A DNA stretch of 64,000 nucleotides from Cystobacter fuscus (lineage in GTDB: Bacteria; Myxococcota; Myxococcia; Myxococcales; Myxococcaceae), in NCBI RefSeq assembly GCF_002305875.1, contig NZ_CP022098.1:434001-498000 (forward strand). Reading direction: 5' to 3'. Position numbers and translations under genes: made by a program. Shown here piece after piece: positions 1 to 64,000 of the stretch. Within the stretch, counting starts at the first letter, position 1; every line of letters starts with the position of its first letter. A model generated the notes under the pieces. That model was given only the letters and a program-made list of their open reading frames with translations, was not told where the DNA came from and did not search any database.

Positions 1-1079
1 CCCTGCTCCGGGGGTTGTCGCTCGTGGCCCGCGCCTCCGGCCGGGACGAGGGCCTGGCCGGGCACCTCGCGCGCTGGGACACCCAGTCCTTCACCGTGGA
101 GGACACCCCCGTGCCCTCGCGCCATGGGCCCCTGCGCGCCCGCGTCTTCCGCCCCGCGCGGCCCGAGGGCCGCACCGTCCTGCTCATCCCCGGGGTGCAC
201 GCGGAGGGCATCGACGAGCCCCGCCTGGGCGCGCTCGCGCGGCAGCTCGCCACCGGGGGGCTCACCGTCCTCACCCTCGAGCTGCCGGATCTGCTGAGCT
301 ACCAGCTCACCCCGCGCGAGCCGGACATGATCGAGGACGCCGCGCTCTGGGCCTCCGCGCGGCCCGAGCTCGCGCCCGACGGACGGGTGGGCCTCATGGG
401 CATCAGCTTCTCGGGAGGGCTGTCGCTCGTGGCCGCGGGGAGGCCAGCGCTCGCGGACAAGGTGGCCTTCACCTTCTCGCTCGGGGGACATGGCGACCTC
501 ACGCGCGTGCTCGCCTTCCTGTGCACGGGGGTCCAGGCGGATGGCGTGCACCGCGCGCCGCATGACTATGGCGTCGTCATCCTCCTGCTCAACGTGGCCG
601 GACAGCTCGTGCCCGCGGAGCAGGTGGAGCCGCTGCGCGCGGGCATCCTCACCTTCCTGCGCGCCTCGCACCTGGCCATGCACGACGCGCGGCGGGCGGC
701 GGAGACCTTCGCCGAGGCCCGACGCCTGCAAGCGGCGCTGCCCGAGCCCGCCGCCACCCTGCTGCGGTACGTGAACGAGCGCAATGTCGCCGCGCTCGGG
801 CCGCTGCTGTTGCCGCACGTGAAGGACTTCGCCAGCGCCCGGGCCCTGTCTCCCGAGCACTCACCCGCCCCTGCCTCGCCCGTCTTCCTGCTGCATGGCA
901 CGGATGACACCGTCATCCCCGCCGTCGAGTCCGAGCGCCTCGCGTGGGTGCTGGAGCCCCGGACGCGGGTGCGCCTGTTGCTCACACCCCTCATCACCCA
1001 CGCCGAGATGGATCGGGTGGCGGGCGCCCCGGACGTCTGGCGGCTCGCGGACTTCTGGGCGGCCCTGCTCGGCGCGTAG
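1..1079 (+). CDS. alpha/beta hydrolase, 5'-truncated by the window edge
   Basis: This is a soluble serine-hydrolase-type alpha/beta fold protein; the substrate cannot be told. Numbering from the TTG at 15, an oxyanion-type LLIPGVH turn lies near residue 56 and a nucleophile elbow GISFSGG near residue 129. The likely acid is in HGTDDTVIP near residue 294, and the likely catalytic His is in ITHAEMD near residue 331. The frame is open to the first base of the window, and the TTG at 15 has no convincing ribosome site. I therefore treat the gene as entering from the left rather than starting at 15. It converges on the small minus-strand gene that begins only 12 bases after its stop. The family call is good, the exact activity unknown. 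Confidence 0.8.
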   Translation, partial: LLRGLSLVARASGRDEGLAGHLARWDTQSFTVEDTPVPSRHGPLRARVFRPARPEGRTVLLIPGVHAEGIDEPRLGALARQLATGGLTVLTLELPDLLSYQLTPREPDMIEDAALWASARPELAPDGRVGLMGISFSGGLSLVAAGRPALADKVAFTFSLGGHGDLTRVLAFLCTGVQADGVHRAPHDYGVVILLLNVAGQLVPAEQVEPLRAGILTFLRASHLAMHDARRAAETFAEARRLQAALPEPAATLLRYVNERNVAALGPLLLPHVKDFASARALSPEHSPAPASPVFLLHGTDDTVIPAVESERLAWVLEPRTRVRLLLTPLITHAEMDRVAGAPDVWRLADFWAALLGA

Positions 1080-1091
1080 GGTGGGAGCGCC

Positions 1092-1427
1092 TCAGGCCGG
1101 GGGCAGGCCGAGCATCTCGCGCACCTGCGCGAGCATCTCCTGCTCGGACACGTGCACCGAGGCGTCGGTTTCAATGAGGGTGCGCACGGTGGCGATCGCC
1201 TCGTCGGCGTGCTGGCGCAGGAGGCCGAGGTTGGGGGCGGGCAGGGGCTCGCCCAGCTCCAGACAGCGCTCCAGCCGTTGCAGCTCGGGCAGGGGCACCT
1301 TCCAGCGCGCCGCCGCGCCCACGAGTGCCTGGGCCTCGCGCGGGTCGATCTCGTCATCACTCCAGGCCACGTGCAGCAGCAGTTTGAGCAGCTCGATGTA
1401 GAAGCGGTCGTCGATGGGGGTCGTCAT
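1092..1427 (-). CDS. TerB-like small acidic protein
   Basis: This 111-residue, helix-rich acidic protein resembles the TerB/tellurite-resistance-like helical fold in its pattern: [20 protein letters not shown], a second Asp/Glu-containing helix, and an [11 protein letters not shown] segment. In that family paired acidic loops may bind metal. The start at 1427 ([10 protein letters not shown]) is chosen because the longer frame upstream is Arg/Pro-rich and non-conserved-looking. It is divergent from the sigma-54 activator, with 94 bases between the two starts. No signal peptide or membrane segment is seen. The role is unknown; the family name is inference from pattern, not from a profile search. 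Confidence 0.7.
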
Positions 1428-1521
1428 TCCCGGGGGGTCTCCGCGGGCGCAGGGTCGCCTTTTCTTCCGCCCACGTCCATGCACCCTGGGCGAAGGGGCG
1501 CGCGTGCTAGCGTGGCGCCCC

Positions 1522-2928
1522 ATGACTTCGTCCGATCGGACTCGAGCAACGCCTGCTTCGCGCAAGGAGGACGGGGGGACCGCGGAGGTGCCTGGGGTTG
1601 AGGACGCCCAGGACCTGAGCGTGACCCGGCCCTACACGCACGTGCCCAACGCGCCCGACGTGCCCGCCGTCCGCCGCTTCCTGCTCACCGTGGTGGAGGG
1701 GCCCGGGCCGGGGACCGTGTGGGACTCGGTGTCGGATGCGTGCTCCATCGGCTCGCACCCGAGCAACGACTTCACCCTGGATGACCCCACGGTGTCGCGC
1801 TTCCATTGTGAAATCCGCGTGGGCCTCCGAGGGGCGCGGGTGAAGGACCTGGACAGCACCAACGGCGTCATCCTGGATGGGGTGCAGGTGTCCGAGGGCT
1901 ACCTGCGCGGGGGCAGCCTGCTGCGGCTGGGGCGCGCCGTGGTGCGCTTCGACTACAGCCCGGACAACAACCGGCTGCCGGTGTCCGAGCGCACGCGCTT
2001 CGGCTCGCTCGTGGGCGTGTCGGTGCCCATGCGCATGTGCTTCGCGCTGCTCGAGCGCGCGGCGGCCCGGGACGTGACGGTGCTGCTGGAGGGGGAGACG
2101 GGCACGGGCAAGAGCCAGGCGGCGCAGGCCATCCACCAGGAGAGTGCCCGCCGGGACAGGCCCTTCCTCACCGTGGATTGTGGCGCCATTCCGGCGGACC
2201 TGCTGGAGAGCGAGCTGTTCGGCCACGAGAAGGGCTCCTTCACGGGGGCGGCCACGCGGCGCATCGGCGCCTTCGAGGAGGCGCATGGGGGCACCGTCTT
2301 CCTCGACGAGATTGGCGAAATGCCCGCCGAGCTTCAGCCCAAGCTCCTGCGGGTGCTGGAGGCGCGGGAGATCCGCCGGGTGGGCACCAACGCCTACGTG
2401 CCCGTGGACGTGCGCATCATCGCCGCCACCAACCGGGACCTGCGCGCGGAGGTGAACGCGGGGCGCTTCCGCTCGGACCTGTTCTTCCGCCTGGCGGTGC
2501 TGCGCGTGCCGCTGCCGCCCGTGCGCCAGCGGCCCGAGGACTTGCAGTTGCTGGTGGAGCAGATCCTCCTGGGGCTGGGCGCGGAGCCGGAGCGGACCCA
2601 GGCGCTGCGCTCGCCCGGCTTCATCTCTCGGCTGGAGCAGGCGGCATGGCCGGGCAACGTGCGCGAGCTGCGCAACTACCTGGAGCGCTGCCTCGTCTTC
2701 GAGGACACGCTGGACCTCACGGACGTGGCCCCCCAGGGCAGCCGTGCCGAGGTGGACCCGAAGGTGCCGTACGCCGAGGCGCGGCGCCTGGCGCTGGACG
2801 ACTTCGAGCGACGCTACCTGCGCGCGCTCCTGGCGCTGCACCAGGGCAAGGTGTCCCAGGCGGCCGCGGGCGCGGACATGGACCGGGTGTACCTCTACCG
2901 CCTGCTCCGGCGCCACGGCATCAAGTAG
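1522..2928 (+). CDS. FHA-domain sigma-54-dependent transcriptional activator
   Basis: This 468-residue enhancer-binding protein activates sigma-54 promoters after sensing phosphothreonine partners. It has an FHA domain at about 65-140 ([25 protein letters not shown]) and an AAA+ domain at about 160-380. The AAA+ part carries Walker A GETGTGKS at 191-198, Walker [11 protein letters not shown], the sigma-54-contacting loop as GSFTGA (usual GAFTGA) at 238-243, and a WPGNVREL segment. A Fis-type helix-turn-helix sits at the C terminus ([19 protein letters not shown]). The start at 1522 removes an implausible 36-residue Arg-rich leader. FHA in place of a receiver is common in myxobacteria and implies control by Ser/Thr kinases, several of which lie in this window. 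No direct target is evident. Confidence 0.95.
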
Positions 2929-3010
2929 GGCCTCTTCCCGTCTCGTCGGGCCTCTTGCCTCCTTCCGCGTTTCGCGCGGGGGAGCGCCCGGGCCTTGTCC
3001 GCCCCGGATG

Positions 3011-3026
3011 GTTGATAAGTATCAAC
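3011..3026. promoter_or_regulatory. Palindromic operator, probably for the MarR-type regulator
   Basis: Bases 3011-3026 read GTTGATAAGTATCAAC, a perfect 7-base inverted repeat around a 2-base centre. It lies 75 bases upstream of the SDR start. TTGATA..TATCAA half-sites of this size are typical of MarR-family operators, and a MarR-type gene follows the SDR. The assignment is inference. Confidence 0.6.
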
Positions 3027-3100
3027 AAACGGTCCGCGAGGTGATATGGTGGATGAAAGTCCACTATTCCCGGTGGCTGGAATCTCCGCGAGGAAGACGC

Positions 3101-3967
3101 ATGTCGGACGCTCTCGTGATCGTCATCACCGGTGCCACCCATGGCATTGGCCGTGCCGCCGCCATCGAACTGGCCCGGCGTGGCGCGCACCTGGGACTCG
3201 TCGCGCGCAGTGAGACCAAGGCGGCCCAGGCCCGGGCCGACATCCAACGCGAGGCTCCCGGTGCCGTGGTGGATGTCTTTCTCGCGGATCTCTCCGTGCT
3301 CGACGACGTGCGCCGTGTGGCCAGACAGCTCGATGAGCACTACGGCCGTATCGACGTGCTGGTGAACAATGCGGGCCTGCATGCCTTCTCCCAGCGGGTG
3401 ACCGGGGACGGGCTGCCGGAGATGGTGGCCGTGAACTATGTCGCTCCGTGGCTGCTGACCGACCTGCTGCGCGACAAGCTGATCGCCTCGGCGCCGTGCC
3501 GCATCATCAACGTCGCATCCGATGCCCACCGGCAGGTTCGTACGCTCGAGCCGGAGCGGGATCTGCGCTCCACCAGCGCCTTCAGTATGGCGGAGTCGTT
3601 CGAACTCTATGCCCGCTCGAAGCTGATGGACATCCTGTTCACCCAGGAGCTGGCGCTTCGACTCGCCAGTACCGGGGTCACGGTCAATAGCTGTTGTCCC
3701 GGCCTCAACGCCAGCGGGCTCGGGCGGGAATCGAAGCTGTTCAACGGGCTGGCGGGTCTCCTCACCCGGTGGGGGTTGCTGAGTCCCGAGCGGGGCGCCC
3801 GCATCATCGTCCAGCTGGCGACCGACCCCGAGTTCAAGGAGGTGACGGGAGGGTTCTTCTCCTCCACGCGCCGCTTCCGCTCCCAGCCTCCGGCGACCCT
3901 GTGCCGTGACGCCGAGCTGCAACGACGTCTGTGGCGGGCCACCGCCGAGCTGGTCGCCAGGAACTGA
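3101..3967 (+). CDS. Short-chain dehydrogenase/reductase (retinol-dehydrogenase-like)
   Basis: This 288-residue NAD(P)-dependent oxidoreductase has a Rossmann fold. The cofactor motif TGATHGIG is at residues 11-18, the structural NNAG near residue 90, and the catalytic YARSK near residue 170. The substrate is unknown; overall it resembles the retinol dehydrogenase/WW-oxidoreductase-like branch. The ATG at 3101 is chosen because a purine-rich GAGGAAG precedes it; an in-frame ATG at 3053 would add 16 residues. A MarR-type regulator follows 76 bases later on the same strand. A perfect palindrome lies upstream, so a repressor-controlled two-gene unit responding to a small lipophilic compound is plausible. 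Confidence 0.9.
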   Translation: MSDALVIVITGATHGIGRAAAIELARRGAHLGLVARSETKAAQARADIQREAPGAVVDVFLADLSVLDDVRRVARQLDEHYGRIDVLVNNAGLHAFSQRVTGDGLPEMVAVNYVAPWLLTDLLRDKLIASAPCRIINVASDAHRQVRTLEPERDLRSTSAFSMAESFELYARSKLMDILFTQELALRLASTGVTVNSCCPGLNASGLGRESKLFNGLAGLLTRWGLLSPERGARIIVQLATDPEFKEVTGGFFSSTRRFRSQPPATLCRDAELQRRLWRATAELVARN

Positions 3968-4043
3968 ACTCCGGCCGCCCGGGTCGCGTCCTCTGCTTCC
4001 GGACGCGCGCGACGTGTCTTCGCGCACGGGTTATGGTCGGGGG

Positions 4044-4511
4044 GTGACTGGCCTGAAGCGGGACCGTGGCGACGATGACGTTCGCGAACAACTCCTCGCC
4101 TCCGTGGGAGAGCAGCTCGGTGCGCTGCTCTCCGCCGCCAGGACCTTGACGGCCGCCTCGGCGGCTCAGGTCCATCCCGATCTCCAGCCCGCGGCGTTCC
4201 ATGTCGTGCGGTGGCTCCATGCGTTCGGCCCGGCCCATGCGGGAGCGATCGCCGAGGGGGTGGCCATGGACAAGAGCGCCGTGAGCCGGCTGATCCGCGA
4301 CCTCAAGGAGGTGGGCCTTCTTCGCGCGGCACCGGACCCGGAGGATCGCCGTGCGACGATCCTGTCCCTGACGCCCCTGGGGGAGAAGCGGATGAAGAAG
4401 GCCTTCGAGCAGAAGGGGCAGGTGTTCCTCCAGCGGACCGCGCACTGGAGCACCGACGAACTCGCGACCTTCGCCGAGCTCTTGCGGCGCTTCAACACGC
4501 CGCCTCCTTGA
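4044..4511 (+). CDS. MarR-family transcriptional regulator
   Basis: This is a 155-residue winged-helix repressor-type protein. The central region contains the recognition-helix signature (AIAEGVAMDKSAVSRLIRDL) and the wing (DPEDRRATILSLTPLGEK) expected of MarR proteins, which bind palindromes as dimers and are released by phenolic or oxidising ligands. GTG at 4044 is taken as the start because it gives the usual family length and follows a G-rich stretch; the frame upstream overlaps the SDR. Its probable operator is the palindrome at 3011-3026 in front of the SDR. It converges on the immunity-like gene at 4537-5448. Confidence 0.88.
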   Translation: MTGLKRDRGDDDVREQLLASVGEQLGALLSAARTLTAASAAQVHPDLQPAAFHVVRWLHAFGPAHAGAIAEGVAMDKSAVSRLIRDLKEVGLLRAAPDPEDRRATILSLTPLGEKRMKKAFEQKGQVFLQRTAHWSTDELATFAELLRRFNTPPP

Positions 4512-4513
4512 GA

Positions 4514-4538
4514 GAGTCCTGGCTCTTGCCGGGGACTC
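4514..4538. terminator. Hairpin between convergent genes
   Basis: GAGTCC at 4514-4519 pairs with GGACTC at 4533-4538, continued by GGC/GCC inside, with a TCTT loop. It sits in the 25-base gap between the MarR stop and the stop of the opposing gene. There is no clear T-run, so a bidirectional terminator is only likely. Confidence 0.4.
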
Positions 4539-5448
4539 ATTCCAGGAAGCGGCGCTCCCAACGCAGTATCTGCTCCGCGTCCAACCGGGTGGCGGGAACC
4601 CCCCAATGATGCAGATGCGGCTCAAGCAGCCGGGCGAGGGCGCGGTGCAGGGGAAGCGTCTGGCCCGCCTGGGTATCTCCCGGTTCGGGCCGTTCGCCCA
4701 ACGTGATGAGCACCCGGTCTCCGCTCATCTCCTGGAGGGAGATGCCTGGAAGGGACAAGGCCTTCTTCAGGGCGGCCACACCACCGAGCTGGCCCAGTAC
4801 GGGCTGTCCGAGAAAGTTCATCCAGTGCACTCCCTCCACCCAGGTATCCATGCGCAGTACCGCGCTTTTCGAGGCGAGATGGACCCCGGGGAAGCGCGGG
4901 TGGATGAGAGGAAGGACCTCGCTGAAGTACCACGGTTTCGTGCAGAGCGCGAAGTCCACATATCCGGAGTTGAAGGGCAATTCCGCCGCCAGCTCGAGAG
5001 CCAGGGTTTGCACATGAGTCGGGCCTCGCTCTTCCAGGTATTCAGTGGGCAGGCGGATGTACAAGACGCTCACATCATGCTTCCGATCGGGCCAGGGGAG
5101 TGGGACGACGTCCAGCCCTCGGTAGTCTACGTAGAGATCATCCGCTCTATTTGTCTTTCCCTCCAGGGCAAAAAAAACAGCCTCCTCGGGTCCTGGTGCG
5201 AGCGCTCCTTGGCGGATCCGCCCCCACGAGGGTTCATCGAGCGGTGGGGCCTGTCCTTCGCCAACATCAAACCGTTCGAAGGAATAGGGTCGTATTTTTT
5301 CACGAAATCGTTCCAAGGCATGCACGACGGCCGGTGCGATCCTTTCATTGGGGTGTCGCATGTAGAAGCAAAGAATCAGGGCATCGCTTGCGCGCAATTC
5401 ACCGCGTTCGTTGAAGTGTCGTATCCGAGGGTATTGCATGGAGAACAT
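4537..5448 (-). CDS. TsiV/DUF3396-type immunity protein
   Basis: This 303-residue cytoplasmic protein has no signal or membrane segment. The pattern FERFREKIRPYSFERF, the central VSVLYIRLPTEYLEERGP and FNSGYVDFALCTKPWYFSEV match the DUF3396 family, which is described as type VI immunity for VRR-NUC toxins. It begins 6 bases after the stop of the nuclease-like gene at 5455 on the same strand, the classic toxin-then-immunity order. The inferred role is to bind and block that nuclease in the producing cell. Its base composition is a little lower in G+C than its neighbours, with AT-rich patches around 5150-5300, as often seen in exchanged immunity genes. The family call is from memory of the pattern. 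Confidence 0.8.
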   Translation of the reverse strand: MFSMQYPRIRHFNERGELRASDALILCFYMRHPNERIAPAVVHALERFREKIRPYSFERFDVGEGQAPPLDEPSWGRIRQGALAPGPEEAVFFALEGKTNRADDLYVDYRGLDVVPLPWPDRKHDVSVLYIRLPTEYLEERGPTHVQTLALELAAELPFNSGYVDFALCTKPWYFSEVLPLIHPRFPGVHLASKSAVLRMDTWVEGVHWMNFLGQPVLGQLGGVAALKKALSLPGISLQEMSGDRVLITLGERPEPGDTQAGQTLPLHRALARLLEPHLHHWGVPATRLDAEQILRWERRFLE

Positions 5449-5454
5449 TTTCTC

Positions 5455-6324
5455 CTACTCCGGGAGGATCCCCTCCCGGGGGGAAACGAGGCGAGGAGGG
5501 ACCCCGAGTGCTTGTTCGTAGCGCTCTCCTTGAAACCAATCCTGCCAGGGGCCTTTGCTGTACTTCTCCCACCGGGCAATATTGCTTTCCGGACAGGGGA
5601 ACTTGAGATCGTACACGCCGACGATGACACCCTGTTCATCCAACAGGATGAGGTCGGGCTCGATGGTTCCCTTCAGCCCCTTCCAGCCCTGCTTCGCCAC
5701 GATCTCTTCTACCGCCTTCTTGTCCAGGAACACCCACCGGCCGGTCCGGTCATCAAGCCGGAAACGAGGATGGAGCCAGTAGCGCCCGGGGAGTAGCAGG
5801 TTCAACGCCTCGCGCAGACATGGCCAGGCCTGCTCGTGCTTGAACAGCCCCAGATAGACGGCCCACGTCACCTGCTCGCCCGCCTTGATCTGCTGGCAGA
5901 TCTCCGCGTTTGGGCTTCGGCCTTGGAAGTGGTGGTCGTTGACCTGCTTGTCTGCTTCGCGCGTACACCGTACGATGGCCTTCTCGACATTCGCGAGCAG
6001 GTCCGCCGCCAGTTCCACTCCCCGTTGTTCGGCGGCATTGATCCGGGGCTGCATCGCCGTCGCCACGATGGTCGCCATGCCGGCGGCAGCGAACTTCATC
6101 CCCCGGGATGGCGAGCGCACCACCTGCTCCGCCTCGAAGCCCGTGCAGCGCTCCCATTCGCCCGGAAACTGCTTGAGACAGCATTCGGGGGTGAGGTCCC
6201 GCGGGCCGCATTCGCCTTCTGGTCCAACGGGGTCGGACTCCGCCAGGCACTCGACCTGGAGCAGGGCCAGGAGGGCGAGCATCCAGGACACCTTCTTCGA
6301 GGAGGAGGGGGGCATGTGCCTCAT
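5455..6324 (-). CDS. Exported VRR-NUC/PD-(D/E)XK nuclease-like toxin
   Basis: From the ATG at 6324 the protein has 289 residues. It has a hydrophobic export signal (MLALLALLQVEC) ending in Cys26. The lipobox is irregular because Glu precedes the Cys, so lipidation is uncertain. A short helical stretch at about 75-90 follows. The C-terminal 80 residues carry a PD-(D/E)XK arrangement: EPD at 222-224 and DLK at 239-241 on neighbouring strands, as in VRR-NUC nucleases. This fits exactly with the DUF3396 immunity gene placed 6 bases downstream. Alternative starts are 6351 (no clear ribosome site; its ATG shares the CATG with the divergent gene) and 6315 (GAGG 3 bases ahead). The inferred job is killing or excluding kin-distinct cells; the delivery route is unknown. 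Confidence 0.75.
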   Translation of the reverse strand: MRHMPPSSSKKVSWMLALLALLQVECLAESDPVGPEGECGPRDLTPECCLKQFPGEWERCTGFEAEQVVRSPSRGMKFAAAGMATIVATAMQPRINAAEQRGVELAADLLANVEKAIVRCTREADKQVNDHHFQGRSPNAEICQQIKAGEQVTWAVYLGLFKHEQAWPCLREALNLLLPGRYWLHPRFRLDDRTGRWVFLDKKAVEEIVAKQGWKGLKGTIEPDLILLDEQGVIVGVYDLKFPCPESNIARWEKYSKGPWQDWFQGERYEQALGVPPRLVSPREGILPE

Positions 6325-6349
6325 GGTAACATGCGGATCCGAGGGGCTC

Positions 6350-7717
6350 ATGGGCACATCGGAAGGCGGAGAGGCGGGGCGGAATGGCGGACAGACCTCC
6401 ACGGATGCTGGCGGGCAGTCTCATTACTGGACACGCCGCCGGGTGTTGCTCTGGGGTCTGGGTCTGGTGCCCCTCACGGCGGGGGTGGGGTGGTCGGCCT
6501 TCGAGTGGTTCGACGAGCGCAAGAAGGATGCGGAAGGAGCCGCGCGGCTGACCCAGAAAGCCGCCGAGCATGCCTTTGACGGCACTCTGGGCGAGCTCCC
6601 CTTGCTTGGCCGAGTGCTGAAAGCCGCCAGGACTCATGCGCCCGCCCAACTGTTGGCGGCATGCTGGTTCATGCAGGTGGGCAGGTGGGACCTTGCTCTC
6701 CCATACCTCGATGGCGCCGCGATCAGGCAGTCACCGGAGGCACTCCTGTTGCGCCACCTCGCCGAGCGCCAGCCGGGTGTGTCCCAATGGCGTCATGCCT
6801 TTTTCGGTGCCTGGCAGTCGCTCGGAAGGCCTGACTTCCGTCAGAGCACCCTGCTCCCCAGTCCCTTTCAGTGGAATCACCTGATGGCCGACACCTGGTC
6901 ACCCTGGGATGCAACCCACGAGTCCCGGCGCTTGCCCCTGGTGGTGTTGAATCCAGACCTGGCTCGGTTACACCTGGAAGAGGTGCGTGGGCTGGTCCTC
7001 TCTTCTGACTCCCTTCCCATTCTCGTGGCACTTCGCGAGCACCTCTACGCCTACGAGGAACGAGATCCACCGCGTCCGGGCTTGTTGCCAGCCGTGGATG
7101 AGCGGATCGGGCAGCTCGCCGGAGCCTCTCCCCGCACCCTCCAGCTCGCCTTGATTCCTTTCCTGACCGGCAGTTCGTTCTCTCAGCCCTTCACCCGAGG
7201 GGAGCTGGAAACGCTCGAGAATCTGGTCACCTTGGCCGAGTGGAAGCAGCCCTCCAGCGAGCAATTCTTCGTGGAGATGCGTGGGTATTACGAGGCGTTG
7301 CGCCCACCGGGTCATCATGCGTGGTCGGCGGCCACCCTGGCTCAGGGGGTCTCCCTGGGCGCGTGGCTCTACCACCGGGCTCGGGCCAGCAAGGCGCACC
7401 TGAACGACGAGGATCGGCGATGGCTGGGACGTCTGCTATGGGTCGCCGGAGCGCGCTTGCGAGAGCAGCACTCGTGCCTGGAAGTGGAACAGGGGCTTCG
7501 GTTGCAGATGCTCGGCAGTGAATGGATGGAGCACCCACCGTCGCGCGACGACTGCATCACGGTGTGGGTGGACGTCGGGCGATGGCAGGCGTCCTTGCTG
7601 CAAGCGGCCTACTATCGTTGGCCCCTGGCTTCCTTGCAGGAGGAGTCCTGCGCGCCCAGGGCCCGGGACGAGCTGACCTGGATGCGAGCCTTCGCGGGCA
7701 AAATCCCCCTGCCTTGA
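6350..7717 (+). CDS. Membrane-anchored protein of unknown function beside the toxin pair
   Basis: I do not recognise this 455-residue protein. Residues 1-30 are polar. A TRRR motif is then followed by a single hydrophobic segment (VLLWGLGLVPLTAGVGW) near residues 34-51, which could act as a signal anchor or a Tat-like leader. The rest is soluble, alpha-helical, rich in Trp/Leu and TPR/Sel1-like in feel (QLLAACWFMQVGRWDLALPYLD), without catalytic motifs I can name. The start at 6350 has GAGGGG 4 bases ahead. It is divergent from the nuclease, and its start codon overlaps one possible nuclease start. It may be an accessory of the toxin locus, but only position supports that. Confidence 0.75.
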   Translation: MGTSEGGEAGRNGGQTSTDAGGQSHYWTRRRVLLWGLGLVPLTAGVGWSAFEWFDERKKDAEGAARLTQKAAEHAFDGTLGELPLLGRVLKAARTHAPAQLLAACWFMQVGRWDLALPYLDGAAIRQSPEALLLRHLAERQPGVSQWRHAFFGAWQSLGRPDFRQSTLLPSPFQWNHLMADTWSPWDATHESRRLPLVVLNPDLARLHLEEVRGLVLSSDSLPILVALREHLYAYEERDPPRPGLLPAVDERIGQLAGASPRTLQLALIPFLTGSSFSQPFTRGELETLENLVTLAEWKQPSSEQFFVEMRGYYEALRPPGHHAWSAATLAQGVSLGAWLYHRARASKAHLNDEDRRWLGRLLWVAGARLREQHSCLEVEQGLRLQMLGSEWMEHPPSRDDCITVWVDVGRWQASLLQAAYYRWPLASLQEESCAPRARDELTWMRAFAGKIPLP

Positions 7718-7926
7718 GCTTGCTTTGGGGTGCGCGGATCCGCTCCAACTCCAGAATTACAATACCTCGAGATGCCGGCCAACGATTGCCCGGCCGGGTG
7801 TGATCGTGTTCACACCTCTGACGTGAAGAGAAACACAGCCGGGGATGGCAGCGTGTGGCACCTTGGTGCGTGTCAGGGGTTGGTCCCTGATGTTGGACGC
7901 GAACGAAGCCGAGCACTGGGGGAGCC

Positions 7927-8430
7927 ATGTTTCATCTCGATCGTCATTTTTCGTTGGGGGGGGCGCTGTTCACGCTCGATGGGATTCTGGAGGCCTTTGG
8001 TGGAAGCCCCGCGGCGTCGGGCTTGCTCAAACGGTCCACGTCCTTGCCCGAGGCGCTCGACGGACAGGCGATGGTCGTCTACTCGCCGCGGCGGCGCGTG
8101 GACGAATCGCTCCTGCGCCCGCTGGGGGACCCGGAGGACATGGGGGGCGAGGTCCTCGAAGGCGATCCCGTCCTCTCCGCCCGGATCGACTTCAGCGAGC
8201 AGGGCATGATGGCTGGCATCTTCAAGGCGACCACCGGGAAGGTGAGGATCCACTTCCCCTTCACCGAACACGCCACGATCCTCGATGGGGAAGTCACCCT
8301 CACCGATGAGACGAAGCAGACCCGCACCTTGAAGAAGGGTGACAGCTACTTCATCCGCCAGGGGCAGACCGTTGTCTGGGATGTCAAGGGCAAGCACGTC
8401 ATCAAGAGCTTCTTCAACATCACCCGGTGA
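7927..8430 (+). CDS. Cupin-fold protein (EutQ/DUF861-like)
   Basis: This is a 167-residue small-molecule-binding or enzymatic cupin. The C-terminal half has the barrel: RIHFPFTEHATILDGEVTLT, then KKGDSYFIRQGQTVVWDVKG. This resembles DUF861 proteins such as EutQ and (S)-ureidoglycine aminohydrolase-like folds, although the metal-binding His pattern is incomplete. A good GGGGGAG precedes the ATG at 7927. Its last codons lie inside a dispersed repeat (8426-8497). No pathway neighbours are present, so the substrate remains unknown. Confidence 0.82.
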   Translation: MFHLDRHFSLGGALFTLDGILEAFGGSPAASGLLKRSTSLPEALDGQAMVVYSPRRRVDESLLRPLGDPEDMGGEVLEGDPVLSARIDFSEQGMMAGIFKATTGKVRIHFPFTEHATILDGEVTLTDETKQTRTLKKGDSYFIRQGQTVVWDVKGKHVIKSFFNITR

Positions 8431-8497
8431 CTCGCTTGGAAGGAACAGGGGGACGAGGACAGGCCGCGCGCGGGGTGGGGACGGGTGAAGCCGAGGC
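8426..8497. repeat. Left copy of a ~70-bp direct repeat
   Basis: Bases 8426-8461 are identical over 36 bases to 12844-12879. After a variable 13-20 base spacer, the 16 bases at 8482-8497 match 12895-12910. This copy includes the stop codon of the cupin gene. The two copies have the same orientation and bracket a 4.4-kb block holding the decayed AAA/TOPRIM pair and the helicase/RING pair. No inverted terminal repeats or transposase accompany them. Confidence 0.85.
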
Positions 8498-8511
8498 CAA
8501 TCTGGTCCCCC

Positions 8512-8983
8512 TCACAGCTTGCGCGTGGGTGTGGACCGCTTACTTCGAGGCGTCCGGATCCGCTCGAATTCAACCGCGGCCTTCTTTAGAGAGGGCATCA
8601 CATGGGAGGGCAGCGGCCGCCTTTTCTCGAGGAGTTGAGCGAACCGTTCGGCCGCAGGCTTGTACTCCGGACGCCTGCGCCCATGCTCGCGCTTGTAGTC
8701 CGTCTCTTCGTCCGCCTTCCCATGAGTCAGGAAATGAATCCAGGTTTCGAGCTGGCGCTTCGGAACCCAGAGCGCAATCCTCTCTCCTTTCTTTCGTGGC
8801 TCCTGGTCCGCGTCGCGAAGGCGCTTGTCGAGCGCCTGCTCCCTTCCTCCCTCCGGCTCCGTATCCGCGTCAACGAGCACGAGCAGGGCGCGCGCATCCA
8901 CATCTCACCAGGCACCCGCGGGAAAAGTTGTAGTCCTTCAACCCCTCGCAAAGCACCACCACCTGTACGCGCCGGATGCTCAT
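8512..8983 (-). pseudogene. Frameshifted TOPRIM/DUF4276-like partner of an AAA ATPase
   Basis: Translation from the ATG at 8983 begins MSIRRVQVVVLCEGLKDYNF, a typical N terminus of TOPRIM-like or DUF4276-type proteins that accompany OLD-family ATPases. The frame then derails near 8905. A second frame, open from 8901 to the stop at 8512, continues the expected fold: ARALLVLVDADTEP, then KRQLETWIHFL and DEETDYK. A single-base indel between 8890 and 8930 would restore one protein of about 155 residues. The gene overlaps the preceding ATPase remnant by ATGA. I call it a disrupted gene; sequencing error is the alternative. Confidence 0.6.
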
Positions 8984-9578
8984 TCGAGCCAACCTCGCGC
9001 GAGAAGCTCAGGAACGGGAAGCCCAGCGCCATCACCCGGCACGCCTTGAACTTGAACGGAGGCACTTGACGGAAGACCCAGATACGGGAAATCCGGTCCG
9101 TCAACCAGTCCAGGCGCTTCGAACGAACTTGAAGTGGCAGGTTCGAAAGCGGCGAGAGCTTGGTTCCCGCCGGAAAACGGTGTGCCGGGGATTTGTCATG
9201 TGCATGGAGCGAGACCTCTTCCCGAGAGAAGGAGTAGAGCGGTTGCTGCTCGTACAGAATCTCCTCGCGTTCGAGCTGACCGCTTTGCGCGCCCTTCCCA
9301 TGGCGGATGACGAGGCGATACGTGTAGTCCCCATCAGGTCCACGGAAACCGAGCTCGAATCGTTGCCTGCTCTGGCGCCCCCAGCGCATCCGTGTTGCGT
9401 CGGGAAAAAGTTCCGAGGCGCTTCCCCCGGTGATGACGAGTTGGCGGATGTTCCAGAGTGCATCGAATACAGTGCTCTTCCCTGCTCCGTTCGGGCCAAC
9501 AAGCAGGGCAAGCGAGCCCGGCTCGATGACGGCCTGCTCGAAGCAGCGGTAGTTTTCCATGAGAAGGCGTGTGAGCAT
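8980..9578 (-). pseudogene. Internally deleted AAA (OLD/SMC-like) ATPase
   Basis: The ATG at 9578 opens MLTRLLMENYRCFEQ, then a perfect P-loop GPNGAGKST and a good SMC/RecF-like N-terminal lobe down to RISRIWVFRQVPP near 9065. The signature motif, Walker B and H-loop region, normally another 200 or more residues, is missing. The sequence passes within a few dozen bases into what looks like the original C terminus (ARGWLE, stop at 8980) in a different frame. That stop overlaps the start of the TOPRIM-like gene. So the central part of the ATPase appears deleted and the reading frame lost. Such ATPase plus TOPRIM/DUF4276 pairs are usually anti-phage systems; this one should be dead. Confidence 0.65.
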
Positions 9579-9929
9579 TTGTAGCCTGGAGCTTCTCAGG
9601 ACACGTGCTCGCGCGGACACGCTCGTGGTCGCGCTGTGCTGGAGGGCCGTTATGTCTCCCTCTACCGGACACCCGGCACGACACCATGCCGACACCTGGT
9701 GCTCGGCGCGCTCGACATGGCGCTCCAGAGCCGCCAGCCGCTCGGGCCCTCCTCCTCCGGCCCCTTCTTTTCCCCGCTTGAGGGAGGTCCCTTCCTGGGA
9801 AGTCACCTTCCGGGTTGAACTTCCCGGGTAGTGCATTATCCTGTACGGGGCAGCCCCGACACGGACGAGGCCCATCACGGACTCCCCATCGGTCCTGGAG
9901 GACATCTGTCCCAATTCAGTGGAGACGTC
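9579..9929. other. Gene-free gap between ATPase remnant and helicase
   Basis: No convincing open frame is present on either strand. An imperfect inverted repeat, CCTGGGAAGT at 9794-9803 against ACTTCCCGGG at 9819-9828 (one mismatch), is the only visible structure. The promoters of the divergent ATPase remnant and helicase must lie here. GGAG at 9921-9924 is the helicase ribosome site. Confidence 0.5.
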
Positions 9930-11693
9930 ATGCACAGCTCGCGGGAGACAGGCCTTGCGCGCGCCGAGTTCGCGCCGCTCGAGCCGCAAGCATTGACTCC
10001 GCTCCTCACCCGGCCGAGGGACTCCGTGGCCGCCGTGGCCCACACCCTGCGGGCCCATGCGCTCGCGTCCGCCGAGCAGTTCGAGGAGCTGCTCGCCTTC
10101 TCCTCCCTCCACGGGGTGGAGCCCCATGTCTACCAACTCGAGACGGTCCGGCGAGTGCTGCGCCAACACCGGGGCCGGGTCCTGCTCGCCGACGAGGTAG
10201 GTCTGGGCAAGACGGTGGAGGCACTCATGGTGCTGCGCGAGTACCAGTTGCGCGGCATGGTGCGCCGGGTGCTGGTGCTGGTGCCGCCCCCGCTCGTCCT
10301 CCAATGGAAGGGCGAGCTGGCCGTCAAGGCCGGTCTCGAGGCACAGGCCACCTCGGACCTCTCCCCCGGTACGCCGCCCGAGTCCTTCTGGCGGAGCGAG
10401 GGGGTGCTCATCGCCTCGCTGGCCCTGGCCCGGAGCGCCCGGCACGCGCCGCTCGTCCAGGCACAGCCCTGGGACCTGGTCATCGTCGACGAGGCCCACC
10501 ACGTGAAGAACCGGCGCACGCTGGCCTGGAAGCTGGTGGACGGGCTCAAGAGCCGCTTCCTCCTGTTGCTCACGGCGACTCCGGTGGAGAACGACCTGGA
10601 GGAGATCTACAACCTCGTCACCCTGCTGCGGCCCGGGCAGCTCGCCACGCCCGCCGACTTCCGGCGCCAGTACGTGGACTCGAAGGAGCCCACCTCTCCA
10701 CGCAACCGGGAGAAGCTGCGGCGCCTGCTGTCCGAGGTGCTCATCCGCAACACCCGGGCCCGCTGCGGGCTGAAACTGCCGCCGCGCTACGTGACGACGG
10801 TGGCGGTGGAGCCGCTGGAGGGCGAGCGCGCCCTCTACACCGAGGTGCGGGGCTTCCTCCAGCGCCACGCGGGCGAGGCTCGGGCCCGTCTCTCCGCCTC
10901 GACGTTGCTGCTGGAGGCGGGTTCCAGCCCCGCCGCGGTCCGCGGCACCCTGCGCCGCCAGAGCGAGCGCCACCTCACCGGACAGGACGGGCGCTCGCCC
11001 ACTGTCGCTCGCGAACTCGAGCGGCTGGGGCGCCAGGCCGAGGCGGTGCGCGAGTCGGCCAAGGCCCGGGCCCTGGTGGACATCCTCCGCGCTCACCGCG
11101 AGCAGGTGCTCGTCTTCAGCCGCTACCGCGAGACACTCGGCTATGTGGAGCAGGTGCTGGAGGAGGCGGGAGTGCCCCGCGAGGTGGTGCATGGGGGGAT
11201 GAGCCAGACGCAGAAACACGAGGCCCTCACGCGCTTCCGCGCCGGTGCGCCCGTGCTGCTGGCCACTGACGTGGGCAGCGAGGGGCACAACCTCCAGTCC
11301 TGTCACGTGCTGGTGAACTTCGATCTGCCGTGGAACCCCATGGTGATTGAACAGCGCATCGGCCGGCTGCACCGCTTCGGACAGACGGAAGAGGTGCGCG
11401 TCTACAACCTCTGCGCGAAGGGGACGGCGGAGGACCGGGTGCTGGACGTGCTGGACCGGCGCATCCATCTCTTCGAGCTGGTGGTGGGAGAGATGGACAT
11501 GGTGCTGGGCAACCTCGCCGACGAGCGCGACCTGGAGGAGCGCATCCTCTCCATCTATGCCGAGTCCCGGGGGGAGGAGGAGGTGATGAGGGCCTTCGAT
11601 GACATCGCGGAGGAACTGGCGCGGGCGCGCGGGCAGTACGAGCGGACGCGGGCGCTCGACACGGCGCTCTTCGGAAAGGACTTCGAGGCATGA
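9930..11693 (+). CDS. SNF2/RapA-type DEAH-box helicase (ATPase)
   Basis: This 587-residue double-stranded DNA translocase-type ATPase has all the SNF2 motifs: motif I DEVGLGKT at 88-95, DEAH at 187-190, LTATP at 214-218, then SEGHNLQ, NFDLPWNP and the arginine-finger motif QRIGRLHRFGQ near residue 510. It is shorter than RapA and lacks the RNA-polymerase-binding extensions. It has no nuclease or methyltransferase domain, so it is not a full restriction enzyme alone. The start at 9930 has GGAG 5 bases ahead. The following gene starts at 11690, overlapping this stop by ATGA, so the two products are made together and probably act as a complex. It sits beside a dead ATPase/TOPRIM pair, which suggests a defence context. 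Confidence 0.92.
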   Translation: MHSSRETGLARAEFAPLEPQALTPLLTRPRDSVAAVAHTLRAHALASAEQFEELLAFSSLHGVEPHVYQLETVRRVLRQHRGRVLLADEVGLGKTVEALMVLREYQLRGMVRRVLVLVPPPLVLQWKGELAVKAGLEAQATSDLSPGTPPESFWRSEGVLIASLALARSARHAPLVQAQPWDLVIVDEAHHVKNRRTLAWKLVDGLKSRFLLLLTATPVENDLEEIYNLVTLLRPGQLATPADFRRQYVDSKEPTSPRNREKLRRLLSEVLIRNTRARCGLKLPPRYVTTVAVEPLEGERALYTEVRGFLQRHAGEARARLSASTLLLEAGSSPAAVRGTLRRQSERHLTGQDGRSPTVARELERLGRQAEAVRESAKARALVDILRAHREQVLVFSRYRETLGYVEQVLEEAGVPREVVHGGMSQTQKHEALTRFRAGAPVLLATDVGSEGHNLQSCHVLVNFDLPWNPMVIEQRIGRLHRFGQTEEVRVYNLCAKGTAEDRVLDVLDRRIHLFELVVGEMDMVLGNLADERDLEERILSIYAESRGEEEVMRAFDDIAEELARARGQYERTRALDTALFGKDFEA

Positions 11694-12757
11694 GGGTGCA
11701 GGAGGCACGGGGGGTGCCGGATCCCCTCTCATTCACGGCACGGTCGCTCGCGCGACGAGGGGCGCTGCTGGAGGCGGAGGAAGGGGGGGAGGTGCTGGCG
11801 CTGCTGCCGCCAGAACTCTCCCGGGAGATGGGCCTGGCCGAGGAGGTGCGGCTGTCGGCGGTGGGAGGCGGGGACGTGGTGGCGTGCGGTCTGGGGACGC
11901 CTCTGCTGGAGGCGGTGGTGGGGGCGGCGCGGCGAGAGGTGCCGGTCACGGCGGCGCGGATGAAGCGGGAGCCGTCGCCCAAGGCGGGGCACGCGCGCAG
12001 CCTGGCCGAGCGTTACGTCATCCGCAACGGCGTGGCCGAGGTGCTCGAGGTGGCGGGGGGTGAGGCGACGTATCTGGTGGCGTGGCTTGCGTACGTGGCC
12101 GAGGCGGACGAGCGGCACGAGGGGGTGGTGGCGTTGGGGGTGCACGCCCAGGCGGGGGCGGTGCCAGAGGAGGGATTTATCGCCGCGTGTGGCGTGGGCG
12201 CGGAAGGAGCGCTGGCGCCGTGGCCGGAGCCAGCGGTGGTACCCGGCGCGGAGCAGTGGCTGGCGCGCTACGCGCCAGAGGTGGAGGAGCGGGCGCTGCG
12301 AGGTGTGCGGGAGGCGACGGCCCGGAGGCACGCGAGGGATTACGAGCGCATGGCCGCGTATTACGCGGCCATGGTGGCGGAGGCGCGGGCGCCCCGGCGG
12401 AGGGTGGACGCCGCCGCGATGGAGGCCAAGGTGCAACACCTGTTGGCGGAGCGGGACTGCAAGCTGGGGGATCTGGCGGACCGCTTCACCTTGCGCGTGC
12501 ACACCCGGCTGGCGGCGGCGCTGTGGGTGGCCGCGCCGGTGGCTCGCGTGAGGATGCGCGTGCGGCGGCGTAAGGGCTCGCGCGAGCTGGAACTGCGGCT
12601 GCCCGCTGGAGCCCAGGTCTTCGACCGGCTGCCCTGCGAGGGCTGTCTGGGTACCACCGAGCGGCCCGCCCTTTGTGACGAGCGGCTCCACGTGCTGTGC
12701 GAGACGTGCGTTCCCCTGGCCTCCGGCCGCCCCCACTGTCCCGCCTGCGGCACGTGA
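11690..12757 (+). CDS. Helicase-coupled protein with C-terminal RING-like zinc site
   Basis: I do not recognise the first 300 residues of this 355-residue protein: a mixed N-terminal part, then helices (ARRHARDYERMAAYYAAMV) leading to a basic segment (RVRMRVRRRKGSRELELRLP). The last 40 residues place Cys316, Cys319, Cys329, His334, Cys337, Cys340, Cys350 and Cys353 as C-x2-C-x9-C-x4-H-x2-C-x2-C-x9-C-x2-C. That is a cross-brace arrangement very close to a C3HC4 RING; the Cys-to-His spacing is one residue longer than classic RINGs. A treble-clef or other DNA-binding zinc fold is the alternative. It overlaps the helicase by ATGA and is the end of the unit. A direct repeat begins 87 bases downstream. 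Confidence 0.82.
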   Translation: MRVQEARGVPDPLSFTARSLARRGALLEAEEGGEVLALLPPELSREMGLAEEVRLSAVGGGDVVACGLGTPLLEAVVGAARREVPVTAARMKREPSPKAGHARSLAERYVIRNGVAEVLEVAGGEATYLVAWLAYVAEADERHEGVVALGVHAQAGAVPEEGFIAACGVGAEGALAPWPEPAVVPGAEQWLARYAPEVEERALRGVREATARRHARDYERMAAYYAAMVAEARAPRRRVDAAAMEAKVQHLLAERDCKLGDLADRFTLRVHTRLAAALWVAAPVARVRMRVRRRKGSRELELRLPAGAQVFDRLPCEGCLGTTERPALCDERLHVLCETCVPLASGRPHCPACGT

Positions 12758-12843
12758 AGGCGCTGTGCTCTGGTCGCCGCGCCGTGGACCGCGACGTATC
12801 AGAAGAGTGTCTGAGCAGAGAGCCAGACAACTGGTCGGGGTGA

Positions 12844-12910
12844 GGTGACTCGCTTGGAAGGAACAGGGGGACGAGGACACCGCGTGCGGCGGGGCGGGTG
12901 AAGCCGAGGC
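12844..12910. repeat. Right copy of the ~70-bp direct repeat
   Basis: It is identical to 8426-8461 over 36 bases (12844-12879) and again over 16 bases at 12895-12910. It lies in the 235-base gap between the RING-like gene and the GH92 gene. The direct orientation of the two copies, with the helicase module between them, could reflect duplication at insertion or a recombination scar. Confidence 0.85.
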
Positions 12911-12992
12911 GAACCCGGTGGTCAGACCCGGAAGAGGGCGGTAAGAGGCCTCGGGCGGGGAGCCGTCACGCCCCATCCAGAGGGAGGCCTCC

Positions 12993-15401
12993 TTGTCGTC
13001 CCATCTCTTCATGCCCCTCCGCGGCGCCGGCCTGGTGCTGGGTGCCCTTCTCCTGGCCTTCGACGCCCAGGCCCAGGCTCCGACACCAGCCCAGGAGGTG
13101 AATCCCTTCATCGGCACGACGAACGGAGGCAACGTCTTTCCGGGACCTGTCGCGCCGTTCGGCATGGTGTCCTTCAGCCCCGACCAGAGTCCCCTGCCCG
13201 GCAGACGCGCGCCCATCGCCGCGCCCGGCGGGTACGAGTGGCGCTCCAATGGTATCCGGGGCTTCAGCCTCACCCACCTGTCGGGCAGTGGTTGCGCCGG
13301 AGCAGGGGGCGACATCCCCCTCATGCCCATCACCACCCCGGTGCGCATCTCTCCGTCCTCGCCAGACGCCTACTTCGCCTATTCCAGCCTGATGAGCCAT
13401 GCGAAGGAGAGCGCCTCGCCCGGCGCCTATCGCGTGGTGATGGAGAACGGTGTGACCGTCGAACTGGCGGCGACGCCGAGGACGGCGGTGGGCCGATTCT
13501 CCTTCCCGGCCGACAAGCCCGCGAACGTCCTGTTCCGCACCTCCGACTCGCAGACCGGCAGCACCGCCGCCGTCACCCGCATCGCGCCGGACAGACGAAC
13601 GGTCTCCGGCTCGGTGACCAGCGGCAACTTCTGCGGCTACCTCGCCACCGACCGGCGTGAGAGCTACTACACGCTTCATTTCGTGGCGGTGTTCGACCAG
13701 CCCTTCACGACGGGCGGCACGTGGCGCGATGGCGTGGTGATGCCCGGCTCGGCCTCGACGGAGGGAGGAACCACCTATGGTGAGCAGGGCTTCCCTCCGG
13801 CTGGCAAGGGCTCCGGCGGATGGATCTCCTTCGATCCGAAGACCTCTCCCGTCGTCAACGTGCGCATTGGCGTGTCCTATGTCGACGAGGCGGGCGCCCT
13901 GGCCAATCTGGAGGCCGAGAGCCCGGCCTCGGCGACGCTGGAGGGGACGCAAGGCGCCACGCGTGACGCCTGGAACCAACTGCTGGGGAAGATCCGCATC
14001 GAGGGCGGAAGCCGCGACGACCGCACGGTGTTCTACACGGCGCTCTACCATTCCCTGATTCATCCCAGCCTGCACAGCGACGTGGATGGCCGCTACCTCG
14101 GCATGGACGGGAGGATCCACGAGGTCTCGGGCGCCCAGAAGGCGCAATACGCCAACTTCTCCGGCTGGGACGTCTATCGCTCGCAGGTGCAGCTCGTCAC
14201 GCTGTTGGAGCCCAAGGTCGGCTCCGACCTCGCCCAGTCCCTGCTCAACCAGGCTCAGCAGAACGGCGGCGTCTGGGATCGCTGGACGCACGTCACGGGG
14301 GCGACGGGGGTGATGAACGGAGATCCCTCGCCGCCCACCGTGGCCGCCATCCACGCCTTCGGCGGACGCGACTTCGACTTGAAGGGCGCCTACGCCTCGC
14401 TCCTCAAGGCCGCGACGGTTCCGACGCCCAAGGACCTCGGCCGGGTCGGCTGTCCGGTCCTCTGCCAGGGCCAGCGGCCGGGGCTCGATCAATGGCTGTC
14501 GCTCCACTACATGCCCGTCGGCTCGCCCGGCTGGGGCAGCGCGTCCGACACGCTGGAGCTGGCGGCGGCCGATTTCGCCATGGCACAGCTGGCGCGCCTG
14601 GCTGGCGACAAGACGAACGTCCGGCGCTTCACCGAAAGGTCGGGATGGTGGCGCAACCTGTACAACCCCGCAGCCACGAGCGCGGGCGGCTACCTCCAGC
14701 CGCGCAAGGCCGATGGAAGCTGGCCCACCTTCGACCCGGCCTCCGATGACGAGTTCGTCGAGGGCTCGGGGGCTCAGTACCTGTGGATGGTCCCGTTCGA
14801 TCCCGCCGGTTTGTTCGAGCTGATGGGCGGACGCGACAAGGCGCGAGCCCGTCTGGACGGGTTCTTCCAGGACGGGAAGGGGGAGTGGGTGGTCACCAAG
14901 GCCGGCCCGCTGCACGCCGAATTGGACAACGAGCCGTCCATCGCGGCTCCCTGGCTCTATCTGTTCGCTGGCGAGCCATGGAAGACGCAGGCCGTCGTGC
15001 GCGCCGCCATGCGGAAGATCTGGATCCACGCACCCGAAGGCATCTCCGGAAACGACGACCTGGGGCAGATGTCGTCCTGGTACGTGTGGTCGGCCCTGGG
15101 GCTGTACCCGGTCTACCCGGGGCGCGCCGAGCTGGTCGTCGGCAGTCCGCTGTTCACGTCGGCGCGCATCACCCGCCAGGGCGCGACCCTCACCATCAAG
15201 GCAACCGGCGCCGCACCCGATGCGCCCTATGTGCGGAGCCTCAAGGTCAATGGAAAGCCCTCCCAGCGCGCATGGCTGCCGGCGGACTTCATTGCTCGCG
15301 ACGGCGTCCTGGAGTTCGAACTCTCATCAACGCCCGACCGCGGATGGGGCGCCGCTCCCGCGGATGCTCCGCCGTCCTTCGGCCCACGCTCCACCCGGTA
15401 G
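12993..15401 (+). CDS. GH92-family alpha-mannosidase, secreted
   Basis: This 802-residue calcium-dependent exo-alpha-mannosidase is of the GH92 type, acting outside the cytoplasm on mannose-containing glycans. It has a signal peptide (LVLGALLLAFDAQAQA). Family marks are VNPFIGTTNGGNVFPGPVAP near residue 35, GFSLTHLSGSGC, a DWxxVT-like SGWDVYRSQ block, LHYMPVGSPGWGSASDTLE, and GNDDLGQMSSWYVWSALG near residue 685 with the acidic residues of the active site. TTG at 12993 is the likely start because AGGGAGG ends 5 bases before it; the next ATG (13011) would place that ribosome site too far upstream. The cutC gene follows 4 bases after the stop, so the two are co-transcribed. Confidence 0.93.
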   Translation: MSSHLFMPLRGAGLVLGALLLAFDAQAQAPTPAQEVNPFIGTTNGGNVFPGPVAPFGMVSFSPDQSPLPGRRAPIAAPGGYEWRSNGIRGFSLTHLSGSGCAGAGGDIPLMPITTPVRISPSSPDAYFAYSSLMSHAKESASPGAYRVVMENGVTVELAATPRTAVGRFSFPADKPANVLFRTSDSQTGSTAAVTRIAPDRRTVSGSVTSGNFCGYLATDRRESYYTLHFVAVFDQPFTTGGTWRDGVVMPGSASTEGGTTYGEQGFPPAGKGSGGWISFDPKTSPVVNVRIGVSYVDEAGALANLEAESPASATLEGTQGATRDAWNQLLGKIRIEGGSRDDRTVFYTALYHSLIHPSLHSDVDGRYLGMDGRIHEVSGAQKAQYANFSGWDVYRSQVQLVTLLEPKVGSDLAQSLLNQAQQNGGVWDRWTHVTGATGVMNGDPSPPTVAAIHAFGGRDFDLKGAYASLLKAATVPTPKDLGRVGCPVLCQGQRPGLDQWLSLHYMPVGSPGWGSASDTLELAAADFAMAQLARLAGDKTNVRRFTERSGWWRNLYNPAATSAGGYLQPRKADGSWPTFDPASDDEFVEGSGAQYLWMVPFDPAGLFELMGGRDKARARLDGFFQDGKGEWVVTKAGPLHAELDNEPSIAAPWLYLFAGEPWKTQAVVRAAMRKIWIHAPEGISGNDDLGQMSSWYVWSALGLYPVYPGRAELVVGSPLFTSARITRQGATLTIKATGAAPDAPYVRSLKVNGKPSQRAWLPADFIARDGVLEFELSSTPDRGWGAAPADAPPSFGPRSTR

Positions 15402-15405
15402 CCCC

Positions 15406-16128
15406 ATGCCCAAGGCCATCCTCGAAGTCTGCTCGTTCAACATCCAGTCGTGCCTCATCTCGGAGAAGGCCGGTGCCTGGCGCGTCGAGCTTTGCGACAA
15501 CCCGACGGAAGGGGGAACCACTCCGAGCCACGGTGCCATCAAGCGGACCCGGGAGAAGCTCTCCATCAAGTTGTACCCCCTCGTGAGACCCCGGGCGGGC
15601 AACTACTATTACGATGAGGACGAGATCGCCATCATCGAGCAGGACATCCGCGTCTGCCGTGAGCTCGGTTGCGATGGAATCTCCATTGGCGCGCAGTTGC
15701 TCGATGGACGGCTCGACAAGGACTTGATGAAGCGGTTCGTCGAACTGGCGGGGCCGATGGGCGTCACCTGCAACCGCGCCTTCGATGCGACGCCGGACAT
15801 GTTCCAGGCCCTGGAGGATCTCATCGAAGTGGGTTGCGAGCGTGTGCTCACGTCGGGTCAGGCCAGTGGCGCGCCCGAAGCGGGAAGGGTCCTGGGGGAG
15901 TTGGTGAAGGCCGCGGGCGAGCGCATCATCATCATGCCGGGGGCGGGAATCCGCTCCTCCAACATTGGAAGGCTGATGGAGGAGTCCGGTGCACGGGAAT
16001 ACCACGGCTCTGTGCGCAGACCCACGGCCAACCCCATGACGCATGGCAACCCCAGGGTGTTGGACTTCGGGAACGTCTATCTGCCGGATGAACAGGAGTT
16101 GGCGAGCATCCTGGAGCAGATGAGGTAG
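15406..16128 (+). CDS. cutC: CutC family protein
   Basis: This is a 240-residue TIM-barrel protein of the CutC family. The N-terminal LEVCSFNIQSC, RVELCDNPTEGGTTPSHG, CNRAFDATPDMF and TSGQASGA blocks and the MPGAGIRSSNI loop are characteristic. The family was named for copper tolerance in E. coli, but that role is disputed. Its repeated placement beside glycan-degrading enzymes, as here directly after GH92, fits a sugar-related role better. This is inference from context. No metal-efflux or copper-chaperone gene is nearby. It starts 4 bases after the GH92 stop. Confidence 0.93.
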   Translation: MPKAILEVCSFNIQSCLISEKAGAWRVELCDNPTEGGTTPSHGAIKRTREKLSIKLYPLVRPRAGNYYYDEDEIAIIEQDIRVCRELGCDGISIGAQLLDGRLDKDLMKRFVELAGPMGVTCNRAFDATPDMFQALEDLIEVGCERVLTSGQASGAPEAGRVLGELVKAAGERIIIMPGAGIRSSNIGRLMEESGAREYHGSVRRPTANPMTHGNPRVLDFGNVYLPDEQELASILEQMR

Positions 16129-16280
16129 CTTTGCGGTAGGCACGACACTTGGCAGGTTGCTCTCCGGGCAAGGCGCTGGGGAGGCCCTTGGCAAATAGGC
16201 CCCAAGTACTTGGTCCGCTCCAGCGGAGTGCTGTATGTCCGTATCCTACAGCGCCCATGGGCAAGGCAGTCCACTGCTTC

Positions 16281-16327
16281 GCACCTTGCGTACGTCAACC
16301 CTTGATGTTACATCAAGTGCAAGGTGC
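16281..16327. promoter_or_regulatory. Nested palindromes upstream of the toxin-antitoxin genes
   Basis: An inner inverted repeat CTTGATG/CATCAAG (16301-16307 and 16311-16317, 3-base centre) is enclosed by an outer perfect 9-base inverted repeat GCACCTTGC/GCAAGGTGC (16281-16289 and 16319-16327). The inner palindrome ends 26 bases before the toxin GTG. It is a likely operator for the antitoxin helix-turn-helix, and the whole could also fold in RNA. Confidence 0.6.
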
Positions 16328-16343
16328 TGACAGGAGGGCGGGG

Positions 16344-16619
16344 GTGAATCGGCTGAACCGGAACGAAGCGATGAAGCTGGTTCAGCGCTGCTTGAAGGAA
16401 GGACAGGTGTCCTTCTCACGCCACGCTCTTGAGGAGTTGGACGCAGACGACATGACCACGCAGGACGCGATCAACGTCCTTCGTGGCGGTCGCATTGAGA
16501 CGGAGGCCGAGTGGGAGCGAGGTAGTTGGCGCTATCGCGTGTCCACTCCGCGATACGTCGTGGTGGTGGCGTTTCGACCCGAGCTGGACATGGTGGTCGT
16601 GACCGCTTGGCGGAGGTAG
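16344..16619 (+). CDS. DUF4258-type toxin of a type II toxin-antitoxin pair
   Basis: This 91-residue protein begins with GTG at 16344 after a strong AGGAGGG. The pattern FSRHALEELDADDMTTQDAINVLRGG, then WRYRVSTPRYVVVVAF and VVVTAW, is that of DUF4258 proteins, small RelE/MqsR-like folds thought to act as mRNA interferases. The next gene encodes an MqsA-like zinc/HTH antitoxin 32 bases downstream. The toxin-first order is the one seen in mqsRA. The predicted role is translation inhibition under stress when the antitoxin is degraded. It is probably repressed through the palindromes at 16281-16327. Confidence 0.85.
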   Translation: MNRLNRNEAMKLVQRCLKEGQVSFSRHALEELDADDMTTQDAINVLRGGRIETEAEWERGSWRYRVSTPRYVVVVAFRPELDMVVVTAWRR

Positions 16620-16651
16620 GTGCCCCCATCCATAGGAAAGGACGAAAGGCA

Positions 16652-17149
16652 ATGGAGTGCCTGAACTGCGGCGGGAAGATGGAGACGCGCCGGGAGAACC
16701 ACCGATACACCGAGTCTGGCCTGGATAACGTGACGCTGGTGGGGGTGGAAGTTCGCCGCTGCGCGACCTGCGGAGAATGGGAGCTGGTGTTGCCGCGCGT
16801 GGAGGCACTGCACCGCAGTTTGGCGCTGACGTTGGTGAGGAAGCGGGCCCGGTTGACCGCCAAGGAGGTCCGTTTTCTGCGAAAGTATCTGGGGTTCTCT
16901 GGAGAAGATTTCGCGCGCCGGATGCGCGTGGCGCCGGAGACCGTGTCGAGGTGGGAGACGGGCAAGCAGGACATGGGCTGGACCGCAGAGATGGTTCTGC
17001 GTCTCATGGTGGTGCATGAGGAGCGGATGACCGACTACCACCTGGCGGAACTGGAAGAGGTGGATGTGGAGAAGCGCCAGTCTGAGTTGATGGCATTTCA
17101 GTCGGTCCAAACGCATTGGGAGCCGGCCGATTTGGGCGCGCAGGTTTGA
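16652..17149 (+). CDS. MqsA-family antitoxin (zinc finger plus HTH)
   Basis: This is a 165-residue DNA-binding antitoxin. The N-terminal zinc site uses CLNC at 3-6 and a second CATC about 30 residues later. The C-terminal XRE-type helix-turn-helix reads LGFSGEDFARRMRVAPETVSRWETG. In this family the zinc domain binds the toxin and the HTH represses the operon. The protein extends about 40 residues beyond the HTH (AELEEVDVEKRQSEL), longer than E. coli MqsA. AGGAAAGGA precedes the ATG. It converges on the large kinase gene, with a hairpin at 17173-17188 between them. Confidence 0.9.
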   Translation: MECLNCGGKMETRRENHRYTESGLDNVTLVGVEVRRCATCGEWELVLPRVEALHRSLALTLVRKRARLTAKEVRFLRKYLGFSGEDFARRMRVAPETVSRWETGKQDMGWTAEMVLRLMVVHEERMTDYHLAELEEVDVEKRQSELMAFQSVQTHWEPADLGAQV

Positions 17150-17172
17150 ATCAGTAGCACGGCACCGCGGAC

Positions 17173-17188
17173 CGCCACTCACGTGGCG
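17173..17188. terminator. Hairpin between the antitoxin and the large kinase gene
   Basis: CGCCAC (17173-17178) pairs with GTGGCG (17183-17188) around a TCAC loop, in the 74-base gap between convergent genes. There is no T-run. A bidirectional transcription end is plausible. Confidence 0.45.
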
Positions 17189-17223
17189 ATCTCACAAAAT
17201 GCCAGAGAGCCACTTTCTCACAG

Positions 17224-20200
17224 TCAAGAGAGCCAGGCCCCTGCCGAGCGCCTCATGGGATCATGGCCTCCTTCGGGATTCAGGTCGGTACACGGAAGCT
17301 CGACCGTGAAGGTCGCTCCCTCTCCCGGTTGGCTCTCGACCTGGATCGTCCCCCCATGCGCCTCGGCGATCCCTCGGCTGATGTACAGACCGAGGCCCAA
17401 CCCGCCGTAGTGTCTTTCCGAGACGGCGCGCTCGAAGCGGCCGAAGATCCGGGCACGTTGGTCCGGCTCGACGCCGATTCCATGGTCCGTGACGCTCAAG
17501 CGTGCTTTTCCGTCGAGCCTCCCGAGGTGGATCTCGATGGGCTGACCCGCCCCGAACTTGATGGCATTGGACAGGAGGTTGGCGACGACCAGCCCGAGGC
17601 GGGTGCGATCCCACCTGCCCACCGCTCGGGCCTCCTCCTGGAGCGAGATGGGACATCGGGCCCGCGCCAGCTCTGGTGCGAAGTGATCGACCGTCTCTCG
17701 GACGACGGCCCCGAGATCGACGTCCGTGAGCTCCAGGGGAAGGCGCCCCGAATGGAGCAGTGAGACGTCGAGGAGGGCGCGGTTCAGCCTGCCGAGGCGT
17801 GCTCCCTGCTGCAGCGCGCGCTCGAGCAGCCTCTTCAGCTCCTGTGGCTCGACGAGCCGTCCCTCCCGGAGGGACCTGCTCAGGGATTGAAGCGAGAGCG
17901 TGAGGGAGGTCAGCGGCGTATTGAACTCATGCGACGCCACGGACAGGAACTCGTCCCTCACACGGATGGCCTCCTGCGTCTTCCCATAGAGCCGCGCATT
18001 GTCGATGGCGGTCGCGGCGCGGCGCGCCACCTCCTGCGCCAGCTCGAGTTCGGCGCTTCCGTAGCGAAACCCCGGCTCTCCCGAGACGAGGCTGATCACC
18101 CCGAGCAGCTGTCCACGCATCATGATCGGTACGACCAGCGCCGTACGGCTCCCCAGGGCATGGATGATCCGCAGGTGCTCTTCGTTGTCGGTCATGCTCC
18201 GGATGATGTCGTCGGACAGCTCCGGCAGGACGAGCGGCTGGTGGCTGCGCTGCACCCGGGTCGCCCCGTGAGCCGAACCCTGGCGAGGCGGATGATGCAG
18301 CTGGAGCTCCTGGAGCAGGGGTTCCTTCGCGGGATCGACATGCGCACCGGCCAGGCGGCGGAGCTCTCCGTCCTCCATGAGATCGATCACACACCAGCTG
18401 GCCATCGCGCGGACACACAGTCGACTGAGCCTCGTGAGTGTCTCCTCATACTGGAGTGACTCCGAGAGGAGTTCTCCTGCCTCGGCGAGGAACCTCGAGC
18501 GGCGCTCCGCGAGTTCGGCCATCGCCCGGGCTGACTGCTCCCTGGAGAGCAGCAGCGCATTCTCCAGGGAGATGGCGGCCTGGGAGGCGAGGATCTCGAG
18601 CGCGGCGAGCCGCTCGTGCGTGAACGCGCCAGGGACGAGGTTGTTCTCCAGGTACAGCAGACCGACCACCTCGGCCTGCCGGAGGATGGGCAGACACAGG
18701 AGCGACCTGGGCCGGGCGTGAACCATGTACGCGTCCGAGGCGTATTTCACGGCCGCGGCGGCGTCGTCGAGGATCACGCGTTCCTTCGTCCGCACCACAT
18801 AATGGACGATCGAGATGGGGACGCGCGTCGACGACGAGAGGGGCTGTGACTGCAGGACCTGTGTCACCACCCCTCTTCCCTGGATGAGTGCCGCCTCGGC
18901 CTCGATCGAGAGGGCACCGCCCCTGGAGAGGAGCAAACAGCCCTTCTGCGCTCCGCCCTGCTCGAGCACGACCTCGAGCAGCGTGCGCAGGAGCTTGTCG
19001 AGGATGATCTCTCCCGAGATGCTCTGCGACGCCTTGAACACCGAGAGCAGATCGAGCTGCTCGGTCCGGGCGGAGATGGTGACCAGGGGCTCGAGGGGCT
19101 GTCGCTCCACGAGGTGGGGATGACGCTGGTCGAGCCACTTCACCTTGCCTTCGGCCCCCCAGTGCACATAGCAGGCGCGGGCCTCGCGCAGGTACGTGTC
19201 GGCGATCAACTCGAGCCCGCGTGCCCGGTAGAACCGCGCCGCGAACTCGTAGGCGAGCCCCTCGTGCTGCACGAGGCCGTTCTTCCGGGCCGATCGGATG
19301 GCCTCCTCGTAGAGCCGCATGGCCTCCTCACCCCGATCCGACAGGTGGGCGAGCTCCGCGGAGACGAGGAGATGGGCGCTCTGGAAGGTCGGCGGGTAGT
19401 TCTCCGCCCACTCCCGGAGTTGCTCGCGGTGCGCGGAGAGGCCGTCCAGGGCTTCTCGCCGCTGTTCGGACGGGAGCTCTGAGTAGACTGCCGCCAGTGC
19501 CAGGGCGTCATGGAAATGAAAGAGGTAGACGTGGACCAGGGCGAGGCAGGACCCCAGCAGCTCCTTGCCCCGCCTGCCCGCGGCGAGGGCCTCCGCGTAG
19601 TCACCCGCCATGAACCGCGCCGCGAGCCGCATCAAGTGGTACAGGCACATCAGCGTCTTGTTCTGGCCCCCGAGCAGTCGAGACTCGAACGCCAGCTCGC
19701 CAAAGTGCTCGTCATCGAAACTCGAGAGGTGCCGGGTCTTCCCACGCAAGGCCTGGACGAAGCGATCCACGACGAGAAGGGTATCGTGGGCATCCTGGAA
19801 CCGGGCCCGTTGGATGAAGTCGAGGCCCCGCTCTGATTCGCGATGGAGTTCCGCCAGGTTATCGCCCCGCACGAACATCTGGCTGACGATGTGGTACCAG
19901 GCGTAACAACTCGCCAGCACGTCTCCCTCCTCCACGCCAACCCGGATGGTGGTACGCATGTGCTCCAGGCTCGTGTCGATGGGGCGGCTCCAGAACGAGA
20001 CGGCGCCCAGGCACGAGTACATCTTCGCCTTGCCTGCGGTGAACCCGGGCCTCTCCACCAGGTCGAGGGCGACCCTGGCGAACCGATATCCTTCCTCGTA
20101 TCGGTGGTACACGTGGCACAGGATCAGGCCAAACCAGGCGTAGATGGGAGGTGAGGCGGCGGCATTGCCATGGCGAAGGCTGAGGAGCATCGCGTGGCAG

Positions 20201-22941
20201 AGGGTCAGGGAGAGGAGGTGGAGGTCCGAGGCGAACGCGGGCAGGCGCAGACTGGCCAGGATGTTCATGGCGGCCTGCACGTCGGGGTCCGTCATGGGGG
20301 GCTGCGCGAGGAGATCCTCGATCGACCGGTTGCCGAGGTGGCTCCAGATGGAGCGATAGACCTGCTCCACCTCGCCCGCCGAGGGATGCGGCGACATCTC
20401 GATCCCGAACATCCGGAGTCCCGCGAGCGCGGTCTCGATGCACTCGCCGAGTTCCCCCTGGGTGAGGGAGGTATGGATCTGGATGCAAGAGACGGCGGCC
20501 CTGTCGGCGCGGGTCCGGGCGTGCCGCAGGAGCACGGGGAAGAGCCGCCTGGCCTCGCCGAAGTTTCCGCTCTGGAATTCGCACTGCGCCCGCTCCAGGA
20601 ACAACTCGTGGGTGAGTCCGTACTGGTGCTCCCAGGAGTCACGGTCGAGCATCTCCATTCCCGTGGCGAGATAGCTGGCGGCGATGCGGTAGGCCGCGGA
20701 AGCCTTGGCCTTGCGCGCGGCGCGCAGGTTCAGCTCCGCGATACGGACTCGTTCCCGCGGATCCGTCACCATGGCCGCGCCCAGATCGAGCTGGGTCACG
20801 GCTTCGAAGAGCCGCTCCTCGAACTCGTCCAGCGGGGTACTCGCCAGGAGCAGACGGCCGATCCGCAGGTGCAGCTCGCGCCGGTGCCCTTCGGACAGGA
20901 GGGAGTAGGCGGCCTGTTGCACGCGGTCATGTGCGAAGGCATAGGTCTCTCGCGAGGCGTGGATGAGTCCCTCCCGGACCGCATCACCCAGGCCCTGGCG
21001 GGTCTCCTGCTCGGACAGCCCGCCGGCCAGCGCGAGGAGGGCGATCCTTCCCTTGCTCCCGATGCAGGCCGCGGTTTCGAGAACGTCCTGCACGGTGGCC
21101 GGGAGCCCCACGAGCTTTCCGAGCAGGAAGTCGACGACGTTGTCCGTGTAGCCCTTCTGGCGGATCCGCTCGATGTCCCACCGCCAGGTCGCGGAGGACT
21201 CGTCGAACTCGAGCAGTCGCTCCTCGTACAGGGTCGTCAGGAATTGGAGGATGAAGAAGGGGGTGCCTCCCGTCTTCTCGTAGACGAGGGTGGCGAGAGG
21301 ACGGGCGTGCTCCGGGTCCACCGCGTGCACCGTGTCCGTCACGAGCTGGACCACGTGCTCCAGCCGGAGCGGCGCGAGGACAATCCCACTCACCCGCGCG
21401 GAGGTCTTCCGTATCCGCTCGAGGGCCAGCGTGAGCGGGTGTGAGGAGACCTCGTTGTCGCGCCAGGTCCCGATGAGGAGGAAGTGGCTCGTCCCGGGCT
21501 CGACGAGGAGCTCCTCGATGAGACCGAGGCTGCTCGAATCAGCCCATTGAAGATCATCGAGGAATAGGACGAGGGGATGTTCCCGCGTCGCGAGCACACC
21601 CAGGAACTTCCGGAAGACGCCGCGGAACCGTCGCTCCGCGTCGGTGGGCGGCAGCTCGGCGACGGGCGGCAACCTTCCGAGGAGGTGCTCGAGCGGGGGG
21701 ATCACGTCGAGGATCAGCTTGCTGTTCGGGCCGAGCGCATCCCAGAGCGCCTGCTTCGTGGCGCGCAGTCGCTCCTCGTCCTCGGCCAGCAGGTCGAGCA
21801 CGAGTGCCTTGAAGGCTTGCGCGAGGGTGGCATACGGAACGTTCCTCGCGTACGGCTCGAACTTGCCCGACAGGAAGTTGCCTCCGGCCCGGACAACGGT
21901 TTCGTGGAGCTCGCGCACGAGCGAGGATTTACCGATGCCGGAGTTCCCGCCCACGAGCACGAGCTCTGTCATCCCCCGGGACACCACACGGGCGAAGGCG
22001 TCGCGCAGGTGGGCGAGCTCGGCCTCGCGTCCGTAGAGTCTCTGGGGAATCCGGAGGAGGCCGGCGATGTCCCGCTCACCCAAGGGGAACGGCTCGAGAG
22101 TGCCGTGCTCGCGCCATTGCTCCAGGCCTCTCTCCAGATCGTGGGCGAGACCGCGTGCGCTCTGGTAGCGCTCGTCCGCCGCCTTGGCCAGCAGCTTCAT
22201 CACGATGCGCGAGAGTGTCTCGGGGATCTCGGGGACGATCTCGCGAGGAGGCGGAGGCAGGCGAGCGATGTGGGAATGGACCCACTCCAGGGGATCTCGC
22301 GCGTCGAACGGAAGCCTGCCCGTGAGCATCTGGTAGTACGTGACGCCGAGCGAGTAGAGATCGGAGCGGCTGTCGATCGCGCGGTTCGTCCGTCCGGTCT
22401 GCTCGGGAGACATATAGGGCAGGGAGCCCTCGATATGACGCGGGCTGCACGGGGACGAGTGCTCGCGAGGAAGGCGTGAGGCGATACTGAAGTCCGTCAG
22501 CTTCACCTCACCCGTGGCGGCCCCGACGAGGATGTTCTGGGGCTTGAGATCCTTGTGGACGACGCTCTGCCGGTGGATGTCCGCGACCGCCTCCGCGATG
22601 TGCAGGGCGAGGAGGAGGAAGCGCTCGGTGTCCATGGGGGCGCCGAGGAGGTGATCGAGCGATTCGCCGCCAAAATCCTCCAGGATGAGGACCGGCATAC
22701 CCTCGTACGTCTCGATGGCGAGCGGACGGGTGACGCTCCGGACATCCAGCGCCTTTGCAATCTCGAGCTCATGCTTCAAGCGCTCGAGGTCCCGGGGGCG
22801 GCTGCGCTTCGAGTCGATGACCTTGAGGACGACCGGGTGATGATCGGTGTTCCGGACCGCGCGGAGCAGGCGCGTGCCATGGCCTTCCTGGAGGGTCTCG
22901 ACGATGGTGTAGGGCGAGGCGGTGTTCGTCGTCATGGCCAT
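17224..22941 (-). CDS. Hybrid Ser/Thr kinase - AAA/TPR-like - GAF - histidine kinase
   Basis: This is a 1905-residue cytoplasmic signalling hybrid. Its kinase domain spans about 10-275, with HKDLKPQN at 129-136, DFS instead of DFG at 150-152, and YMSPEQTGR in the activation segment. An AAA (MalT/STAND-like) ATPase follows, with Walker A GGNSGIGKSS at 331-340 and LFLDDLQWAD. Next come a long helical repeat region (about 650-1270), two GAF domains (about 1300-1470 and 1500-1655), then a histidine kinase with H-box VASHEFNTP (His1671), N box NLLSNAIKFG and G boxes DHGIGV and GGLGLGLYI. The architecture is that of cyanobacterial/myxobacterial HstK-like proteins. No response regulator adjoins it, so its phospho-partner is elsewhere. 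The stop lies 74 bases from the antitoxin gene. Confidence 0.95.
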   Translation of the reverse strand: MAMTTNTASPYTIVETLQEGHGTRLLRAVRNTDHHPVVLKVIDSKRSRPRDLERLKHELEIAKALDVRSVTRPLAIETYEGMPVLILEDFGGESLDHLLGAPMDTERFLLLALHIAEAVADIHRQSVVHKDLKPQNILVGAATGEVKLTDFSIASRLPREHSSPCSPRHIEGSLPYMSPEQTGRTNRAIDSRSDLYSLGVTYYQMLTGRLPFDARDPLEWVHSHIARLPPPPREIVPEIPETLSRIVMKLLAKAADERYQSARGLAHDLERGLEQWREHGTLEPFPLGERDIAGLLRIPQRLYGREAELAHLRDAFARVVSRGMTELVLVGGNSGIGKSSLVRELHETVVRAGGNFLSGKFEPYARNVPYATLAQAFKALVLDLLAEDEERLRATKQALWDALGPNSKLILDVIPPLEHLLGRLPPVAELPPTDAERRFRGVFRKFLGVLATREHPLVLFLDDLQWADSSSLGLIEELLVEPGTSHFLLIGTWRDNEVSSHPLTLALERIRKTSARVSGIVLAPLRLEHVVQLVTDTVHAVDPEHARPLATLVYEKTGGTPFFILQFLTTLYEERLLEFDESSATWRWDIERIRQKGYTDNVVDFLLGKLVGLPATVQDVLETAACIGSKGRIALLALAGGLSEQETRQGLGDAVREGLIHASRETYAFAHDRVQQAAYSLLSEGHRRELHLRIGRLLLASTPLDEFEERLFEAVTQLDLGAAMVTDPRERVRIAELNLRAARKAKASAAYRIAASYLATGMEMLDRDSWEHQYGLTHELFLERAQCEFQSGNFGEARRLFPVLLRHARTRADRAAVSCIQIHTSLTQGELGECIETALAGLRMFGIEMSPHPSAGEVEQVYRSIWSHLGNRSIEDLLAQPPMTDPDVQAAMNILASLRLPAFASDLHLLSLTLCHAMLLSLRHGNAAASPPIYAWFGLILCHVYHRYEEGYRFARVALDLVERPGFTAGKAKMYSCLGAVSFWSRPIDTSLEHMRTTIRVGVEEGDVLASCYAWYHIVSQMFVRGDNLAELHRESERGLDFIQRARFQDAHDTLLVVDRFVQALRGKTRHLSSFDDEHFGELAFESRLLGGQNKTLMCLYHLMRLAARFMAGDYAEALAAGRRGKELLGSCLALVHVYLFHFHDALALAAVYSELPSEQRREALDGLSAHREQLREWAENYPPTFQSAHLLVSAELAHLSDRGEEAMRLYEEAIRSARKNGLVQHEGLAYEFAARFYRARGLELIADTYLREARACYVHWGAEGKVKWLDQRHPHLVERQPLEPLVTISARTEQLDLLSVFKASQSISGEIILDKLLRTLLEVVLEQGGAQKGCLLLSRGGALSIEAEAALIQGRGVVTQVLQSQPLSSSTRVPISIVHYVVRTKERVILDDAAAAVKYASDAYMVHARPRSLLCLPILRQAEVVGLLYLENNLVPGAFTHERLAALEILASQAAISLENALLLSREQSARAMAELAERRSRFLAEAGELLSESLQYEETLTRLSRLCVRAMASWCVIDLMEDGELRRLAGAHVDPAKEPLLQELQLHHPPRQGSAHGATRVQRSHQPLVLPELSDDIIRSMTDNEEHLRIIHALGSRTALVVPIMMRGQLLGVISLVSGEPGFRYGSAELELAQEVARRAATAIDNARLYGKTQEAIRVRDEFLSVASHEFNTPLTSLTLSLQSLSRSLREGRLVEPQELKRLLERALQQGARLGRLNRALLDVSLLHSGRLPLELTDVDLGAVVRETVDHFAPELARARCPISLQEEARAVGRWDRTRLGLVVANLLSNAIKFGAGQPIEIHLGRLDGKARLSVTDHGIGVEPDQRARIFGRFERAVSERHYGGLGLGLYISRGIAEAHGGTIQVESQPGEGATFTVELPCTDLNPEGGHDPMRRSAGAWLS

Positions 22942-23161
22942 TGCAGCCCCCCATCGGCCATGGAATGGCCGACGCCCGGGCCACTCTCAACGCGCGAGCG
23001 CGCGAGCCGACAACGCCACGACACCAGGAGATCGTACGAACCCCGACGGACCGAATCAACCCCGAGCCCCGTGCGCCCTTGCTCGGACAGGGGCCTCACG
23101 ATCTCGTCCGGAACCCGAGCCGAGCCAAGGCAAGTGCGCGAATGGGCGCCGGTTCATCGGC

Positions 23162-23689
23162 TCACAGCAACTCGCGCAGGAGCGCCTGTCCCCAGGGCCA
23201 CTCGCCCAGGCCAGAGGCGGAGTTGATGTGACCCGTGTGGCCCGCGTCCTCCAACCTGCTGCCCCAGTCATGAGCCATCTGCGCGGAGCACTCGAAGGAG
23301 GCATAGGGGTCGTCGCGTGAGGCGACGAGGATGGAGCGGAAGGGCAGGCGCTGGCGTGGCATGGGCGCGAAGGAGCGGCAGGGCACGGGGACCTCGGGGT
23401 TGTCGAGGTCCGGAGGCGCCACCAGGAACGCCCCTCGGATGGGACGGTGGTAGCGCGCCGCCCAGTGCGCCGTGGCACTGACCCCGAGCGAGTGTGCCAC
23501 CAGGACCGGAGGCCCGGCACAGGTGGAGATCGCCGCATCGAGTGCCGCTACCCAGTCGTCGAGCGCTGGATTCTCCCAATCACGCTGTTGGACCCGGGTC
23601 GCCCCAGGAAGGAGCCGCTCCCAGAGGCTCTGCCAGTGCTGTGGGCCGGAGTCGCCGTAGCCGGGAAGGATGAGCAGGGGCGTGGACAT
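23162..23689 (-). CDS. RBBP9/YdeN-type alpha/beta hydrolase
   Basis: This 175-residue small serine hydrolase starts MSTPLLILPGYGDSGPQHWQ, the family hallmark. The nucleophile lies in VAHSLGV (Ser67), the acid in SRDDPYAS and the His in the GHTGHINSASGLG loop near the C terminus. Family members act as small esterases or serine hydrolases of unclear substrate. The start at 23689 is preferred over 23713 because the extra residues (MGLRHHRS) are not family-like. It is the last gene of the minus-strand run headed by the SDR/TetR genes, 33 bases after the membrane-protein stop. Confidence 0.88.
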   Translation of the reverse strand: MSTPLLILPGYGDSGPQHWQSLWERLLPGATRVQQRDWENPALDDWVAALDAAISTCAGPPVLVAHSLGVSATAHWAARYHRPIRGAFLVAPPDLDNPEVPVPCRSFAPMPRQRLPFRSILVASRDDPYASFECSAQMAHDWGSRLEDAGHTGHINSASGLGEWPWGQALLRELL

Positions 23690-23722
23690 GGAGCGATGAT
23701 GCCGCAAGCCCACTCGCCACGG

Positions 23723-24202
23723 CTATCCAAAGGTCCTCAGGAGCGGTCTTCCGTAGGGCAGCCCGGGCCAGGGGATCCCCGCCGCGATGCACAGCAGCGC
23801 GATGAGCAGTCCCACCACCCACCGGCCATGCTTCGCCTTGGAGTCCCGGGCCTTGCGGCTCGCGACGGAGGCGACATGCGCGATGACGAGCGCCATCAGC
23901 ATCGTCGTCGCGTGCTCGAGGCCGAAGAAGCGGAGCACGGAGATGGACATGACCGACCGCAGGCCCTCCAGACTCCGGGGCGTCAGCGGACTGAGCACGA
24001 AGTAGAGCGTCAGTCCGAGCAACACCTGACTGTCGAGCAGGGTGATGAAGAGCAGCCGCACGCGCTGGTCCGTCCGGGTCCACTCGAGGCCGCCCGCCCA
24101 GCCCCGTACCGCCCGGGCGAAGGTGACGAGGCCCAGCATCACCACGCCCCAGCGCAGCCAGGAGTGCAGGAAGAGAACGCCTTGATAGAGCATGTCCTTC
24201 AC
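23723..24202 (-). CDS. Four-helix membrane protein coupled to the haem lipoprotein
   Basis: This 159-residue integral membrane protein has about four hydrophobic segments: YQGVLFLHSWLRWGVVMLGL, LLFITLLDSQVLLGLTLYFV, ATTMLMALVIAHVAS and VVGLLIALLCIAAGIPW. His residues sit within or next to helices (LHSW, EHATT, AHVAS), which could ligate haem b. The GTG at 24202 overlaps the stop of the haem-lipoprotein gene as GTGA, so coupling is favoured over the ATG at 24193. With the c-type-haem lipoprotein it could form an electron-transfer pair, but I cannot name a substrate. Confidence 0.8.
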   Translation of the reverse strand: MKDMLYQGVLFLHSWLRWGVVMLGLVTFARAVRGWAGGLEWTRTDQRVRLLFITLLDSQVLLGLTLYFVLSPLTPRSLEGLRSVMSISVLRFFGLEHATTMLMALVIAHVASVASRKARDSKAKHGRWVVGLLIALLCIAAGIPWPGLPYGRPLLRTFG

Positions 24203-25239
24203 GGGGTTGTCCTTTGCAGCGTCTCGATCCAGCGGCGGACGGCGGCGCGGCCGACCTCGTCCACGACGTGCGTGCCCAGGGGCGGCATCTGGATCGCCGG
24301 CTCGCGGCTGCCGATCCGGTACAGCAGGGAGCTGTGCGAGCCATCTCCGGGAGCGACCCGCAGGAACTTCCCGCCAGCACCGAACGAGGGCCGGAACTGC
24401 GAGGGCACTCCCACCGCCGTCCGGAACGTCCCCGTGGCCTGGACGGAAGCGAGCTCCTGCGATTCCAACCGGAGCCGCGGGCCCGAAAAGCTCGCCAGGG
24501 CCGTCTCGTTCGCGTTGTGGCACGAGACGCCACAATTCATGTGCAACCAGCCCAGGGCCTCGCGCTCGACGGGTGTTCCCGGGATGCGGGGCGCCTGGCC
24601 AGGCGGGTGCGTGAGCAGTCCCTCCTCGGCGAGCTGCCCGAGCGTCAGCCCCGAGGCCGCCTCGTGCGCGAGCGCCACCGCCTCGAAGCCGAGGACGCCA
24701 TCTTCCCGTCCCCGATGGCACGCCTGGCAGTCGAGCTGACTGGGAATCTCGAAGCCCGGAGTGCCGGGCACGTCTCGCTCGCCCCCGGTGAGCTCGAGCG
24801 CCACGCGCTCGTCCTCGCTCCAGCGGTAGGTCGTCCGCAGCCAGGAGCCGTCGGCGCGCTTCCACATGAAGCGGGTCTCGATGCGCCGGCCCTTCCAGCG
24901 GAACTCCTTCCAGAACTTCGTGCCCACCGGGAAGCGCCACTCGTCCATGCGCGAGGTGTCCACCCGCGTCCCCGGAGGCAGCCACACGAAGCGGGACTTC
25001 TCCAGGCCATCGCTCCAGAGCTGGAGCCCGGGCGTGAAGGCTCGGACGCCCGGACCGAGCTGCCTCGCCGTCCACCCCGTCCCGCCTTCGCCATACAGGC
25101 CGGTGCAGGCCAGGTGGCGGGGGTCGCCCTCGCAGCGCACGCCTCCGTCCACCTCGGTCCACGTGTCCGAGGGCTTCCGGGCACACCCCATCCCCAGGCC
25201 CAGAATGAGCAGGACTGCACCAGCGCGTGCGGAGAGCAT
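24199..25239 (-). CDS. c-type-haem-like lipoprotein with CxxCH motif
   Basis: This 346-residue exported lipoprotein has a signal peptide ending in the lipobox LGMGC (Cys19). A canonical haem-c motif CQACH lies near residue 175, and a second site reads CGVSCH near residue 240, an unusual CxxxCH spacing. A cytochrome-like tail (IQMPPLGTHVVDEVGRAAVRRW) resembles those of secreted proteins that bind haem c at the end of the chain, where a Met could be the distal ligand. It probably transfers electrons in the periplasm or outer membrane. The membrane protein follows with a 4-base overlap. A TetR gene ends 77 bases upstream, so this pair may belong to the same transcript. Confidence 0.82.
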   Translation of the reverse strand: MLSARAGAVLLILGLGMGCARKPSDTWTEVDGGVRCEGDPRHLACTGLYGEGGTGWTARQLGPGVRAFTPGLQLWSDGLEKSRFVWLPPGTRVDTSRMDEWRFPVGTKFWKEFRWKGRRIETRFMWKRADGSWLRTTYRWSEDERVALELTGGERDVPGTPGFEIPSQLDCQACHRGREDGVLGFEAVALAHEAASGLTLGQLAEEGLLTHPPGQAPRIPGTPVEREALGWLHMNCGVSCHNANETALASFSGPRLRLESQELASVQATGTFRTAVGVPSQFRPSFGAGGKFLRVAPGDGSHSSLLYRIGSREPAIQMPPLGTHVVDEVGRAAVRRWIETLQRTTP

Positions 25240-25316
25240 GAACAGACACCTGAAGGCATGCGGGGAGCGTCGGCTCGACGCCCGCCCGCGTTCGCGGACA
25301 AATCCAGACAGCGCGG

Positions 25317-25916
25317 CTACTTCCCGGGACGGGCCCGGTTCACGAGCGCCTCGAAGGCCACGCGGGCCCGCTCGTCGGCGCGCGGGTCCCGCACGAAGCG
25401 GCTCGAGGTGTGATGGCTCAGGTAGATGCCACAGAGTTCCCAGACGAATTGTTCGACATCGAGTCCGGCGCGCAGGTGCCCGAGGTCAACCGCCTGCTGG
25501 ACGAACTGCCCCAGCGTGGCGCGCCACTGCGCCTCGAGGTCGAGGACATACTCCCGGACGGGGCTCTCCACGTCGTCGAGCTCGAACATCGCGGCGGCCA
25601 CGGCGCAGCCCCCCGGGAGTCCCGCCCGCTTCGCCCATCCCAGCCAATGCCGCACCAGGGATTCCAATCGGGGGAGCCCCTCGGGCGCCTTCATCGCGGG
25701 CTCGAGGACGCGCGGGAGGAAGAAGCGGCCGGCGTATTCGAGCAGACCCACCTGGATGTCTTCCTTGCCGCGGAAGTGGGCGAAGAGCCCGCTCTTCGAC
25801 ATCCCCACCTGTTCCGCCAGCCGGCCGATCGTGACTCCCGCCAGGCCTTCCTGGCTCATCAGGGCGAGACCCTCCTGGAGGATCCGCTCGTTCGTCTTGG
25901 GGGCGCGCTTCGCCAT
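25317..25916 (-). CDS. TetR/AcrR-family transcriptional regulator
   Basis: This is a 199-residue dimeric repressor. The N-terminal HTH spans about residues 10-55 (TNERILQEGLALMSQEGLAG, VGMSKSGLFAHFRGKEDIQ), followed by a ligand-binding helical domain ending DVEQFVWELCGIYLSHHTSSR, the pattern of the TetR C-terminal YxxH-type subfamily. A perfect 20-base palindrome lies 11 bases upstream of the start codon and is almost certainly its autoregulatory operator. It stands between an SDR gene and the haem-lipoprotein genes on the same strand, so it may control both sides. Confidence 0.93.
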   Translation of the reverse strand: MAKRAPKTNERILQEGLALMSQEGLAGVTIGRLAEQVGMSKSGLFAHFRGKEDIQVGLLEYAGRFFLPRVLEPAMKAPEGLPRLESLVRHWLGWAKRAGLPGGCAVAAAMFELDDVESPVREYVLDLEAQWRATLGQFVQQAVDLGHLRAGLDVEQFVWELCGIYLSHHTSSRFVRDPRADERARVAFEALVNRARPGK

Positions 25917-25926
25917 GTCCCGGAAA

Positions 25927-25946
25927 AAGCACGACCGGTCGTGCTT
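25927..25946. promoter_or_regulatory. Perfect 20-bp TetR-type operator
   Basis: AAGCACGACCGGTCGTGCTT is fully self-complementary and lies 11 bases before the TetR start and 17 bases after the SDR stop. The CGACCGGTCG core is common in TetR-family operators. The position implies autorepression. Confidence 0.8.
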
Positions 25947-25963
25947 CGTCAAGTTCCACGGGT

Positions 25964-26677
25964 TCAGAACTTCTCGCCCGCGGGGCGTACATCCAGCTCC
26001 TGTGTCCAGGCGGAGGCGGGCTGCCGGTGCAATTGCCAGTACGTCTCCGCCAGGTCCTCCGGGGAGAGCAGTGTCGCGGTGCTTCGCTCCGGGGCCATGC
26101 CGCGCACGCGGGGCGTGTCGATCATCCCATCGATGACCACGTGGGCCACGTGGATGCCCTGGGGTCCGACTTCTCGTGCAAGTGATTGGGCGAGGGCCCG
26201 CAGGCCGAACTTGCCCACGGCCAGTCCCGCGAAGCGCGCACCGCCGCGCAAGGACGCTGTGGCGCCGCTGAAGAGCAGGGTGCCACGTCCGCGCTCGAGC
26301 ATGGCGGGGAGCACCTCGCGCGCGCACAGGAAGCCACCCAGGCAGTTGGTGCGCCAGGCGGCCTCGAAGGTGGCGGGATCCAGCTCGAGCACGCTCGCCA
26401 CGTGGAAGGCGCCCGCGTTGTAGACGAGCACCTCGGGGGCACCCAGCTCCGCGCTGATGCGGGAGAAGGCGGCCGAGACCGAGCCTGCGTCTCCCGCGTC
26501 CGCGGTGAATACTTCCGCGCGTCCTCCCTCTTTCTGGATATCGGCGCGGACCTCGCGCGCCGCCGCCTCGCCACGTGCGAGCAACGCCACCGCATGGCCC
26601 TCGCGCGCGAAACGCCGGGCCACCGCCGCGCCCAATCCCGGGCCTACTCCAAACACCGCCGCTACCTGGGTCGTCAT
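25964..26677 (-). CDS. Short-chain dehydrogenase/reductase
   Basis: This is a 237-residue SDR-like protein. The cofactor motif is GVGPGLG at about 10-16, an atypical glycine pattern seen in divergent SDRs. NAG is present (VLVYNAGAF). The active-site region has SGATASLRGG followed by FAGLAVGKFGLRALAQSL, where the usual catalytic Tyr of YxxxK is replaced: the segment reads AVGK. The enzyme may therefore be altered in, or lack, classical dehydrogenase activity. The start at 26677 (MTTQVAAVFG) removes an upstream frame without homology-like sequence. It precedes the TetR gene by 47 bases on the same strand and diverges from the lipoprotein gene at 26806. Confidence 0.88.
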   Translation of the reverse strand: MTTQVAAVFGVGPGLGAAVARRFAREGHAVALLARGEAAAREVRADIQKEGGRAEVFTADAGDAGSVSAAFSRISAELGAPEVLVYNAGAFHVASVLELDPATFEAAWRTNCLGGFLCAREVLPAMLERGRGTLLFSGATASLRGGARFAGLAVGKFGLRALAQSLAREVGPQGIHVAHVVIDGMIDTPRVRGMAPERSTATLLSPEDLAETYWQLHRQPASAWTQELDVRPAGEKF

Positions 26678-26805
26678 GGCCTCGGGACTAATGCTCGAGG
26701 GGCCGGGGCTCAAGACCCACGCTTTTTTCCGTCCGTGGATGAACGCTCCGCTGCGGACGCGGACAGTGGAAATGGCGTGTGGGACGTGCGAGAACACCGG
26801 CTTCT

Positions 26806-27444
26806 ATGCGACCCTTATCAGCTGTCGAACGGCTCATGGCTTCGAGCCTCTGCGTATTGCTGCTGTCGTGTGGCGCGACCCGTCACGTGACTCCAGCCCC
26901 TCGCGATGCTCGGGAATTGGCCAGGCACGTCCTCGTCGTTGAAAGAGGGGCAGATGGGCAGATGACCCATTCATGGAAGCCCATCGAGGCATTCCGGGTC
27001 GAATATCCGTATCTGGCGGATTCTCGCGACTTGCAAAGCCGTGTCATCCAGGTGTCCTTCAACCGGGACTGTGACGAGGAGCTTGTCGCGTGTGAGAGCA
27101 TGTGCCTCGCGGGATTGAGCGGCCGTCATTGGAGCCATATGAAAATTGGCTCCAAGAAAGAGCATTGTCGTCGGGCGTGCAGGCAGCCGTATCTCGATTG
27201 CAGCAGGCTCAAGGAATTGGCTGAAGGCAAGGCCGTGAAGTTTCATGCTGTGGATGACGCGGTCGATTGGATTGAACGAAATAGCGAGAAGTTGCTGGTG
27301 GGGGCTGTTGTCGTGATCGCGGGCGTGTCGTTCGTCGTCGTTGTCGGGGCGAGTGGTGGGGGCGCGCTGTGGCTCGCTCCCGTCCTCGTCCTCGCCTCGT
27401 CCAAAGCGGCTTCCGAGTCCTCATTCCTGGCGGTGCATCCATGA
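26806..27444 (+). CDS. Cys-rich lipoprotein with C-terminal hydrophobic region (Sit/TIGR02269-like)
   Basis: This 212-residue protein has a lipoprotein signal ending LLLSC (Cys22). A Cys-rich central block follows (RDCDEELVACESMCLAGLSG, then EHCRRACRQPYLDCS). After that comes VDDAVDWIERNSEKLLVG and one long hydrophobic stretch (AVVVIAGVSFVVVVG and APVLVLA). The arrangement recalls myxobacterial paralogous lipoproteins, some of which are Sit-type toxins passed by outer-membrane exchange. Here no toxin domain follows the hydrophobic part, so it may be only the delivery portion. The next gene overlaps its stop by ATGA. The start at 26806 gives the normal lipoprotein signal length. The toxin role is inference. 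Confidence 0.75.
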   Translation: MRPLSAVERLMASSLCVLLLSCGATRHVTPAPRDARELARHVLVVERGADGQMTHSWKPIEAFRVEYPYLADSRDLQSRVIQVSFNRDCDEELVACESMCLAGLSGRHWSHMKIGSKKEHCRRACRQPYLDCSRLKELAEGKAVKFHAVDDAVDWIERNSEKLLVGAVVVIAGVSFVVVVGASGGGALWLAPVLVLASSKAASESSFLAVHP

Positions 27445-28211
27445 AGGACCCCATGGTTCTCTCAGATGCCCAGCAGGTGATTGGGAGGCGTTGGAGCGAG
27501 GGGCAGACTCAAGAGCAGGCGCGGATTTTCGGCCTCGCCCGGGATACCTTGGACTTCATCTCCGCCACGGGCCAATGGTATTCCTTCCTGGACTTTCGAG
27601 AAGGCCATGAGGTGCGGTCTTCCACCATGACCCCGGAGGAGTGCGCACCGGAGCTGAGAGAACTCCTGAGCAAGACGGAGCGCTTCTTCAGGAGTCTTCT
27701 CGATGACCCCGCGTCCGCCGGAGAACAGGACGCCATCCGCGCCATTCTCGATGCGCTTCGTTTCATTTCCTCGACCTGCCAGTACGAATCCCTGGCGGGA
27801 TTCCTCGAGCGTGTCGAATCCAACGCTCCCCCCATGGTCGTGGCCGCGTTCGAGACGAGTGCTCAGGCGGAATCATGGCTCAGGAACCATCCGAGCCCGC
27901 CCGTGTTCGCCGATGTCTTGATTGGCGACCGCTATCATGACGTGGCCTACGATCGCGAAAGTAATTTCAGACGCTTGCCCTGGAACCGGGATCTCGAGCG
28001 CTATCTCGGCTGGCTCGAAATGAATGACCCGCCGGTGGCCAGCGCCTCGTTCGCCACCCGCGAGGAGGCGCAAGCCTGGCTGCGTGCGCAATCCCATCCG
28101 CCGCTACGTACGTGGGTGCTGATCGCGGGGGAGTTTCATCTCGCCGTGTACCATCCCAACGTCAATCACCGGGCGCTCTATCCGCTCTCCATGGCCCTGC
28201 GGGACGCCTGA
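27441..28211 (+). CDS. Cytoplasmic protein with internal repeats, coupled to the lipoprotein
   Basis: This 256-residue soluble protein has no signal. It contains two related pairs of segments. Helical units ARDTLDFISATGQWYSFLDF and ILDALRFISSTCQYESLAGF lie near residues 30-130. Two ~45-residue units then begin AAFETSAQAESWLRNHPSPP and ASFATREEAQAWLRAQSHPP, each continuing to VLI and HxxxYxxxxNxR. Similar proteins recur next to paralogous lipoproteins in Cystobacterineae, and the ATGA overlap shows they are made together. An immunity or modulator role toward the lipoprotein is reasonable, but only context supports it. It converges on the kinase gene 8 bases away. Confidence 0.8.
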   Translation: MKDPMVLSDAQQVIGRRWSEGQTQEQARIFGLARDTLDFISATGQWYSFLDFREGHEVRSSTMTPEECAPELRELLSKTERFFRSLLDDPASAGEQDAIRAILDALRFISSTCQYESLAGFLERVESNAPPMVVAAFETSAQAESWLRNHPSPPVFADVLIGDRYHDVAYDRESNFRRLPWNRDLERYLGWLEMNDPPVASASFATREEAQAWLRAQSHPPLRTWVLIAGEFHLAVYHPNVNHRALYPLSMALRDA

Positions 28212-28219
28212 GACGTGGC

Positions 28220-29659
28220 TCAGTGCGCCTCGCGCCAGACGTGACTCAGCTGCGCGCCGCTGGTGAGGGGCCGGGAGTGCAGGCCCGTCTCCAGACCCGT
28301 CAGCGCCTCCCTCGTCACCAGCACGCCCCGCCCCGGGTGTTCCCCCGTCCAGGCCGACAGGCGCATCAACCGGCCACCGCCCAGGCCCACTCCTCCCAGT
28401 CCATCCGAGCGCAGCGTCGCCAGGTCCACGTGAAGCGTGGGCTCCAGGGAGACCCGAGCCTCCTCCGTCCGTGCCCCGGGCTCCTCCGCGAGCGTCAACG
28501 CCATCTCCAACACCCGCCGCCGGAACTCCCGTTCCGCCTCGGGCTCTTCCGGCAGCGCCGCCACCCCCAACAGGAAGCCACTGCCTTCCACCATCACCGT
28601 CAGCCCCTGCGCATCCATCCTCGCGCGCACGCCCTCCAGCCGCGCGTCCACCGTGTCCAGGGTGGTGTCGTCCACCCGTCCCCACGGCCGCGCCTCCACG
28701 TACAGCCCCAGCGCCCGTACCTGCCGGATGCGGCCCGCGCCCTCGCCCCGCACCACCCGCCGCAACTCCTCCAGCACCGCGTCCACCCCCGGGTAGCGTG
28801 CCTCCCGCTGCTTCTCCATGCACCGCGCCACCACCGCGTCCAGCCCAACCGGCACCGGCGCCCGCTCACTCGCCCTCGGCACCGGCGCGTGCAGGTGCTG
28901 CTCCTCCAGCTCCACCTGCGTGGGGCCCAGGAAGGGCGGCTGTCCGGTGACGAGCTGGTACAGCAGCACCCCCAGCCCATAGAGGTCCGTGCGCGCGTCG
29001 GGCGTCTCGCCGCGGATCTGCTCCGGCGCCATGGACAGGGGCGTACCCAAGAGCAGCCCCGTGCTCGTCGCGCCCGTGCCCGCGTCCTCTGGCGCCAGCA
29101 GCTTCGCCACCCCGAAGTCCACCAGTTTCACATGCGGGCCCGCCGTCCCCGCGCCCACCACCACGTTCTGTGCCTTCAAGTCCCGGTGCACCACGCCCGC
29201 CCCGTGCGCCGCCCGCAGTGCCGAGCCCACCTGCTCGAGCACCTCCAGTGCCTCCCGCGCCGACAGGGGGCCTCGTGCCGCCAGCTCCGCCGCCAGATCC
29301 CTCCCCTCCAGCCACTCCATGGCGATGAAGGGCCGTCCGTCCGGCAGCGTGCCGTGCTCCATCACGTCCACGATGTGGGGATGGCGCAGCCTGCGCAGGG
29401 TCTCCCCCTCCTGCTGGAAGCGGCGCAGGGCGCCCCGCGCGGTGGCGAACTGGAGGTGCAGCACCTTGAGCGCCACGGGCTCGCCCGTCCGCGCCGCTCG
29501 GGCCCGGTAGAGCGTCGCCGCGCTGCCCCGATAGCGCACCCCCTCGACCACGGAGCCCCCCACGAGCGCCCCCGGTGACAATTCCTCTCCATACAGGGAT
29601 TGGGCGCTCGGCTCGGCGGCGTCCGGCCAGGGATAGGCGTCGTCCCGCTTGTGGGTCAT
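28220..29659 (-). CDS. Eukaryotic-like Ser/Thr protein kinase
   Basis: This 479-residue cytoplasmic kinase has all its catalytic motifs: VALK (Lys65), HRDLKAQN at 158-165, DFG at 181-183 and SMAPEQIRGE in the activation segment. The glycine-rich loop is degenerate (YRGSAATLYRAR), as is frequent in myxobacteria. The C-terminal 190 residues are an unknown non-membrane domain (RALGLYVEARPWG, GSGFLLGVAALPEEPEAERE). The start at 29659 avoids an upstream extension overlapping the Cys-rich lipoprotein frame. A lipoprotein gene stops 17 bases upstream on the same strand, so the kinase and the secreted proteins upstream are probably co-transcribed. The substrate is unknown. Confidence 0.93.
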   Translation of the reverse strand: MTHKRDDAYPWPDAAEPSAQSLYGEELSPGALVGGSVVEGVRYRGSAATLYRARAARTGEPVALKVLHLQFATARGALRRFQQEGETLRRLRHPHIVDVMEHGTLPDGRPFIAMEWLEGRDLAAELAARGPLSAREALEVLEQVGSALRAAHGAGVVHRDLKAQNVVVGAGTAGPHVKLVDFGVAKLLAPEDAGTGATSTGLLLGTPLSMAPEQIRGETPDARTDLYGLGVLLYQLVTGQPPFLGPTQVELEEQHLHAPVPRASERAPVPVGLDAVVARCMEKQREARYPGVDAVLEELRRVVRGEGAGRIRQVRALGLYVEARPWGRVDDTTLDTVDARLEGVRARMDAQGLTVMVEGSGFLLGVAALPEEPEAEREFRRRVLEMALTLAEEPGARTEEARVSLEPTLHVDLATLRSDGLGGVGLGGGRLMRLSAWTGEHPGRGVLVTREALTGLETGLHSRPLTSGAQLSHVWREAH

Positions 29660-29676
29660 GGCCGTGTCTCTTCCCT

Positions 29677-31167
29677 CTACTTCTGGCCGTTCATCCTGCA
29701 GGACTCGGGCGCCTTGGACATCAGGGCGCACGCGTCATGCAGGAACACGGTGATGGGCTCGTTCCACATCGCGCCCGTCGTCGAGTCGCGGCACTTCTCG
29801 AAGTCCATGTCCCCGTCCACCACGGGCCCGTCCGAGAGCGCGCACCGGGAGCTCGGATAGGTGGGGGCCGTCGGGTTCACGCAGGTGCCCGTGGGGATCG
29901 CCGCGCAGTTGGAGCCGCTCGAGGGCAGCGCGCACAGCCGGTTCGCCGCGTAGGCCGCCGCGTCGCTCCAGCCCGCCGCCTGGCACGAGTACATCTTGCG
30001 GTACACCGAGCCCCGGATGACCTGCTGCTTGCCGTGGATCTTCCCGGTGTCGTCGACGTACACCGTCGCCCCGAGGGCGGACGGCTCGAAGATGTTGCCG
30101 AAGTACGCTCCCTCGCGCACGGAGAACACCTCGGCCTCCGAGAGGGGATAGGCCGTGCCCGCCGGCGTGCCCGTCTCCTCCTGCACCGACACCGCGCCCG
30201 TCTGCGTGCTGTTGGCCGCCTGGCTCATCACGCTGAAGACGCCCGAGGCCGGACAGGTGAAGGTCATCGACGGCTGGTTCGTACTGCACGAGCCCACGCC
30301 GTGCGCCAGACGCCGCGCGCTCCCGTCATCGCACCCGGTGATGCCCTCGCAGGCGCGCAGCATCATCGGGGCGCCGCTCGCCGAGCCCAACACCGCGCCC
30401 GTGCCGCACTGGTCCGGCGCACGCGCGCCCGCTCCCAGCCGTACGAGCTGCCCCGGCACGCACCGCCCGATGCCGTCCCCCTTCCAGCCACAATCGCGCG
30501 TCGTCACGGTGCTCGGCGTGGAGCAGGCGGTGTAGCTGGGCACCGGCGCATCCGTGACGGGATCGTACTCCACCGGAAGCGTCACGCCCTCCAGCGCGAA
30601 GAGTCCGGGCCGCGAGGGATCCTCTCCCCGCAGCGACAACTCCACGCGGCGGCCCAGGGCGTTGTTGCGCGCGAGCAGACAGGCCGACACCCGGTTCTTG
30701 CACTCCGGGCTGGGAGCTCCGGTCTTCCACTCGGGACACAGCCCGAGCTTGCCCTTCCAGGTGCGCGGCGTGCCCGAGGTGGGATCCACCCACGGCACCT
30801 GACTGCTCGCGTCCAGCGCGCAGCTCACCAGGTAGGACATGAGCTGCTGTGCGTCCGTGTCCAGGAGCTGCCGCTGCAGCGAGGCGTAGCTGCCCCCCAG
30901 CGGGTAGAACATGTTCTGCAAGCCGCCACCGATGAGCATCGCGCTCGCCGAGGGGTTGGTGGTGATGGCGTTGAGCGCCAGGGCCTGGGTGGTGAGTGAG
31001 TTGGCCACCCGCAGCGAGTGCTCCCCGGTGCGTGTCGCCTCCTCCCGCCCGCTGTCCTGCTCCGGCTGACAACCCGTGGCCCCGCTCGACAACGCCACTC
31101 CCAGGAGGAGGGCCCGGAGCGGGAAGGACATGGGCTTCTGGAAGGGTTGGACTCGCGAGAAATTCAT
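29677..31167 (-). CDS. Cys-rich lipoprotein of unknown function
   Basis: This 496-residue exported protein has an N-terminal MNFSRVQPFQKP extension followed by a hydrophobic core and lipobox GATGC (Cys33). The ATG at 31167 is preferred because GAGG lies 6 bases ahead, while the later ATG at 31131 has no ribosome site. The mature part holds about 20 cysteines in spaced pairs (VSCALDASS, LCPEWK, ECKNRVSACLLARN, RDCGWKGDGIGRC, GITGCDDGS), suggesting a disulfide-stabilised surface protein. This type is frequent in myxobacteria and lacks an assigned activity. It lies between two kinase genes on the same strand (46 and 17 bases apart), so the three may form one transcript. Confidence 0.82.
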   Translation of the reverse strand: MNFSRVQPFQKPMSFPLRALLLGVALSSGATGCQPEQDSGREEATRTGEHSLRVANSLTTQALALNAITTNPSASAMLIGGGLQNMFYPLGGSYASLQRQLLDTDAQQLMSYLVSCALDASSQVPWVDPTSGTPRTWKGKLGLCPEWKTGAPSPECKNRVSACLLARNNALGRRVELSLRGEDPSRPGLFALEGVTLPVEYDPVTDAPVPSYTACSTPSTVTTRDCGWKGDGIGRCVPGQLVRLGAGARAPDQCGTGAVLGSASGAPMMLRACEGITGCDDGSARRLAHGVGSCSTNQPSMTFTCPASGVFSVMSQAANSTQTGAVSVQEETGTPAGTAYPLSEAEVFSVREGAYFGNIFEPSALGATVYVDDTGKIHGKQQVIRGSVYRKMYSCQAAGWSDAAAYAANRLCALPSSGSNCAAIPTGTCVNPTAPTYPSSRCALSDGPVVDGDMDFEKCRDSTTGAMWNEPITVFLHDACALMSKAPESCRMNGQK

Positions 31168-31213
31168 GTTCGGCCTCGGATGCAGGAGGTGGACCAGCCG
31201 GAGGGCCCGGGGT

Positions 31214-34200
31214 TCACCTTCGAGAAAGGGGGAGGGGTGAAGGGCTGTTGCCGGGGAGGCCACGGGTCTCGGGTGTGGGTGTTGCCTCCCAGTCCACAGC
31301 GAGGGCGTCCAGCCTCGAGCGCCACAGGGGGGAGGCCCGGGCGGTGTCGCGCGCGCGGACGAGCCACTGCCGGGCCTCGTCCCAGGCGCCGGCCTCCCAC
31401 GCGGCCACGGCGGCCTGGTGCAGCACCTCCGTGAGCTCGTCGCCCGAGGTGTCCGGAGTGGCCTCGTCCGCGAGCGCGCGCCATGCGGCGGCGTCGCGGG
31501 TGCCGGACTCCGCCTCCGCCACGCGCAGCGCCACCAGTCGCCAGAGGGCCCGCGTGTTGGGTGGGGTCTGCTCCGGCTCGCAGTGGGCGTCGAGCCAGTC
31601 GAGCAGCGTGCGCGCCTGCCGTGCGTCCCCCAGCGCCAGGGCCACGCGCGCGAGCAACACCGCGTCCACCGCCACCGGGTGCGCCCCGAAGAAGCGCACG
31701 CCCAGCTCGTGCGCCCGTCGCGCGAGCCCCAGCGCCTCCGCGTCGCGCCCCATCCAGTGCAGGCACTCGGCGAGCTGCCCCACGCTCCAGCGCTCCACCT
31801 GCGCATGTCCCAGCTCGCGCCCCAGGGCGATGGCCTCGCGCAAATCTCTCTCGGTGCCCTCGAGGTCCCCTCGCAGGCGCCACAGGAAGGTGCGGTTGAT
31901 GAGGGTCGCGGCCCGGTGCAGCGCGTCCCCCTCTCGCTGGCTCAGCGCGAGCGCCTCGTCGAAGGCCGCCGCGGCGGGGGCCTCCTGGCCGTCGAGCGCG
32001 AGTCCCGTGCCCTGCATCATCAACGCGATGATGCGCGTCTCCGTGTCCCGCGCGAGCGTGGCCGCCTCCACCGTGGCGGTGAGCAGCCGCGTGGCGCGCG
32101 CCCAGTCCCCCTCCCGCCAGGACTGCCGCGCGCGAGCGAGTGAGCAGCGCACCGACAGCCGCGGGTCATCCAGCGCCTCGGCCTTCTCCAACGCCTCGCG
32201 GGTGCGCGCCGCCGAGCCCTCGGCGTCCTCCAGCCAGTCCACGAGCGTGGCCTCCTCCAGGAGCAGGTCCACCTCCAGGGCGGTGTTCCCCAGGGCCCGG
32301 GCCAGCGCGCGCGCTTGTCCCAGGTCCGCCAGCGCCTCGTGGAAGCGGTGGGTGCGGTAGCGCACCCGGCCCCGGCCGGCCAGCACCCGCGCCCGGCGCT
32401 CCCGGTCTCCCTCGGGGAGCTGCGCGAGCGCGTGGGTGTAGTCCTGCTCGGCCTCCACGTGACGGTGGGCGCGTCGCGCGGCCTCGCCGAGCGCGAACCA
32501 GGCGGCGAAGGCTTCCTCGTGCGCGCCACTGGCCGCGGCATGACGCGCGCGTGCGCGCGGCTCCGACTCCCCGTCGGGGAGCGCGCGCAGGGCCGCCAGG
32601 TGCAGGGCCCGGCGCCAGGTGGGAGGCAGCGCCCGCTCGAGCGCCTCACGCAACTGGGGCTGGCGGAAGGCATGGCGCCCGGGCCCCACCGCGCGCAGCA
32701 GGCCCGCGCGTTCCAGTCGCGCGAGCCCCGTGCCCGCGTCCAGGTTCGCCATGCGCGCGGTGTCCTCCTTCTTCTCCAGGTGCCGCTGGGCCGCGTCCAC
32801 CCGCGCCACCGTCACCTCCTGGCCGAGCACCGCGCACAGCCGCGCCAGCCCCTGGTGCGCCTCGGGCAGCACCGCCAGCGCACGCGCCGCGAGCCGCTCG
32901 AAGAGGGGCGTCACCGAGACGTGGAGCAGCTCGTCCGCGGCCACGTAACCCTCGCCGTCCGCCGTGGCGCGCAGCGCGCCCGAGGTGCGCAGCGCCCGCG
33001 CCACCTCCACCAGGGACAGGGGCACGCCTTGCGTCAGTTGCTCCAGGCGGGCGAGCACCGGCTCGGGGATGAACTCGGCGGGGCGCAGCAGGTGGCGCAG
33101 GAGCGCGCGCTGGGCCTCGGGCGCGAGCGGCGGCAGCACATGGTGCGCGAGGTGCCCGGCGCGCTCGCCCAGCAGCGGACGCAGGCCGCGCAGCTCGGGA
33201 CGCGCCGCGGCGCACACCCACAGGGGCACGCCCGGCGCGGCGAGCGTGGCCACCTCCAGCGTGTCCAGGGTGGTGGGGTCCGCCTGGTGCGCGTCGTCCA
33301 GCAGCAGGGCCAGCGGCCCCCGGGTGACGGATTGGCGCAGGGCCTCGGCCACGGCGCGGGCGAGTGCCTGGCGCCGGGTGGGGGCGGGAAAGGGCAGGGG
33401 GGTGGTGAGGGCGTCCCACAGCGCGTGGAGCAGGGCATCCCCTGGCGTCGAATCGGGTGGGGGCGCGGCGAGGCGCACCACGCGCACGCCGGGCTCCGCC
33501 TCCAGGCGCGTGGCGAGCGCATCGAGCACGCGCGTCTTGCCGAGTCCCGGCTCGCCGGTGAGCACGGTCAGCCCCGGGCCCGGGCCCGAGAAGGCACGGG
33601 CCGCGTCCGCGCACAGGGTGTCGAGCAGCGCGTCACGGCCGAACAGGGGCGGGGGCTCGGCCTCGGGGGAGGTGTCTTCCGGGCCGGGCGTGATGGCGCC
33701 CTCGCCGAGCGCGAGCGCGGCCTCGGGGGTGAGGCCCTCGCGGGGCCACCAGGTGTCGGGCGCGTCCAGGGCCTCGCCGGCGAGCCGCAGCTGCGAGACT
33801 CCGGGGCGCACGCGCAGCGGGGCGAGGTGGAGCACGGTGGACACGCCGGGCTCTCGGGAGAGGGGACGCGCGGCGCGCAGGGCGGCGCGCAGTCCCGCCT
33901 CGGCCGAGGGGTGCTCGGGGAAGGCGACGAGGTAGCGGCCCGGGTGGACGCGCGCGAGCAGTCCGCCCTCGGGAGAGACGGCCGCGGCGAGCCATGGGGC
34001 CTCCACGTCTCCGGCCACGCCGAGCAGGGCCACGGGCCGCACTCCCTGGGAGGGCGTGGGGCGCTGGGGAAGCTCGGGCGCGGTGGGGGGGGCGGACGCG
34101 GTGAGGCACGCGGCGTCGAAGGCGGCGAGCAGCGCGGAGGCCGAGGCGAAGCGCTCCGCGGGCTCCTTGGCGAGGCAGCGCAGGAGGACGTCGTCGAGGG

Positions 34201-35029
34201 CCCGGGGCAGGGCGGCGCGCTCGGAGGCGAGGGGAGGGCGGAGGCTCACATGGCCCCGCCGCACCTCGTCCGGCCCGCCGGTGAAGGGCGGGGTGCCGGT
34301 GAGCAGCTCGAAGAGGAGGACACCGAGCGCGTAGAGGTCCGCGCGCGTGTCCACGCCGGGCGAGGCGAGGCACTGCTCGGGCGACATGTAGAAGGGGGTG
34401 CCGAGCCGCTCGCCGGTGCGGGTGAGGCGGACGGAGGCCTCGGGCTCCCTGGCGTCCGGGGCGTCGAGGAAGTACGCGAGGCCGAGGTCCAGGAGGCTGA
34501 GCGCGCCGCCCTCGCGCAGGAAGAGGTTCTCGGGCTTGAGGTCGCGGTGGACGAGCCCCACGCCGTGGACGTGCTCCAGGGCGGTGCACAGGCCGGAGAG
34601 CAGCTCGCGCACGTGGGGGAGCGAGGCGGCGCCGGAACCGGGGAGCGCGGCCATCCAGGCGGCGAGCGTCTGTCCCCGCAGACGTTCGAGCACGAGGAAG
34701 GCCCGGCCTCCGGGCAGCTCTCCCTGTCCCAGGAGGGCGGGGACGGTGGGAGGCCCCACGCGGCGCAGGGCGGCGGCCTCGTGGGTGAAGCGGGGCGAGG
34801 CGGAGGCGGCGAGGGCCACCTTCACGGCCACCTCGGTGCCGTCCTGCTCCCGGCGGGCGGAGAAGACCTGGGAGAAGCCTCCGACGCCCAGGGGGGCGAG
34901 GAGTGGGAGTCCGGGCACGTGGGGAGGCGAGAGGGGCTCGAGCTCCTCGAGAGGGAGCCGGGGCCGCTCCGCGTGGAGGGGACAGGCGGTGCCGGGGGTG
35001 AGTCGGCGGTAGCAGACCGGGCAGCGCAT
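31214..35029 (-). CDS. PknK-type Ser/Thr kinase with AAA ATPase and TPR-like repeats
   Basis: This 1271-residue protein opens with a short zinc-ribbon-like start (CPVC at 3-6, then C16). The kinase domain spans about 40-310, with VAVK (Lys70), HRDLKPEN at 161-168, DLG in place of DFG at 181-183 and FYMSPEQ. A cyclase-like or unknown domain (330-450) and an AAA/STAND ATPase follow, with Walker A GEPGLGKT at 492-499 and LLLDDAHQAD. TPR-like helices fill about 800-1250. This resembles PknK/MalT-type regulators in which kinase signalling and nucleotide switching are combined; no DNA-binding domain is visible at the C terminus. It is the first gene of a minus-strand run with the Cys-rich lipoprotein and the second kinase. 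Confidence 0.93.
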   Translation of the reverse strand: MRCPVCYRRLTPGTACPLHAERPRLPLEELEPLSPPHVPGLPLLAPLGVGGFSQVFSARREQDGTEVAVKVALAASASPRFTHEAAALRRVGPPTVPALLGQGELPGGRAFLVLERLRGQTLAAWMAALPGSGAASLPHVRELLSGLCTALEHVHGVGLVHRDLKPENLFLREGGALSLLDLGLAYFLDAPDAREPEASVRLTRTGERLGTPFYMSPEQCLASPGVDTRADLYALGVLLFELLTGTPPFTGGPDEVRRGHVSLRPPLASERAALPRALDDVLLRCLAKEPAERFASASALLAAFDAACLTASAPPTAPELPQRPTPSQGVRPVALLGVAGDVEAPWLAAAVSPEGGLLARVHPGRYLVAFPEHPSAEAGLRAALRAARPLSREPGVSTVLHLAPLRVRPGVSQLRLAGEALDAPDTWWPREGLTPEAALALGEGAITPGPEDTSPEAEPPPLFGRDALLDTLCADAARAFSGPGPGLTVLTGEPGLGKTRVLDALATRLEAEPGVRVVRLAAPPPDSTPGDALLHALWDALTTPLPFPAPTRRQALARAVAEALRQSVTRGPLALLLDDAHQADPTTLDTLEVATLAAPGVPLWVCAAARPELRGLRPLLGERAGHLAHHVLPPLAPEAQRALLRHLLRPAEFIPEPVLARLEQLTQGVPLSLVEVARALRTSGALRATADGEGYVAADELLHVSVTPLFERLAARALAVLPEAHQGLARLCAVLGQEVTVARVDAAQRHLEKKEDTARMANLDAGTGLARLERAGLLRAVGPGRHAFRQPQLREALERALPPTWRRALHLAALRALPDGESEPRARARHAAASGAHEEAFAAWFALGEAARRAHRHVEAEQDYTHALAQLPEGDRERRARVLAGRGRVRYRTHRFHEALADLGQARALARALGNTALEVDLLLEEATLVDWLEDAEGSAARTREALEKAEALDDPRLSVRCSLARARQSWREGDWARATRLLTATVEAATLARDTETRIIALMMQGTGLALDGQEAPAAAAFDEALALSQREGDALHRAATLINRTFLWRLRGDLEGTERDLREAIALGRELGHAQVERWSVGQLAECLHWMGRDAEALGLARRAHELGVRFFGAHPVAVDAVLLARVALALGDARQARTLLDWLDAHCEPEQTPPNTRALWRLVALRVAEAESGTRDAAAWRALADEATPDTSGDELTEVLHQAAVAAWEAGAWDEARQWLVRARDTARASPLWRSRLDALAVDWEATPTPETRGLPGNSPSPLPLSRR

Positions 35030-35140
35030 GAGAGGGGGGGGGCGGTGGTGGACCGTTCCGTGAGGTTAGCAGAGCGGGCGCGTGGAAGCGGATGCGGGTG
35101 CTCGCCGGGCTGCTCTCTTCGCGAGTCCAACAAGGGCGCT

Positions 35141-35290
35141 GTGGACATCGAGGTCCAGCACGAACTGGGACGCGTGCTGGAGTGGACCAACGTGGAGTTC
35201 GCGGTTGTGAGGACGCCCGTGCAGGAGGGACGTGCCTCCATTGACCCTCCAGGGGCTCATCTCTATGGTCCTCACTGGGAGGAGGCGTGA
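35141..35290 (+). CDS. Possible small ORF translationally coupled to the AlbA_2 gene
   Basis: A 49-codon frame from GTG at 35141 (AAGGG 4 bases ahead) ends with TGA at 35288-35290. That stop shares its last base with the ATG of the next gene (TGATG). The sequence (VQHELGRVLEWTNVEFAVVR) is acidic and not obviously a shadow, but I recognise no family. It could be the tail of a decayed gene, a leader peptide or chance. In-frame GTGs at 35045 and 35048 allow a longer version. Confidence 0.3.
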   Translation: MDIEVQHELGRVLEWTNVEFAVVRTPVQEGRASIDPPGAHLYGPHWEEA

Positions 35291-36477
35291 TGCTGCGGGT
35301 CGAGGAGCTGGAGCGGTTGCTGGTGGACCTGGAGTCCCACCGGGTCGAGCGCAAGCAGTCGCTGAGTGACCCGGAGAAGATTCGTCAGGCCATCTGCGCC
35401 TTCGCCAATGACCTGCCCGCAACGGGTCTACCCGGCTATCTCTTCGTGGGGGTCGACGATGCTGGCGTGCCGACGGGCAAGCCCATCACCGACCAGAATC
35501 TCCTGACGCTGGCGGACATGCGCTCGGATGGAAACATCCTCCCGCCACCCCGGATGAATGTCGAGAAGGTCGTCTTTCGTGGAGCCTCCGTGGCCGTGGT
35601 CGAGGTGTTCCCGGCGGCGGCGCCTCCGGTTCGGTTCAAGGGCCAGGTCTGGGTGAGAGTGGGGCCACGCCGGGCGACCGCCACCGCGGATGAGGAGCGG
35701 GTTCTGTCCGAGCGGAGCATCGCGAATGCACGGACGTTCGACCAGCGGGCCTGTCCAGGTGCGCGGCTCGATGACCTGGCGATCGACTCCATCCTCAACG
35801 ACTACCTTCCGAGAGCCGTGGCCCGGAGTGTGCTCGCCGAGAATCACAGATCCGTGGAAGAGAAGCTGGCGGCCCTGCGGCTCTTCGATCTTCGCCGGGG
35901 AGAGCCCACCTACGCCGCCATTCTGCTCTTTGGGAAGAACCCGCTGGAGTTCGTCCCGGGCGCGTATATCCAGTTCGTCCGCTTCAACGGGGATACCCAG
36001 GTCGATCCCGTGCAGGATCAGAAGGAGCTGAAGGGCAACCTCTTCACGACCTTGATCCAACTCGACACGTTGCTGCCCCTCCAGGTGCGAACGGCACGGG
36101 TCCAGGGGCCGCGTCTGGTCGCGGAGGAACGCTCCGACTATCCGATCATCGCCGTCAGGGAGTTGGCCCTCAACGCATTGCTTCACCGCAACTATGAGCA
36201 CACCAGCGCGCCCGTACGTCTCAACTGGTTCGCGAGCAAGGTGGAGATCCACAGTCCTGGCGGACTTTATGGGCAGGTGACGCCGCAGAACTTCCGCAGC
36301 GTGAGTGACTACCGCAACCCGGTACTGGGCGAGGCCATGAAGGTCCTGGGGTATGTGGAACGTTTTGGTGTGGGGATCGCGCGTGCGGAGGCCGCATTGG
36401 CTGGTAATGGCAACCCTCCCGCCGAGTTCGTCATCGAGCCGACTCACATGCTGGTGACGCTCCGGAGCGCATCGTGA
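35290..36477 (+). CDS. AlbA_2 (Schlafen-like) plus HATPase_c_4 protein
   Basis: From the ATG at 35290 the protein has 395 residues (396 from the GTG at 35287). The ATG has GGGAGGAGG 4 bases ahead. The N terminus (about 10-140) has the AlbA_2/divergent AAA_4 pattern: ERKQSLSDPEKIRQAICAFA, LFVGVDDAGVPTG, VWVRVGPRRATA. The C-terminal half reads AVRELALNALLHRNYEH and NWFASKVEIHSPGGLYGQV, as in the GHKL-like HATPase_c_4 region of RecG-like ATP-dependent helicase-named proteins. Such proteins appear in transcription regulation and anti-phage systems with Schlafen-type nucleic-acid binding. The next gene, a ParA-like ATPase, overlaps its stop (GTGA), so the two form a module. The function is unassigned. 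Confidence 0.9.
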   Translation: MLRVEELERLLVDLESHRVERKQSLSDPEKIRQAICAFANDLPATGLPGYLFVGVDDAGVPTGKPITDQNLLTLADMRSDGNILPPPRMNVEKVVFRGASVAVVEVFPAAAPPVRFKGQVWVRVGPRRATATADEERVLSERSIANARTFDQRACPGARLDDLAIDSILNDYLPRAVARSVLAENHRSVEEKLAALRLFDLRRGEPTYAAILLFGKNPLEFVPGAYIQFVRFNGDTQVDPVQDQKELKGNLFTTLIQLDTLLPLQVRTARVQGPRLVAEERSDYPIIAVRELALNALLHRNYEHTSAPVRLNWFASKVEIHSPGGLYGQVTPQNFRSVSDYRNPVLGEAMKVLGYVERFGVGIARAEAALAGNGNPPAEFVIEPTHMLVTLRSAS

Positions 36478-37460
36478 AGACGATTGCCTTCGTCAGTGGC
36501 ACGGGCGGCGCGGGCAAGACGAGTCTGGTCTATCATCTGGCGCATATGCTGCCACGTCTGGGTTATCCGACGCTGGCGGTGGATCTGGATCCCCTCGCGA
36601 CATTGTCCTCCCTGCTTCTTGGCGACAAACGTCTGGAAGAGATGTGGGATGAGGGGACTCATACGGTCCTTTCGAGCCTCGCTCCACTGATGGATGGCCA
36701 GGAGGACATCGGAAGACCCAATCCCTTCGTCGTCACGGAGTCTCTCTGGGGCCTCGCTGGGGAGCCCGCCCTCTGGAGTCTGGATGGACCCTTGGCGGAG
36801 GCTCGGTTCGAGTGTCACTCGGGTGAGCGGTCCGCGTTCTCGCGACTTTCCGCCTTCCATCGGGTCGTGCAGCGGGCCGGCCAGGAGACGAAGAGCGCGG
36901 TGGCGCTCCTCGATCTGGGCAGTGGCTTGGGCTCCATCAACCAGACCGCGCTTCTCGCCGCGGACTTCCTCGTCTTCCCGGTGGCGGCCGATACGTTCTC
37001 ATTGCACGGCCTCAAGGTCCTTGGTCCATTTATCAGACAGTGGCGTGAGGAGTGGCGACACCTCCGCCAGCGTGTCGGGAATTCCTCGGCTGAATTGCCT
37101 GAGGGACGCATGGCTCCCGTGGGGTATGTGGCGCTTCGGCTGAACTTCTTCCAGGGGCGTCGCACTCGGTTCCAGGCGCAATGGATGAACCAGATTCCCG
37201 CTGTCTACGCGACGGAGGTTCTCGGCGTGAAGGAGACGGAGATACCTCGGGATGACCATGACGAGAGCTGTCTCGCGCTCCTGCGCAATTACGGCAGCTT
37301 GATGTCCATGGCGCAGGAGGCACGAAAGCCCATGTTCGACCTGACGCCCGCGGACGGTGCCGTCGGCAGCTACGCTCCTCTCGTCCACGAGTGTTTCCAG
37401 GATTTCGAGGGATTGGCGACGTTGCTCGTCATGCAGTGTGGGGTGGAGAAACCAACGTAA
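36474..37460 (+). CDS. ParA/AAA_31-type ATPase lacking the signature lysine
   Basis: This 328-residue soluble P-loop ATPase starts with GTG at 36474, overlapping the AlbA_2 stop. The P-loop reads SGTGGAGKTS at 8-17. Lys15 is present, but the deviant-Walker signature lysine of KGGxGKT proteins is Thr10. Walker B-like regions AVDLDPLATL and LLDLGSGLGSINQTAL fit the ParA/AAA_31 fold, as does VFPVAADTFSLHGLKVLGP. Proteins of this type partition DNA or position complexes by ATP-dependent DNA binding. Loss of the intermolecular lysine suggests altered dimer-activated hydrolysis. No ParB or parS is nearby. The coupling to an AlbA_2 protein argues for a defence or regulatory role rather than segregation. 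Confidence 0.9.
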   Translation: MKTIAFVSGTGGAGKTSLVYHLAHMLPRLGYPTLAVDLDPLATLSSLLLGDKRLEEMWDEGTHTVLSSLAPLMDGQEDIGRPNPFVVTESLWGLAGEPALWSLDGPLAEARFECHSGERSAFSRLSAFHRVVQRAGQETKSAVALLDLGSGLGSINQTALLAADFLVFPVAADTFSLHGLKVLGPFIRQWREEWRHLRQRVGNSSAELPEGRMAPVGYVALRLNFFQGRRTRFQAQWMNQIPAVYATEVLGVKETEIPRDDHDESCLALLRNYGSLMSMAQEARKPMFDLTPADGAVGSYAPLVHECFQDFEGLATLLVMQCGVEKPT

Positions 37461-37559
37461 GAGGATGTCCGTTCGTCATTCCGAGGAGGAGACGCACGTA
37501 GAGGCAGTGAAAGCGCGGCGGTGGCGAGGTGTTCGAGCTCGGGACGAACTTCGGGACAC

Positions 37560-37712
37560 ACCGAGTGGGATGGCAATGAGGATGGCGTCGTGGATGCCCG
37601 GCGCACCCACGAGCGCGATGCCCAGGGACGGCTCGTGCACGAGGAGTACTCGGGGACGCCGGGGCTGGACGACGGCCCCGTGCGCCGCGACTTCAAGTAC
37701 GACTGTGATTGA
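37560..37712 (+). pseudogene. 3' fragment of a myxobacterial repeat-containing lipoprotein gene
   Basis: A frame ending at 37712 reads EWDGNEDGVVDARR, then GRLVHEEYSGTPGLDDGPV. This resembles the C terminus of secreted myxobacterial proteins with YD-like and GDGVxD repeats. There is no upstream signal, start or N-terminal part between 37461 and 37560, where the sequence is uninformative. I read it as a remnant left between the ParA-like gene and the ADYC lipoprotein gene. Confidence 0.45.
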
Positions 37713-37733
37713 GCGCGTCCGGCTCCGGGCGGG

Positions 37734-38723
37734 CTACCAGCCCGGATCCATCCCCAGGGTACCGGGCGTCTCGTTGGCCAGCAGCATGCCCATGTTGCTC
37801 GAGCCCAGGTCCAGACCGCACAGCAGGTCCTGCCGGGAGCTGAAGCAGGGCAGCTGCGAGTGGGTGCGGTTGAGCGCGTAGAAGCACTTCGCGCCGTTCA
37901 CGTCCCACGCCGCCTCGAAGAACCAGCCCTCGGTGTCCTGCTGGATGCCGAGGGGATCGTAGAGGTTGATACGGTTGCCGGGGACCGTGTACGTCTTGCC
38001 ATTGCCGCAGTAGTCCGCGCGCACCAGCCGCGTGCAGGCCTGGTGGTACTGCTCGAGCGGGGTGCCGTTGTAGCTGGCCCAGGGCCGGTAGCCCCAGAGC
38101 GTGCACTTGGCGATGGCGCCCCCCAGACAGGCGAAGGTGAAGCGCTCGGGGTCGCTGTACTTCGAGCCCCCGCCGGGCACGTCCTGCTGGTAGTTCCACA
38201 CGCCCGCGATGGGAATGGCTTGCACGACGGTTCCCGCGGCATCGCGGCAGGCCGGCTTCCAGCCGTAGTCCGTGGTGTCGAAGTACTGCACGCTGTAGAG
38301 CGTGATGTCCGTGTTGGGCGCCGGCGCCTGGTTCATCCCGGTGATGCGCATGCGCACGGTGCCGCCCGCGCCGTCACCCAGGTTGCCCTGGAAGTCCACG
38401 CCGATGAACTCCCGGTCGCGGATGACGCGGCCGTCCTCATAGCCATAGAAGGTGGTGCCCTGGAGCCACACGTTGTCCACCGTGTAGCCGTTCTTGCGCG
38501 CCGGATTGAAGTTCACGCTGACGACGAAGTTGGACAGGTCGTTGCCGTTGAGGTTGCCGCCGTTGAGATTGCCGCCGTTGAGGTTGCCCCCGTTCTCCGC
38601 CTGGAGCGGATCCGCGGCGATGGCCAGCTCGGCGTCCGGGTTGCTGTCGGGCTCGATGGGGCCCGCGCAGGCACCCAGCAGCAAGGCTCCAAGGAGCCAG
38701 GGAGAGGTCGGGAGGGAACGCAT
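37734..38723 (-). CDS. ADYC-domain lipoprotein
   Basis: This 329-residue exported protein has the lipobox LLGAC (Cys19). The mature N terminus holds NGGNLNGGNLNGGNLNGND, a pentapeptide-like Asn/Leu/Gly repeat. The C-terminal part carries the ADYC signature (RADYCGNGKTYT) with ACRDAAG, FTFACLGG, KCTLWGYRPW and CFYALNRTHS, characteristic of ADYC domains that are abundant in myxobacteria. Its function is unknown; it is likely surface-exposed with structural disulfides. It diverges from nothing close: a fragment lies 21 bases downstream of its end and the kinase-FGE gene ends 118 bases upstream. Confidence 0.88.
   Translation of the reverse strand: MRSLPTSPWLLGALLLGACAGPIEPDSNPDAELAIAADPLQAENGGNLNGGNLNGGNLNGNDLSNFVVSVNFNPARKNGYTVDNVWLQGTTFYGYEDGRVIRDREFIGVDFQGNLGDGAGGTVRMRITGMNQAPAPNTDITLYSVQYFDTTDYGWKPACRDAAGTVVQAIPIAGVWNYQQDVPGGGSKYSDPERFTFACLGGAIAKCTLWGYRPWASYNGTPLEQYHQACTRLVRADYCGNGKTYTVPGNRINLYDPLGIQQDTEGWFFEAAWDVNGAKCFYALNRTHSQLPCFSSRQDLLCGLDLGSSNMGMLLANETPGTLGMDPGW
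38541..38595. repeat. 15-bp tandem repeat within the ADYC gene
   Basis: Units at 38553-38567 and 38568-38582 differ by one base. Partial units lie at 38541-38552 and 38583-38595. On the coding strand they give the NLNGG repeats next to the lipid anchor, where length variation by slippage is expected. Confidence 0.8.
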
Positions 38724-38841
38724 GGAGGTCCTCGGAGGGCGGGAGGGAGAGTGTCCACTGGACGGGCAATAGGGAAGCCATCCGTGGACTCAACGACAAG
38801 TGAGGCGTCGTTGATTGGACGCCGCGACTGTCGTTTGGCTG

Positions 38842-41800
38842 TCATTGCACTCCGGGTGGAGCCGACGCGCACAGACGCAGGCCCACGCTCAAATCCCTGA
38901 AATTGGGCTCGGGGGACTCGCGGTTGGTGACCCGGGCGGTGCTGGCGGCGTAGTAGTAGCTCCCCCCGCGAGCCACCGGACGGCCGGGCGCGAGCACCGA
39001 GTCGACCCATTCCCAGACGTTGCCGGACATGTCCTCCAGCCCGAAGGGGCTGCGCGAGCCGGGGTGACGGCCCACCTCGTCCGGGCCGAAGTTGGCGCCC
39101 ACCTTGCCGTAGGTCTCGTCGAAGTTGGCCTGGTGCGGCAGGAGCACGTCGCCCTGGGGGAACTCGCGCTCGTCGGCGCCCCGGGCGGCGCGCTCCCACT
39201 CCCACTCGGTGCACAACCGCGCCCCGGGCACCCGGCCCGTGCTCGCCAACCAGGCGGCGTAGGCCCGGGCATCCTCGTAGTCGATGGCCCCCACCGGCAT
39301 GCGTCGCCAGTCCTGCTCCACGTCGCGGGGGCGCGAGGTGTAGCGGATGGGCTCGCCCTCTTTCGCCTCGTAGGCCACCACGTTGGGCATGATGCGCAGG
39401 CGCCACCAGCCCTCCGGCGAGCGCGTCAGCTTCACCTCGGCGTTCACCGACGTCGCCGAGGCTCCATGGGGCACATGGCGGGCGAAGCGCTCGGGCGGCA
39501 GCGTCTCCAGCCACTCGAGGTACTCGCCATAGGTCACCTCGGTGCGGGAGATGAGGTAGGGGCCCGTCTCCACCGGGTGCAGCGGCGTGGTGTTGAAGAA
39601 GCGGCGGATGCTCTCCTCCGCGGCGGTGCCGAAGAGGAAGGCGCCGCGCGGCACGTAGACGAAGCCCGGGGGCACCTGTCGCTCCTCGGGGAGCACCAGC
39701 TCCAGGACGCGCTCCGTGCCCGGCTCGGCGCGCAGGGGGTAGCGCACCGGGGCATGGCCGGGAGCGCTCACTTCCACCAGCCACGAGCTGCGCTCCAGGG
39801 ACAGTCCCTCCTGCGGTGTCGGGCCAGGGACGGGCGCCGGGGTGGGGACGTACTGGTCGTCCACGAGCGTGTAGCGGGCCAGCGTCACCGTGGCCCCCGT
39901 GGGCCGGGTGCGCACGCTCAGGCGCATGGGCGCGTTCCATCGCACCATCCGGGTGCCCGAGGTGTCATAGAGGCTCAGCCGTTGCAGCAGCTCGTCCCGG
40001 TCTCCGGGGTGGAAGGCGCGCTCGGCGAGCAGCGCGCGCTCGGCGAGCACGTCGGCGAAGGCCTCGCGCACCTCCTCCCGGTCCGGCGCCAGCACCAGGG
40101 CCTTCTCCATCGCCTCGCTGGCGAGCAGATAGTCCCGCTCCGTGTCGCGCGACAGCCGCAGCGCCTCGGCCCAGCGCGTCGAGGCGTCCTCCTGCTTGCC
40201 CGCGTCGAAGAGGGCGAAGGACTCCGCCCGGGTGCGCTCCAGGGCGCGCCGTTGCTCGTGGGCGCGCTCCAGCAGGGGACGGGCCTCGGCCAGGCGCGCG
40301 CGCACCTGACGATCCAGGGTGTACCAGGCGTTCACCCTCAGCCCCGCGTACACGAGCACCAGGGAGGCGATGAAGCCCACCGCCAGGGCACGCGTGAGCA
40401 GCTTGCCCCGGCGCAGGGCCCCGCGCGACGCGTCGAGGAAGACCGTCTCGCGGGCGGACAGCGCTTCCTGGGGAGGAGCCTGGAGCTCGGCCAGGTGCCT
40501 CGCGCCCCACAGGGCCTCGCGGGGACGGCCCAACCGCTCCCACTCGGAGGCGGCGCGCTCGAGCCGGGCGTGGAGCTGGCGCGCCTCGTGGGCCTCGGCG
40601 AGCCACTGGGCGAGCGTGGGCCAGCCGGTGAGCAGCGCCTCGTGGGCGATGTCGAAGGAGGCGCCTTCCTCGGAGCGGCGGGCCACCACCAGCCGCGCGC
40701 GGATGAGGGCCTCCAGCGCGGCGGGCGCGGCGGGCTCCTGGCCCAGCAACTCGGCCTCGGAGCGGCGGGCGCGGGTGTTGTCCACCGTGACGAGCCGCAT
40801 GAGCAGCCGCCGGGCCGCCGCCTGCTGGTCCGGCAGCAACTGGGCGATGATGCCGTCGGCGTAGCGCGCGAGCGCCCCACTCACGCCCCCCAGCGCCTCC
40901 AGCGCCGAGGCGGGAATGAGGCCCCGGGCCGCGTCCCTCGCCTCCCACAGCTCCGCCAGGGTGAACTGGAGCAGCGGCAGCCCGCCCTCGGCGCTCAGGG
41001 TGGAGTCCACCAGCTCTTGGATGAGGGCCTCGGACTCGAAGCGCGCGCCCTTGAGGCGGGCGGGGCCCGTCACCACCTCGCGCACCTCGGCGCGGCCCAG
41101 GGGGCGCAGCAGGTAGAGGGCCCGCGAGAGCGCCTCGCCCAGGCCGGGCAGCACGCCCAGCCGGGTGAGGAAGTCACTGCGCACCGTGGCGAGCAGGCGC
41201 ACCCCGGCCACGCCCGAGGCGAACTGCGCGAGCAGCTCGGCCAGGAGCAGCGCCTCCCCGGGCTCGCTGAGCGTCACCAGCTCCTCGAGCTGATCCACGT
41301 GCAGCAGCAGTCCCTGGCGGGTGTTCTCCCCGAGCGAGGCGCGCAGGGCCCGCACCAGCGCGGTGGGCTCCTCGCGGGCGAGCTGCTCGATGCGCGCCTC
41401 CTCGAGCGGGAAGTGCGGGGCGAGCGCGGCGGCCAGCAGGGAGATGGGGCGGCGTCCGGGCACCATCCGCGCCGGACGCCAGGTGTAGCCATCCTCCAGC
41501 GCGCCCTCGACGACGCGCGGAACGACGCCCGCCAGACACAGCGAGGACTTGCCCACGCCGGAGTCGCCGGTGACGAGCACGAAGGCGTTGGCGCGCAGCC
41601 GCTCCACCACGGCGCGTACCTCGCGCTGGCGGCCGAAGAACAGCGCCCGGTGCTCTTCCTGGAAGGCGTTGAGGCCGCGGTAGGGATTGCCCTCGGGTAC
41701 GCGTGGGGCGGTGTCGCCCGTGCGCACGTCCTCGAGTGCTTCCAGCAGCGCATCGGCGGAGGCGAAGCGCTCGAGCGGGTCGCGGCGCAGGCAGCGGTCC

Positions 41801-42636
41801 ACCACCGCGGCCAGACGCGCCTCCACGTCCGGACGGGCCAGGAGCAGGGGGCGTGCGTCCTGCTCCCGGACGGCGCGGGCCAGCTCCCGGGGGGGTACGT
41901 GGCGGAAGGGGCCCTGTCCGGCGGCGAGCTCGTAGAGCACCGCGCCCAGGGAGAAGAGATCCGCGCGGGCCGAGACGGGCTCGCGCGCCCAGGCCTCGGG
42001 GGACATGAAGTAGGGCGTGCCCACGAGCGTGCCCCGGGTGAGCGAGGGCAGCTCGAGCCCGGGCGGGGCCTGGGCGGGCAGTGCTTCCTCCGGGTCGTCG
42101 TCGGACTCGGGTGGCGGCGTCGCGGGCCCGTCGAGGAGCTTCGCCAGGCCGAAGTCCAGCAGCTTCACCGTGCCGGTCTCCTCGAGGATGGCGTTGCCGG
42201 GCTTGATGTCGCGGTGCAGGACGTTGCGGCGGTGGGCGGCGGCGAGCCCGCGCGCCAACCCCACGCCGATCTCCAGCACGCGCCGCCACGGCAGGGGGCG
42301 GGGCAGCCGGTCCAGGCTCGTGCCCCGGATGTACTCGGAGACGAGGTAGGGATGCCCGTCGAACTGGCCGGCGCGGTAGAGGGTGGCGACGTTGGGGTGC
42401 TGGATGCGGGCGGCGGCGCGTGCCTCGATGAGGAAGCGTGGAAGGGCGTCCGCGTCGAGCGCCGGGATGAACTTCACCGCGACCGTGCGCTCCAGGAGCG
42501 TGTCCTGGGCGAGGTAGACGCGCCCGGTGCGACCCTGGCCCAGCAGGCGCAGGAGTCGGTACTCATCGACCTCGGAGGGCGGTTGCCAGTCGCCGCGGAG
42601 GCGAGGACCCGGAGGTTGCTGCGCGGACTCGCTCAC
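38842..42636 (-). CDS. Transmembrane Ser/Thr kinase - STAND ATPase - formylglycine-enzyme-like fusion
   Basis: This is a 1264-residue membrane protein. The cytoplasmic kinase domain (about 25-300) has VAVKF, HRDIKPGN at 141-148, DFG at 161-163 and YFMSPEAW. A conflict-type STAND ATPase follows, with Walker A GDSGVGKS at 357-364 and LLHVDQLEELVTL. A single membrane helix lies at 749-767, then a coiled region and a PEGA-like segment (MRLSVRTRPTGATVTL). The C-terminal 275 residues match the formylglycine-generating-enzyme/SUMF1 fold (FVYVPRGAFLFG, ISRTEVTYGEY, GARLCTEWEWERAARG, EDMSGNVWEWVDS, VARGGSYY). The FGE domain is extracytoplasmic in this topology and may be only a ligand-binding scaffold. 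Its start overlaps the response-regulator stop by ATGA. Confidence 0.95.
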   Translation of the reverse strand: MSESAQQPPGPRLRGDWQPPSEVDEYRLLRLLGQGRTGRVYLAQDTLLERTVAVKFIPALDADALPRFLIEARAAARIQHPNVATLYRAGQFDGHPYLVSEYIRGTSLDRLPRPLPWRRVLEIGVGLARGLAAAHRRNVLHRDIKPGNAILEETGTVKLLDFGLAKLLDGPATPPPESDDDPEEALPAQAPPGLELPSLTRGTLVGTPYFMSPEAWAREPVSARADLFSLGAVLYELAAGQGPFRHVPPRELARAVREQDARPLLLARPDVEARLAAVVDRCLRRDPLERFASADALLEALEDVRTGDTAPRVPEGNPYRGLNAFQEEHRALFFGRQREVRAVVERLRANAFVLVTGDSGVGKSSLCLAGVVPRVVEGALEDGYTWRPARMVPGRRPISLLAAALAPHFPLEEARIEQLAREEPTALVRALRASLGENTRQGLLLHVDQLEELVTLSEPGEALLLAELLAQFASGVAGVRLLATVRSDFLTRLGVLPGLGEALSRALYLLRPLGRAEVREVVTGPARLKGARFESEALIQELVDSTLSAEGGLPLLQFTLAELWEARDAARGLIPASALEALGGVSGALARYADGIIAQLLPDQQAAARRLLMRLVTVDNTRARRSEAELLGQEPAAPAALEALIRARLVVARRSEEGASFDIAHEALLTGWPTLAQWLAEAHEARQLHARLERAASEWERLGRPREALWGARHLAELQAPPQEALSARETVFLDASRGALRRGKLLTRALAVGFIASLVLVYAGLRVNAWYTLDRQVRARLAEARPLLERAHEQRRALERTRAESFALFDAGKQEDASTRWAEALRLSRDTERDYLLASEAMEKALVLAPDREEVREAFADVLAERALLAERAFHPGDRDELLQRLSLYDTSGTRMVRWNAPMRLSVRTRPTGATVTLARYTLVDDQYVPTPAPVPGPTPQEGLSLERSSWLVEVSAPGHAPVRYPLRAEPGTERVLELVLPEERQVPPGFVYVPRGAFLFGTAAEESIRRFFNTTPLHPVETGPYLISRTEVTYGEYLEWLETLPPERFARHVPHGASATSVNAEVKLTRSPEGWWRLRIMPNVVAYEAKEGEPIRYTSRPRDVEQDWRRMPVGAIDYEDARAYAAWLASTGRVPGARLCTEWEWERAARGADEREFPQGDVLLPHQANFDETYGKVGANFGPDEVGRHPGSRSPFGLEDMSGNVWEWVDSVLAPGRPVARGGSYYYAASTARVTNRESPEPNFRDLSVGLRLCASAPPGVQ

Positions 42637-43094
42637 CGGGAGGGTGGCTTGCTGCCCGTCTTCTTCAGGAGTGCCTGGATGTGACTGGCGACCGCATCGG
42701 GCAGGGCGGGCTTGGTGACGAAGGCATCACAGCCGACTTCCCGGGCTCGCTCCGACGAGGGTTCGAAGACGTGGCCGGTGAGCGCCATCACGGGGATGTC
42801 GCGGGTCGCCTCGTCGGTCTTGAGTTGCTGCGTGGCGTCCCAGCCACTGAGCACGGGCAGCGACAGGTCCATCAGGATGACGTCGGGATGGGACTCGCGC
42901 GCTCGCTCGACTGCTTCCTGCCCGTCGCGAGCGGTCTGCACCTCGTAGCCCAGATACTCGAGGTACTCGGCGTACATCTCCCGGGCATCGTCGTAGTCAT
43001 CGACCACGAGGACCTTGCGTCCCTCTGGGCTGGAGGCTTCCACCTCGGTTTCCGCCAGCTCGGATGGGGACATTTTGTGGCCGGAGTCCATCAT
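42633..43094 (-). CDS. Single-domain response regulator
   Basis: This 153-residue CheY-like receiver has an N-terminal tail of about 25 residues. The acidic pocket is VVDDYDD near residue 30, the phospho-acceptor Asp76 is in VILMDLSLP, MALTGH holds the conserved Thr, and Lys in FVTKPAL completes the set. There is no output domain, so it must work by protein contact. The gene overlaps the kinase-FGE gene by ATGA, linking two-component and Ser/Thr kinase signalling in one transcript. Adjacent in-frame ATGs at 43094, 43091 and 43073 are possible; AGG before 43094 makes it slightly preferred. No histidine kinase is encoded beside it. Confidence 0.92.
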   Translation of the reverse strand: MMDSGHKMSPSELAETEVEASSPEGRKVLVVDDYDDAREMYAEYLEYLGYEVQTARDGQEAVERARESHPDVILMDLSLPVLSGWDATQQLKTDEATRDIPVMALTGHVFEPSSERAREVGCDAFVTKPALPDAVASHIQALLKKTGSKPPSR

Positions 43095-43267
43095 GCCTGG
43101 GAGAAGGGGGGCGAGCGCCCATCCTGTCAGAATCGGTGGAGCTTGAACAGTTCCAGCGATTCTCCGGGATTCACCCGCCCCGCCTTCACGCTCCGTGGGC
43201 CGTCCAGCATCCGGGCGAGCACCCATGAGAGGGATTCCCCGCGAGCGCCCCCGCCGAGACGCGTCTC

Positions 43268-44272
43268 TCAGACCGGGGCGTCGGGAGGGGGCAGGGGCTT
43301 CACCTCGAGCTGCTTGGAGGCGAGGAAGTCCGGGTTGAAGATCTTCGAGCTGTAGCGGCTGCCGTGATCGCACAGCAGGGTGACGATGCGCAGCCCCTGG
43401 CCGAGGTGTCGCCGGGCCAGCTCGTAGGCCGCGCGCACGTTGAGGGCCGCCGAGGTACCCACCACCAGCGCGTCCTCGCGGGCCAGGTGGTAGAGCATCT
43501 CGATCATCTGCTGATCCGACAGGCGCATCGCCTCATCCACCCGCGCGCGGCGGAAGTTCTCCGTGAGGCGCATGATGCCGATGCCCTCGGTGATGGAGCT
43601 GCCCGAGCCCTCCATCTTCCCCTCGCGCACCTGGCAGTAGAGCCCCGAGCCAGGCGGGTCCACCAGCACCACGCGCAGGCCGGGGTTCTTCTCCTTGAGG
43701 TAGCGGCTCACTCCGGAAAGGGTGCCGCCGCTGCCCACGGAGCTGACGAGCACGTCCACGCGGCCCTCGCACTGCTCCCACAGTTCGGGCCCGGTGGTCT
43801 CGTAGTGGAAGTCACCATTGGCGGTGTTCTCGAACTGGTTCATCCACACCCAGCCTCGCTCCTCGGCGAGCGCGCGGGCGCGGTGATAGAAGTGCGAGGG
43901 ATTGGAGAAGGGCACCGCGGGGACCTTGATGACCTCCGCGCCCATGGCCTCCAGGTACTCGTACTTCTCGCGCACCTGGTTGTCGGGCATGGTGACGGCG
44001 ACGCGGTAGCCGCGCTCGCGGCCGAGCAGCGCCAGGCCAATGCCCGTGTTGCCGGCGGTCCCCTCGATGATCGTGCTCCCCGGCGTGAGCCGCCCTTCCT
44101 CCTCCGCCCGGCGGATCATCCCCTTGGCGGCGCGGTCCTTGATGCTGCCGCCGGGGTTCATGAACTCGGCCTTGCCGAGCAGCTCACACCCGGTGAGGCG
44201 CGAGAGCGAGCCGATGCGCAGCAGCGGCGTGTTTCCAACCGAATCCCAGAGCGAGCCAATGCGGGGTGCCAT
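43268..44272 (-). CDS. PLP-dependent cysteine synthase/cystathionine beta-synthase-like enzyme
   Basis: This is a 334-residue fold-type II PLP enzyme. SLWDSVGNTPLLRI begins the family pattern. The PLP-binding lysine is in NPGGSIKDRAAKG, the substrate loop is EGTAGNTGIGLA, and the phosphate loop is SSVGSGGTLSGV. It resembles single-domain cysteine synthase/O-acetylserine sulfhydrylase-like enzymes of the branch that acts on cysteine or related substrates. There is no CBS tail, and SSITEGIGIM plus LREDALVVGTSA-type motifs fit that branch. ATG 44272 is chosen, with 44287 as the alternative; neither has a clear ribosome site. The gene sits alone, followed by a short palindrome at 43256-43267 and preceded by an aldo/keto reductase 49 bases upstream. 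Confidence 0.92.
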   Translation of the reverse strand: MAPRIGSLWDSVGNTPLLRIGSLSRLTGCELLGKAEFMNPGGSIKDRAAKGMIRRAEEEGRLTPGSTIIEGTAGNTGIGLALLGRERGYRVAVTMPDNQVREKYEYLEAMGAEVIKVPAVPFSNPSHFYHRARALAEERGWVWMNQFENTANGDFHYETTGPELWEQCEGRVDVLVSSVGSGGTLSGVSRYLKEKNPGLRVVLVDPPGSGLYCQVREGKMEGSGSSITEGIGIMRLTENFRRARVDEAMRLSDQQMIEMLYHLAREDALVVGTSAALNVRAAYELARRHLGQGLRIVTLLCDHGSRYSSKIFNPDFLASKQLEVKPLPPPDAPV

Positions 44273-44321
44273 GTGGAGGCCGAGCATAGCGCGTGGCGGG
44301 CGGCGTCGGCTCGCGGGGCGT

Positions 44322-45170
44322 TCAGCTGACGGGCAGGGAGACGGGCTCGGGCCCGAGGGGAAAGGCCTCGTCGATGCGGCGCAGCTCCGCCTCGGTGAGC
44401 GAGAGGGCGGCGGCCGCGGCGTTGTCGCGCACGTGCGCCTCGCGGCTGGCCTTGGGGATGGTGAAGAGCGAGGGCCGGCGCACGAGGAAGCGCAGCGCCA
44501 CCTGGCGGGGGGTGACGCCGTGGGCGCGGGCGATGGCCTCGAGCACGCGTCCGCCCGGGCTCTCCGGCTCGGGGAAGTTCCCGCTGCCGAACGGGCTGTA
44601 GGCCACCACGGCCACGCCCTGTTGCTCGCACCAGGGGATGACCGCGTGCTCGATGGCGCGCTCCTCCAGATGGTAGAGCACCTGGTTGCACGCGATGCGG
44701 CCCGGCCCGGCGATCGCCAGCACCTCCTCGAGCTCGTCCACGTCGAAGTTGCTCACGCCCCAGGAGCGCACCTTGCCCTCCCTCATCAGCCGCTCGAAGG
44801 CGCGCACGGTGCCTTCCAGCGGGTGGGCGCCGGGCCAGTGCAGGAGGTAGCAGTCGAGCCGGTCGGTGCGCAGCCGCTTGAGACTCCGCTCGCACGCGGC
44901 GACGGTGCCCTTCTCGGTGGCGTTGGAGGGCATCACCTTGGACACGAGGAACACCTCGTCGCGCCGGCCCGCGATGGCCTTGGACACGATGTCCTCCTCC
45001 ACTTGACCCTGTCCGTAGAGCTCGGCGGTGTCGAGGTGGGTCAGGCCGAGGTCCAACCCGGCCCGGAGGGCCCGGATGGCGCTCTCCGGATCATCCTCCT
45101 CCATCTGCCAGGTGCCCTGCCCGATGACGGGGACCACCACCCCGGTGCTTCCCAAGACGCGCTTCTCCAT
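44322..45170 (-). CDS. Aldo/keto reductase
   Basis: This 282-residue NADPH-dependent TIM-barrel oxidoreductase has the family motifs LDTAELYGQGQVEE (catalytic Asp and Tyr), LVSKVMPSNAT (catalytic Lys), YLLHWPG (catalytic His) and SWGVSNFDVDEL. The late IPKASREAHVRDNAAA segment binds NADP phosphate. The substrate is unknown. A clear GGAAGG lies 4-9 bases before the ATG at 45170, fixing the start. It is transcribed toward the PLP enzyme 49 bases away and probably shares its transcript. Confidence 0.94.
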   Translation of the reverse strand: MEKRVLGSTGVVVPVIGQGTWQMEEDDPESAIRALRAGLDLGLTHLDTAELYGQGQVEEDIVSKAIAGRRDEVFLVSKVMPSNATEKGTVAACERSLKRLRTDRLDCYLLHWPGAHPLEGTVRAFERLMREGKVRSWGVSNFDVDELEEVLAIAGPGRIACNQVLYHLEERAIEHAVIPWCEQQGVAVVAYSPFGSGNFPEPESPGGRVLEAIARAHGVTPRQVALRFLVRRPSLFTIPKASREAHVRDNAAAAALSLTEAELRRIDEAFPLGPEPVSLPVS

Positions 45171-45235
45171 GTGCCTTCCCTTCCTGTGCGGAGCATACGG
45201 CGGGCGGGGGCGGGGCCTGTGGCGCGGGGGCGGAG

Positions 45236-45868
45236 TCACCTCGCCCAGAGAACACTCAGCTCCAGGAGGAGGGGCGTGAAGGGCTCGGCGTGCACGTGGG
45301 CCGGACCGCCGTGCGTGCCCAGCGGCTCCCAGTGCGCGCCGTGCAGCCCGTAGACCTCCAAGGATTGCCGCAGCGGATCCACCAGCCACAGGTGGCGCAC
45401 ACCCTCGCGGGCGTAGACCTTCATCTTCTTTTCCCGGTCCAGTGACTTCGTGGAAGGAGAGAGCACCTCGCAGACCCAGTCGGGCGCGAGGGTGAAGCCC
45501 ACCACGTCGGGCATCTCCGGCATGCGCTCACGGCGCCAGGCGGCGAGGTCCGGCACCAGCACGTCCTCGCCCAGGTGCAGCTCGGGCTCGAAGAGGAGCA
45601 GCCATCCGCCCGGGCCTCCCCTTCCCTGGTGGAAGGGGTTGTAGAGCACTCCGAGCAGCGCGCTCTGCGCGAGCGCATGAGGGGAAGCGGGTCGGGGACT
45701 GGCGTACAGCTCGCCGTCCACCAGCTCCGCCACGAGATGCGGCGGGACTGCTTCCAGGTCCGCGTAGGTCGCCTTGCGCTTTTGGCTGCCGCCCATGCCT
45801 GGAGCATGGGCAGCCGGGCGTGTCTCTTCAAGGGCCGGGCGGGGAGCACCGCTGGATTCGGGATTCAT
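45236..45868 (-). CDS. Uma2-family (DUF820) PD-(D/E)XK protein
   Basis: This is a 210-residue protein of the Uma2/DUF820 family, which has a restriction-endonuclease-like fold and unknown biological role. Signature segments are ATYADLEAVPPHLVAELVDG, VPDLAAWRRERMP with the catalytic-type Asp, VCEVLSPSTKSLDREKKMKVY (the E and K pair) and GVRHLWLVDP. The ATG at 45796 would give the usual family start just before the ATYADLE segment; the listed start at 45868 adds 24 residues. It is transcribed toward the aldo/keto reductase, 65 bases away, and diverges from the DUF2267 gene. Confidence 0.88.
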   Translation of the reverse strand: MNPESSGAPRPALEETRPAAHAPGMGGSQKRKATYADLEAVPPHLVAELVDGELYASPRPASPHALAQSALLGVLYNPFHQGRGGPGGWLLLFEPELHLGEDVLVPDLAAWRRERMPEMPDVVGFTLAPDWVCEVLSPSTKSLDREKKMKVYAREGVRHLWLVDPLRQSLEVYGLHGAHWEPLGTHGGPAHVHAEPFTPLLLELSVLWAR

Positions 45869-46033
45869 GCGAACAAGCTATACCCTACCTCTGACATGGG
45901 GTAGCTGATGGTTTCTTCCGGAGTCGGGCGGTGTTGTCGCGGACGTCCATGCGCATCTTCAGATGGACACTCCCGACGGGTGACTCTCACGGCTCGCCTG
46001 CCTGGGTGCCACCGCTCGCGAGGAGGGATGGCG

Positions 46034-46660
46034 ATGATGAACGAGGAACTTCTGTCCGATGTGGCCGAGCACACCGGACAGGCTGGCACCCAGGACGCCG
46101 AGCGCACCGTGCGCGCGGTGCTCGACATCCTGGGCGAGTGCTTGAGCTGGCCCGTCATCCAGGCCGTGGCGGATGACCTTCCCGGCGCGCTGACCGCGGG
46201 CTTGAGGGAAGGGGTGGACCGCCAGGACTTCGACCTCGCGGAGTTCCAGGCGCGTGTCGCGGACCGGATGCAGGTACCGCTCGGACGCGCCGTGGAACTC
46301 GCGGACGTGGTCTGCCAGTTCCTCGCGGAGGCGCTGACCCCGGGGACGCTGCACCGGCTCCGCGAGGAGCTCCCCGAGCCCATGGGGGCGCTCTTCTCAC
46401 CCCGTGCGCCCGGCGAGCGCTTCGAGCCCGTCCACCTCGAGCCGAGCCGCGGGACGCTCGCGGAGGGACGGCCGGGAAGCACGCATCCCCTGTCCGAGGC
46501 CAGGCCCGAGCGGGCGCAATCCCAGTCCGTGGTGCTCACGGACAACCCCCATGGGGAGACGAAGCTCTCCAGTGCCACCGGGCTCACCCAGGAGCGCGAA
46601 GGGGAGACCCTCGCGACTGGACACTCCGGGTCGAACCGTCCCCTGAGCGAGCGGAAGTGA
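46034..46660 (+). CDS. DUF2267-domain protein
   Basis: This 208-residue soluble protein has a DUF2267 domain at residues 1-120 (AERTVRAVLDILGECLSWPV, VIQAVADDLPGALTAGL, FDLAEFQARVADRM). Its role is unknown, although DUF2267 proteins often sit in stress or envelope loci. AGGAGGG at 46021-46027 supports ATG 46034 over 46028. The C-terminal 80 residues are low-complexity, polar and probably disordered. Its final codons (LSERK and the stop) fall inside a segment duplicated from downstream of the gene at 52339, so the end of this protein is secondary. Confidence 0.85.
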   Translation: MMNEELLSDVAEHTGQAGTQDAERTVRAVLDILGECLSWPVIQAVADDLPGALTAGLREGVDRQDFDLAEFQARVADRMQVPLGRAVELADVVCQFLAEALTPGTLHRLREELPEPMGALFSPRAPGERFEPVHLEPSRGTLAEGRPGSTHPLSEARPERAQSQSVVLTDNPHGETKLSSATGLTQEREGETLATGHSGSNRPLSERK

Positions 46661-46800
46661 CCTCGAGGTTGGACCGACTGGGGCGGACGGTCCTTCCGCG
46701 CGACGGGCATTTTGCCATTGCGGGGTGGGATTGACTGATTCTGGAAGGGCTTCTCGGGCAAGGGATAGGCGATGGCGGTCGCACCGGACTCTTCCGAGTC
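46644..46800 (-). pseudogene. Degenerate copy of the 3' end of the kinase-accessory gene at 52339
   Basis: On the minus strand 46800-46660 reads EESGATAIAYPLPEKPFQNQ, then IPPRNGK and VARKDRPPQSVQP, closely matching the C terminus of the protein at 52339-53127. It lacks an in-frame ~96-bp block that encodes the NNGCWVALEQRPPC and KGKCYL segment. The stop codon is changed (TGA to CGA). There is no upstream part. It is a partial, non-functional duplicate that also supplies the end of the DUF2267 gene. Confidence 0.8.
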
Positions 46801-47015
46801 CTGGTGCTGGGCCTGCCATCCCCAAACGACGCCGCGTGCTTGAAAGGGACATTGGCGCCCTGACGTAAATGGTTGGCGTCCTGGTGTGTGTAGCGAAAAA
46901 GAAAAAAGGGGACACTGGGCCGCTGTCGACTCTGCTCGCATCACCTCGATAGCCAGACCCCTCCCATCCCCGCCAGGCTCGACATGAGGAGCCTTGGCAA
47001 AGAAAGGCAACAACC
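46801..47015. other. Gap between the duplicated fragment and the next lipoprotein
   Basis: No gene was seen. Bases 46897-46915 are A/G-rich (AAAAAGAAAAAAGGGG), unusual for this GC-rich window and possibly part of a promoter. AGAAAGG at 47001-47007 is the ribosome site of the following lipoprotein gene. Together with 46661-46800 this is a gene-poor stretch of 355 bases. Confidence 0.5.
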
Positions 47016-47963
47016 ATGAGCAATAACCGAGAGAGTTTCTTCCAGACGTGGCGCGGCGTGTCCCTGGCCGTGTTGGGCGCCGCATGGAGCCTGGCCGGCT
47101 GCGGCCCCACCCCCGAGCTGTCGGAGCGGGCCACCGGACTCCGTGAGGAGGGCGCCAGCCTGGCCACGTGTCCCTACAACTCGATCCAGTCGCGCGTGCA
47201 GCCGAACATCACGATTCCCTGGTCGCAGTCCCTCTCCATGACGCTGGGAGGGAGCATCAACGTGGGTGCGTTCCAGAATGGCTCCGGTCAGATCACCTCC
47301 TGCTGCACCACCCTCACCGTGACGGGTCCCAACGGCTACCTGGTCTATCCCGCCAACCTGGGCACGCTCACCCCGCCGAGCGTGGGGACCTATTATGTGA
47401 CCGCCACCTGCGGCGACCTCTCCGAGACGGCCACCGTCACCATCACGCCCAACACCGGCACGATCATCCTGCTCGAGAACGGCAGCATGGAGACGCAGAG
47501 CACGGCCCAGTACGGCACCATCGCCAACTGGGGCCCCAACGGAGCCTGGGCGTGGCATGCCCAGTATCCGCGCAACGGCAACTCGGGCCTGGGCGCCCGT
47601 TTCGGCTACTACTCGGCCGGCACCCAGGAGACGGTGGGTCAGCTGATCCCCGGGCTGCGCTTCCAGGCCAACAAGAGCTACACCTTCCGCAGCTATGCCC
47701 AGGGCGGGGGAGACAACACGGGCGTCGTGCCCTACCAGATCGGCTACGCCGCGATCGACAACACTCCCACCTCCTTCGTGGCGCTCGTCACGGGCCGCGT
47801 CACGGTGGGGGCGGACTGGGTGCTGACCAGTGGCGTGACCTTCGTCGCCCCTGCCTCTGGCGTTCCGCTGGGCAAGCAGGTCATGGTCCGCTTCGGTCAG
47901 GGCACCGACGGCGGTGTGGGTGACATCTGGTTCGACAACCTCGAGTTGCGCACCATGCCCTGA
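47016..47963 (+). CDS. Secreted lipoprotein with beta-sandwich domains
   Basis: This 315-residue protein has a signal peptide ending LAGC (Cys29 region; MSNNRESFFQTWRG precedes the hydrophobic core). Residues about 50-145 resemble an Ig-like/PKD fold (TLTVTGPNGYLVYPAN, GTYYVTATCGD, ETATVTITP). Residues about 150-315 form a carbohydrate-binding-like jelly roll (LLENGSMETQ, NKSYTFRSYAQGG, RFGQGTDGGVGDIWFDNLEL). It is probably a surface adhesin or polysaccharide-binding protein. There is no catalytic pattern. AGAAAGG precedes the ATG. It ends in a pair of hairpins facing the GH71/99-like gene. Confidence 0.85.
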   Translation: MSNNRESFFQTWRGVSLAVLGAAWSLAGCGPTPELSERATGLREEGASLATCPYNSIQSRVQPNITIPWSQSLSMTLGGSINVGAFQNGSGQITSCCTTLTVTGPNGYLVYPANLGTLTPPSVGTYYVTATCGDLSETATVTITPNTGTIILLENGSMETQSTAQYGTIANWGPNGAWAWHAQYPRNGNSGLGARFGYYSAGTQETVGQLIPGLRFQANKSYTFRSYAQGGGDNTGVVPYQIGYAAIDNTPTSFVALVTGRVTVGADWVLTSGVTFVAPASGVPLGKQVMVRFGQGTDGGVGDIWFDNLELRTMP

Positions 47964-47996
47964 GTCCTCGCGCGGACGGCGCGTATAAGCCGTACG

Positions 47997-48040
47997 AGGT
48001 GTTTGACACCTTCTGGGGGGCACCTTCCGGGGCCCCCCAG
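47997..48040. terminator. Double hairpin between convergent genes
   Basis: AGGTGT (47997-48002) pairs with ACACCT (48006-48011). CTGGGGGGC (48013-48021) pairs perfectly with GCCCCCCAG (48032-48040). They lie in the 97 bases between convergent stops, without a T-run. A bidirectional termination region is likely. Confidence 0.55.
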
Positions 48041-48060
48041 CCTCGCGCACCCATCCGAGC

Positions 48061-49938
48061 CTAGTCTCTGATTTCGATGTCGTCGACGTAGCCGACGAAG
48101 TCACCCGTCAGGGGACCGTAGTCGTAGGTGATCAAGATCCTGTCGATCGTCTTGCCCGCGAGCCACTGACCGATCCGGGATGTCGTCTGCGTCCATGCGT
48201 TGACGGTGCCGCGGCTGGCTCCCGGGTGCATGCCGACGCCGTTGACGTCCGTCGCGCCCGAGTCCCGCAGGGACGAACCGTCCGTCATGATGAGATCCAC
48301 GGTCACGTGCTGGGAGAGGCTGTTCTGTGGGTAGGTCCAGAAGGACAACTGGGTCGACGCCTGCACCGGGATGTGGACGTCGTAGGCCTTGAAGTACGCG
48401 AAGGAGCCCGTGGCCGCGGTATCGCGCCCGGAGATTCGCAGGGCCCTGCTTCCGCCGTGGGCGCGTTCGCCCGAGACGACGCCGAACCCGACGCTGCCGG
48501 TGCCTCCAGGGCCTGTCACCCCCACGCTTCCCCCTCCCGTCGGATCGATGGTGTTGCTCCACGTGAGCGCGGCATCCGTTTCCTCCCCACCCGAGCGGAA
48601 CCAGACGGGTCCGTTCGTGTAGGGGATGGGAACGGTCGGCGTGAGCGCATCGAGCCCTTCGATCATCCGCGTCGCCTTGCCCGCCAGGCGCAGGTAGAAG
48701 TCGGAGGAGATGTAGCTGCCGTCGGAGCTCAGCGTGAGGAAGTACTGGTTGGTGGGCGTCATCGACGAGTCCTCGGCCGCCTTCGCGATGGCCGTTCCCT
48801 CGTCGTACTCGTCGAACATGGCGATATAGGCGGCGGGGATGCCCGCGCTCCGGATGTTGAAGGCCTGCCTCCACAGGAACGTGCCCCCGCGCCGGGGGAT
48901 CTCGTTCTTCGGCCCGCCGTTCCAGTTGTACCAGGCGAAGCCGGGGAACAGGACCGGCTGGTAGGCCATGCCGTAGGTGGCGCAGTAGTCGCGGTCGGGA
49001 ATCACGTGGGTGTTCTTGTAGCTGTCGATCTCCACGTCGTGCTTGTAGCGCCCGACGGTCCACGGAGAGATCATGTGGAACTTCTTGTACACCTCGGTGA
49101 AGCCCGGCTTCGAGTCTCCGCTGCTGGTGCGCCAGTTCGTCGGCACTCCGCCAATGACATAGGTGCCCTGGGCTCGGAACCAGTCGATGAGCTCCGAGGA
49201 GCGTGCCGCGGAGTTCGACCGATCCGTGAAGCCCACTCCCCAGATGGCCACCACCGGTTTTCCGTCCTGCACCGCGTAGCGGGAGGACGAGGTGAGCTGG
49301 AGCTGGCCGACGATCGTCTTCGTCCAGTCGTCCTTGATCATCTGGACGAAGGTGGCGTCGTCCATGCCGGAAATGTCATACATGATATAGAAGAGGCGCC
49401 CGGTCGCCTCGGCGGCGGTCTTCACCTTGGTGGCGACGCTGTTGCGGTGCTCCATGAACACCCCATCCGTCGTCATGAACCGCTGCACCGCGGCTCCGTC
49501 GATGCCGTACTGCTGCATCCACTGGAAATGCTTGTTCACGACGTCCGCCGAGTACGAGGAGAACAGCTTCGCTGGCGCTCCGTTTCCCAGCGGCGCATAG
49601 CCGGTCTGGAAGAGCGACCCGGGCGGGTACTCCGAGACGTCCGGGTACAAATCGAAGCTCTGATAACCCGGAGCGGGCATTCCCTGGTTGGACCGGTAGG
49701 TCCCCCCCGACCAGTGGTACCACCGCTCGACCGGCGACCCGTCACCATAGGCCGAGAACCAGCCCTGGTAACCGGCGATGACCTTGTCCTTGATCCCCTG
49801 CGAGACGACCGCCTGTGTCGCCTCACCCGCTGGTTCCGTGGGGCGCGGCTGCATGGCTTCATCCTGCTCCACGCATCCCGCCACGTTGACCGCCAGGGAC
49901 ACCGCCAGCAGCAACCTGCTCAAGCGTCTTGCATTCAT
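48061..49938 (-). CDS. GH71/99-like glycoside hydrolase lipoprotein
   Basis: This 625-residue exported lipoprotein has the signal NARRLSRLLLAVSLAVNVAGC. Residues about 60-420 match the alpha-mannanase/alpha-glucanase-like (GH71/GH99) barrel: AGYQGWFSAYGDGSPVERWYHW, then FYIMYDISGMDD, VVAIWGVGF and MISPWTVGRY. FDEYDEGTAI near residue 385 holds the acidic residues. A C-terminal carbohydrate-binding-like module ends VGYVDDIEIRD. It probably degrades mannan or glucan at the surface. The start at 49938 lacks a clear ribosome site; a TTGACA on the minus strand at 49973-49968 may be its -35 element. It diverges from the beta-propeller gene. Confidence 0.88.
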   Translation of the reverse strand: MNARRLSRLLLAVSLAVNVAGCVEQDEAMQPRPTEPAGEATQAVVSQGIKDKVIAGYQGWFSAYGDGSPVERWYHWSGGTYRSNQGMPAPGYQSFDLYPDVSEYPPGSLFQTGYAPLGNGAPAKLFSSYSADVVNKHFQWMQQYGIDGAAVQRFMTTDGVFMEHRNSVATKVKTAAEATGRLFYIMYDISGMDDATFVQMIKDDWTKTIVGQLQLTSSSRYAVQDGKPVVAIWGVGFTDRSNSAARSSELIDWFRAQGTYVIGGVPTNWRTSSGDSKPGFTEVYKKFHMISPWTVGRYKHDVEIDSYKNTHVIPDRDYCATYGMAYQPVLFPGFAWYNWNGGPKNEIPRRGGTFLWRQAFNIRSAGIPAAYIAMFDEYDEGTAIAKAAEDSSMTPTNQYFLTLSSDGSYISSDFYLRLAGKATRMIEGLDALTPTVPIPYTNGPVWFRSGGEETDAALTWSNTIDPTGGGSVGVTGPGGTGSVGFGVVSGERAHGGSRALRISGRDTAATGSFAYFKAYDVHIPVQASTQLSFWTYPQNSLSQHVTVDLIMTDGSSLRDSGATDVNGVGMHPGASRGTVNAWTQTTSRIGQWLAGKTIDRILITYDYGPLTGDFVGYVDDIEIRD

Positions 49939-50128
49939 CCCGAAGGAGTACAAATCAGCACCCTGACTGTCAAGTAATATTGGATAAAGCCGTTTAATGT
50001 GGATGAGCGGAATGGGTTGGGGGTGTTTCCCCTCCCTTTGGTGGGGGCGATGTCGCGGCGTGGCTTGGTAACTCCCCTTGCGTTGCGGTTCAGACTGCAA
50101 CGCTGACTCCTCCTGGAGAGGTCCAACG

Positions 50129-51373
50129 ATGATGACCCAGCAAGTGGGCGTGAGCCTGTGTCGATGGTGCGCTCGAGCCGTTTCGTTGTTCTCCGCCGTG
50201 TCGATGTTGATTTCTTTCAGTGCCGCCGCCCAGACGCCGATGCGCGACGTCCTGTTGGTCGGCAACAACTGGGACGGGACCGCCGACGTCATTGACGTGC
50301 GGACCTACCAGCGGTTGAAGCGCATCAACGTGATTCCGGACCAGAGCGAGCGGATGCAGGAGATCCTGCTCGACCCGGCGCGCCTGACGTACTTCCTGCT
50401 CATCCGCGAGCAGGTGGGCGAGGGCCACGATCAGTTCGTGGATGACATGTTCGCCTCGAAGGACGGGCAGATCATCTACGTCTCGCGGCCCAGCTTCGCG
50501 GACGTCGTTGCCATCCATGTGGGCACCGGAAGGATCCAGTGGCGGAGGCGGGTCGACGGTCAGCGCGCCGACCACATGGCCATCTCGCCGGATGGTACCC
50601 GGCTCGCCGTCTCGGCCTCGACGGCCAATCGCGTGAACATCATCGACACGGCCACGGGGAACCTCGTCGGCTCCTTCCCCGCGGGGGACAACCCGCACGA
50701 GAACAACTACTCCCGCGACGGCAGCAAGATCTTCAATGCCAGCATCGGCTTCGTCTACACGCCGTTCGATACCCCGGACCTGGACGGCACCAAGGGTGAG
50801 CGCTTTCTCCAGATCGTCGATGCGCGCACGCTGCAGGTCCTCAAGAGGATCAACGTGCGCCAGAAGCTCGCCGCGCTCGGGATGCCCGACATGAGTGCGT
50901 CGGTCCGGCCGATGGCGCTTTCCCCCGACGAGCGGTTCCTCTACTTCCAGGTGTCGTTCTTCCACGGCTTCGTGGAGTACGACCTGCAGGAGGATCTCGT
51001 GACGCGGCTTGCCCACCTGCCGGTCCCCGAGGAAGTCCAAGCGCTGCGCCGTGACCAGTACGTCCTCGACTCCGCCCACCACGGACTCGCGATGAGCGGC
51101 GATGGGACCAAGCTCTGCGTGGCGGGAACGATGTCCAACTACGCGGCGATCGTCTCACGCGAGACGCTCCGCTACCGCATCCACCCGCTCGGCGCGCGGA
51201 CCTACTGGGCGACCACCAGCGCCGATGGCAACTACTGCTTCGTCTCGGTGGCGGGCGACGACACCGTGTCGGTCCTCTCCTACGCGACCGAGCAGGAAGT
51301 GGCCCGAATCCCCGTCGGCGACCACCCACAGCGTGCGCGCACCGCGAAACTCGCGGCGCCGCTCTTCCCCTGA
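50129..51373 (+). CDS. Secreted YncE-like beta-propeller protein
   Basis: This 414-residue protein has a signal peptide (LFSAVSMLISFSAAAQT). It has seven or so propeller blades: VIDVRTYQRLKRINVIPDQ, MFASKDGQIIYVSRPSFADVVAIHV, MAISPDGTRLAVSAS, VNIIDTATGNLVGSF and LSYATEQEVARIPVGDHPQR are the repeat signatures of YncE/NHL-like proteins. It probably binds a ligand, nucleic acid or protein in the periplasm; no catalytic site is seen. The start at 50129 is supported by TGGAGAGG 8 bases ahead, and ATG 50132 is equivalent. A strong hairpin and two tandem 37-bp repeats follow. Confidence 0.87.
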   Translation: MMTQQVGVSLCRWCARAVSLFSAVSMLISFSAAAQTPMRDVLLVGNNWDGTADVIDVRTYQRLKRINVIPDQSERMQEILLDPARLTYFLLIREQVGEGHDQFVDDMFASKDGQIIYVSRPSFADVVAIHVGTGRIQWRRRVDGQRADHMAISPDGTRLAVSASTANRVNIIDTATGNLVGSFPAGDNPHENNYSRDGSKIFNASIGFVYTPFDTPDLDGTKGERFLQIVDARTLQVLKRINVRQKLAALGMPDMSASVRPMALSPDERFLYFQVSFFHGFVEYDLQEDLVTRLAHLPVPEEVQALRRDQYVLDSAHHGLAMSGDGTKLCVAGTMSNYAAIVSRETLRYRIHPLGARTYWATTSADGNYCFVSVAGDDTVSVLSYATEQEVARIPVGDHPQRARTAKLAAPLFP

Positions 51374-51432
51374 AGAACTCCGGTTCAGCTCGGAGCACAT
51401 GCCTGGCGACGTCCAGCGCGTCGCGTCTACAC

Positions 51433-51465
51433 CTGCTCGAGGGGCTCAGCTGCTCCCTCGAGCAG
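51433..51465 (+). terminator. Strong hairpin after the beta-propeller gene
   Basis: CTGCTCGAGGG (51433-51443) pairs perfectly with CCCTCGAGCAG (51455-51465), with an 11-base loop, 60 bases after the stop. The 11-bp stem is one of the best in the window; no T-run follows. Confidence 0.6.
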
Positions 51466-51479
51466 TCCTCCATCCGCGG

Positions 51480-51560
51480 CCACGGTCCGTCACGCGCCCA
51501 TCACGCGGACCAACGTCACGAGGCCATGGTCCGTCACGCTCCCATCACGTGGGCCAACGT
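51480..51560. repeat. Two 37-bp direct repeats, 44-bp period
   Basis: Bases 51480-51516 and 51524-51560 match at 33 of 37 positions (CC[AC/AT]GGTCCGTCACG...CCAACGT). They lie in the spacer between two secreted-protein genes. Their role is unknown; operator duplication or a vestigial duplicated gene end are possibilities. Confidence 0.75.
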
Positions 51561-51681
51561 ATGAAGCGCCCACTCCACCGGTACCCACGAGTCGATGGAT
51601 CGTCTTCGAGGGGGGGCGCGTGGGTCTTCGGTGAGAGTGCGGTTCCATCCCATGTCGATGAAATATCTGGAGGAAGTCCAC

Positions 51682-52227
51682 ATGAACGTCGTATCGAGCA
51701 TTTCGGGTGTTGCTCTGGCCATTGCCCTGTCCGCGGCGCCTGCGTACGCGAGCGCGCCCATTGCGTGCAGCACCCGCGTCGATTCCTTCCTGAACGCCTC
51801 GCGGTCCGACGGCAAGCGGGTCCTGGGCATCGGGTCCGCGGTGACCGCCCGTGGAGCCCTTGGCTTCACGCACTTCGCGATGGCGCAGGGCTATCAGATC
51901 GAGACGACTCCGCTTCACACGCCGGCGGCAGCCCAGAGCGCGACGTTCGCGCTCGGGTACAACGCGACGTCGGACGTGTTCACGGGGGATTTCACCGAGG
52001 TGTTCACCGACCGTGGCAACGGCGACGAGGATCGCACCTCCCTGTGGGTCGCGCGCGGCGGAAGCTTCTGGCTCCGCTCCGTCACCTGGAGCGGCAGCTG
52101 GCTGCAGTTGCAGAACGTCGTGTGCTACGCCGGCCCGCAGAACCAGCTGGTGGTGACGGGAAGCATCGACAACCCGGGCTTCGGGAGCGACCACTGGTCC
52201 TTCGTGCTCGTTCGCGATGCCCAGTGA
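51682..52227 (+). CDS. Small secreted protein of unknown function
   Basis: This 181-residue protein has a Sec signal (SISGVALAIALSAAPAYASA) and a compact, mostly beta mature part (IACSTRVDSFLN, LGIGSAVTARGALGFTHFAM, VWVARGGSFWLRSVTWSG). I recognise no family. There are two Cys in the mature protein, one near the start and one in NVVCYAGP, which could form a disulfide. The ATG at 51682 has GGAGGA 7 bases ahead, better than the upstream ATG at 51652. Convergent with the next gene through a large hairpin. Confidence 0.75.
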   Translation: MNVVSSISGVALAIALSAAPAYASAPIACSTRVDSFLNASRSDGKRVLGIGSAVTARGALGFTHFAMAQGYQIETTPLHTPAAAQSATFALGYNATSDVFTGDFTEVFTDRGNGDEDRTSLWVARGGSFWLRSVTWSGSWLQLQNVVCYAGPQNQLVVTGSIDNPGFGSDHWSFVLVRDAQ

Positions 52228-52266
52228 TGACCTCTGCTGAGCAGGGAGCACGACGGCGTTGATGCT

Positions 52267-52307
52267 CACGTGGCCCGGGCAATGGGGGGCGTTGCCCGGG
52301 CCGCGTG
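52267..52307. terminator. Large hairpin between convergent genes
   Basis: GGCCCGGGCAA (52272-52282) pairs perfectly with TTGCCCGGGCC (52292-52302), extended by CACG/CGTG across one mismatch, with a 9-base loop. It lies 40 bases after the secreted-protein stop and 32 before the opposing stop. Confidence 0.65.
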
Positions 52308-52338
52308 GCACCTTGCTCTTGAGCGAGCGGAAGTGACC

Positions 52339-53127
52339 TCAAGGTTGGACAGACTGGGGCGGACGGTCCTTCCGCGCGACGGGCAGGTAGCACTTGCCCT
52401 TGTACTCGGCTTGGTCGTCCTCGCACGGAGGACGCTGTTCGAGCGCCACCCAACACCCATTGTTGATCGCCACTTCCCCTCGTTTTTTGACATTGCAGGG
52501 CGGGATCAACTGATTCTGGAAGGGCTTCTCGGGCAAGGGATAGGCAATGTCGGTCGCACCGGACTCTTCCGAGTCGATGAAGTACGGGGCCTTCTTCGGG
52601 GAGCGGACACCGGAATCCAGGCTGGCAGTGGGCTGAGGTGGAGTGTTGGGATGCTTCTCGACGTACAGCCAGACGCCCAGCCCCAGCGAGAGCATGGCGA
52701 GACCCGCGAGCGCCATTTCTTGCCTGAAGACAGACTTCCGGCCCGTGTGCGGTGCCGAGGGCTTCGCATCTCCCCCGCGCGAGGCGGCGAGGTGGGCCCG
52801 CACCTGGGGATTGTCCTCCACCCGCGTGACCGCCGCGGTGGTCATCACGAGGAGGTTGGCCAGGTCCGAAACATCGAGCGGGGCGGGGGCCTCCTCCACC
52901 TTCACCACGACGGAGGACCAGTTCGGGTCGAAGAAGAGTTGGACCCGCCAGGGGCCCTCGGGTTGCCAGTTCACGTCCCCACCGGGCCGCAACAGCAGCA
53001 CCGGGGCTCCCGTGTCGGTGTGCCACGCCTCGTAGAGACGCCCGAGACCCGGTCCCAGGTCGTCATGGCTCGCGCCGAGGTGGAAGGGTCCCAACCTGTC
53101 GCTCGTCCAGTGCTTCTCGTCCGCCAT
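52339..53127 (-). CDS. Kinase-accessory-type membrane protein with C-terminal Cys module
   Basis: This is a 262-residue single-pass membrane protein. Residues 1-125 resemble the myxobacterial kinase-like accessory N terminus (DRLGPFHLG, GLGRLYEAWHTDTGAPVLLL) without catalytic motifs. One membrane segment lies at about 140-160 (MALAGLAMLSLGLGVWLYV). The C-terminal extracytoplasmic tail contains YPLPEKPFQNQ, NNGCWVALEQRPPC and YKGKCYLPVARKDRPPQS, also found at the ends of myxobacterial Ser/Thr kinases. It may cooperate with a kinase encoded elsewhere. AAAGGAGT precedes the ATG, a strong ribosome site. A truncated duplicate of its end is at 46644-46800. Confidence 0.85.
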   Translation of the reverse strand: MADEKHWTSDRLGPFHLGASHDDLGPGLGRLYEAWHTDTGAPVLLLRPGGDVNWQPEGPWRVQLFFDPNWSSVVVKVEEAPAPLDVSDLANLLVMTTAAVTRVEDNPQVRAHLAASRGGDAKPSAPHTGRKSVFRQEMALAGLAMLSLGLGVWLYVEKHPNTPPQPTASLDSGVRSPKKAPYFIDSEESGATDIAYPLPEKPFQNQLIPPCNVKKRGEVAINNGCWVALEQRPPCEDDQAEYKGKCYLPVARKDRPPQSVQP

Positions 53128-53158
53128 GTGCCACTCCTTTCCCGCGAAAAGAAGCGGA

Positions 53159-53177
53159 CTTGACCTTTCGAGTCAAG
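53159..53177 (-). terminator. Hairpin after the ptuAB operon
   Basis: On the minus strand CTTGAC pairs with GTCAAG around a 7-base loop. The sequence after it (TCCGCTTCTTTT) is T-rich, the best T-run of any hairpin here. It lies 115 bases after the PtuB stop, and the membrane-protein promoter follows. Confidence 0.45.
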
Positions 53178-53291
53178 GCCCTTGGTGGGTCCTGTCGGGT
53201 ACGGTGCGGACGCTGGAGGGCCGCCTTGTGTCCTTCTGTTCCAGGGGGCAGCCCCAGGGCGCAGTAGATGCTCGTCACCGACTTGCGGACG

Positions 53292-54032
53292 TCAGCGCAG
53301 GAATGCGCGGGTCATCGCGGCGTATTCACCGGAGTCCTGCTGCATGCGTTGGAGTAGAATCTGCGCCTCTGCGGCTTCGGGGGCGCCGAGCCTGACGAGG
53401 CTTCGGAGTGCTTTCACATGGCTCAGGTGCTTTCTCCGTTGCTCGGCCAGTTCCTCCCGACGGAGCCCCAGGGTACGAATCGTCGTCTCTCCCCGCTTGT
53501 TGCCCCCCACGGCGTAGGGGACTTCTTGCCGGAAGGAGATGAAGGTTTCGGGGTCGTCCGCCGCAGGATCGAGCAGCAGGGGGTCTTCCGCGGACACATT
53601 GTCCTTGTGGCTTCGAGCCCTTCGTCTGGGCGTCTTCAAGGGGAACAAGTTCCTCTTGAAGTGCTGATTGCAGAGCGTGCAGGAAAGGAAGAGGTTCGTC
53701 CACTCGTAGGCGAGCCAGTAATAGCCGGGTCTACCGAGTGGCTCCTTCTCCTTCTGCCGCCATCCCGCCTTGGGGCGGAAGTGTTCGACGTCTCCGTAGG
53801 AGATGTGGGCGAAGCTCGATTCACAGAAAGCGCACTTGAGGTGCTGTGCTTTCCGGAGCGCCGCCTTGACGGTCTCATGCCCATAGATACTCGAGTCGAA
53901 CTCGAACGACTTCTTGCCGTTCTCGTAGCTCCGGGGCGCGCGTGAATATGCCGCCCTCATTGCATGCAGGGCGCGCGCTCCTTTCGTTCGAAGGACTTCG
54001 GGCGGCTCGGCTGGCTTGCGGATGCGGATCAC
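53292..54032 (-). CDS. ptuB: HNH endonuclease PtuB of a Septu defence system
   Basis: This is a 246-residue HNH-type nuclease. GTG at 54032 overlaps the PtuA stop (GTGA), which decides the start. The zinc/HNH site is Cys67, Cys70, DVEHFRPK at 81-88 (His84), Asn113, Cys118 and Cys121 (SCTLCNQHFKRN). This layout matches the retron/Septu HNH family. In Septu systems the nuclease acts with the PtuA ATPase to cut nucleic acid after sensing phage replication. No reverse transcriptase or retron RNA is adjacent, so this is a stand-alone Septu. The rest of the protein is basic and helical. Confidence 0.93.
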   Translation of the reverse strand: MIRIRKPAEPPEVLRTKGARALHAMRAAYSRAPRSYENGKKSFEFDSSIYGHETVKAALRKAQHLKCAFCESSFAHISYGDVEHFRPKAGWRQKEKEPLGRPGYYWLAYEWTNLFLSCTLCNQHFKRNLFPLKTPRRRARSHKDNVSAEDPLLLDPAADDPETFISFRQEVPYAVGGNKRGETTIRTLGLRREELAEQRRKHLSHVKALRSLVRLGAPEAAEAQILLQRMQQDSGEYAAMTRAFLR

Positions 54033-55435
54033 TTCCGGCCATCCTTCAGTCGCTCTGCGGCGCGTTGGATGAGTTCGAGGGCTTCGCGCTCGGTCTTCGT
54101 CTCGCCCGCGGGCAGAGGACCGATCATGGACTCCAACTCGTTCAGTCTGGCTTTGTCCTTCTGGGTCAGACGTGGCTTGGAGAGGAGCGCGGTCCGCTCC
54201 TTGAGGAGTTCCTCGAGCTGGGGCGGCCGGGCCGTCTCCAGTCCGAACAGGTCGCTCGTGAGGATCTGGTCCACCCGCCAACCCCGGATGGATTCCACGT
54301 CGTTGTCGATGACGACGTGGTCGCCCTCTCGTCTCAGGACCACGATGTTCGCATCCGTGGCACTCTGAACGACGAGCGGGCTGTGCGCGGTCACGATGAA
54401 CTGGGTCTGAGGGAAGCGCTCGGTCAAGTAGCAGATGAGTTGTCGCTGCCAGGTCGGATGAAGGTGGAGATCGATTTCATCCACGAGGACCACCGCCGGT
54501 TCAGCGAGCGGGTTGGGGCTCTCGGGGTATCGCTCGAACAGACGGCTCGCGAGGTCCACCATCCAGGCCACGAGCGTCCGGTATCCCAGACTCAGGCTCC
54601 GCATTGGGACCCATCCAAAGGGGGTCTTTATCTCCACCCTGGCTGCCGGGTTGTTCTTGTCAGGAGTCGCGAAGCGGAGGTCGCTTACCTCGGGGAGAAT
54701 TCCGATGAGGAGTTGTTTGATGCGATCACGCTTCTTGGCAGCTCCATCTTGCGTGAGGGATGCCTTGCTGGCTGCATAGTCAGCTTGCAGAAGCCATTCT
54801 TCCGCATTGCGTAATGGCACATCCTCGAAGAAGAGGCTGTCACTGGGTTGGGTCTCTTGGGGGACAGACAATGAGCCAGCACCCATTCGGCGTGTTGCTC
54901 CATAGCCGTAACATGCCAGATTCAGGAAGGGTTCTTGGATTGATCTTGCGGACTGTATCTCGTCTGAATTGATTTTATACCATATTCGTTTTTGATGTTC
55001 ATCCCTGTTTTGGGGCGATGTCAGAGTTCCAGCCCTGACGTTGGCTGAAAAATAGGCACCGGCTGACTCTTGGCGAGCCATTGTCCAAGACAACTGGTTG
55101 CGCTGTACGAATCCCTTTGCTGTGTAGACGTCTGTCCGTTCGGTTTGTTTTTCGTGGTCGTACACAGTGGCATTGGACAAAGTGGGTTCAAGAATGGTGA
55201 GGGCCTGCAGCAGGGTCGTCTTGCCCATGCCGTTGTTGCCGAGGATCACCGTCCACCTCGCCGGACGTCCCTGCTCATCGGAGAGCCGCAGGGTTTGCAT
55301 GGGTCCGAAGCAGCGCACGTTCTCAAGGGTCAACGAAAGGAAGTACACGGGCAGAGGCTTCGAGGGGGCCTGTTTGCGCGCGCCCGCTCGTACCCTCTTG
55401 GCCTGCTGTGCTCTTCCCCGGCTTTTCGTGGCCAT
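54029..55435 (-). CDS. ptuA: AAA ATPase PtuA of a Septu defence system
   Basis: This is a 468-residue ABC-type SMC/RecF-like ATPase. Walker A is ILGNNGMGKTT at about 64-74. A signature-type region (RSLSLGYRTLVAWMVDLAS), Walker B VVLVDEIDLHLHP and the H-loop FIVTAHSPLVVQ follow. The N terminus is very basic (SRGRAQQAKRVRAGARKQ). With PtuB it makes up the two-gene Septu anti-phage system, where the ATPase senses nucleotide or DNA state and licenses the HNH. A long helical insertion lies between the P-loop and the signature. The ATG at 55435 has weak upstream purines. The middle region, about 54700-55050, is lower in G+C than its surroundings, consistent with acquisition. Confidence 0.94.
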   Translation of the reverse strand: MATKSRGRAQQAKRVRAGARKQAPSKPLPVYFLSLTLENVRCFGPMQTLRLSDEQGRPARWTVILGNNGMGKTTLLQALTILEPTLSNATVYDHEKQTERTDVYTAKGFVQRNQLSWTMARQESAGAYFSANVRAGTLTSPQNRDEHQKRIWYKINSDEIQSARSIQEPFLNLACYGYGATRRMGAGSLSVPQETQPSDSLFFEDVPLRNAEEWLLQADYAASKASLTQDGAAKKRDRIKQLLIGILPEVSDLRFATPDKNNPAARVEIKTPFGWVPMRSLSLGYRTLVAWMVDLASRLFERYPESPNPLAEPAVVLVDEIDLHLHPTWQRQLICYLTERFPQTQFIVTAHSPLVVQSATDANIVVLRREGDHVVIDNDVESIRGWRVDQILTSDLFGLETARPPQLEELLKERTALLSKPRLTQKDKARLNELESMIGPLPAGETKTEREALELIQRAAERLKDGRK

Positions 55436-55739
55436 GTCGCCCCTCTCGGCTGCCTATCTCGGCGCTACGTGCAGGAGATGTACCACGAAGGTTGGAACCG
55501 TCCCATTCCAGGCTGCACTCTCGTCAATGGGGTGGGTTTCGTGGTTTACAAGAGGGAGCCATGAGCCCGCCCGGCATCGTGCCGTCCCGTGCACGGGATG
55601 GGGAGGCGGGTAGCTGAGTTCGGTCTTATCGTGCCGGTCCTTGTTATCCGCGACCGCGCCGCGACCATTACGAGCCTGCTCTCTCCTGCTGGGCCGTGGG
55701 GTCCTTTATCTTGCTCATCCCCATTTCACCGGATGGACA
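55436..55739. other. Promoter region between ptuA and a degraded gene
   Basis: No gene was seen in this 304-base divergent gap on either strand. It must contain the ptuAB promoter. There is no obvious palindrome or retron-like structured RNA (no complementary msr/msd-like ends were found by eye). Confidence 0.45.
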
Positions 55740-56098
55740 ATGACAAGCGCCCGCCTTGCCTCGCTCATCGAAACCGCTCGACGATTCCATCCGCGCGGTA
55801 TCAGTCCAGCGGATGAGCGGTACACCGAGACCCCCGAGTACTTCCGCGCTCGTGAGGCATGGCGGCGCGCATCGCGGAACGCCGAGCCCTGGCAACGTGT
55901 GCTGGCTCTTCTGCGGGAACGAGCCACGCCAGCCTATCGCGTGCGAGATCTCACGGTGCCGTACATGCCAACTACGAGCCGCTCTCGCTAGAAGAGGCCC
56001 TGGTGGTCGTGCCCGACGTGGAGATCGAACACTGCCCACCCGGTGGCTCAACGTTGCTGGCCGCGTTGATTTCCAATGGCCTGAACCACTACGTGTAA
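55740..56098 (+). pseudogene. Deleted and frameshifted remnant of a myxobacterial cytoplasmic protein
   Basis: From the ATG at 55740 the frame reads MTSARLASLIETARRFHPRG, then YRVRDLTVPYM, and stops at 55991. The next frame, open through 55991 to the stop at 56098, continues ANYEPLSLEEALVVVPDVEI and LLAALISNGLNHY. Proteins of this type normally keep about 150 more residues between RVRDLTVPY and the VPDxE-like end. So there is both an internal deletion and a one-base frame change near 55970. It is probably non-functional. Confidence 0.6.
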
Positions 56099-56149
56099 GA
56101 AGGGCGAGGCGGTCGCAGTCTTCCGCCCCGCCGCCTTACTCGTGCGGGC

Positions 56150-58441
56150 CTAGAAGTGCACGCGCGCGGTGAGGAACGCCGTGCGCGCGGCGGCCGGGAC
56201 GGCCTGGCCCGCGTAGTACTGGTCGTAGAAGAGCCTGTTCGTGAGGTTGTTCACGTTGAGCTGCAAGTCGAGCCGCTCCCAGAGCGTGTAGCTGGCGAAG
56301 GCATCGAAGCGCCAGTAGTTGGGCACCTTGTTGTAGCTCTGCGCCGCCGAGGTCGGGTTGTTCACCGTCGTCACGTCCTGGTACACGGCGCCGCCACCCA
56401 GCGTCAGGCCGTCCAGGAGGCTCACCGTGGTCCACAGCGACAGGCTGCGCTTGGGCGTGTTCGGCAGCGGCTGGCCCACCAGGTACGGGTTGGTGTGCTC
56501 GAGGATGTCCGAGTCCAGGTGCGTGTAGTTGGCCAGCACCCTCCAGGCACTCGTGATCTGCCCCGTCACCCCCACGTTGTAGCCCTGCACCCGCTGCGCC
56601 CCCTCGAGCACCAGCTGCGGCTGGGTGGGATCGCTGTTCGCCACGCGCGCGTTCGTCTTCTCGATGCGGAACACCGACGCGTTCAATCCCAACCTCGACT
56701 CGAGCAGCTCCGCCTTGGCGCCAATCTCGTACGTCTGGTTGGTCTCCGGCTCGAGCGTGGCGTTGTTGTTGGCCAGCGCCCCGGCCTCCGCCGACGGGTT
56801 CGCGGACGTGCCGTACATGGCGTACACGCTCGTCTTGTCCAGCGGGTGCAGCACGAGCCCCACGCGCCAGTTGAAGAGCGTGTCCTTGTTCTGCAGGTTC
56901 GTGCGCACGCCCGCCCGGTCCACCGCCGAATAGCGCGTGCGGAAGATGTCCACGCGCGCCGAGCCGAGCACCTCCACGAAGCGGGAGATGGCCATCTGAT
57001 CCGCCGCGTACACGCCCACGTCCCACTGGCGGCTCTCGTTGGAGCCGGAGAAGACGCGGTTGACGGTGGACAGGTCCGGCGTGGGCTCCGGGTCGAACAG
57101 GTCGGCGGGCAGGTTCGGCGAGGCGCCCGTCGCGGTCAGGTTGTCCCGGTACTGGTCCCGCGACTCCCGTGACAGCTCGAGCCCGATGTTCGCCGTCTGC
57201 TTGACGATGCCCGTCTGGAGTTCGCCCCGCAGGTCCGTCTGGTTGATGAGGTAGAGGTTGTCCGTGTCCGTCTGGTAGCGCTCACGGCCGATCGTTTCCG
57301 GATGGATGGCCGGCACGAGCCCGCGGGGAGACGTGGGCCGGGAGAAGCGGTCCACGCCACCCAGGCGCAGCGTGTTCGTCAGCCGCGGGCTGCCCTCTCG
57401 CCCCTCGCCGAAACGGTGCTGGAAGCGCGCGGTGGCCACGTGGGCGTTCACGCGCTCGCGGTCCTCGCCCCTCACGCCGTAGAAGACGTCGCGCCCCACG
57501 CCGTAGGTGATGCCCACCGGACCGCCCTGGTAGTAGGGATGTCCGTAGTCCGGCACGCTCTGCTCGTGCTGGTAGAAGTAGTCGAAGTCCAGCGACGTGT
57601 TCTGCCCCAGCGCGATCGTCAGCGACGGCGCGAACCCGAGGCGGTTCTCGCTCACGTCATCGCGGCCCGCGATGTTGGCGAGCTGCCCGAGCACGTTGAT
57701 GCGCGCCTGCACGCGCTCGCTGATCACACTGTTGACGTCCACCTCCAGTCGGCCCGAGGGCGCCGTGCCGCCCGTGAGGCTCACGCTGCTCGTGGCGCGC
57801 TTGCTCGGACGCTTCGTGGTGAGGTTGACGGCGCCTCCCGTCGAGCCGCGGCCGAAGAGCACGGCGGACGGACCGAAGAAGACCTCCACGCCACCGAGGT
57901 TGAAGGTGTCTCGTGTGAACCAGCCCAGGTCGCGCACGCCATCGCGGAACGTGTCGCTCTGCGCCGAGAAGCCACGCAGGTTGAAGGTGTCTCCCTGGCG
58001 CCCGCCCTCGCCCGCGCTCACCGTGATGCCGGACACGTTGCGCAGCGCATCGCGCACCGTCGTCGCGTTCTGCTCCTCGATGACCTTCTCGGGTACCACC
58101 GTCACCGACTGCGGCGTGTCGAGGAGCGGCTGGGGCAGCCTCGTGAGGCCACTCTGCTCGGTGTGGTACTCGCGCGGGTCCGCCGCCTCCTGCACCTTCA
58201 CCGTCGGCAGCACGAAGGTGTTCTCCGTGCCCTCGGACGGGGCGGCTGGCGCGGCGGGAGCGGGGCTCTCGGTGCGCGGGGTCTCGGTGGGGGGCGTGGA
58301 CTCCTGGGCGAGCGCTCCCCCGGTCGCGAGCGCCGAGGCGAGGCCCACCGCGGCCTGTCCCAGGGGCCAGAGCCTGCCGCGGACACTTCCCGCGAGGCCC
58401 TTCGTCGCGCGGATGCCAGGGGGGTGAATCTTGGAAGACAT
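56150..58441 (-). CDS. TonB-dependent siderophore (FhuA/FpvA-type) receptor
   Basis: This is a 763-residue outer-membrane beta-barrel receptor importing ferric siderophores. A signal peptide (AAVGLASALATGGALAQ) is present, and a plug domain follows from about 100 (LPQPLLDTPQSVTVVPEKVI, DALRNVSGITVSAGEGGRQG, TFNLRGFSAQSDTFRDGVRD). The barrel ends with the C-terminal aromatic VHF. No N-terminal signalling (STN) domain is seen. The start at 58441 follows AAGGA. It is the last gene of the tonB-PepSY-receptor run, 116 bases after the PepSY gene, and its expression is probably under the Fur box at 60741. The ligand is unknown. Confidence 0.95.
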   Translation of the reverse strand: MSSKIHPPGIRATKGLAGSVRGRLWPLGQAAVGLASALATGGALAQESTPPTETPRTESPAPAAPAAPSEGTENTFVLPTVKVQEAADPREYHTEQSGLTRLPQPLLDTPQSVTVVPEKVIEEQNATTVRDALRNVSGITVSAGEGGRQGDTFNLRGFSAQSDTFRDGVRDLGWFTRDTFNLGGVEVFFGPSAVLFGRGSTGGAVNLTTKRPSKRATSSVSLTGGTAPSGRLEVDVNSVISERVQARINVLGQLANIAGRDDVSENRLGFAPSLTIALGQNTSLDFDYFYQHEQSVPDYGHPYYQGGPVGITYGVGRDVFYGVRGEDRERVNAHVATARFQHRFGEGREGSPRLTNTLRLGGVDRFSRPTSPRGLVPAIHPETIGRERYQTDTDNLYLINQTDLRGELQTGIVKQTANIGLELSRESRDQYRDNLTATGASPNLPADLFDPEPTPDLSTVNRVFSGSNESRQWDVGVYAADQMAISRFVEVLGSARVDIFRTRYSAVDRAGVRTNLQNKDTLFNWRVGLVLHPLDKTSVYAMYGTSANPSAEAGALANNNATLEPETNQTYEIGAKAELLESRLGLNASVFRIEKTNARVANSDPTQPQLVLEGAQRVQGYNVGVTGQITSAWRVLANYTHLDSDILEHTNPYLVGQPLPNTPKRSLSLWTTVSLLDGLTLGGGAVYQDVTTVNNPTSAAQSYNKVPNYWRFDAFASYTLWERLDLQLNVNNLTNRLFYDQYYAGQAVPAAARTAFLTARVHF

Positions 58442-58557
58442 GTTGGATCCTTGGGTGGGGAGGTTCGGTGCTTCGAGGCGCACCCCGGCCGCTCGCGCCG
58501 GTCAGGGCGCGTCGGAGGAGCGAGGGGGTTCGGAGGACGGGTGGCGGGGAGAGGCGA

Positions 58558-59841
58558 TCAGACGGTGGGTTCGACCCGCTCGGGACTCGCGGTGTCTTCG
58601 GCGGCGGTGGCGGCGCGCTTGCCCGGGAAGAAGCGGCGCCAGGACAGGGTGAAGCCCGTCCACACGAGGAAGAGGCCACCCAGGCAGCCGACGGCGGCGA
58701 GGAACTGGCCGATCAGCCCGAGCGCCTCGCCCGTGTGCAGGAAGCGCATCCACCGGCGCGTCCGGTTGCCCGCGGAGAGGTCCGAGAAGGCGTCCTGGCG
58801 CAGCACCCGGGCGGTGTAGGGATCCAACGACACCTGCGTCGCCGCGAAGGGAGGCCAGGTGCCCGGCTCGCGCACGGCGAGGGTGAGGGCGGAGGGGGCG
58901 GCGGGCTTGCGTGCTTCCCCCGGGCCCTCGTTGCCGCCGGGCCGGGGATCCGCTCCCGGACCGCGCGCGGGCGCGTTGCCGCGCGGAGGTCCGCCACCGC
59001 CCAGCCGCAGGGTGATGTTCTCCCAGGCGGGCACTTGCTGGCGGGCCTGGGCGAAGACCGCCTCGAGCGGCAGCGGTGTGCTCCCCGGCGGAGGCGTGGG
59101 CACCTGGATGGTGGGCCCGGGCGGTGGTCCCCCGGTGGCGGGAGGCGTCTCTCCCGCGAGCTTGAAGACGAGGTCCGAGACGCTCTTGTAGGAGATGACC
59201 ATGCCCGTGGCCGTCATGACGATGAGCGCCGGCAGCAGCCAGAAGCCGATCACGTTGTGCCAGTTCCAGTCGCGCGCCTTGCCCTTGAGGCCGCGCCGGA
59301 ACCACAGCGCGGGCCGCACGGTGCGCCACGTCCACTTGCGCGGCCACCACAGGTAGAGGCCCGTCACCGCGAGCGCGAGGAAGATGGCGTTGCTCGCGCC
59401 GGTGATGGCCTTGCCGATGGGGCGGTTGTCGCCCTGCGCGCCCAGCCACCGGTGCCAGTCCTCCATGAGGTGGAAGAACGAGCGCCAGCCCGTGGCACCC
59501 CAGTCGCGCACCTCGCCCGTGTAGGGATTCACGTAGACGCCCCCGGTGCGGCCGGTGCTCACCGTCACGGCGAGCGTGGGCTCGGGGTACTCCGTCACCG
59601 CCGAGGGCTGTGCTCCGGGGCGGGCGGTGCGCACGCGCGCGAGCAGCTCGTCGACAGGCAGGCGGGGCGCGCCCGGCGAGGGCACCTCCACGCGCCGCGT
59701 CTCCTGGTCCGCCCAGTCGAGGATTTCATGCTCGAAGGCGAGCGCGATGCCCGTGAAGGACATGACCGCGATGATGAGCCCGGCGAGGAGGCCCGCGATC
59801 AGGTGGGGCCAGAAGACGAGGGTGTGGACACTGAGGCGCAT
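58558..59841 (-). CDS. PepSY-associated TM protein (ferric-siderophore reductase-type)
   Basis: This 427-residue inner-membrane protein has four hydrophobic segments: FWPHLIAGLLAGLIIAVMSF, AIFLALAVTGLYLWWPRKW, IGFWLLPALIVMTATGMVI and GQFLAAVGCLGGLFLVWTGF. Conserved His and Trp pairs (FHLMEDWHRWLG, WNWHNVIG, LHTGEALG) fit PepSY-type proteins that hold haem and reduce imported ferric siderophores. A large periplasmic Pro-rich loop (PPPGPTIQVPTPPPGS) lies in the middle. It is between TonB (45 bases upstream) and the receptor, forming an iron-uptake operon. The C-terminal cytoplasmic tail is basic. Confidence 0.93.
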   Translation of the reverse strand: MRLSVHTLVFWPHLIAGLLAGLIIAVMSFTGIALAFEHEILDWADQETRRVEVPSPGAPRLPVDELLARVRTARPGAQPSAVTEYPEPTLAVTVSTGRTGGVYVNPYTGEVRDWGATGWRSFFHLMEDWHRWLGAQGDNRPIGKAITGASNAIFLALAVTGLYLWWPRKWTWRTVRPALWFRRGLKGKARDWNWHNVIGFWLLPALIVMTATGMVISYKSVSDLVFKLAGETPPATGGPPPGPTIQVPTPPPGSTPLPLEAVFAQARQQVPAWENITLRLGGGGPPRGNAPARGPGADPRPGGNEGPGEARKPAAPSALTLAVREPGTWPPFAATQVSLDPYTARVLRQDAFSDLSAGNRTRRWMRFLHTGEALGLIGQFLAAVGCLGGLFLVWTGFTLSWRRFFPGKRAATAAEDTASPERVEPTV

Positions 59842-59886
59842 GGCTGCTCGTGCGCGCGGAAGGGGGAGAGCCCTCCTGCGCGTGCT

Positions 59887-60726
59887 TCACTTCAAGGAGA
59901 ACTGGACGGGAATCTCGACGATGACGCGCACCGGGCGGCCCTGACGGCCCAGCGCCGGAGAGAAGCGCCACTGGCTGACGGCGGAGACGGCCGCGGCATC
60001 CAGCGCCGCCACGGAGCGCACCACCCGCGTGCTGCCGGGCTCGATGCGTCCGTCCACACCGATGATGACGCGCACGAGGACGAGTCCCTCGATGCCATCG
60101 TTCCGGGCCGAGCGGGGATACTGGGGTTTGACCTGCTGGAGCACCCGCGGCGGGCTCGCCACCTGCTTCAGCTCGAGCGCGCCCCCGGTGGCTCCCACCA
60201 GTCCGCCCTCCTGTCCACCCAACACGCCTCCGAGCACCCCCGCCACGGTGTTGCCCACGCCCGCGCCGTCCATGGCCAGCTCCTGGGCCGGGGTTTGCTC
60301 GGCGGCTGTTTCCGGCTCGGACGCGACCGGCTCGGGCTCGGAGGGCGTCTCGACGGGCTTCTCGGGGAGGGTCTCCTGGGGAATGACGCGCGGGAAGACC
60401 GGGCGCGGGGTGGGCGTGCGCGGGCGGGACTTCACCCGCTCGGGCTGCACCGCGCGCGTGGGCGTGGCGCTGGCGGCCGGCGGAGGCGGGGGCGCGAAGT
60501 GCATGAACACCAGCTCCGGCTCCTCGGGCGCTGCCTCCCGGGGCGCGGAGGGATGCGTCAGCCCCACCGCCGTCACTCCCGCGAGTCCCCCGTGCACGAG
60601 CGCCGCGAGCAGCAGGGCCCAGCCCCAGCGCTCCCGCTCGCCTCCACTCCGCGGCGCCTCGCCCATGCGGAAGAGCCGCTCACGGACCGGAGGGACGCTC
60701 GCGCTGTCGGTACCGGACGTGGGCAT
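59887..60726 (-). CDS. TonB-type energy transducer
   Basis: This 279-residue protein has a single N-terminal membrane helix (WGWALLLAALVHGGLAGVTAV), a proline-rich spacer (PPPPPAASATPTRAVQPERVK, PTPRPVFP) and a C-terminal TonB domain (VKPQYPRSARNDGIEGLVLVRV, DGRIEPGSTRVVRS, ALDAAAVSAVSQWRFSPAL). It transmits proton-motive force to the adjacent siderophore receptor. A Gly-rich link (GVLGGVLGGQEGGLVGATGG) precedes the C-terminal domain. The ATG at 60726 is taken; starts at 60774 or 60756 would place the N terminus across the Fur box. No exbB/exbD is in the window. Confidence 0.9.
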   Translation of the reverse strand: MPTSGTDSASVPPVRERLFRMGEAPRSGGERERWGWALLLAALVHGGLAGVTAVGLTHPSAPREAAPEEPELVFMHFAPPPPPAASATPTRAVQPERVKSRPRTPTPRPVFPRVIPQETLPEKPVETPSEPEPVASEPETAAEQTPAQELAMDGAGVGNTVAGVLGGVLGGQEGGLVGATGGALELKQVASPPRVLQQVKPQYPRSARNDGIEGLVLVRVIIGVDGRIEPGSTRVVRSVAALDAAAVSAVSQWRFSPALGRQGRPVRVIVEIPVQFSLK

Positions 60727-60740
60727 CTCAACGGGGAAAT

Positions 60741-60755
60741 TGAGAATCATTCTCA
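60741..60755. promoter_or_regulatory. Fur box upstream of tonB
   Basis: TGAGAATCATTCTCA is a perfect 7-1-7 inverted repeat and matches the core Fur consensus (GATAATGATAATCATTATC) in its centre. It lies 15 bases before the tonB start and can repress the whole tonB-PepSY-receptor run under iron repletion. Confidence 0.85.
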
Positions 60756-60840
60756 TTTCTGATCGCACGAGCAATATCCCACGATGCTGGGGGCGTCAAC
60801 GAGGGTAGGGAGCGGAAGTTGACGGTCCCAGAAGGAGCGC

Positions 60841-61521
60841 TCAGGGGTCGGCCCATTGGCGGAGGAGGTTGTGGTAGACGCCGGTGAGCACGACGAGGGT
60901 GGGGCTGTGAGGGACCTCCTGGTTGAGCTGGCGGATGGCCATGTCGAGGTCGAAGAGCAGGGAGCGCTGGGAGACGTCGCGCACCATGCTCTGCACCCAG
61001 AAGAAGGATGCGAGCCGGGCGCCGCGGGTGATCGGGGTGACGTGGTGGAGGCTCGAGGCCGGGTAGACGATGAGGTCTCCGGCGGGCAGCTTCACCGAGT
61101 GGCTGCCATAGGTGTCCTCCACGACGAGCTCGCCGCCGTCATAGCTGTCGGGATCGGACAGGAAGAGCGTGGCGGAGACGTCGGTGCGCAGGCGCAGGGG
61201 CGTGCCGGCGAGGGGCCGGATGGCGTTGTCCACGTGCGAGCCGAAGGTCATCCCCGGCTCGTAGCGGTTGAAGAGCGGGGGGAAGACGCGCTGGGGCAGC
61301 ACGGCGGAGATGAACAGGGGGCTCTGTTCGAGGCCCCGGAGCACGAGCTCTCCCAGCTCGCGCGCCTGGGGGCTGTGCTCGGGCAGTTGCAGGTTCTGCT
61401 TCACCCGCGCGGACTGGTGGCCGGCGGTGGCGCGGCCGTCCTCCCAGGGGGCCTGGGCGAAGACGTCGCGGCAGTGGGCGACCTGGGCGGCCGTGAGGAC
61501 GTGGGGGATGTGCACCAGCAT
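60841..61521 (-). CDS. Fe2+/2-oxoglutarate dioxygenase, PiuC/YbiX type
   Basis: This is a 226-residue PKHD-type hydroxylase. The iron ligands are His96 and Asp98 in GSHVDNAIR and His159 in LHHVTPI, and Arg169 binds 2-oxoglutarate. These positions match the E. coli YbiX numbering, and the protein length is the usual 226. The family is iron-regulated and lies near siderophore receptors, where it may modify siderophores or related peptides. It begins 31 bases after the stop of the histidine-kinase gene and lies 114 bases upstream of the tonB start, all on the minus strand. Confidence 0.94.
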
Positions 61522-61552
61522 GGGCGGGTTGTAACCACCCCCGGCTCTGGCG

Positions 61553-63772
61553 TCACTTGCCCTCGGCGGCGCGGTCCGGTTCGTCGCCGAACCCGGTCTC
61601 GAGCAGGCTCATCTCCTGGGCGGCGGGCAGCATGACCGTCAGCAGCGTGCCCTCGCCCTCGCGGCTGTCCGCGCGCAGCGTGCCGCCCAGCCCCGTCACG
61701 ATGGCGTGGCTCACCGACAACCCCAGGCCCGTGCTCGTGCGGCGCGTGGTGAAGAAGGGCTCGAAGATGCGCGCGACCACCTCCGGGGACATGCCCCGGC
61801 CGGTGTCTTTTATCTCCACCACCAGCTCGCCCGTCTCCGCCGTGTACGCCGCCACCCGCAGCACGTTGTTCGTCGCGTCCGGCTCGTCCATGGCCTGCAG
61901 CGCGTTGAGCAGCAGGTTCACGAACACCTGGGTCAGCCGGGATTCATCGCCCTCCACCCGAGGCACCGGCTGGAAGTCCGTCTCCAACCGCGCCCGGTGG
62001 CGCAGCTCGACCCGCACCAGGCTCAGTGCGTGCTCCAGCAGGGGGATGACGTCCACCGTCTTGTGCTGCTCCGGCGGTGCGCGCGACAGCATGCGCAGGT
62101 CCTGGACGATCGTCTTCAGCCGGTGGGCGCCATCGGCCGCCTCGGTCAGCGCCTCGAGCACGTCCGCCACTTCCGTGGACAGGGCATGGTCCTGGGAGCG
62201 CAGCACCTCCGCCACGCGCGTGAGCTCCTCGCGCGCGAAGCCGATGTTGGCCAGCATGTAGGCGAGGGGATTGCCCATCTCGTGGCCCACCGCTCCGGCC
62301 AGCGAGCCCAGTGCCGCCAGCCGGTCCGCCTTGAAGAGCTGCGCCTCCATCTGCTTGCGCACCGTCACGTCCTTGGCGAACACCCGCAGGCGCTCGGGGT
62401 CCACCAGGTGCGTCACCGTCAGCTCCCAGTGGCGGCCCTCCCAGTGGACGCTCGGCGTGTCGCCCGTCGAGGCGCGCCGGGCCGCCGCGAGCGAGGCCTC
62501 CACCACCGGATGTCGGGGGCCGCGCGGGAACAAGTCCGTGAAGGCCTTGTGCGCCGCGGGGTTGGCGTAGTGCAGGACGCCGTCCGGGCCCAACTCCAGC
62601 ATGGGCTCGGGGTGCAGCAGTGAGAAGGAGGCCAGGCGGTAGAGTCGCTCTTCCTGGGCGCGCAGCTCGGTGACGTCGCACACCAGCACCGCCGTGGTGG
62701 CCTCCCGCGCGGGGTCCGTGGGAGTCCGCAGGGTGGCCTCGGCCGCGAACCAGCGTGTCTCCCCCTCCACCTCCAGGCGGTACTCCACCCGGCCGCCACC
62801 ACTGTGCCGCGCCGAGCGCGCGAGCGCCGCCAACGCGCCTCCCGCCTCCATGCCGAGGGCCTCCCCCAGGGGCCGTCCCTCCGCCTCGCGCACGTCCCGC
62901 CCGAACGCCCTGCCCGTGGGCGTCCAGAGACGCAGGCAGCGCTGCTCGGCATCCACCTCCGCCGCCAGGTAGTCCGTCTGCCGCACGGCGCGGGGCATGT
63001 GGGGGCGCGGGGTGGCCTCCGAGGCGAGGACGAAGCCCTCGCTGTCGAAGAGGCCCAGCATCGGCTCGAGTCCGCCCGTGCTGCCGGCGAGCGAGGTGAG
63101 CACGGACACCAGCGTGGCCGTGTCCGCCTCGCTCAGGCGGGAGGTGATGATGAGTCCGTCGGCGGGCGTGGCGTGGGTGTAGGCGAAGGGCAGGAGCTGG
63201 CGCTCGTCCGCGCCCAGGTGCTCGGCGAGGTAGGCACGTACGGTGTCCTCCTCGGGGTGGCTCGCATAGATGGCGGCCACGTCCGCCTCGCCCTCGAGCA
63301 CCGCCAGCAGGGCCTTGCGGTAGGTGCCGAAGAAGCGCTCCTCGCGAAAGGTGTCCGCGGGAGGATGGCCACTCTCCGTGAGGTAGCGCGTGGGCAGCAG
63401 GTAGCCCGCCGTGGAGCGCGGGGCCACCCAGGCGGCGCGCGTGCCCTCGAGCGTGCCCAACGTGAGCGGCCGCGACGCCCGGCACAGCAGCGCCGAGTAG
63501 TAGCTGCCCTGTCCGGCCCGCACCGCGCGCAGCACCGCCCGGGCGCGCGACTCGAAGTGGGTGCATTGCTCGGCGGTGCCCCAGACCAGCTCCACCCGCT
63601 CCGCGGCCAGCTCCCGCTCCAACACCTCGTAGGACGGCGCGATCTCCACCAGGATGGGGCGTCCCAGCCGCTGGGCGAGCGCCCGGCTGAACAGCTCGGC
63701 ACGCACGTGCTCCTTCACCTCTCCCAGCGAGGGCGAGAGAAGAAAGCGGATGGGCGTGGCCGTCAGGCTCAT
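61553..63772 (-). CDS. Histidine kinase with PhnD-like sensor and PAS domains
   Basis: This is a 739-residue sensor kinase without membrane segments. Residues 1-240 look like a periplasmic-type PhnD/phosphonate-binding fold ([52 protein letters not shown]), but no signal peptide is present, so it senses a cytoplasmic ligand. Two PAS regions follow (about 250-370 and 380-490). Then comes HisKA with [12 protein letters not shown] (His497), N box [13 protein letters not shown]1 DTGRGM and G2 [11 protein letters not shown]. The C-terminal tail is acidic. No response regulator is adjacent. PiuC follows 31 bases downstream and could share the transcript, hinting at an iron link. Confidence 0.93.
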
Positions 63773-63870
63773 GGGCGGGATCTCTCCTGATGGACTCCGA
63801 TCGGAGAGCGGAAGCGTCCCCCTCCGCGCGGAGACGGCGGATCATGCCGGACATCCAGGGCGCGCGCATC

Positions 63871-64000
63871 TCACCCCCAGGCCGGGTCCGAGCCCTCCAC
63901 GCTCCCTTCCTCGGTGCCCGGACGACGCTCGCTCCGCCGTGGATCCACCCTGCTCCGACGCGAGGCGACGCGACGCGGCAGGGCCCCTCGTCCCACCGCC
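63871..64000 (-). CDS. Possible 3' end of a minus-strand gene entering from the right
   Basis: A frame open to the window edge stops with TGA at 63873-63871 (codons end AWG, stop) and is rich in Arg/Glu/Pro (RVDPRRSERRPGTEEGS). The codon usage is neutral. It stands 98 bases upstream of the histidine kinase start. It could be the tail of a neighbouring gene or chance in GC-rich DNA; the rest of 63773-64000 holds nothing else I can name. Confidence 0.3.
   Translation of the reverse strand, partial: AVGRGALPRRVASRRSRVDPRRSERRPGTEEGSVEGSDPAWG

Follow-up and report, generated by a model that had tools for sequence, protein, structure and literature searches.

What is a ParA-like ATPase doing next to a Schlafen-type protein? 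Members of the ParA family are best known as ATPases that segregate DNA and other cargo and set their position in the cell. In the window, a 64,000-nucleotide stretch of the Cystobacter fuscus contig NZ_CP022098.1, the gene for one of them overlaps the gene for an AlbA_2/Schlafen-type protein. We favour, with reasonable though not full confidence, the view that the two genes form an abortive-infection-type immune module in which a ParA/MinD-class ATPase would gate a Schlafen-family effector. The features concerned are listed below.

35290..36477, + strand: AlbA_2/Schlafen-type protein with a C-terminal GHKL-type (HATPase_c_4) domain, presumed effector (ORF, Pfam, structure model)
35332..35673, + strand: SLFN_AlbA_2 domain, residues 15-128 (Pfam, E 5.7e-17, 62.8 bits against a gathering cut-off of 25.3)
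35332..35334, + strand: Glu15, first of three carboxylates, invariant in 13/13 aligned proteins
35347..35349, + strand: Glu20, second carboxylate, invariant in 13/13 aligned proteins
35458..35460, + strand: Asp57, probable third carboxylate, D in 11/13 and N in 2/13
36208..36462, + strand: HATPase_c_4 (GHKL-type) domain, residues 307-391 (Pfam, E 2.1e-15)
36474..36477, + strand: GTGA stop/start overlap, read from the sequence; putative translational coupling
36474..37460, + strand: ParA-like (MinD/ParA class) ATPase, presumed sensor or switch (ORF, Pfam, structure model)
36495..36521, + strand: P-loop SGTGGAGKT, residues 8-16, with the T10 codon (36501-36503) at the signature-lysine position and K15 kept
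37474..37562, no strand: breakpoint region, 87 bp in the window; congener G001 has about 5.8 kb here, with a prokaryotic viperin gene among its contents

Both frames were open on the + strand, the upstream one encoding 395 residues from an ATG (with an alternative GTG start one codon upstream) and the downstream one 328 residues from a GTG. The overlap and the two protein families had been named in the first-pass annotation, and both stood: the letters at 36474-36477 are shared, and Pfam domains were found in both proteins, those of the ATPase being AAA_31 (E 7.4e-13, 49.2 bits against a cut-off of 27) and CbiA (E 8.5e-11). The immediate neighbours of the pair encode a kinase/STAND protein and an ADYC protein, as judged by Pfam. 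The GC3 of the pair was 0.75-0.81, below the 0.93 of two flanking genes, and congeners carry other cargo at the window site, which together are compatible with horizontal gain of the pair. The genomes G002, G010 and G030 were uninformative on an empty site because the sequences that flank it in the window are widely separated there.

Using a profile of this ParA class in four phylum surveys, we found an AlbA_2 gene directly upstream in 55 of the 75 ParA loci examined, and a 4-base overlap was possible in 53 of these 55 pairs. Among the matches listed on genome contigs, 14 of the 15 ParA loci above 360 bits had AlbA_2 directly upstream. The check set beforehand, whether the pairing is conserved beyond close relatives, thus came out in favour of the pair, and since the same two families recur in the same order in several phyla, the window pair is more than a chance arrangement. 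The profile was built from this AlbA_2-coupled class and contains 4 of the 55 pairs (that of the window and those from the genomes behind L067, L070 and L077), and the E threshold was 1e-60 for cyanobacteria and 1e-40 for the other phyla; because the profile is class-specific and the thresholds unequal, effector shares among the surveyed loci are not frequencies. One survey classified 30 of 38 places as loci, and two of those left out scored 484 and 291 bits. Distances among AlbA_2 proteins and among their ParA partners were correlated (r 0.81, n=46; 0 of 2000 permutations as high), showing that the two genes travel together, a measure that says nothing of physical contact. No named defence system in PADLOC (2023 database) matched both window proteins, and for the pair no NCBIfam model rose above its cut-off, the ATPase giving sub-cut-off matches only. 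The pair, conserved and named as a system in none of the libraries searched, therefore keeps its standing as a candidate undescribed module.

The AlbA_2 protein is probably a tRNA- or RNA-cutting effector of the Schlafen family. Its structure model (pLDDT 83, pTM 0.61) best matched PDB entry 3LMM (Z 21.5, 355 residues aligned, rmsd 12.4), followed by the SAMD9 tRNase and SLFN11/13/14; the rmsd of 12.4 indicates that the domains of 3LMM are shifted relative to the model. Within residues 1-147 the predicted Schlafen/SAMD9 fold was recovered with 9o0d (Z 9.9, 137 aligned, rmsd 3.4), 7fex (Z 9.2) and 5yd0 (Z 8.8), and the GHKL-type domain gave weak fold matches to histidine kinases. The catalytic carboxylates of SLFN13 are given as E205/E210/D248 in the portion of PMC5862951 consulted. 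Matched by spacing alone, the window carboxylates lie 5 and 37 residues apart, against 5 and 38 in SLFN13. Over residues 140-366 the protein also matched three pAgo-related PADLOC profiles (E 1e-20), and AlbA_2 proteins in pAgo operons are reported in an excerpt of PMC6299218; no Argonaute gene was seen adjoining the window pair.

Several neighbourhoods fit a role in defence. Two pairs lie inside BREX operons, in the orders BrxC - AlbA_2 - ParA - PglXI - BrxHI (L078) and PglX - AlbA_2 - ParA - PglZ - BrxL (L171). Elsewhere HmaC lies 3' of the pair (L061), DrmA-DrmB of DISARM 1.6 kb 3' of it (L062) and GajB of Gabija about 1.2 kb from it (L075), and in congener G001 the viperin gene is convergent to the pair. 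From the 134 ORFs flanking 20 AlbA_2-ParA loci we chose 20 by hand for PADLOC, one of them trimmed to a later start, and added three ORFs of L060. About 12 of the 20 clearly matched a defence model and L075:3318-5432 was marginal (PDC-M33A, 8.5e-16); seven gave no match at 1e-15 (two in L074, one each in L070 and L071, two in L072, and L061:10410-12014). The anti-phage link drawn in the first-pass annotation is thus compatible with the BREX, Hma, DISARM, Gabija and viperin contexts, but many AlbA_2-ParA loci have no defence neighbour, and inspection by eye found no defence gene near the pair in L308-L313.

The ATPase of the window departs from its relatives. Its structure model (pLDDT 90) best matched 3PG5 (Z 28.4, 275 aligned, rmsd 2.5) and then Soj/ParA proteins (Z 25-27), and PADLOC gave it nothing beyond PDC-M28B at E 0.015. 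The P-loop reads V-S-G-T-G-G-A-G-K-T, so that the retained K15 and the threonine in place of the signature lysine had been described correctly, and the deviant Walker A motif with its signature lysine is absent here. The further idea that this loss belongs to the module had to be rejected: K10 is present in 83/83 other aligned clan members and is lost only in the window species and congener G001, alongside other changes in the nucleotide pocket. Of 89 near-invariant positions 24 were altered in the window ATPase, many of them in the nucleotide pocket and switches. The pocket has been remodelled in this lineage, and ATP-driven dimerisation is therefore probably altered or lost there.

Such changes raise the alternative that the module is decaying in the window species and that its ParA is a non-functional remnant. 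We regard this as somewhat unlikely; it is compatible with the other readings, which concern the module generally. The altered positions speak for it, as do P-loop changes and broken AlbA_2 genes in other lineages (9 of the 55 surveyed AlbA_2 genes were not full length in one frame) and a ParA dN/dS of about 0.36 (roughly 0.35-0.38, one genome pair), which indicates weaker constraint than in its partner. Yet neither frame is interrupted in two species, the overlap is retained, K15, T16, D37, D39 and D147 are kept, and in the same genome pair the AlbA_2 gene is under strong constraint (dN/dS 0.06-0.09).

The pair appears to belong to a wider clan in which a similar ATPase is found with interchangeable effectors. 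Among 93 loci of ParA relatives, which include four contigs counted twice (L116/L145, L117/L142, L114/L172 and L115/L168), the partner was SIR2 at 29 (21 with a -4 overlap) and RelA_SpoT at 8 (5 with a -4 overlap); HEPN, PIN and one unidentified family occurred in similar positions, and at 31 loci no partner was recognised, in several cases because the contig stops at that point. Four partner classes formed clades on a ParA tree drawn from a set of 87 distinct proteins, the window protein among them, after removal of those of 270 residues or fewer. By eye, the 220-residue partner found in L179, L190 and L193 resembled a cyclase, an assignment dropped when Pfam, PADLOC and NCBIfam gave it no support and no other identity (in NCBIfam, one weak sub-cut-off match to L193); a PDB sequence search with L190 alone gave a best E of 0.63.

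An array of toxic-looking enzymes could also mean addiction. In that case the pair would be a toxin-antitoxin module of mobile elements, with AlbA_2, SIR2 or RelSpo as toxin, ParA as antitoxin and phage defence as incidental. The two-gene layout fits, relatives turn up on plasmids and also within phages and viral contigs, and toxSAS, HEPN and PIN, which overlap the partner classes, are known toxin families of such modules. Against this, the ATPase is about 330 residues long and almost all its relatives retain a complete nucleotide site, and placement within BREX operons better suits a defence role, so that we consider addiction improbable.

A regulatory or DNA-repair-linked role, in which the AlbA_2-GHKL protein would be a nucleic-acid-binding regulator acting with ParA and, for example, UvrA, seems more doubtful still. 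It draws on cyanobacteria, where uvrA lies directly 5' of 8 of the 20 surveyed pairs, on its distance of 28-42 bp in L067, L069 and L102, and on the related C-terminal family PF22168, named 'Transcriptional regulator DIP2311-like' in Pfam. However, no such link appeared among the survey loci of the window's own phylum or the ten wider loci searched, the AlbA_2 carboxylates are conserved, and the SIR2, RelSpo, HEPN and PIN partners of the clan would be left unexplained. A DNA segregation cassette with AlbA_2 in place of ParB is highly improbable and a partition role was not supported. Despite the ParA/Soj fold, the partner is enzyme-like and its class differs from one relative to another, a distinct ParA-ParB pair is present on the Vibrio ponticus plasmid that carries the SIR2 type, and the window holds no parS-like site within 3 mismatches of a parS consensus (best 16-mer, 4 mismatches). 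A domain check of the immediate neighbours of the window pair found no ParB.

Under the immune-module reading, the ParA-class ATPase would restrain or license the Schlafen-type effector. An infection signal, which might be nucleotide state, the disappearance of free nucleoid DNA or, as in PARIS, a block on the host restriction system, would free the effector, and translation would be halted. We give about even weight to a broader proposal, that these loci represent a widespread undescribed class of immunity in which a ParA/MinD ATPase is the generic switch for interchangeable suicide enzymes (Schlafen RNase, SIR2 NADase, RelA/SpoT synthetase, HEPN/PIN RNases) and perhaps responds to nucleoid DNA occupancy or to ATP state, the window lineage being a natural variant whose switch would operate in the absence of the canonical ATP-sandwich lysine. 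If true, the ParA clan, joined to toxic-looking enzymes of at least five families across phyla and in some cases within BREX, would be a new sensor class for bacterial immunity and a handle on how a DNA-positioning ATPase senses infection. Prokaryotic Schlafens, which are related to human SLFN and SAMD9, would gain an ATPase partner, and the window lineage would be a natural experiment on the purpose of the signature lysine.

Among known systems, PARIS is similar in having two genes, an ATPase and an RNA-cutting effector (predicted, for the window AlbA_2). It blocks phage through tRNA cleavage (PMC12409363, in part) and is described as recruited to BREX loci in sections of PMC12839542. However, its ATPase, AriA, belongs to the OLD family of ABC ATPases and its effector, AriB, is a Toprim nuclease, whereas the window domains are ParA-class and AlbA_2/HATPase_c_4. 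The same sections describe BREX accessories that combine a Schlafen-family RNase, a minimal histidine kinase and a wHTH, and cite a 2025 preprint on bacterial Schlafens. Those accessories appear comparable in AlbA_2 and GHKL-type layout and in BREX neighbourhood, but the window protein stops just past its GHKL domain and has ParA as its coupled partner; ParA, SIR2, MinD and Soj do not occur as whole words in the main text of PMC12839542. The toxSAS, SIR2 and HEPN effector systems share effector domain families with the ParA relatives, the gating partner here being a ParA-class ATPase. A word search of the literature outside separate bioRxiv preprints found no ParA-gated effector system, though other naming could hide one. 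Soj/ParA of ParABS shares the ATPase fold and, with the relatives of the window ParA, the deviant Walker A motif KGGVGKT with its signature lysine; the window ParA is about 70 residues longer and enzyme-partnered, with no ParB or parS found alongside. The best solved structures for the two window proteins are both from Corynebacterium diphtheriae, DIP2308 (3PG5) for the ParA and DIP2311 (3LMM) for the AlbA_2 protein. They differ from the window pair in being structural-genomics targets, DIP2311 being called a protein of unknown function in a passage of PMC8780604, and their locus tags are three apart.

The window holds two overlapping open reading frames at the positions where the first-pass annotation had placed a Schlafen-type gene coupled to a ParA-like ATPase gene:

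35290-36477, forward strand, AlbA_2/Schlafen gene
36474-37460, forward strand, ParA-like ATPase gene

The shared bases are GTGA (36474-36477) and the P-loop of the ATPase is SGTGGAGKT. Domain searches found SLFN_AlbA_2 at the N-terminus and HATPase_c_4 at the C-terminus of the first protein, and assigned the second to the ParA/CbiA-class ATPases. The genome, by its content probably that of a myxobacterium, consists of one contig of 12.35 Mb. The GC3 of the pair is 0.81 and 0.75, compared with 0.93 for the neighbouring kinase and ADYC genes. In PADLOC, the AlbA_2 protein matched three pAgo-related profiles only, the best of which covers residues 140-366 (E 1e-20); AlbA_2 has been reported in pAgo operons (PMC6299218).

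The pairing is conserved, as the idea of an undescribed module would have it. We surveyed whole genomes: 195 from the phylum to which the window belongs, and samples from three others, namely those that include a nostocalean cyanobacterium (386 genomes), a Streptomyces (396) and a Burkholderiaceae genome (398). AlbA_2 was the partner in 55 of the 75 classified ParA loci, SIR2 in 10, RelA/SpoT in 4, HEPN and PIN in 1 each, and no partner was recognised in 4; because the profile was built from the AlbA_2 class and cut-offs differ between surveys, the shares cannot be taken as natural frequencies. Every classified survey locus of at least 290 bits had AlbA_2. The 4-base overlap occurs in 53 of the 55 surveyed AlbA_2-ParA pairs, and in 46 pairs a single frame of the AlbA_2 gene spans 330 or more profile positions, which it does not in the other 9. 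Pairwise distances of the two proteins are correlated (r 0.81; 0 of 2000 permutations as high). A genome_contigs scan gave at least 49 loci with a ParA-like ATPase. AlbA_2 lies directly upstream in 14 of the 15 listed loci whose ATPase exceeds 360 bits, the exception being a Frankia locus (L073), and no AlbA_2 match was seen in the stretch examined at the other 34 listed loci. The 14 span Omnitrophota, cyanobacteria, several Pseudomonadota, Streptomyces, Gemmatimonadota and Desulfobulbus. A search of 59 genomes also showed both genes side by side in three more, G047, G012 and the congener G001, and the window's own genome has a second, diverged pair about 0.67 Mb away (C1:1139113-1141265, L059), whose ATPase carries the canonical NNKGGVGKT.

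We then added distant ParA relatives from plasmids, phages and viral contigs, giving a clan set of 93 loci (combined score >130; some contigs fetched twice). AlbA_2 is upstream of ParA in 21 of these; downstream partners are SIR2_2 (29), RelA_SpoT (8), RiboL-PSP-HEPN (1) and a 220-aa family (3), with no recognised partner in 31. The -4 overlap recurs in 21 of 29 SIR2 and 5 of 8 RelA_SpoT loci. Pfam confirmed the partner domain in 8 SIR2, 2 RelA_SpoT, 2 HEPN and 1 PIN_12 examples. On the ParA tree the partner classes form separate clades (FastTree local support): AlbA_2 at 0.965, taking in L073, which is without AlbA_2; SIR2 at 0.999, taking in L141 and L154, both cut at contig ends; and RelSpo and the 220-aa class, each at 1.0. 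The 220-aa family had no Pfam or PADLOC match and one weak NCBIfam match below cut-off; its members are:

L179:6072-6716
L190:6062-6730
L193:6020-6691

A lone ParA relative in Salmonella phage ST160 (L125, 4989-6062) lies two genes past the c2 repressor in the same orientation, a position that recalls rexAB and that might suit an accessory lysogeny gene.

The first-pass annotation had also pointed to the loss of the signature lysine. T10 is indeed present in the window ParA, but the loss is not class-wide: in the clan alignment position 10 is lysine in all 20 other AlbA_2-class ParAs (L073 included) and in all 63 remaining members, and threonine in the window and G001 only. The window ParA deviates at 24 of 89 positions near-invariant in the AlbA_2 class, among them N8, N9, K10, Q41, N43, P150, N151 and R157, compared with 0 to 16 deviations at 89-96 such positions in ten other members checked; K15, T16, D37, D39 and D147 are retained. 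Measured against G001, the window ParA has a dN/dS of about 0.35-0.38 and the AlbA_2 gene one of 0.06-0.09; two flanking genes give 0.10-0.27. Natural P-loop substitutions also occur in otherwise conserved ParA partners (loci L254, L267, L269 and L290): in the surveys, three cyanobacterial ParAs have NNKAGVGKT, NNKGRVGKT and NNKERVGKT, and one proteobacterial ParA has KGGVGTTS. Thus P-loop alteration recurs, while the lysine loss is seen in the window lineage only.

The model of the window ParA (pLDDT 90) matches DIP2308 (3PG5; Z 28.4) and Soj/ParA (Z 25-27), and that of the AlbA_2 protein (pLDDT 83, pTM 0.61) matches DIP2311 (3LMM) along its length (Z 21.5, rmsd 12.4). For both partners, then, the best match among solved structures is from the same bacterium, and the two locus tags differ by three. 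The N-terminal 150 residues of the AlbA_2 model resemble the SAMD9 tRNase domain (Z 9.9) and SLFN11/5/13/14 (Z ~9), and residues 217-395 resemble histidine-kinase GHKL domains at Z ~8, near the common-arrangement level. E15 and E20 are conserved in 13 of 13 AlbA_2 proteins and D57 in 11 of 13; by spacing, they correspond to the SLFN13 triad E205/E210/D248 (PMC5862951).

AlbA_2-ParA pairs occur in defence operons, by which we claim occurrence and not enrichment. Two lie within BREX operons, in the orders BrxC - AlbA_2 - ParA - PglXI - BrxHI (L078) and PglX - AlbA_2 - ParA - PglZ - BrxL (L171), the ParA stop overlapping the PglZ start in the latter. Elsewhere an HmaC/DUF499 gene (HEPN_Swt1 + DUF499 in Pfam) follows 138 bp past the pair (L061), DrmA and DrmB begin 1.6 kb 3' of it (L062), GajB is ~1.2 kb away (L075), an Orf5/type IV-like gene ~5 kb away (L077), and a C5 methyltransferase is on the opposite strand (L102). 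In G001 a convergent prokaryotic viperin gene follows (L060:10012-10989, reverse strand; PADLOC E 4.6e-99); the window is without this 5.8 kb stretch, the breakpoint being at 37474-37562, and in a second congener (G003) the shared flanks enclose 14.7 kb of other cargo. The flank ORFs given to PADLOC were hand-picked; six from L070, L071, L072 and L074, as well as one from L061, had no match at 1e-15, L308-L313 showed no obvious defence gene by eye, and at many loci no defence neighbour was seen. uvrA is directly upstream on the same strand in 8 of 20 surveyed cyanobacterial pairs and likewise in L067, L069 and L102. Near one pair and an HmaC-like fragment, a DUF4062 protein overlaps a HATPase_c_4 protein (L305:4733-6336, reverse strand); DUF4062 proteins have been reported as antiphage NADases (PMC13174449).

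Taken together, order and overlap are conserved, divergence is correlated, the folds and conserved carboxylates are as described, partner classes are interchangeable, and in some genomes the pairs are nested in defence operons. The best explanation is probably an ATPase-gated, abortive-infection-type immune module, which we rate slightly lower because the defence association was judged by occurrence, on flank ORFs chosen by hand. In such a module infection would be the trigger, the ATPase would gate the effector, and the effector would cut tRNA or other RNA. PARIS, an ATPase plus tRNase (PMC12409363), is the nearest working model. A BREX survey reports that Schlafen RNases bearing a minimal histidine-kinase domain occur close to BREX, and the word ParA is absent from its main text (PMC12839542). 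PMC word searches found no account of Schlafen, SIR2 or RelA/SpoT modules coupled to ParA; such modules may already have been described elsewhere, as in preprints or subscription journals.

Two further features of the window were observed:

53292-55435, reverse strand, Septu system of overlapping genes, PtuB (PADLOC E 1.1e-103) and PtuA (E 3.6e-174)
16257-17149, forward strand, probable toxin-antitoxin pair, a DUF4258 protein followed by an HTH protein (MqsA match below cut-off)
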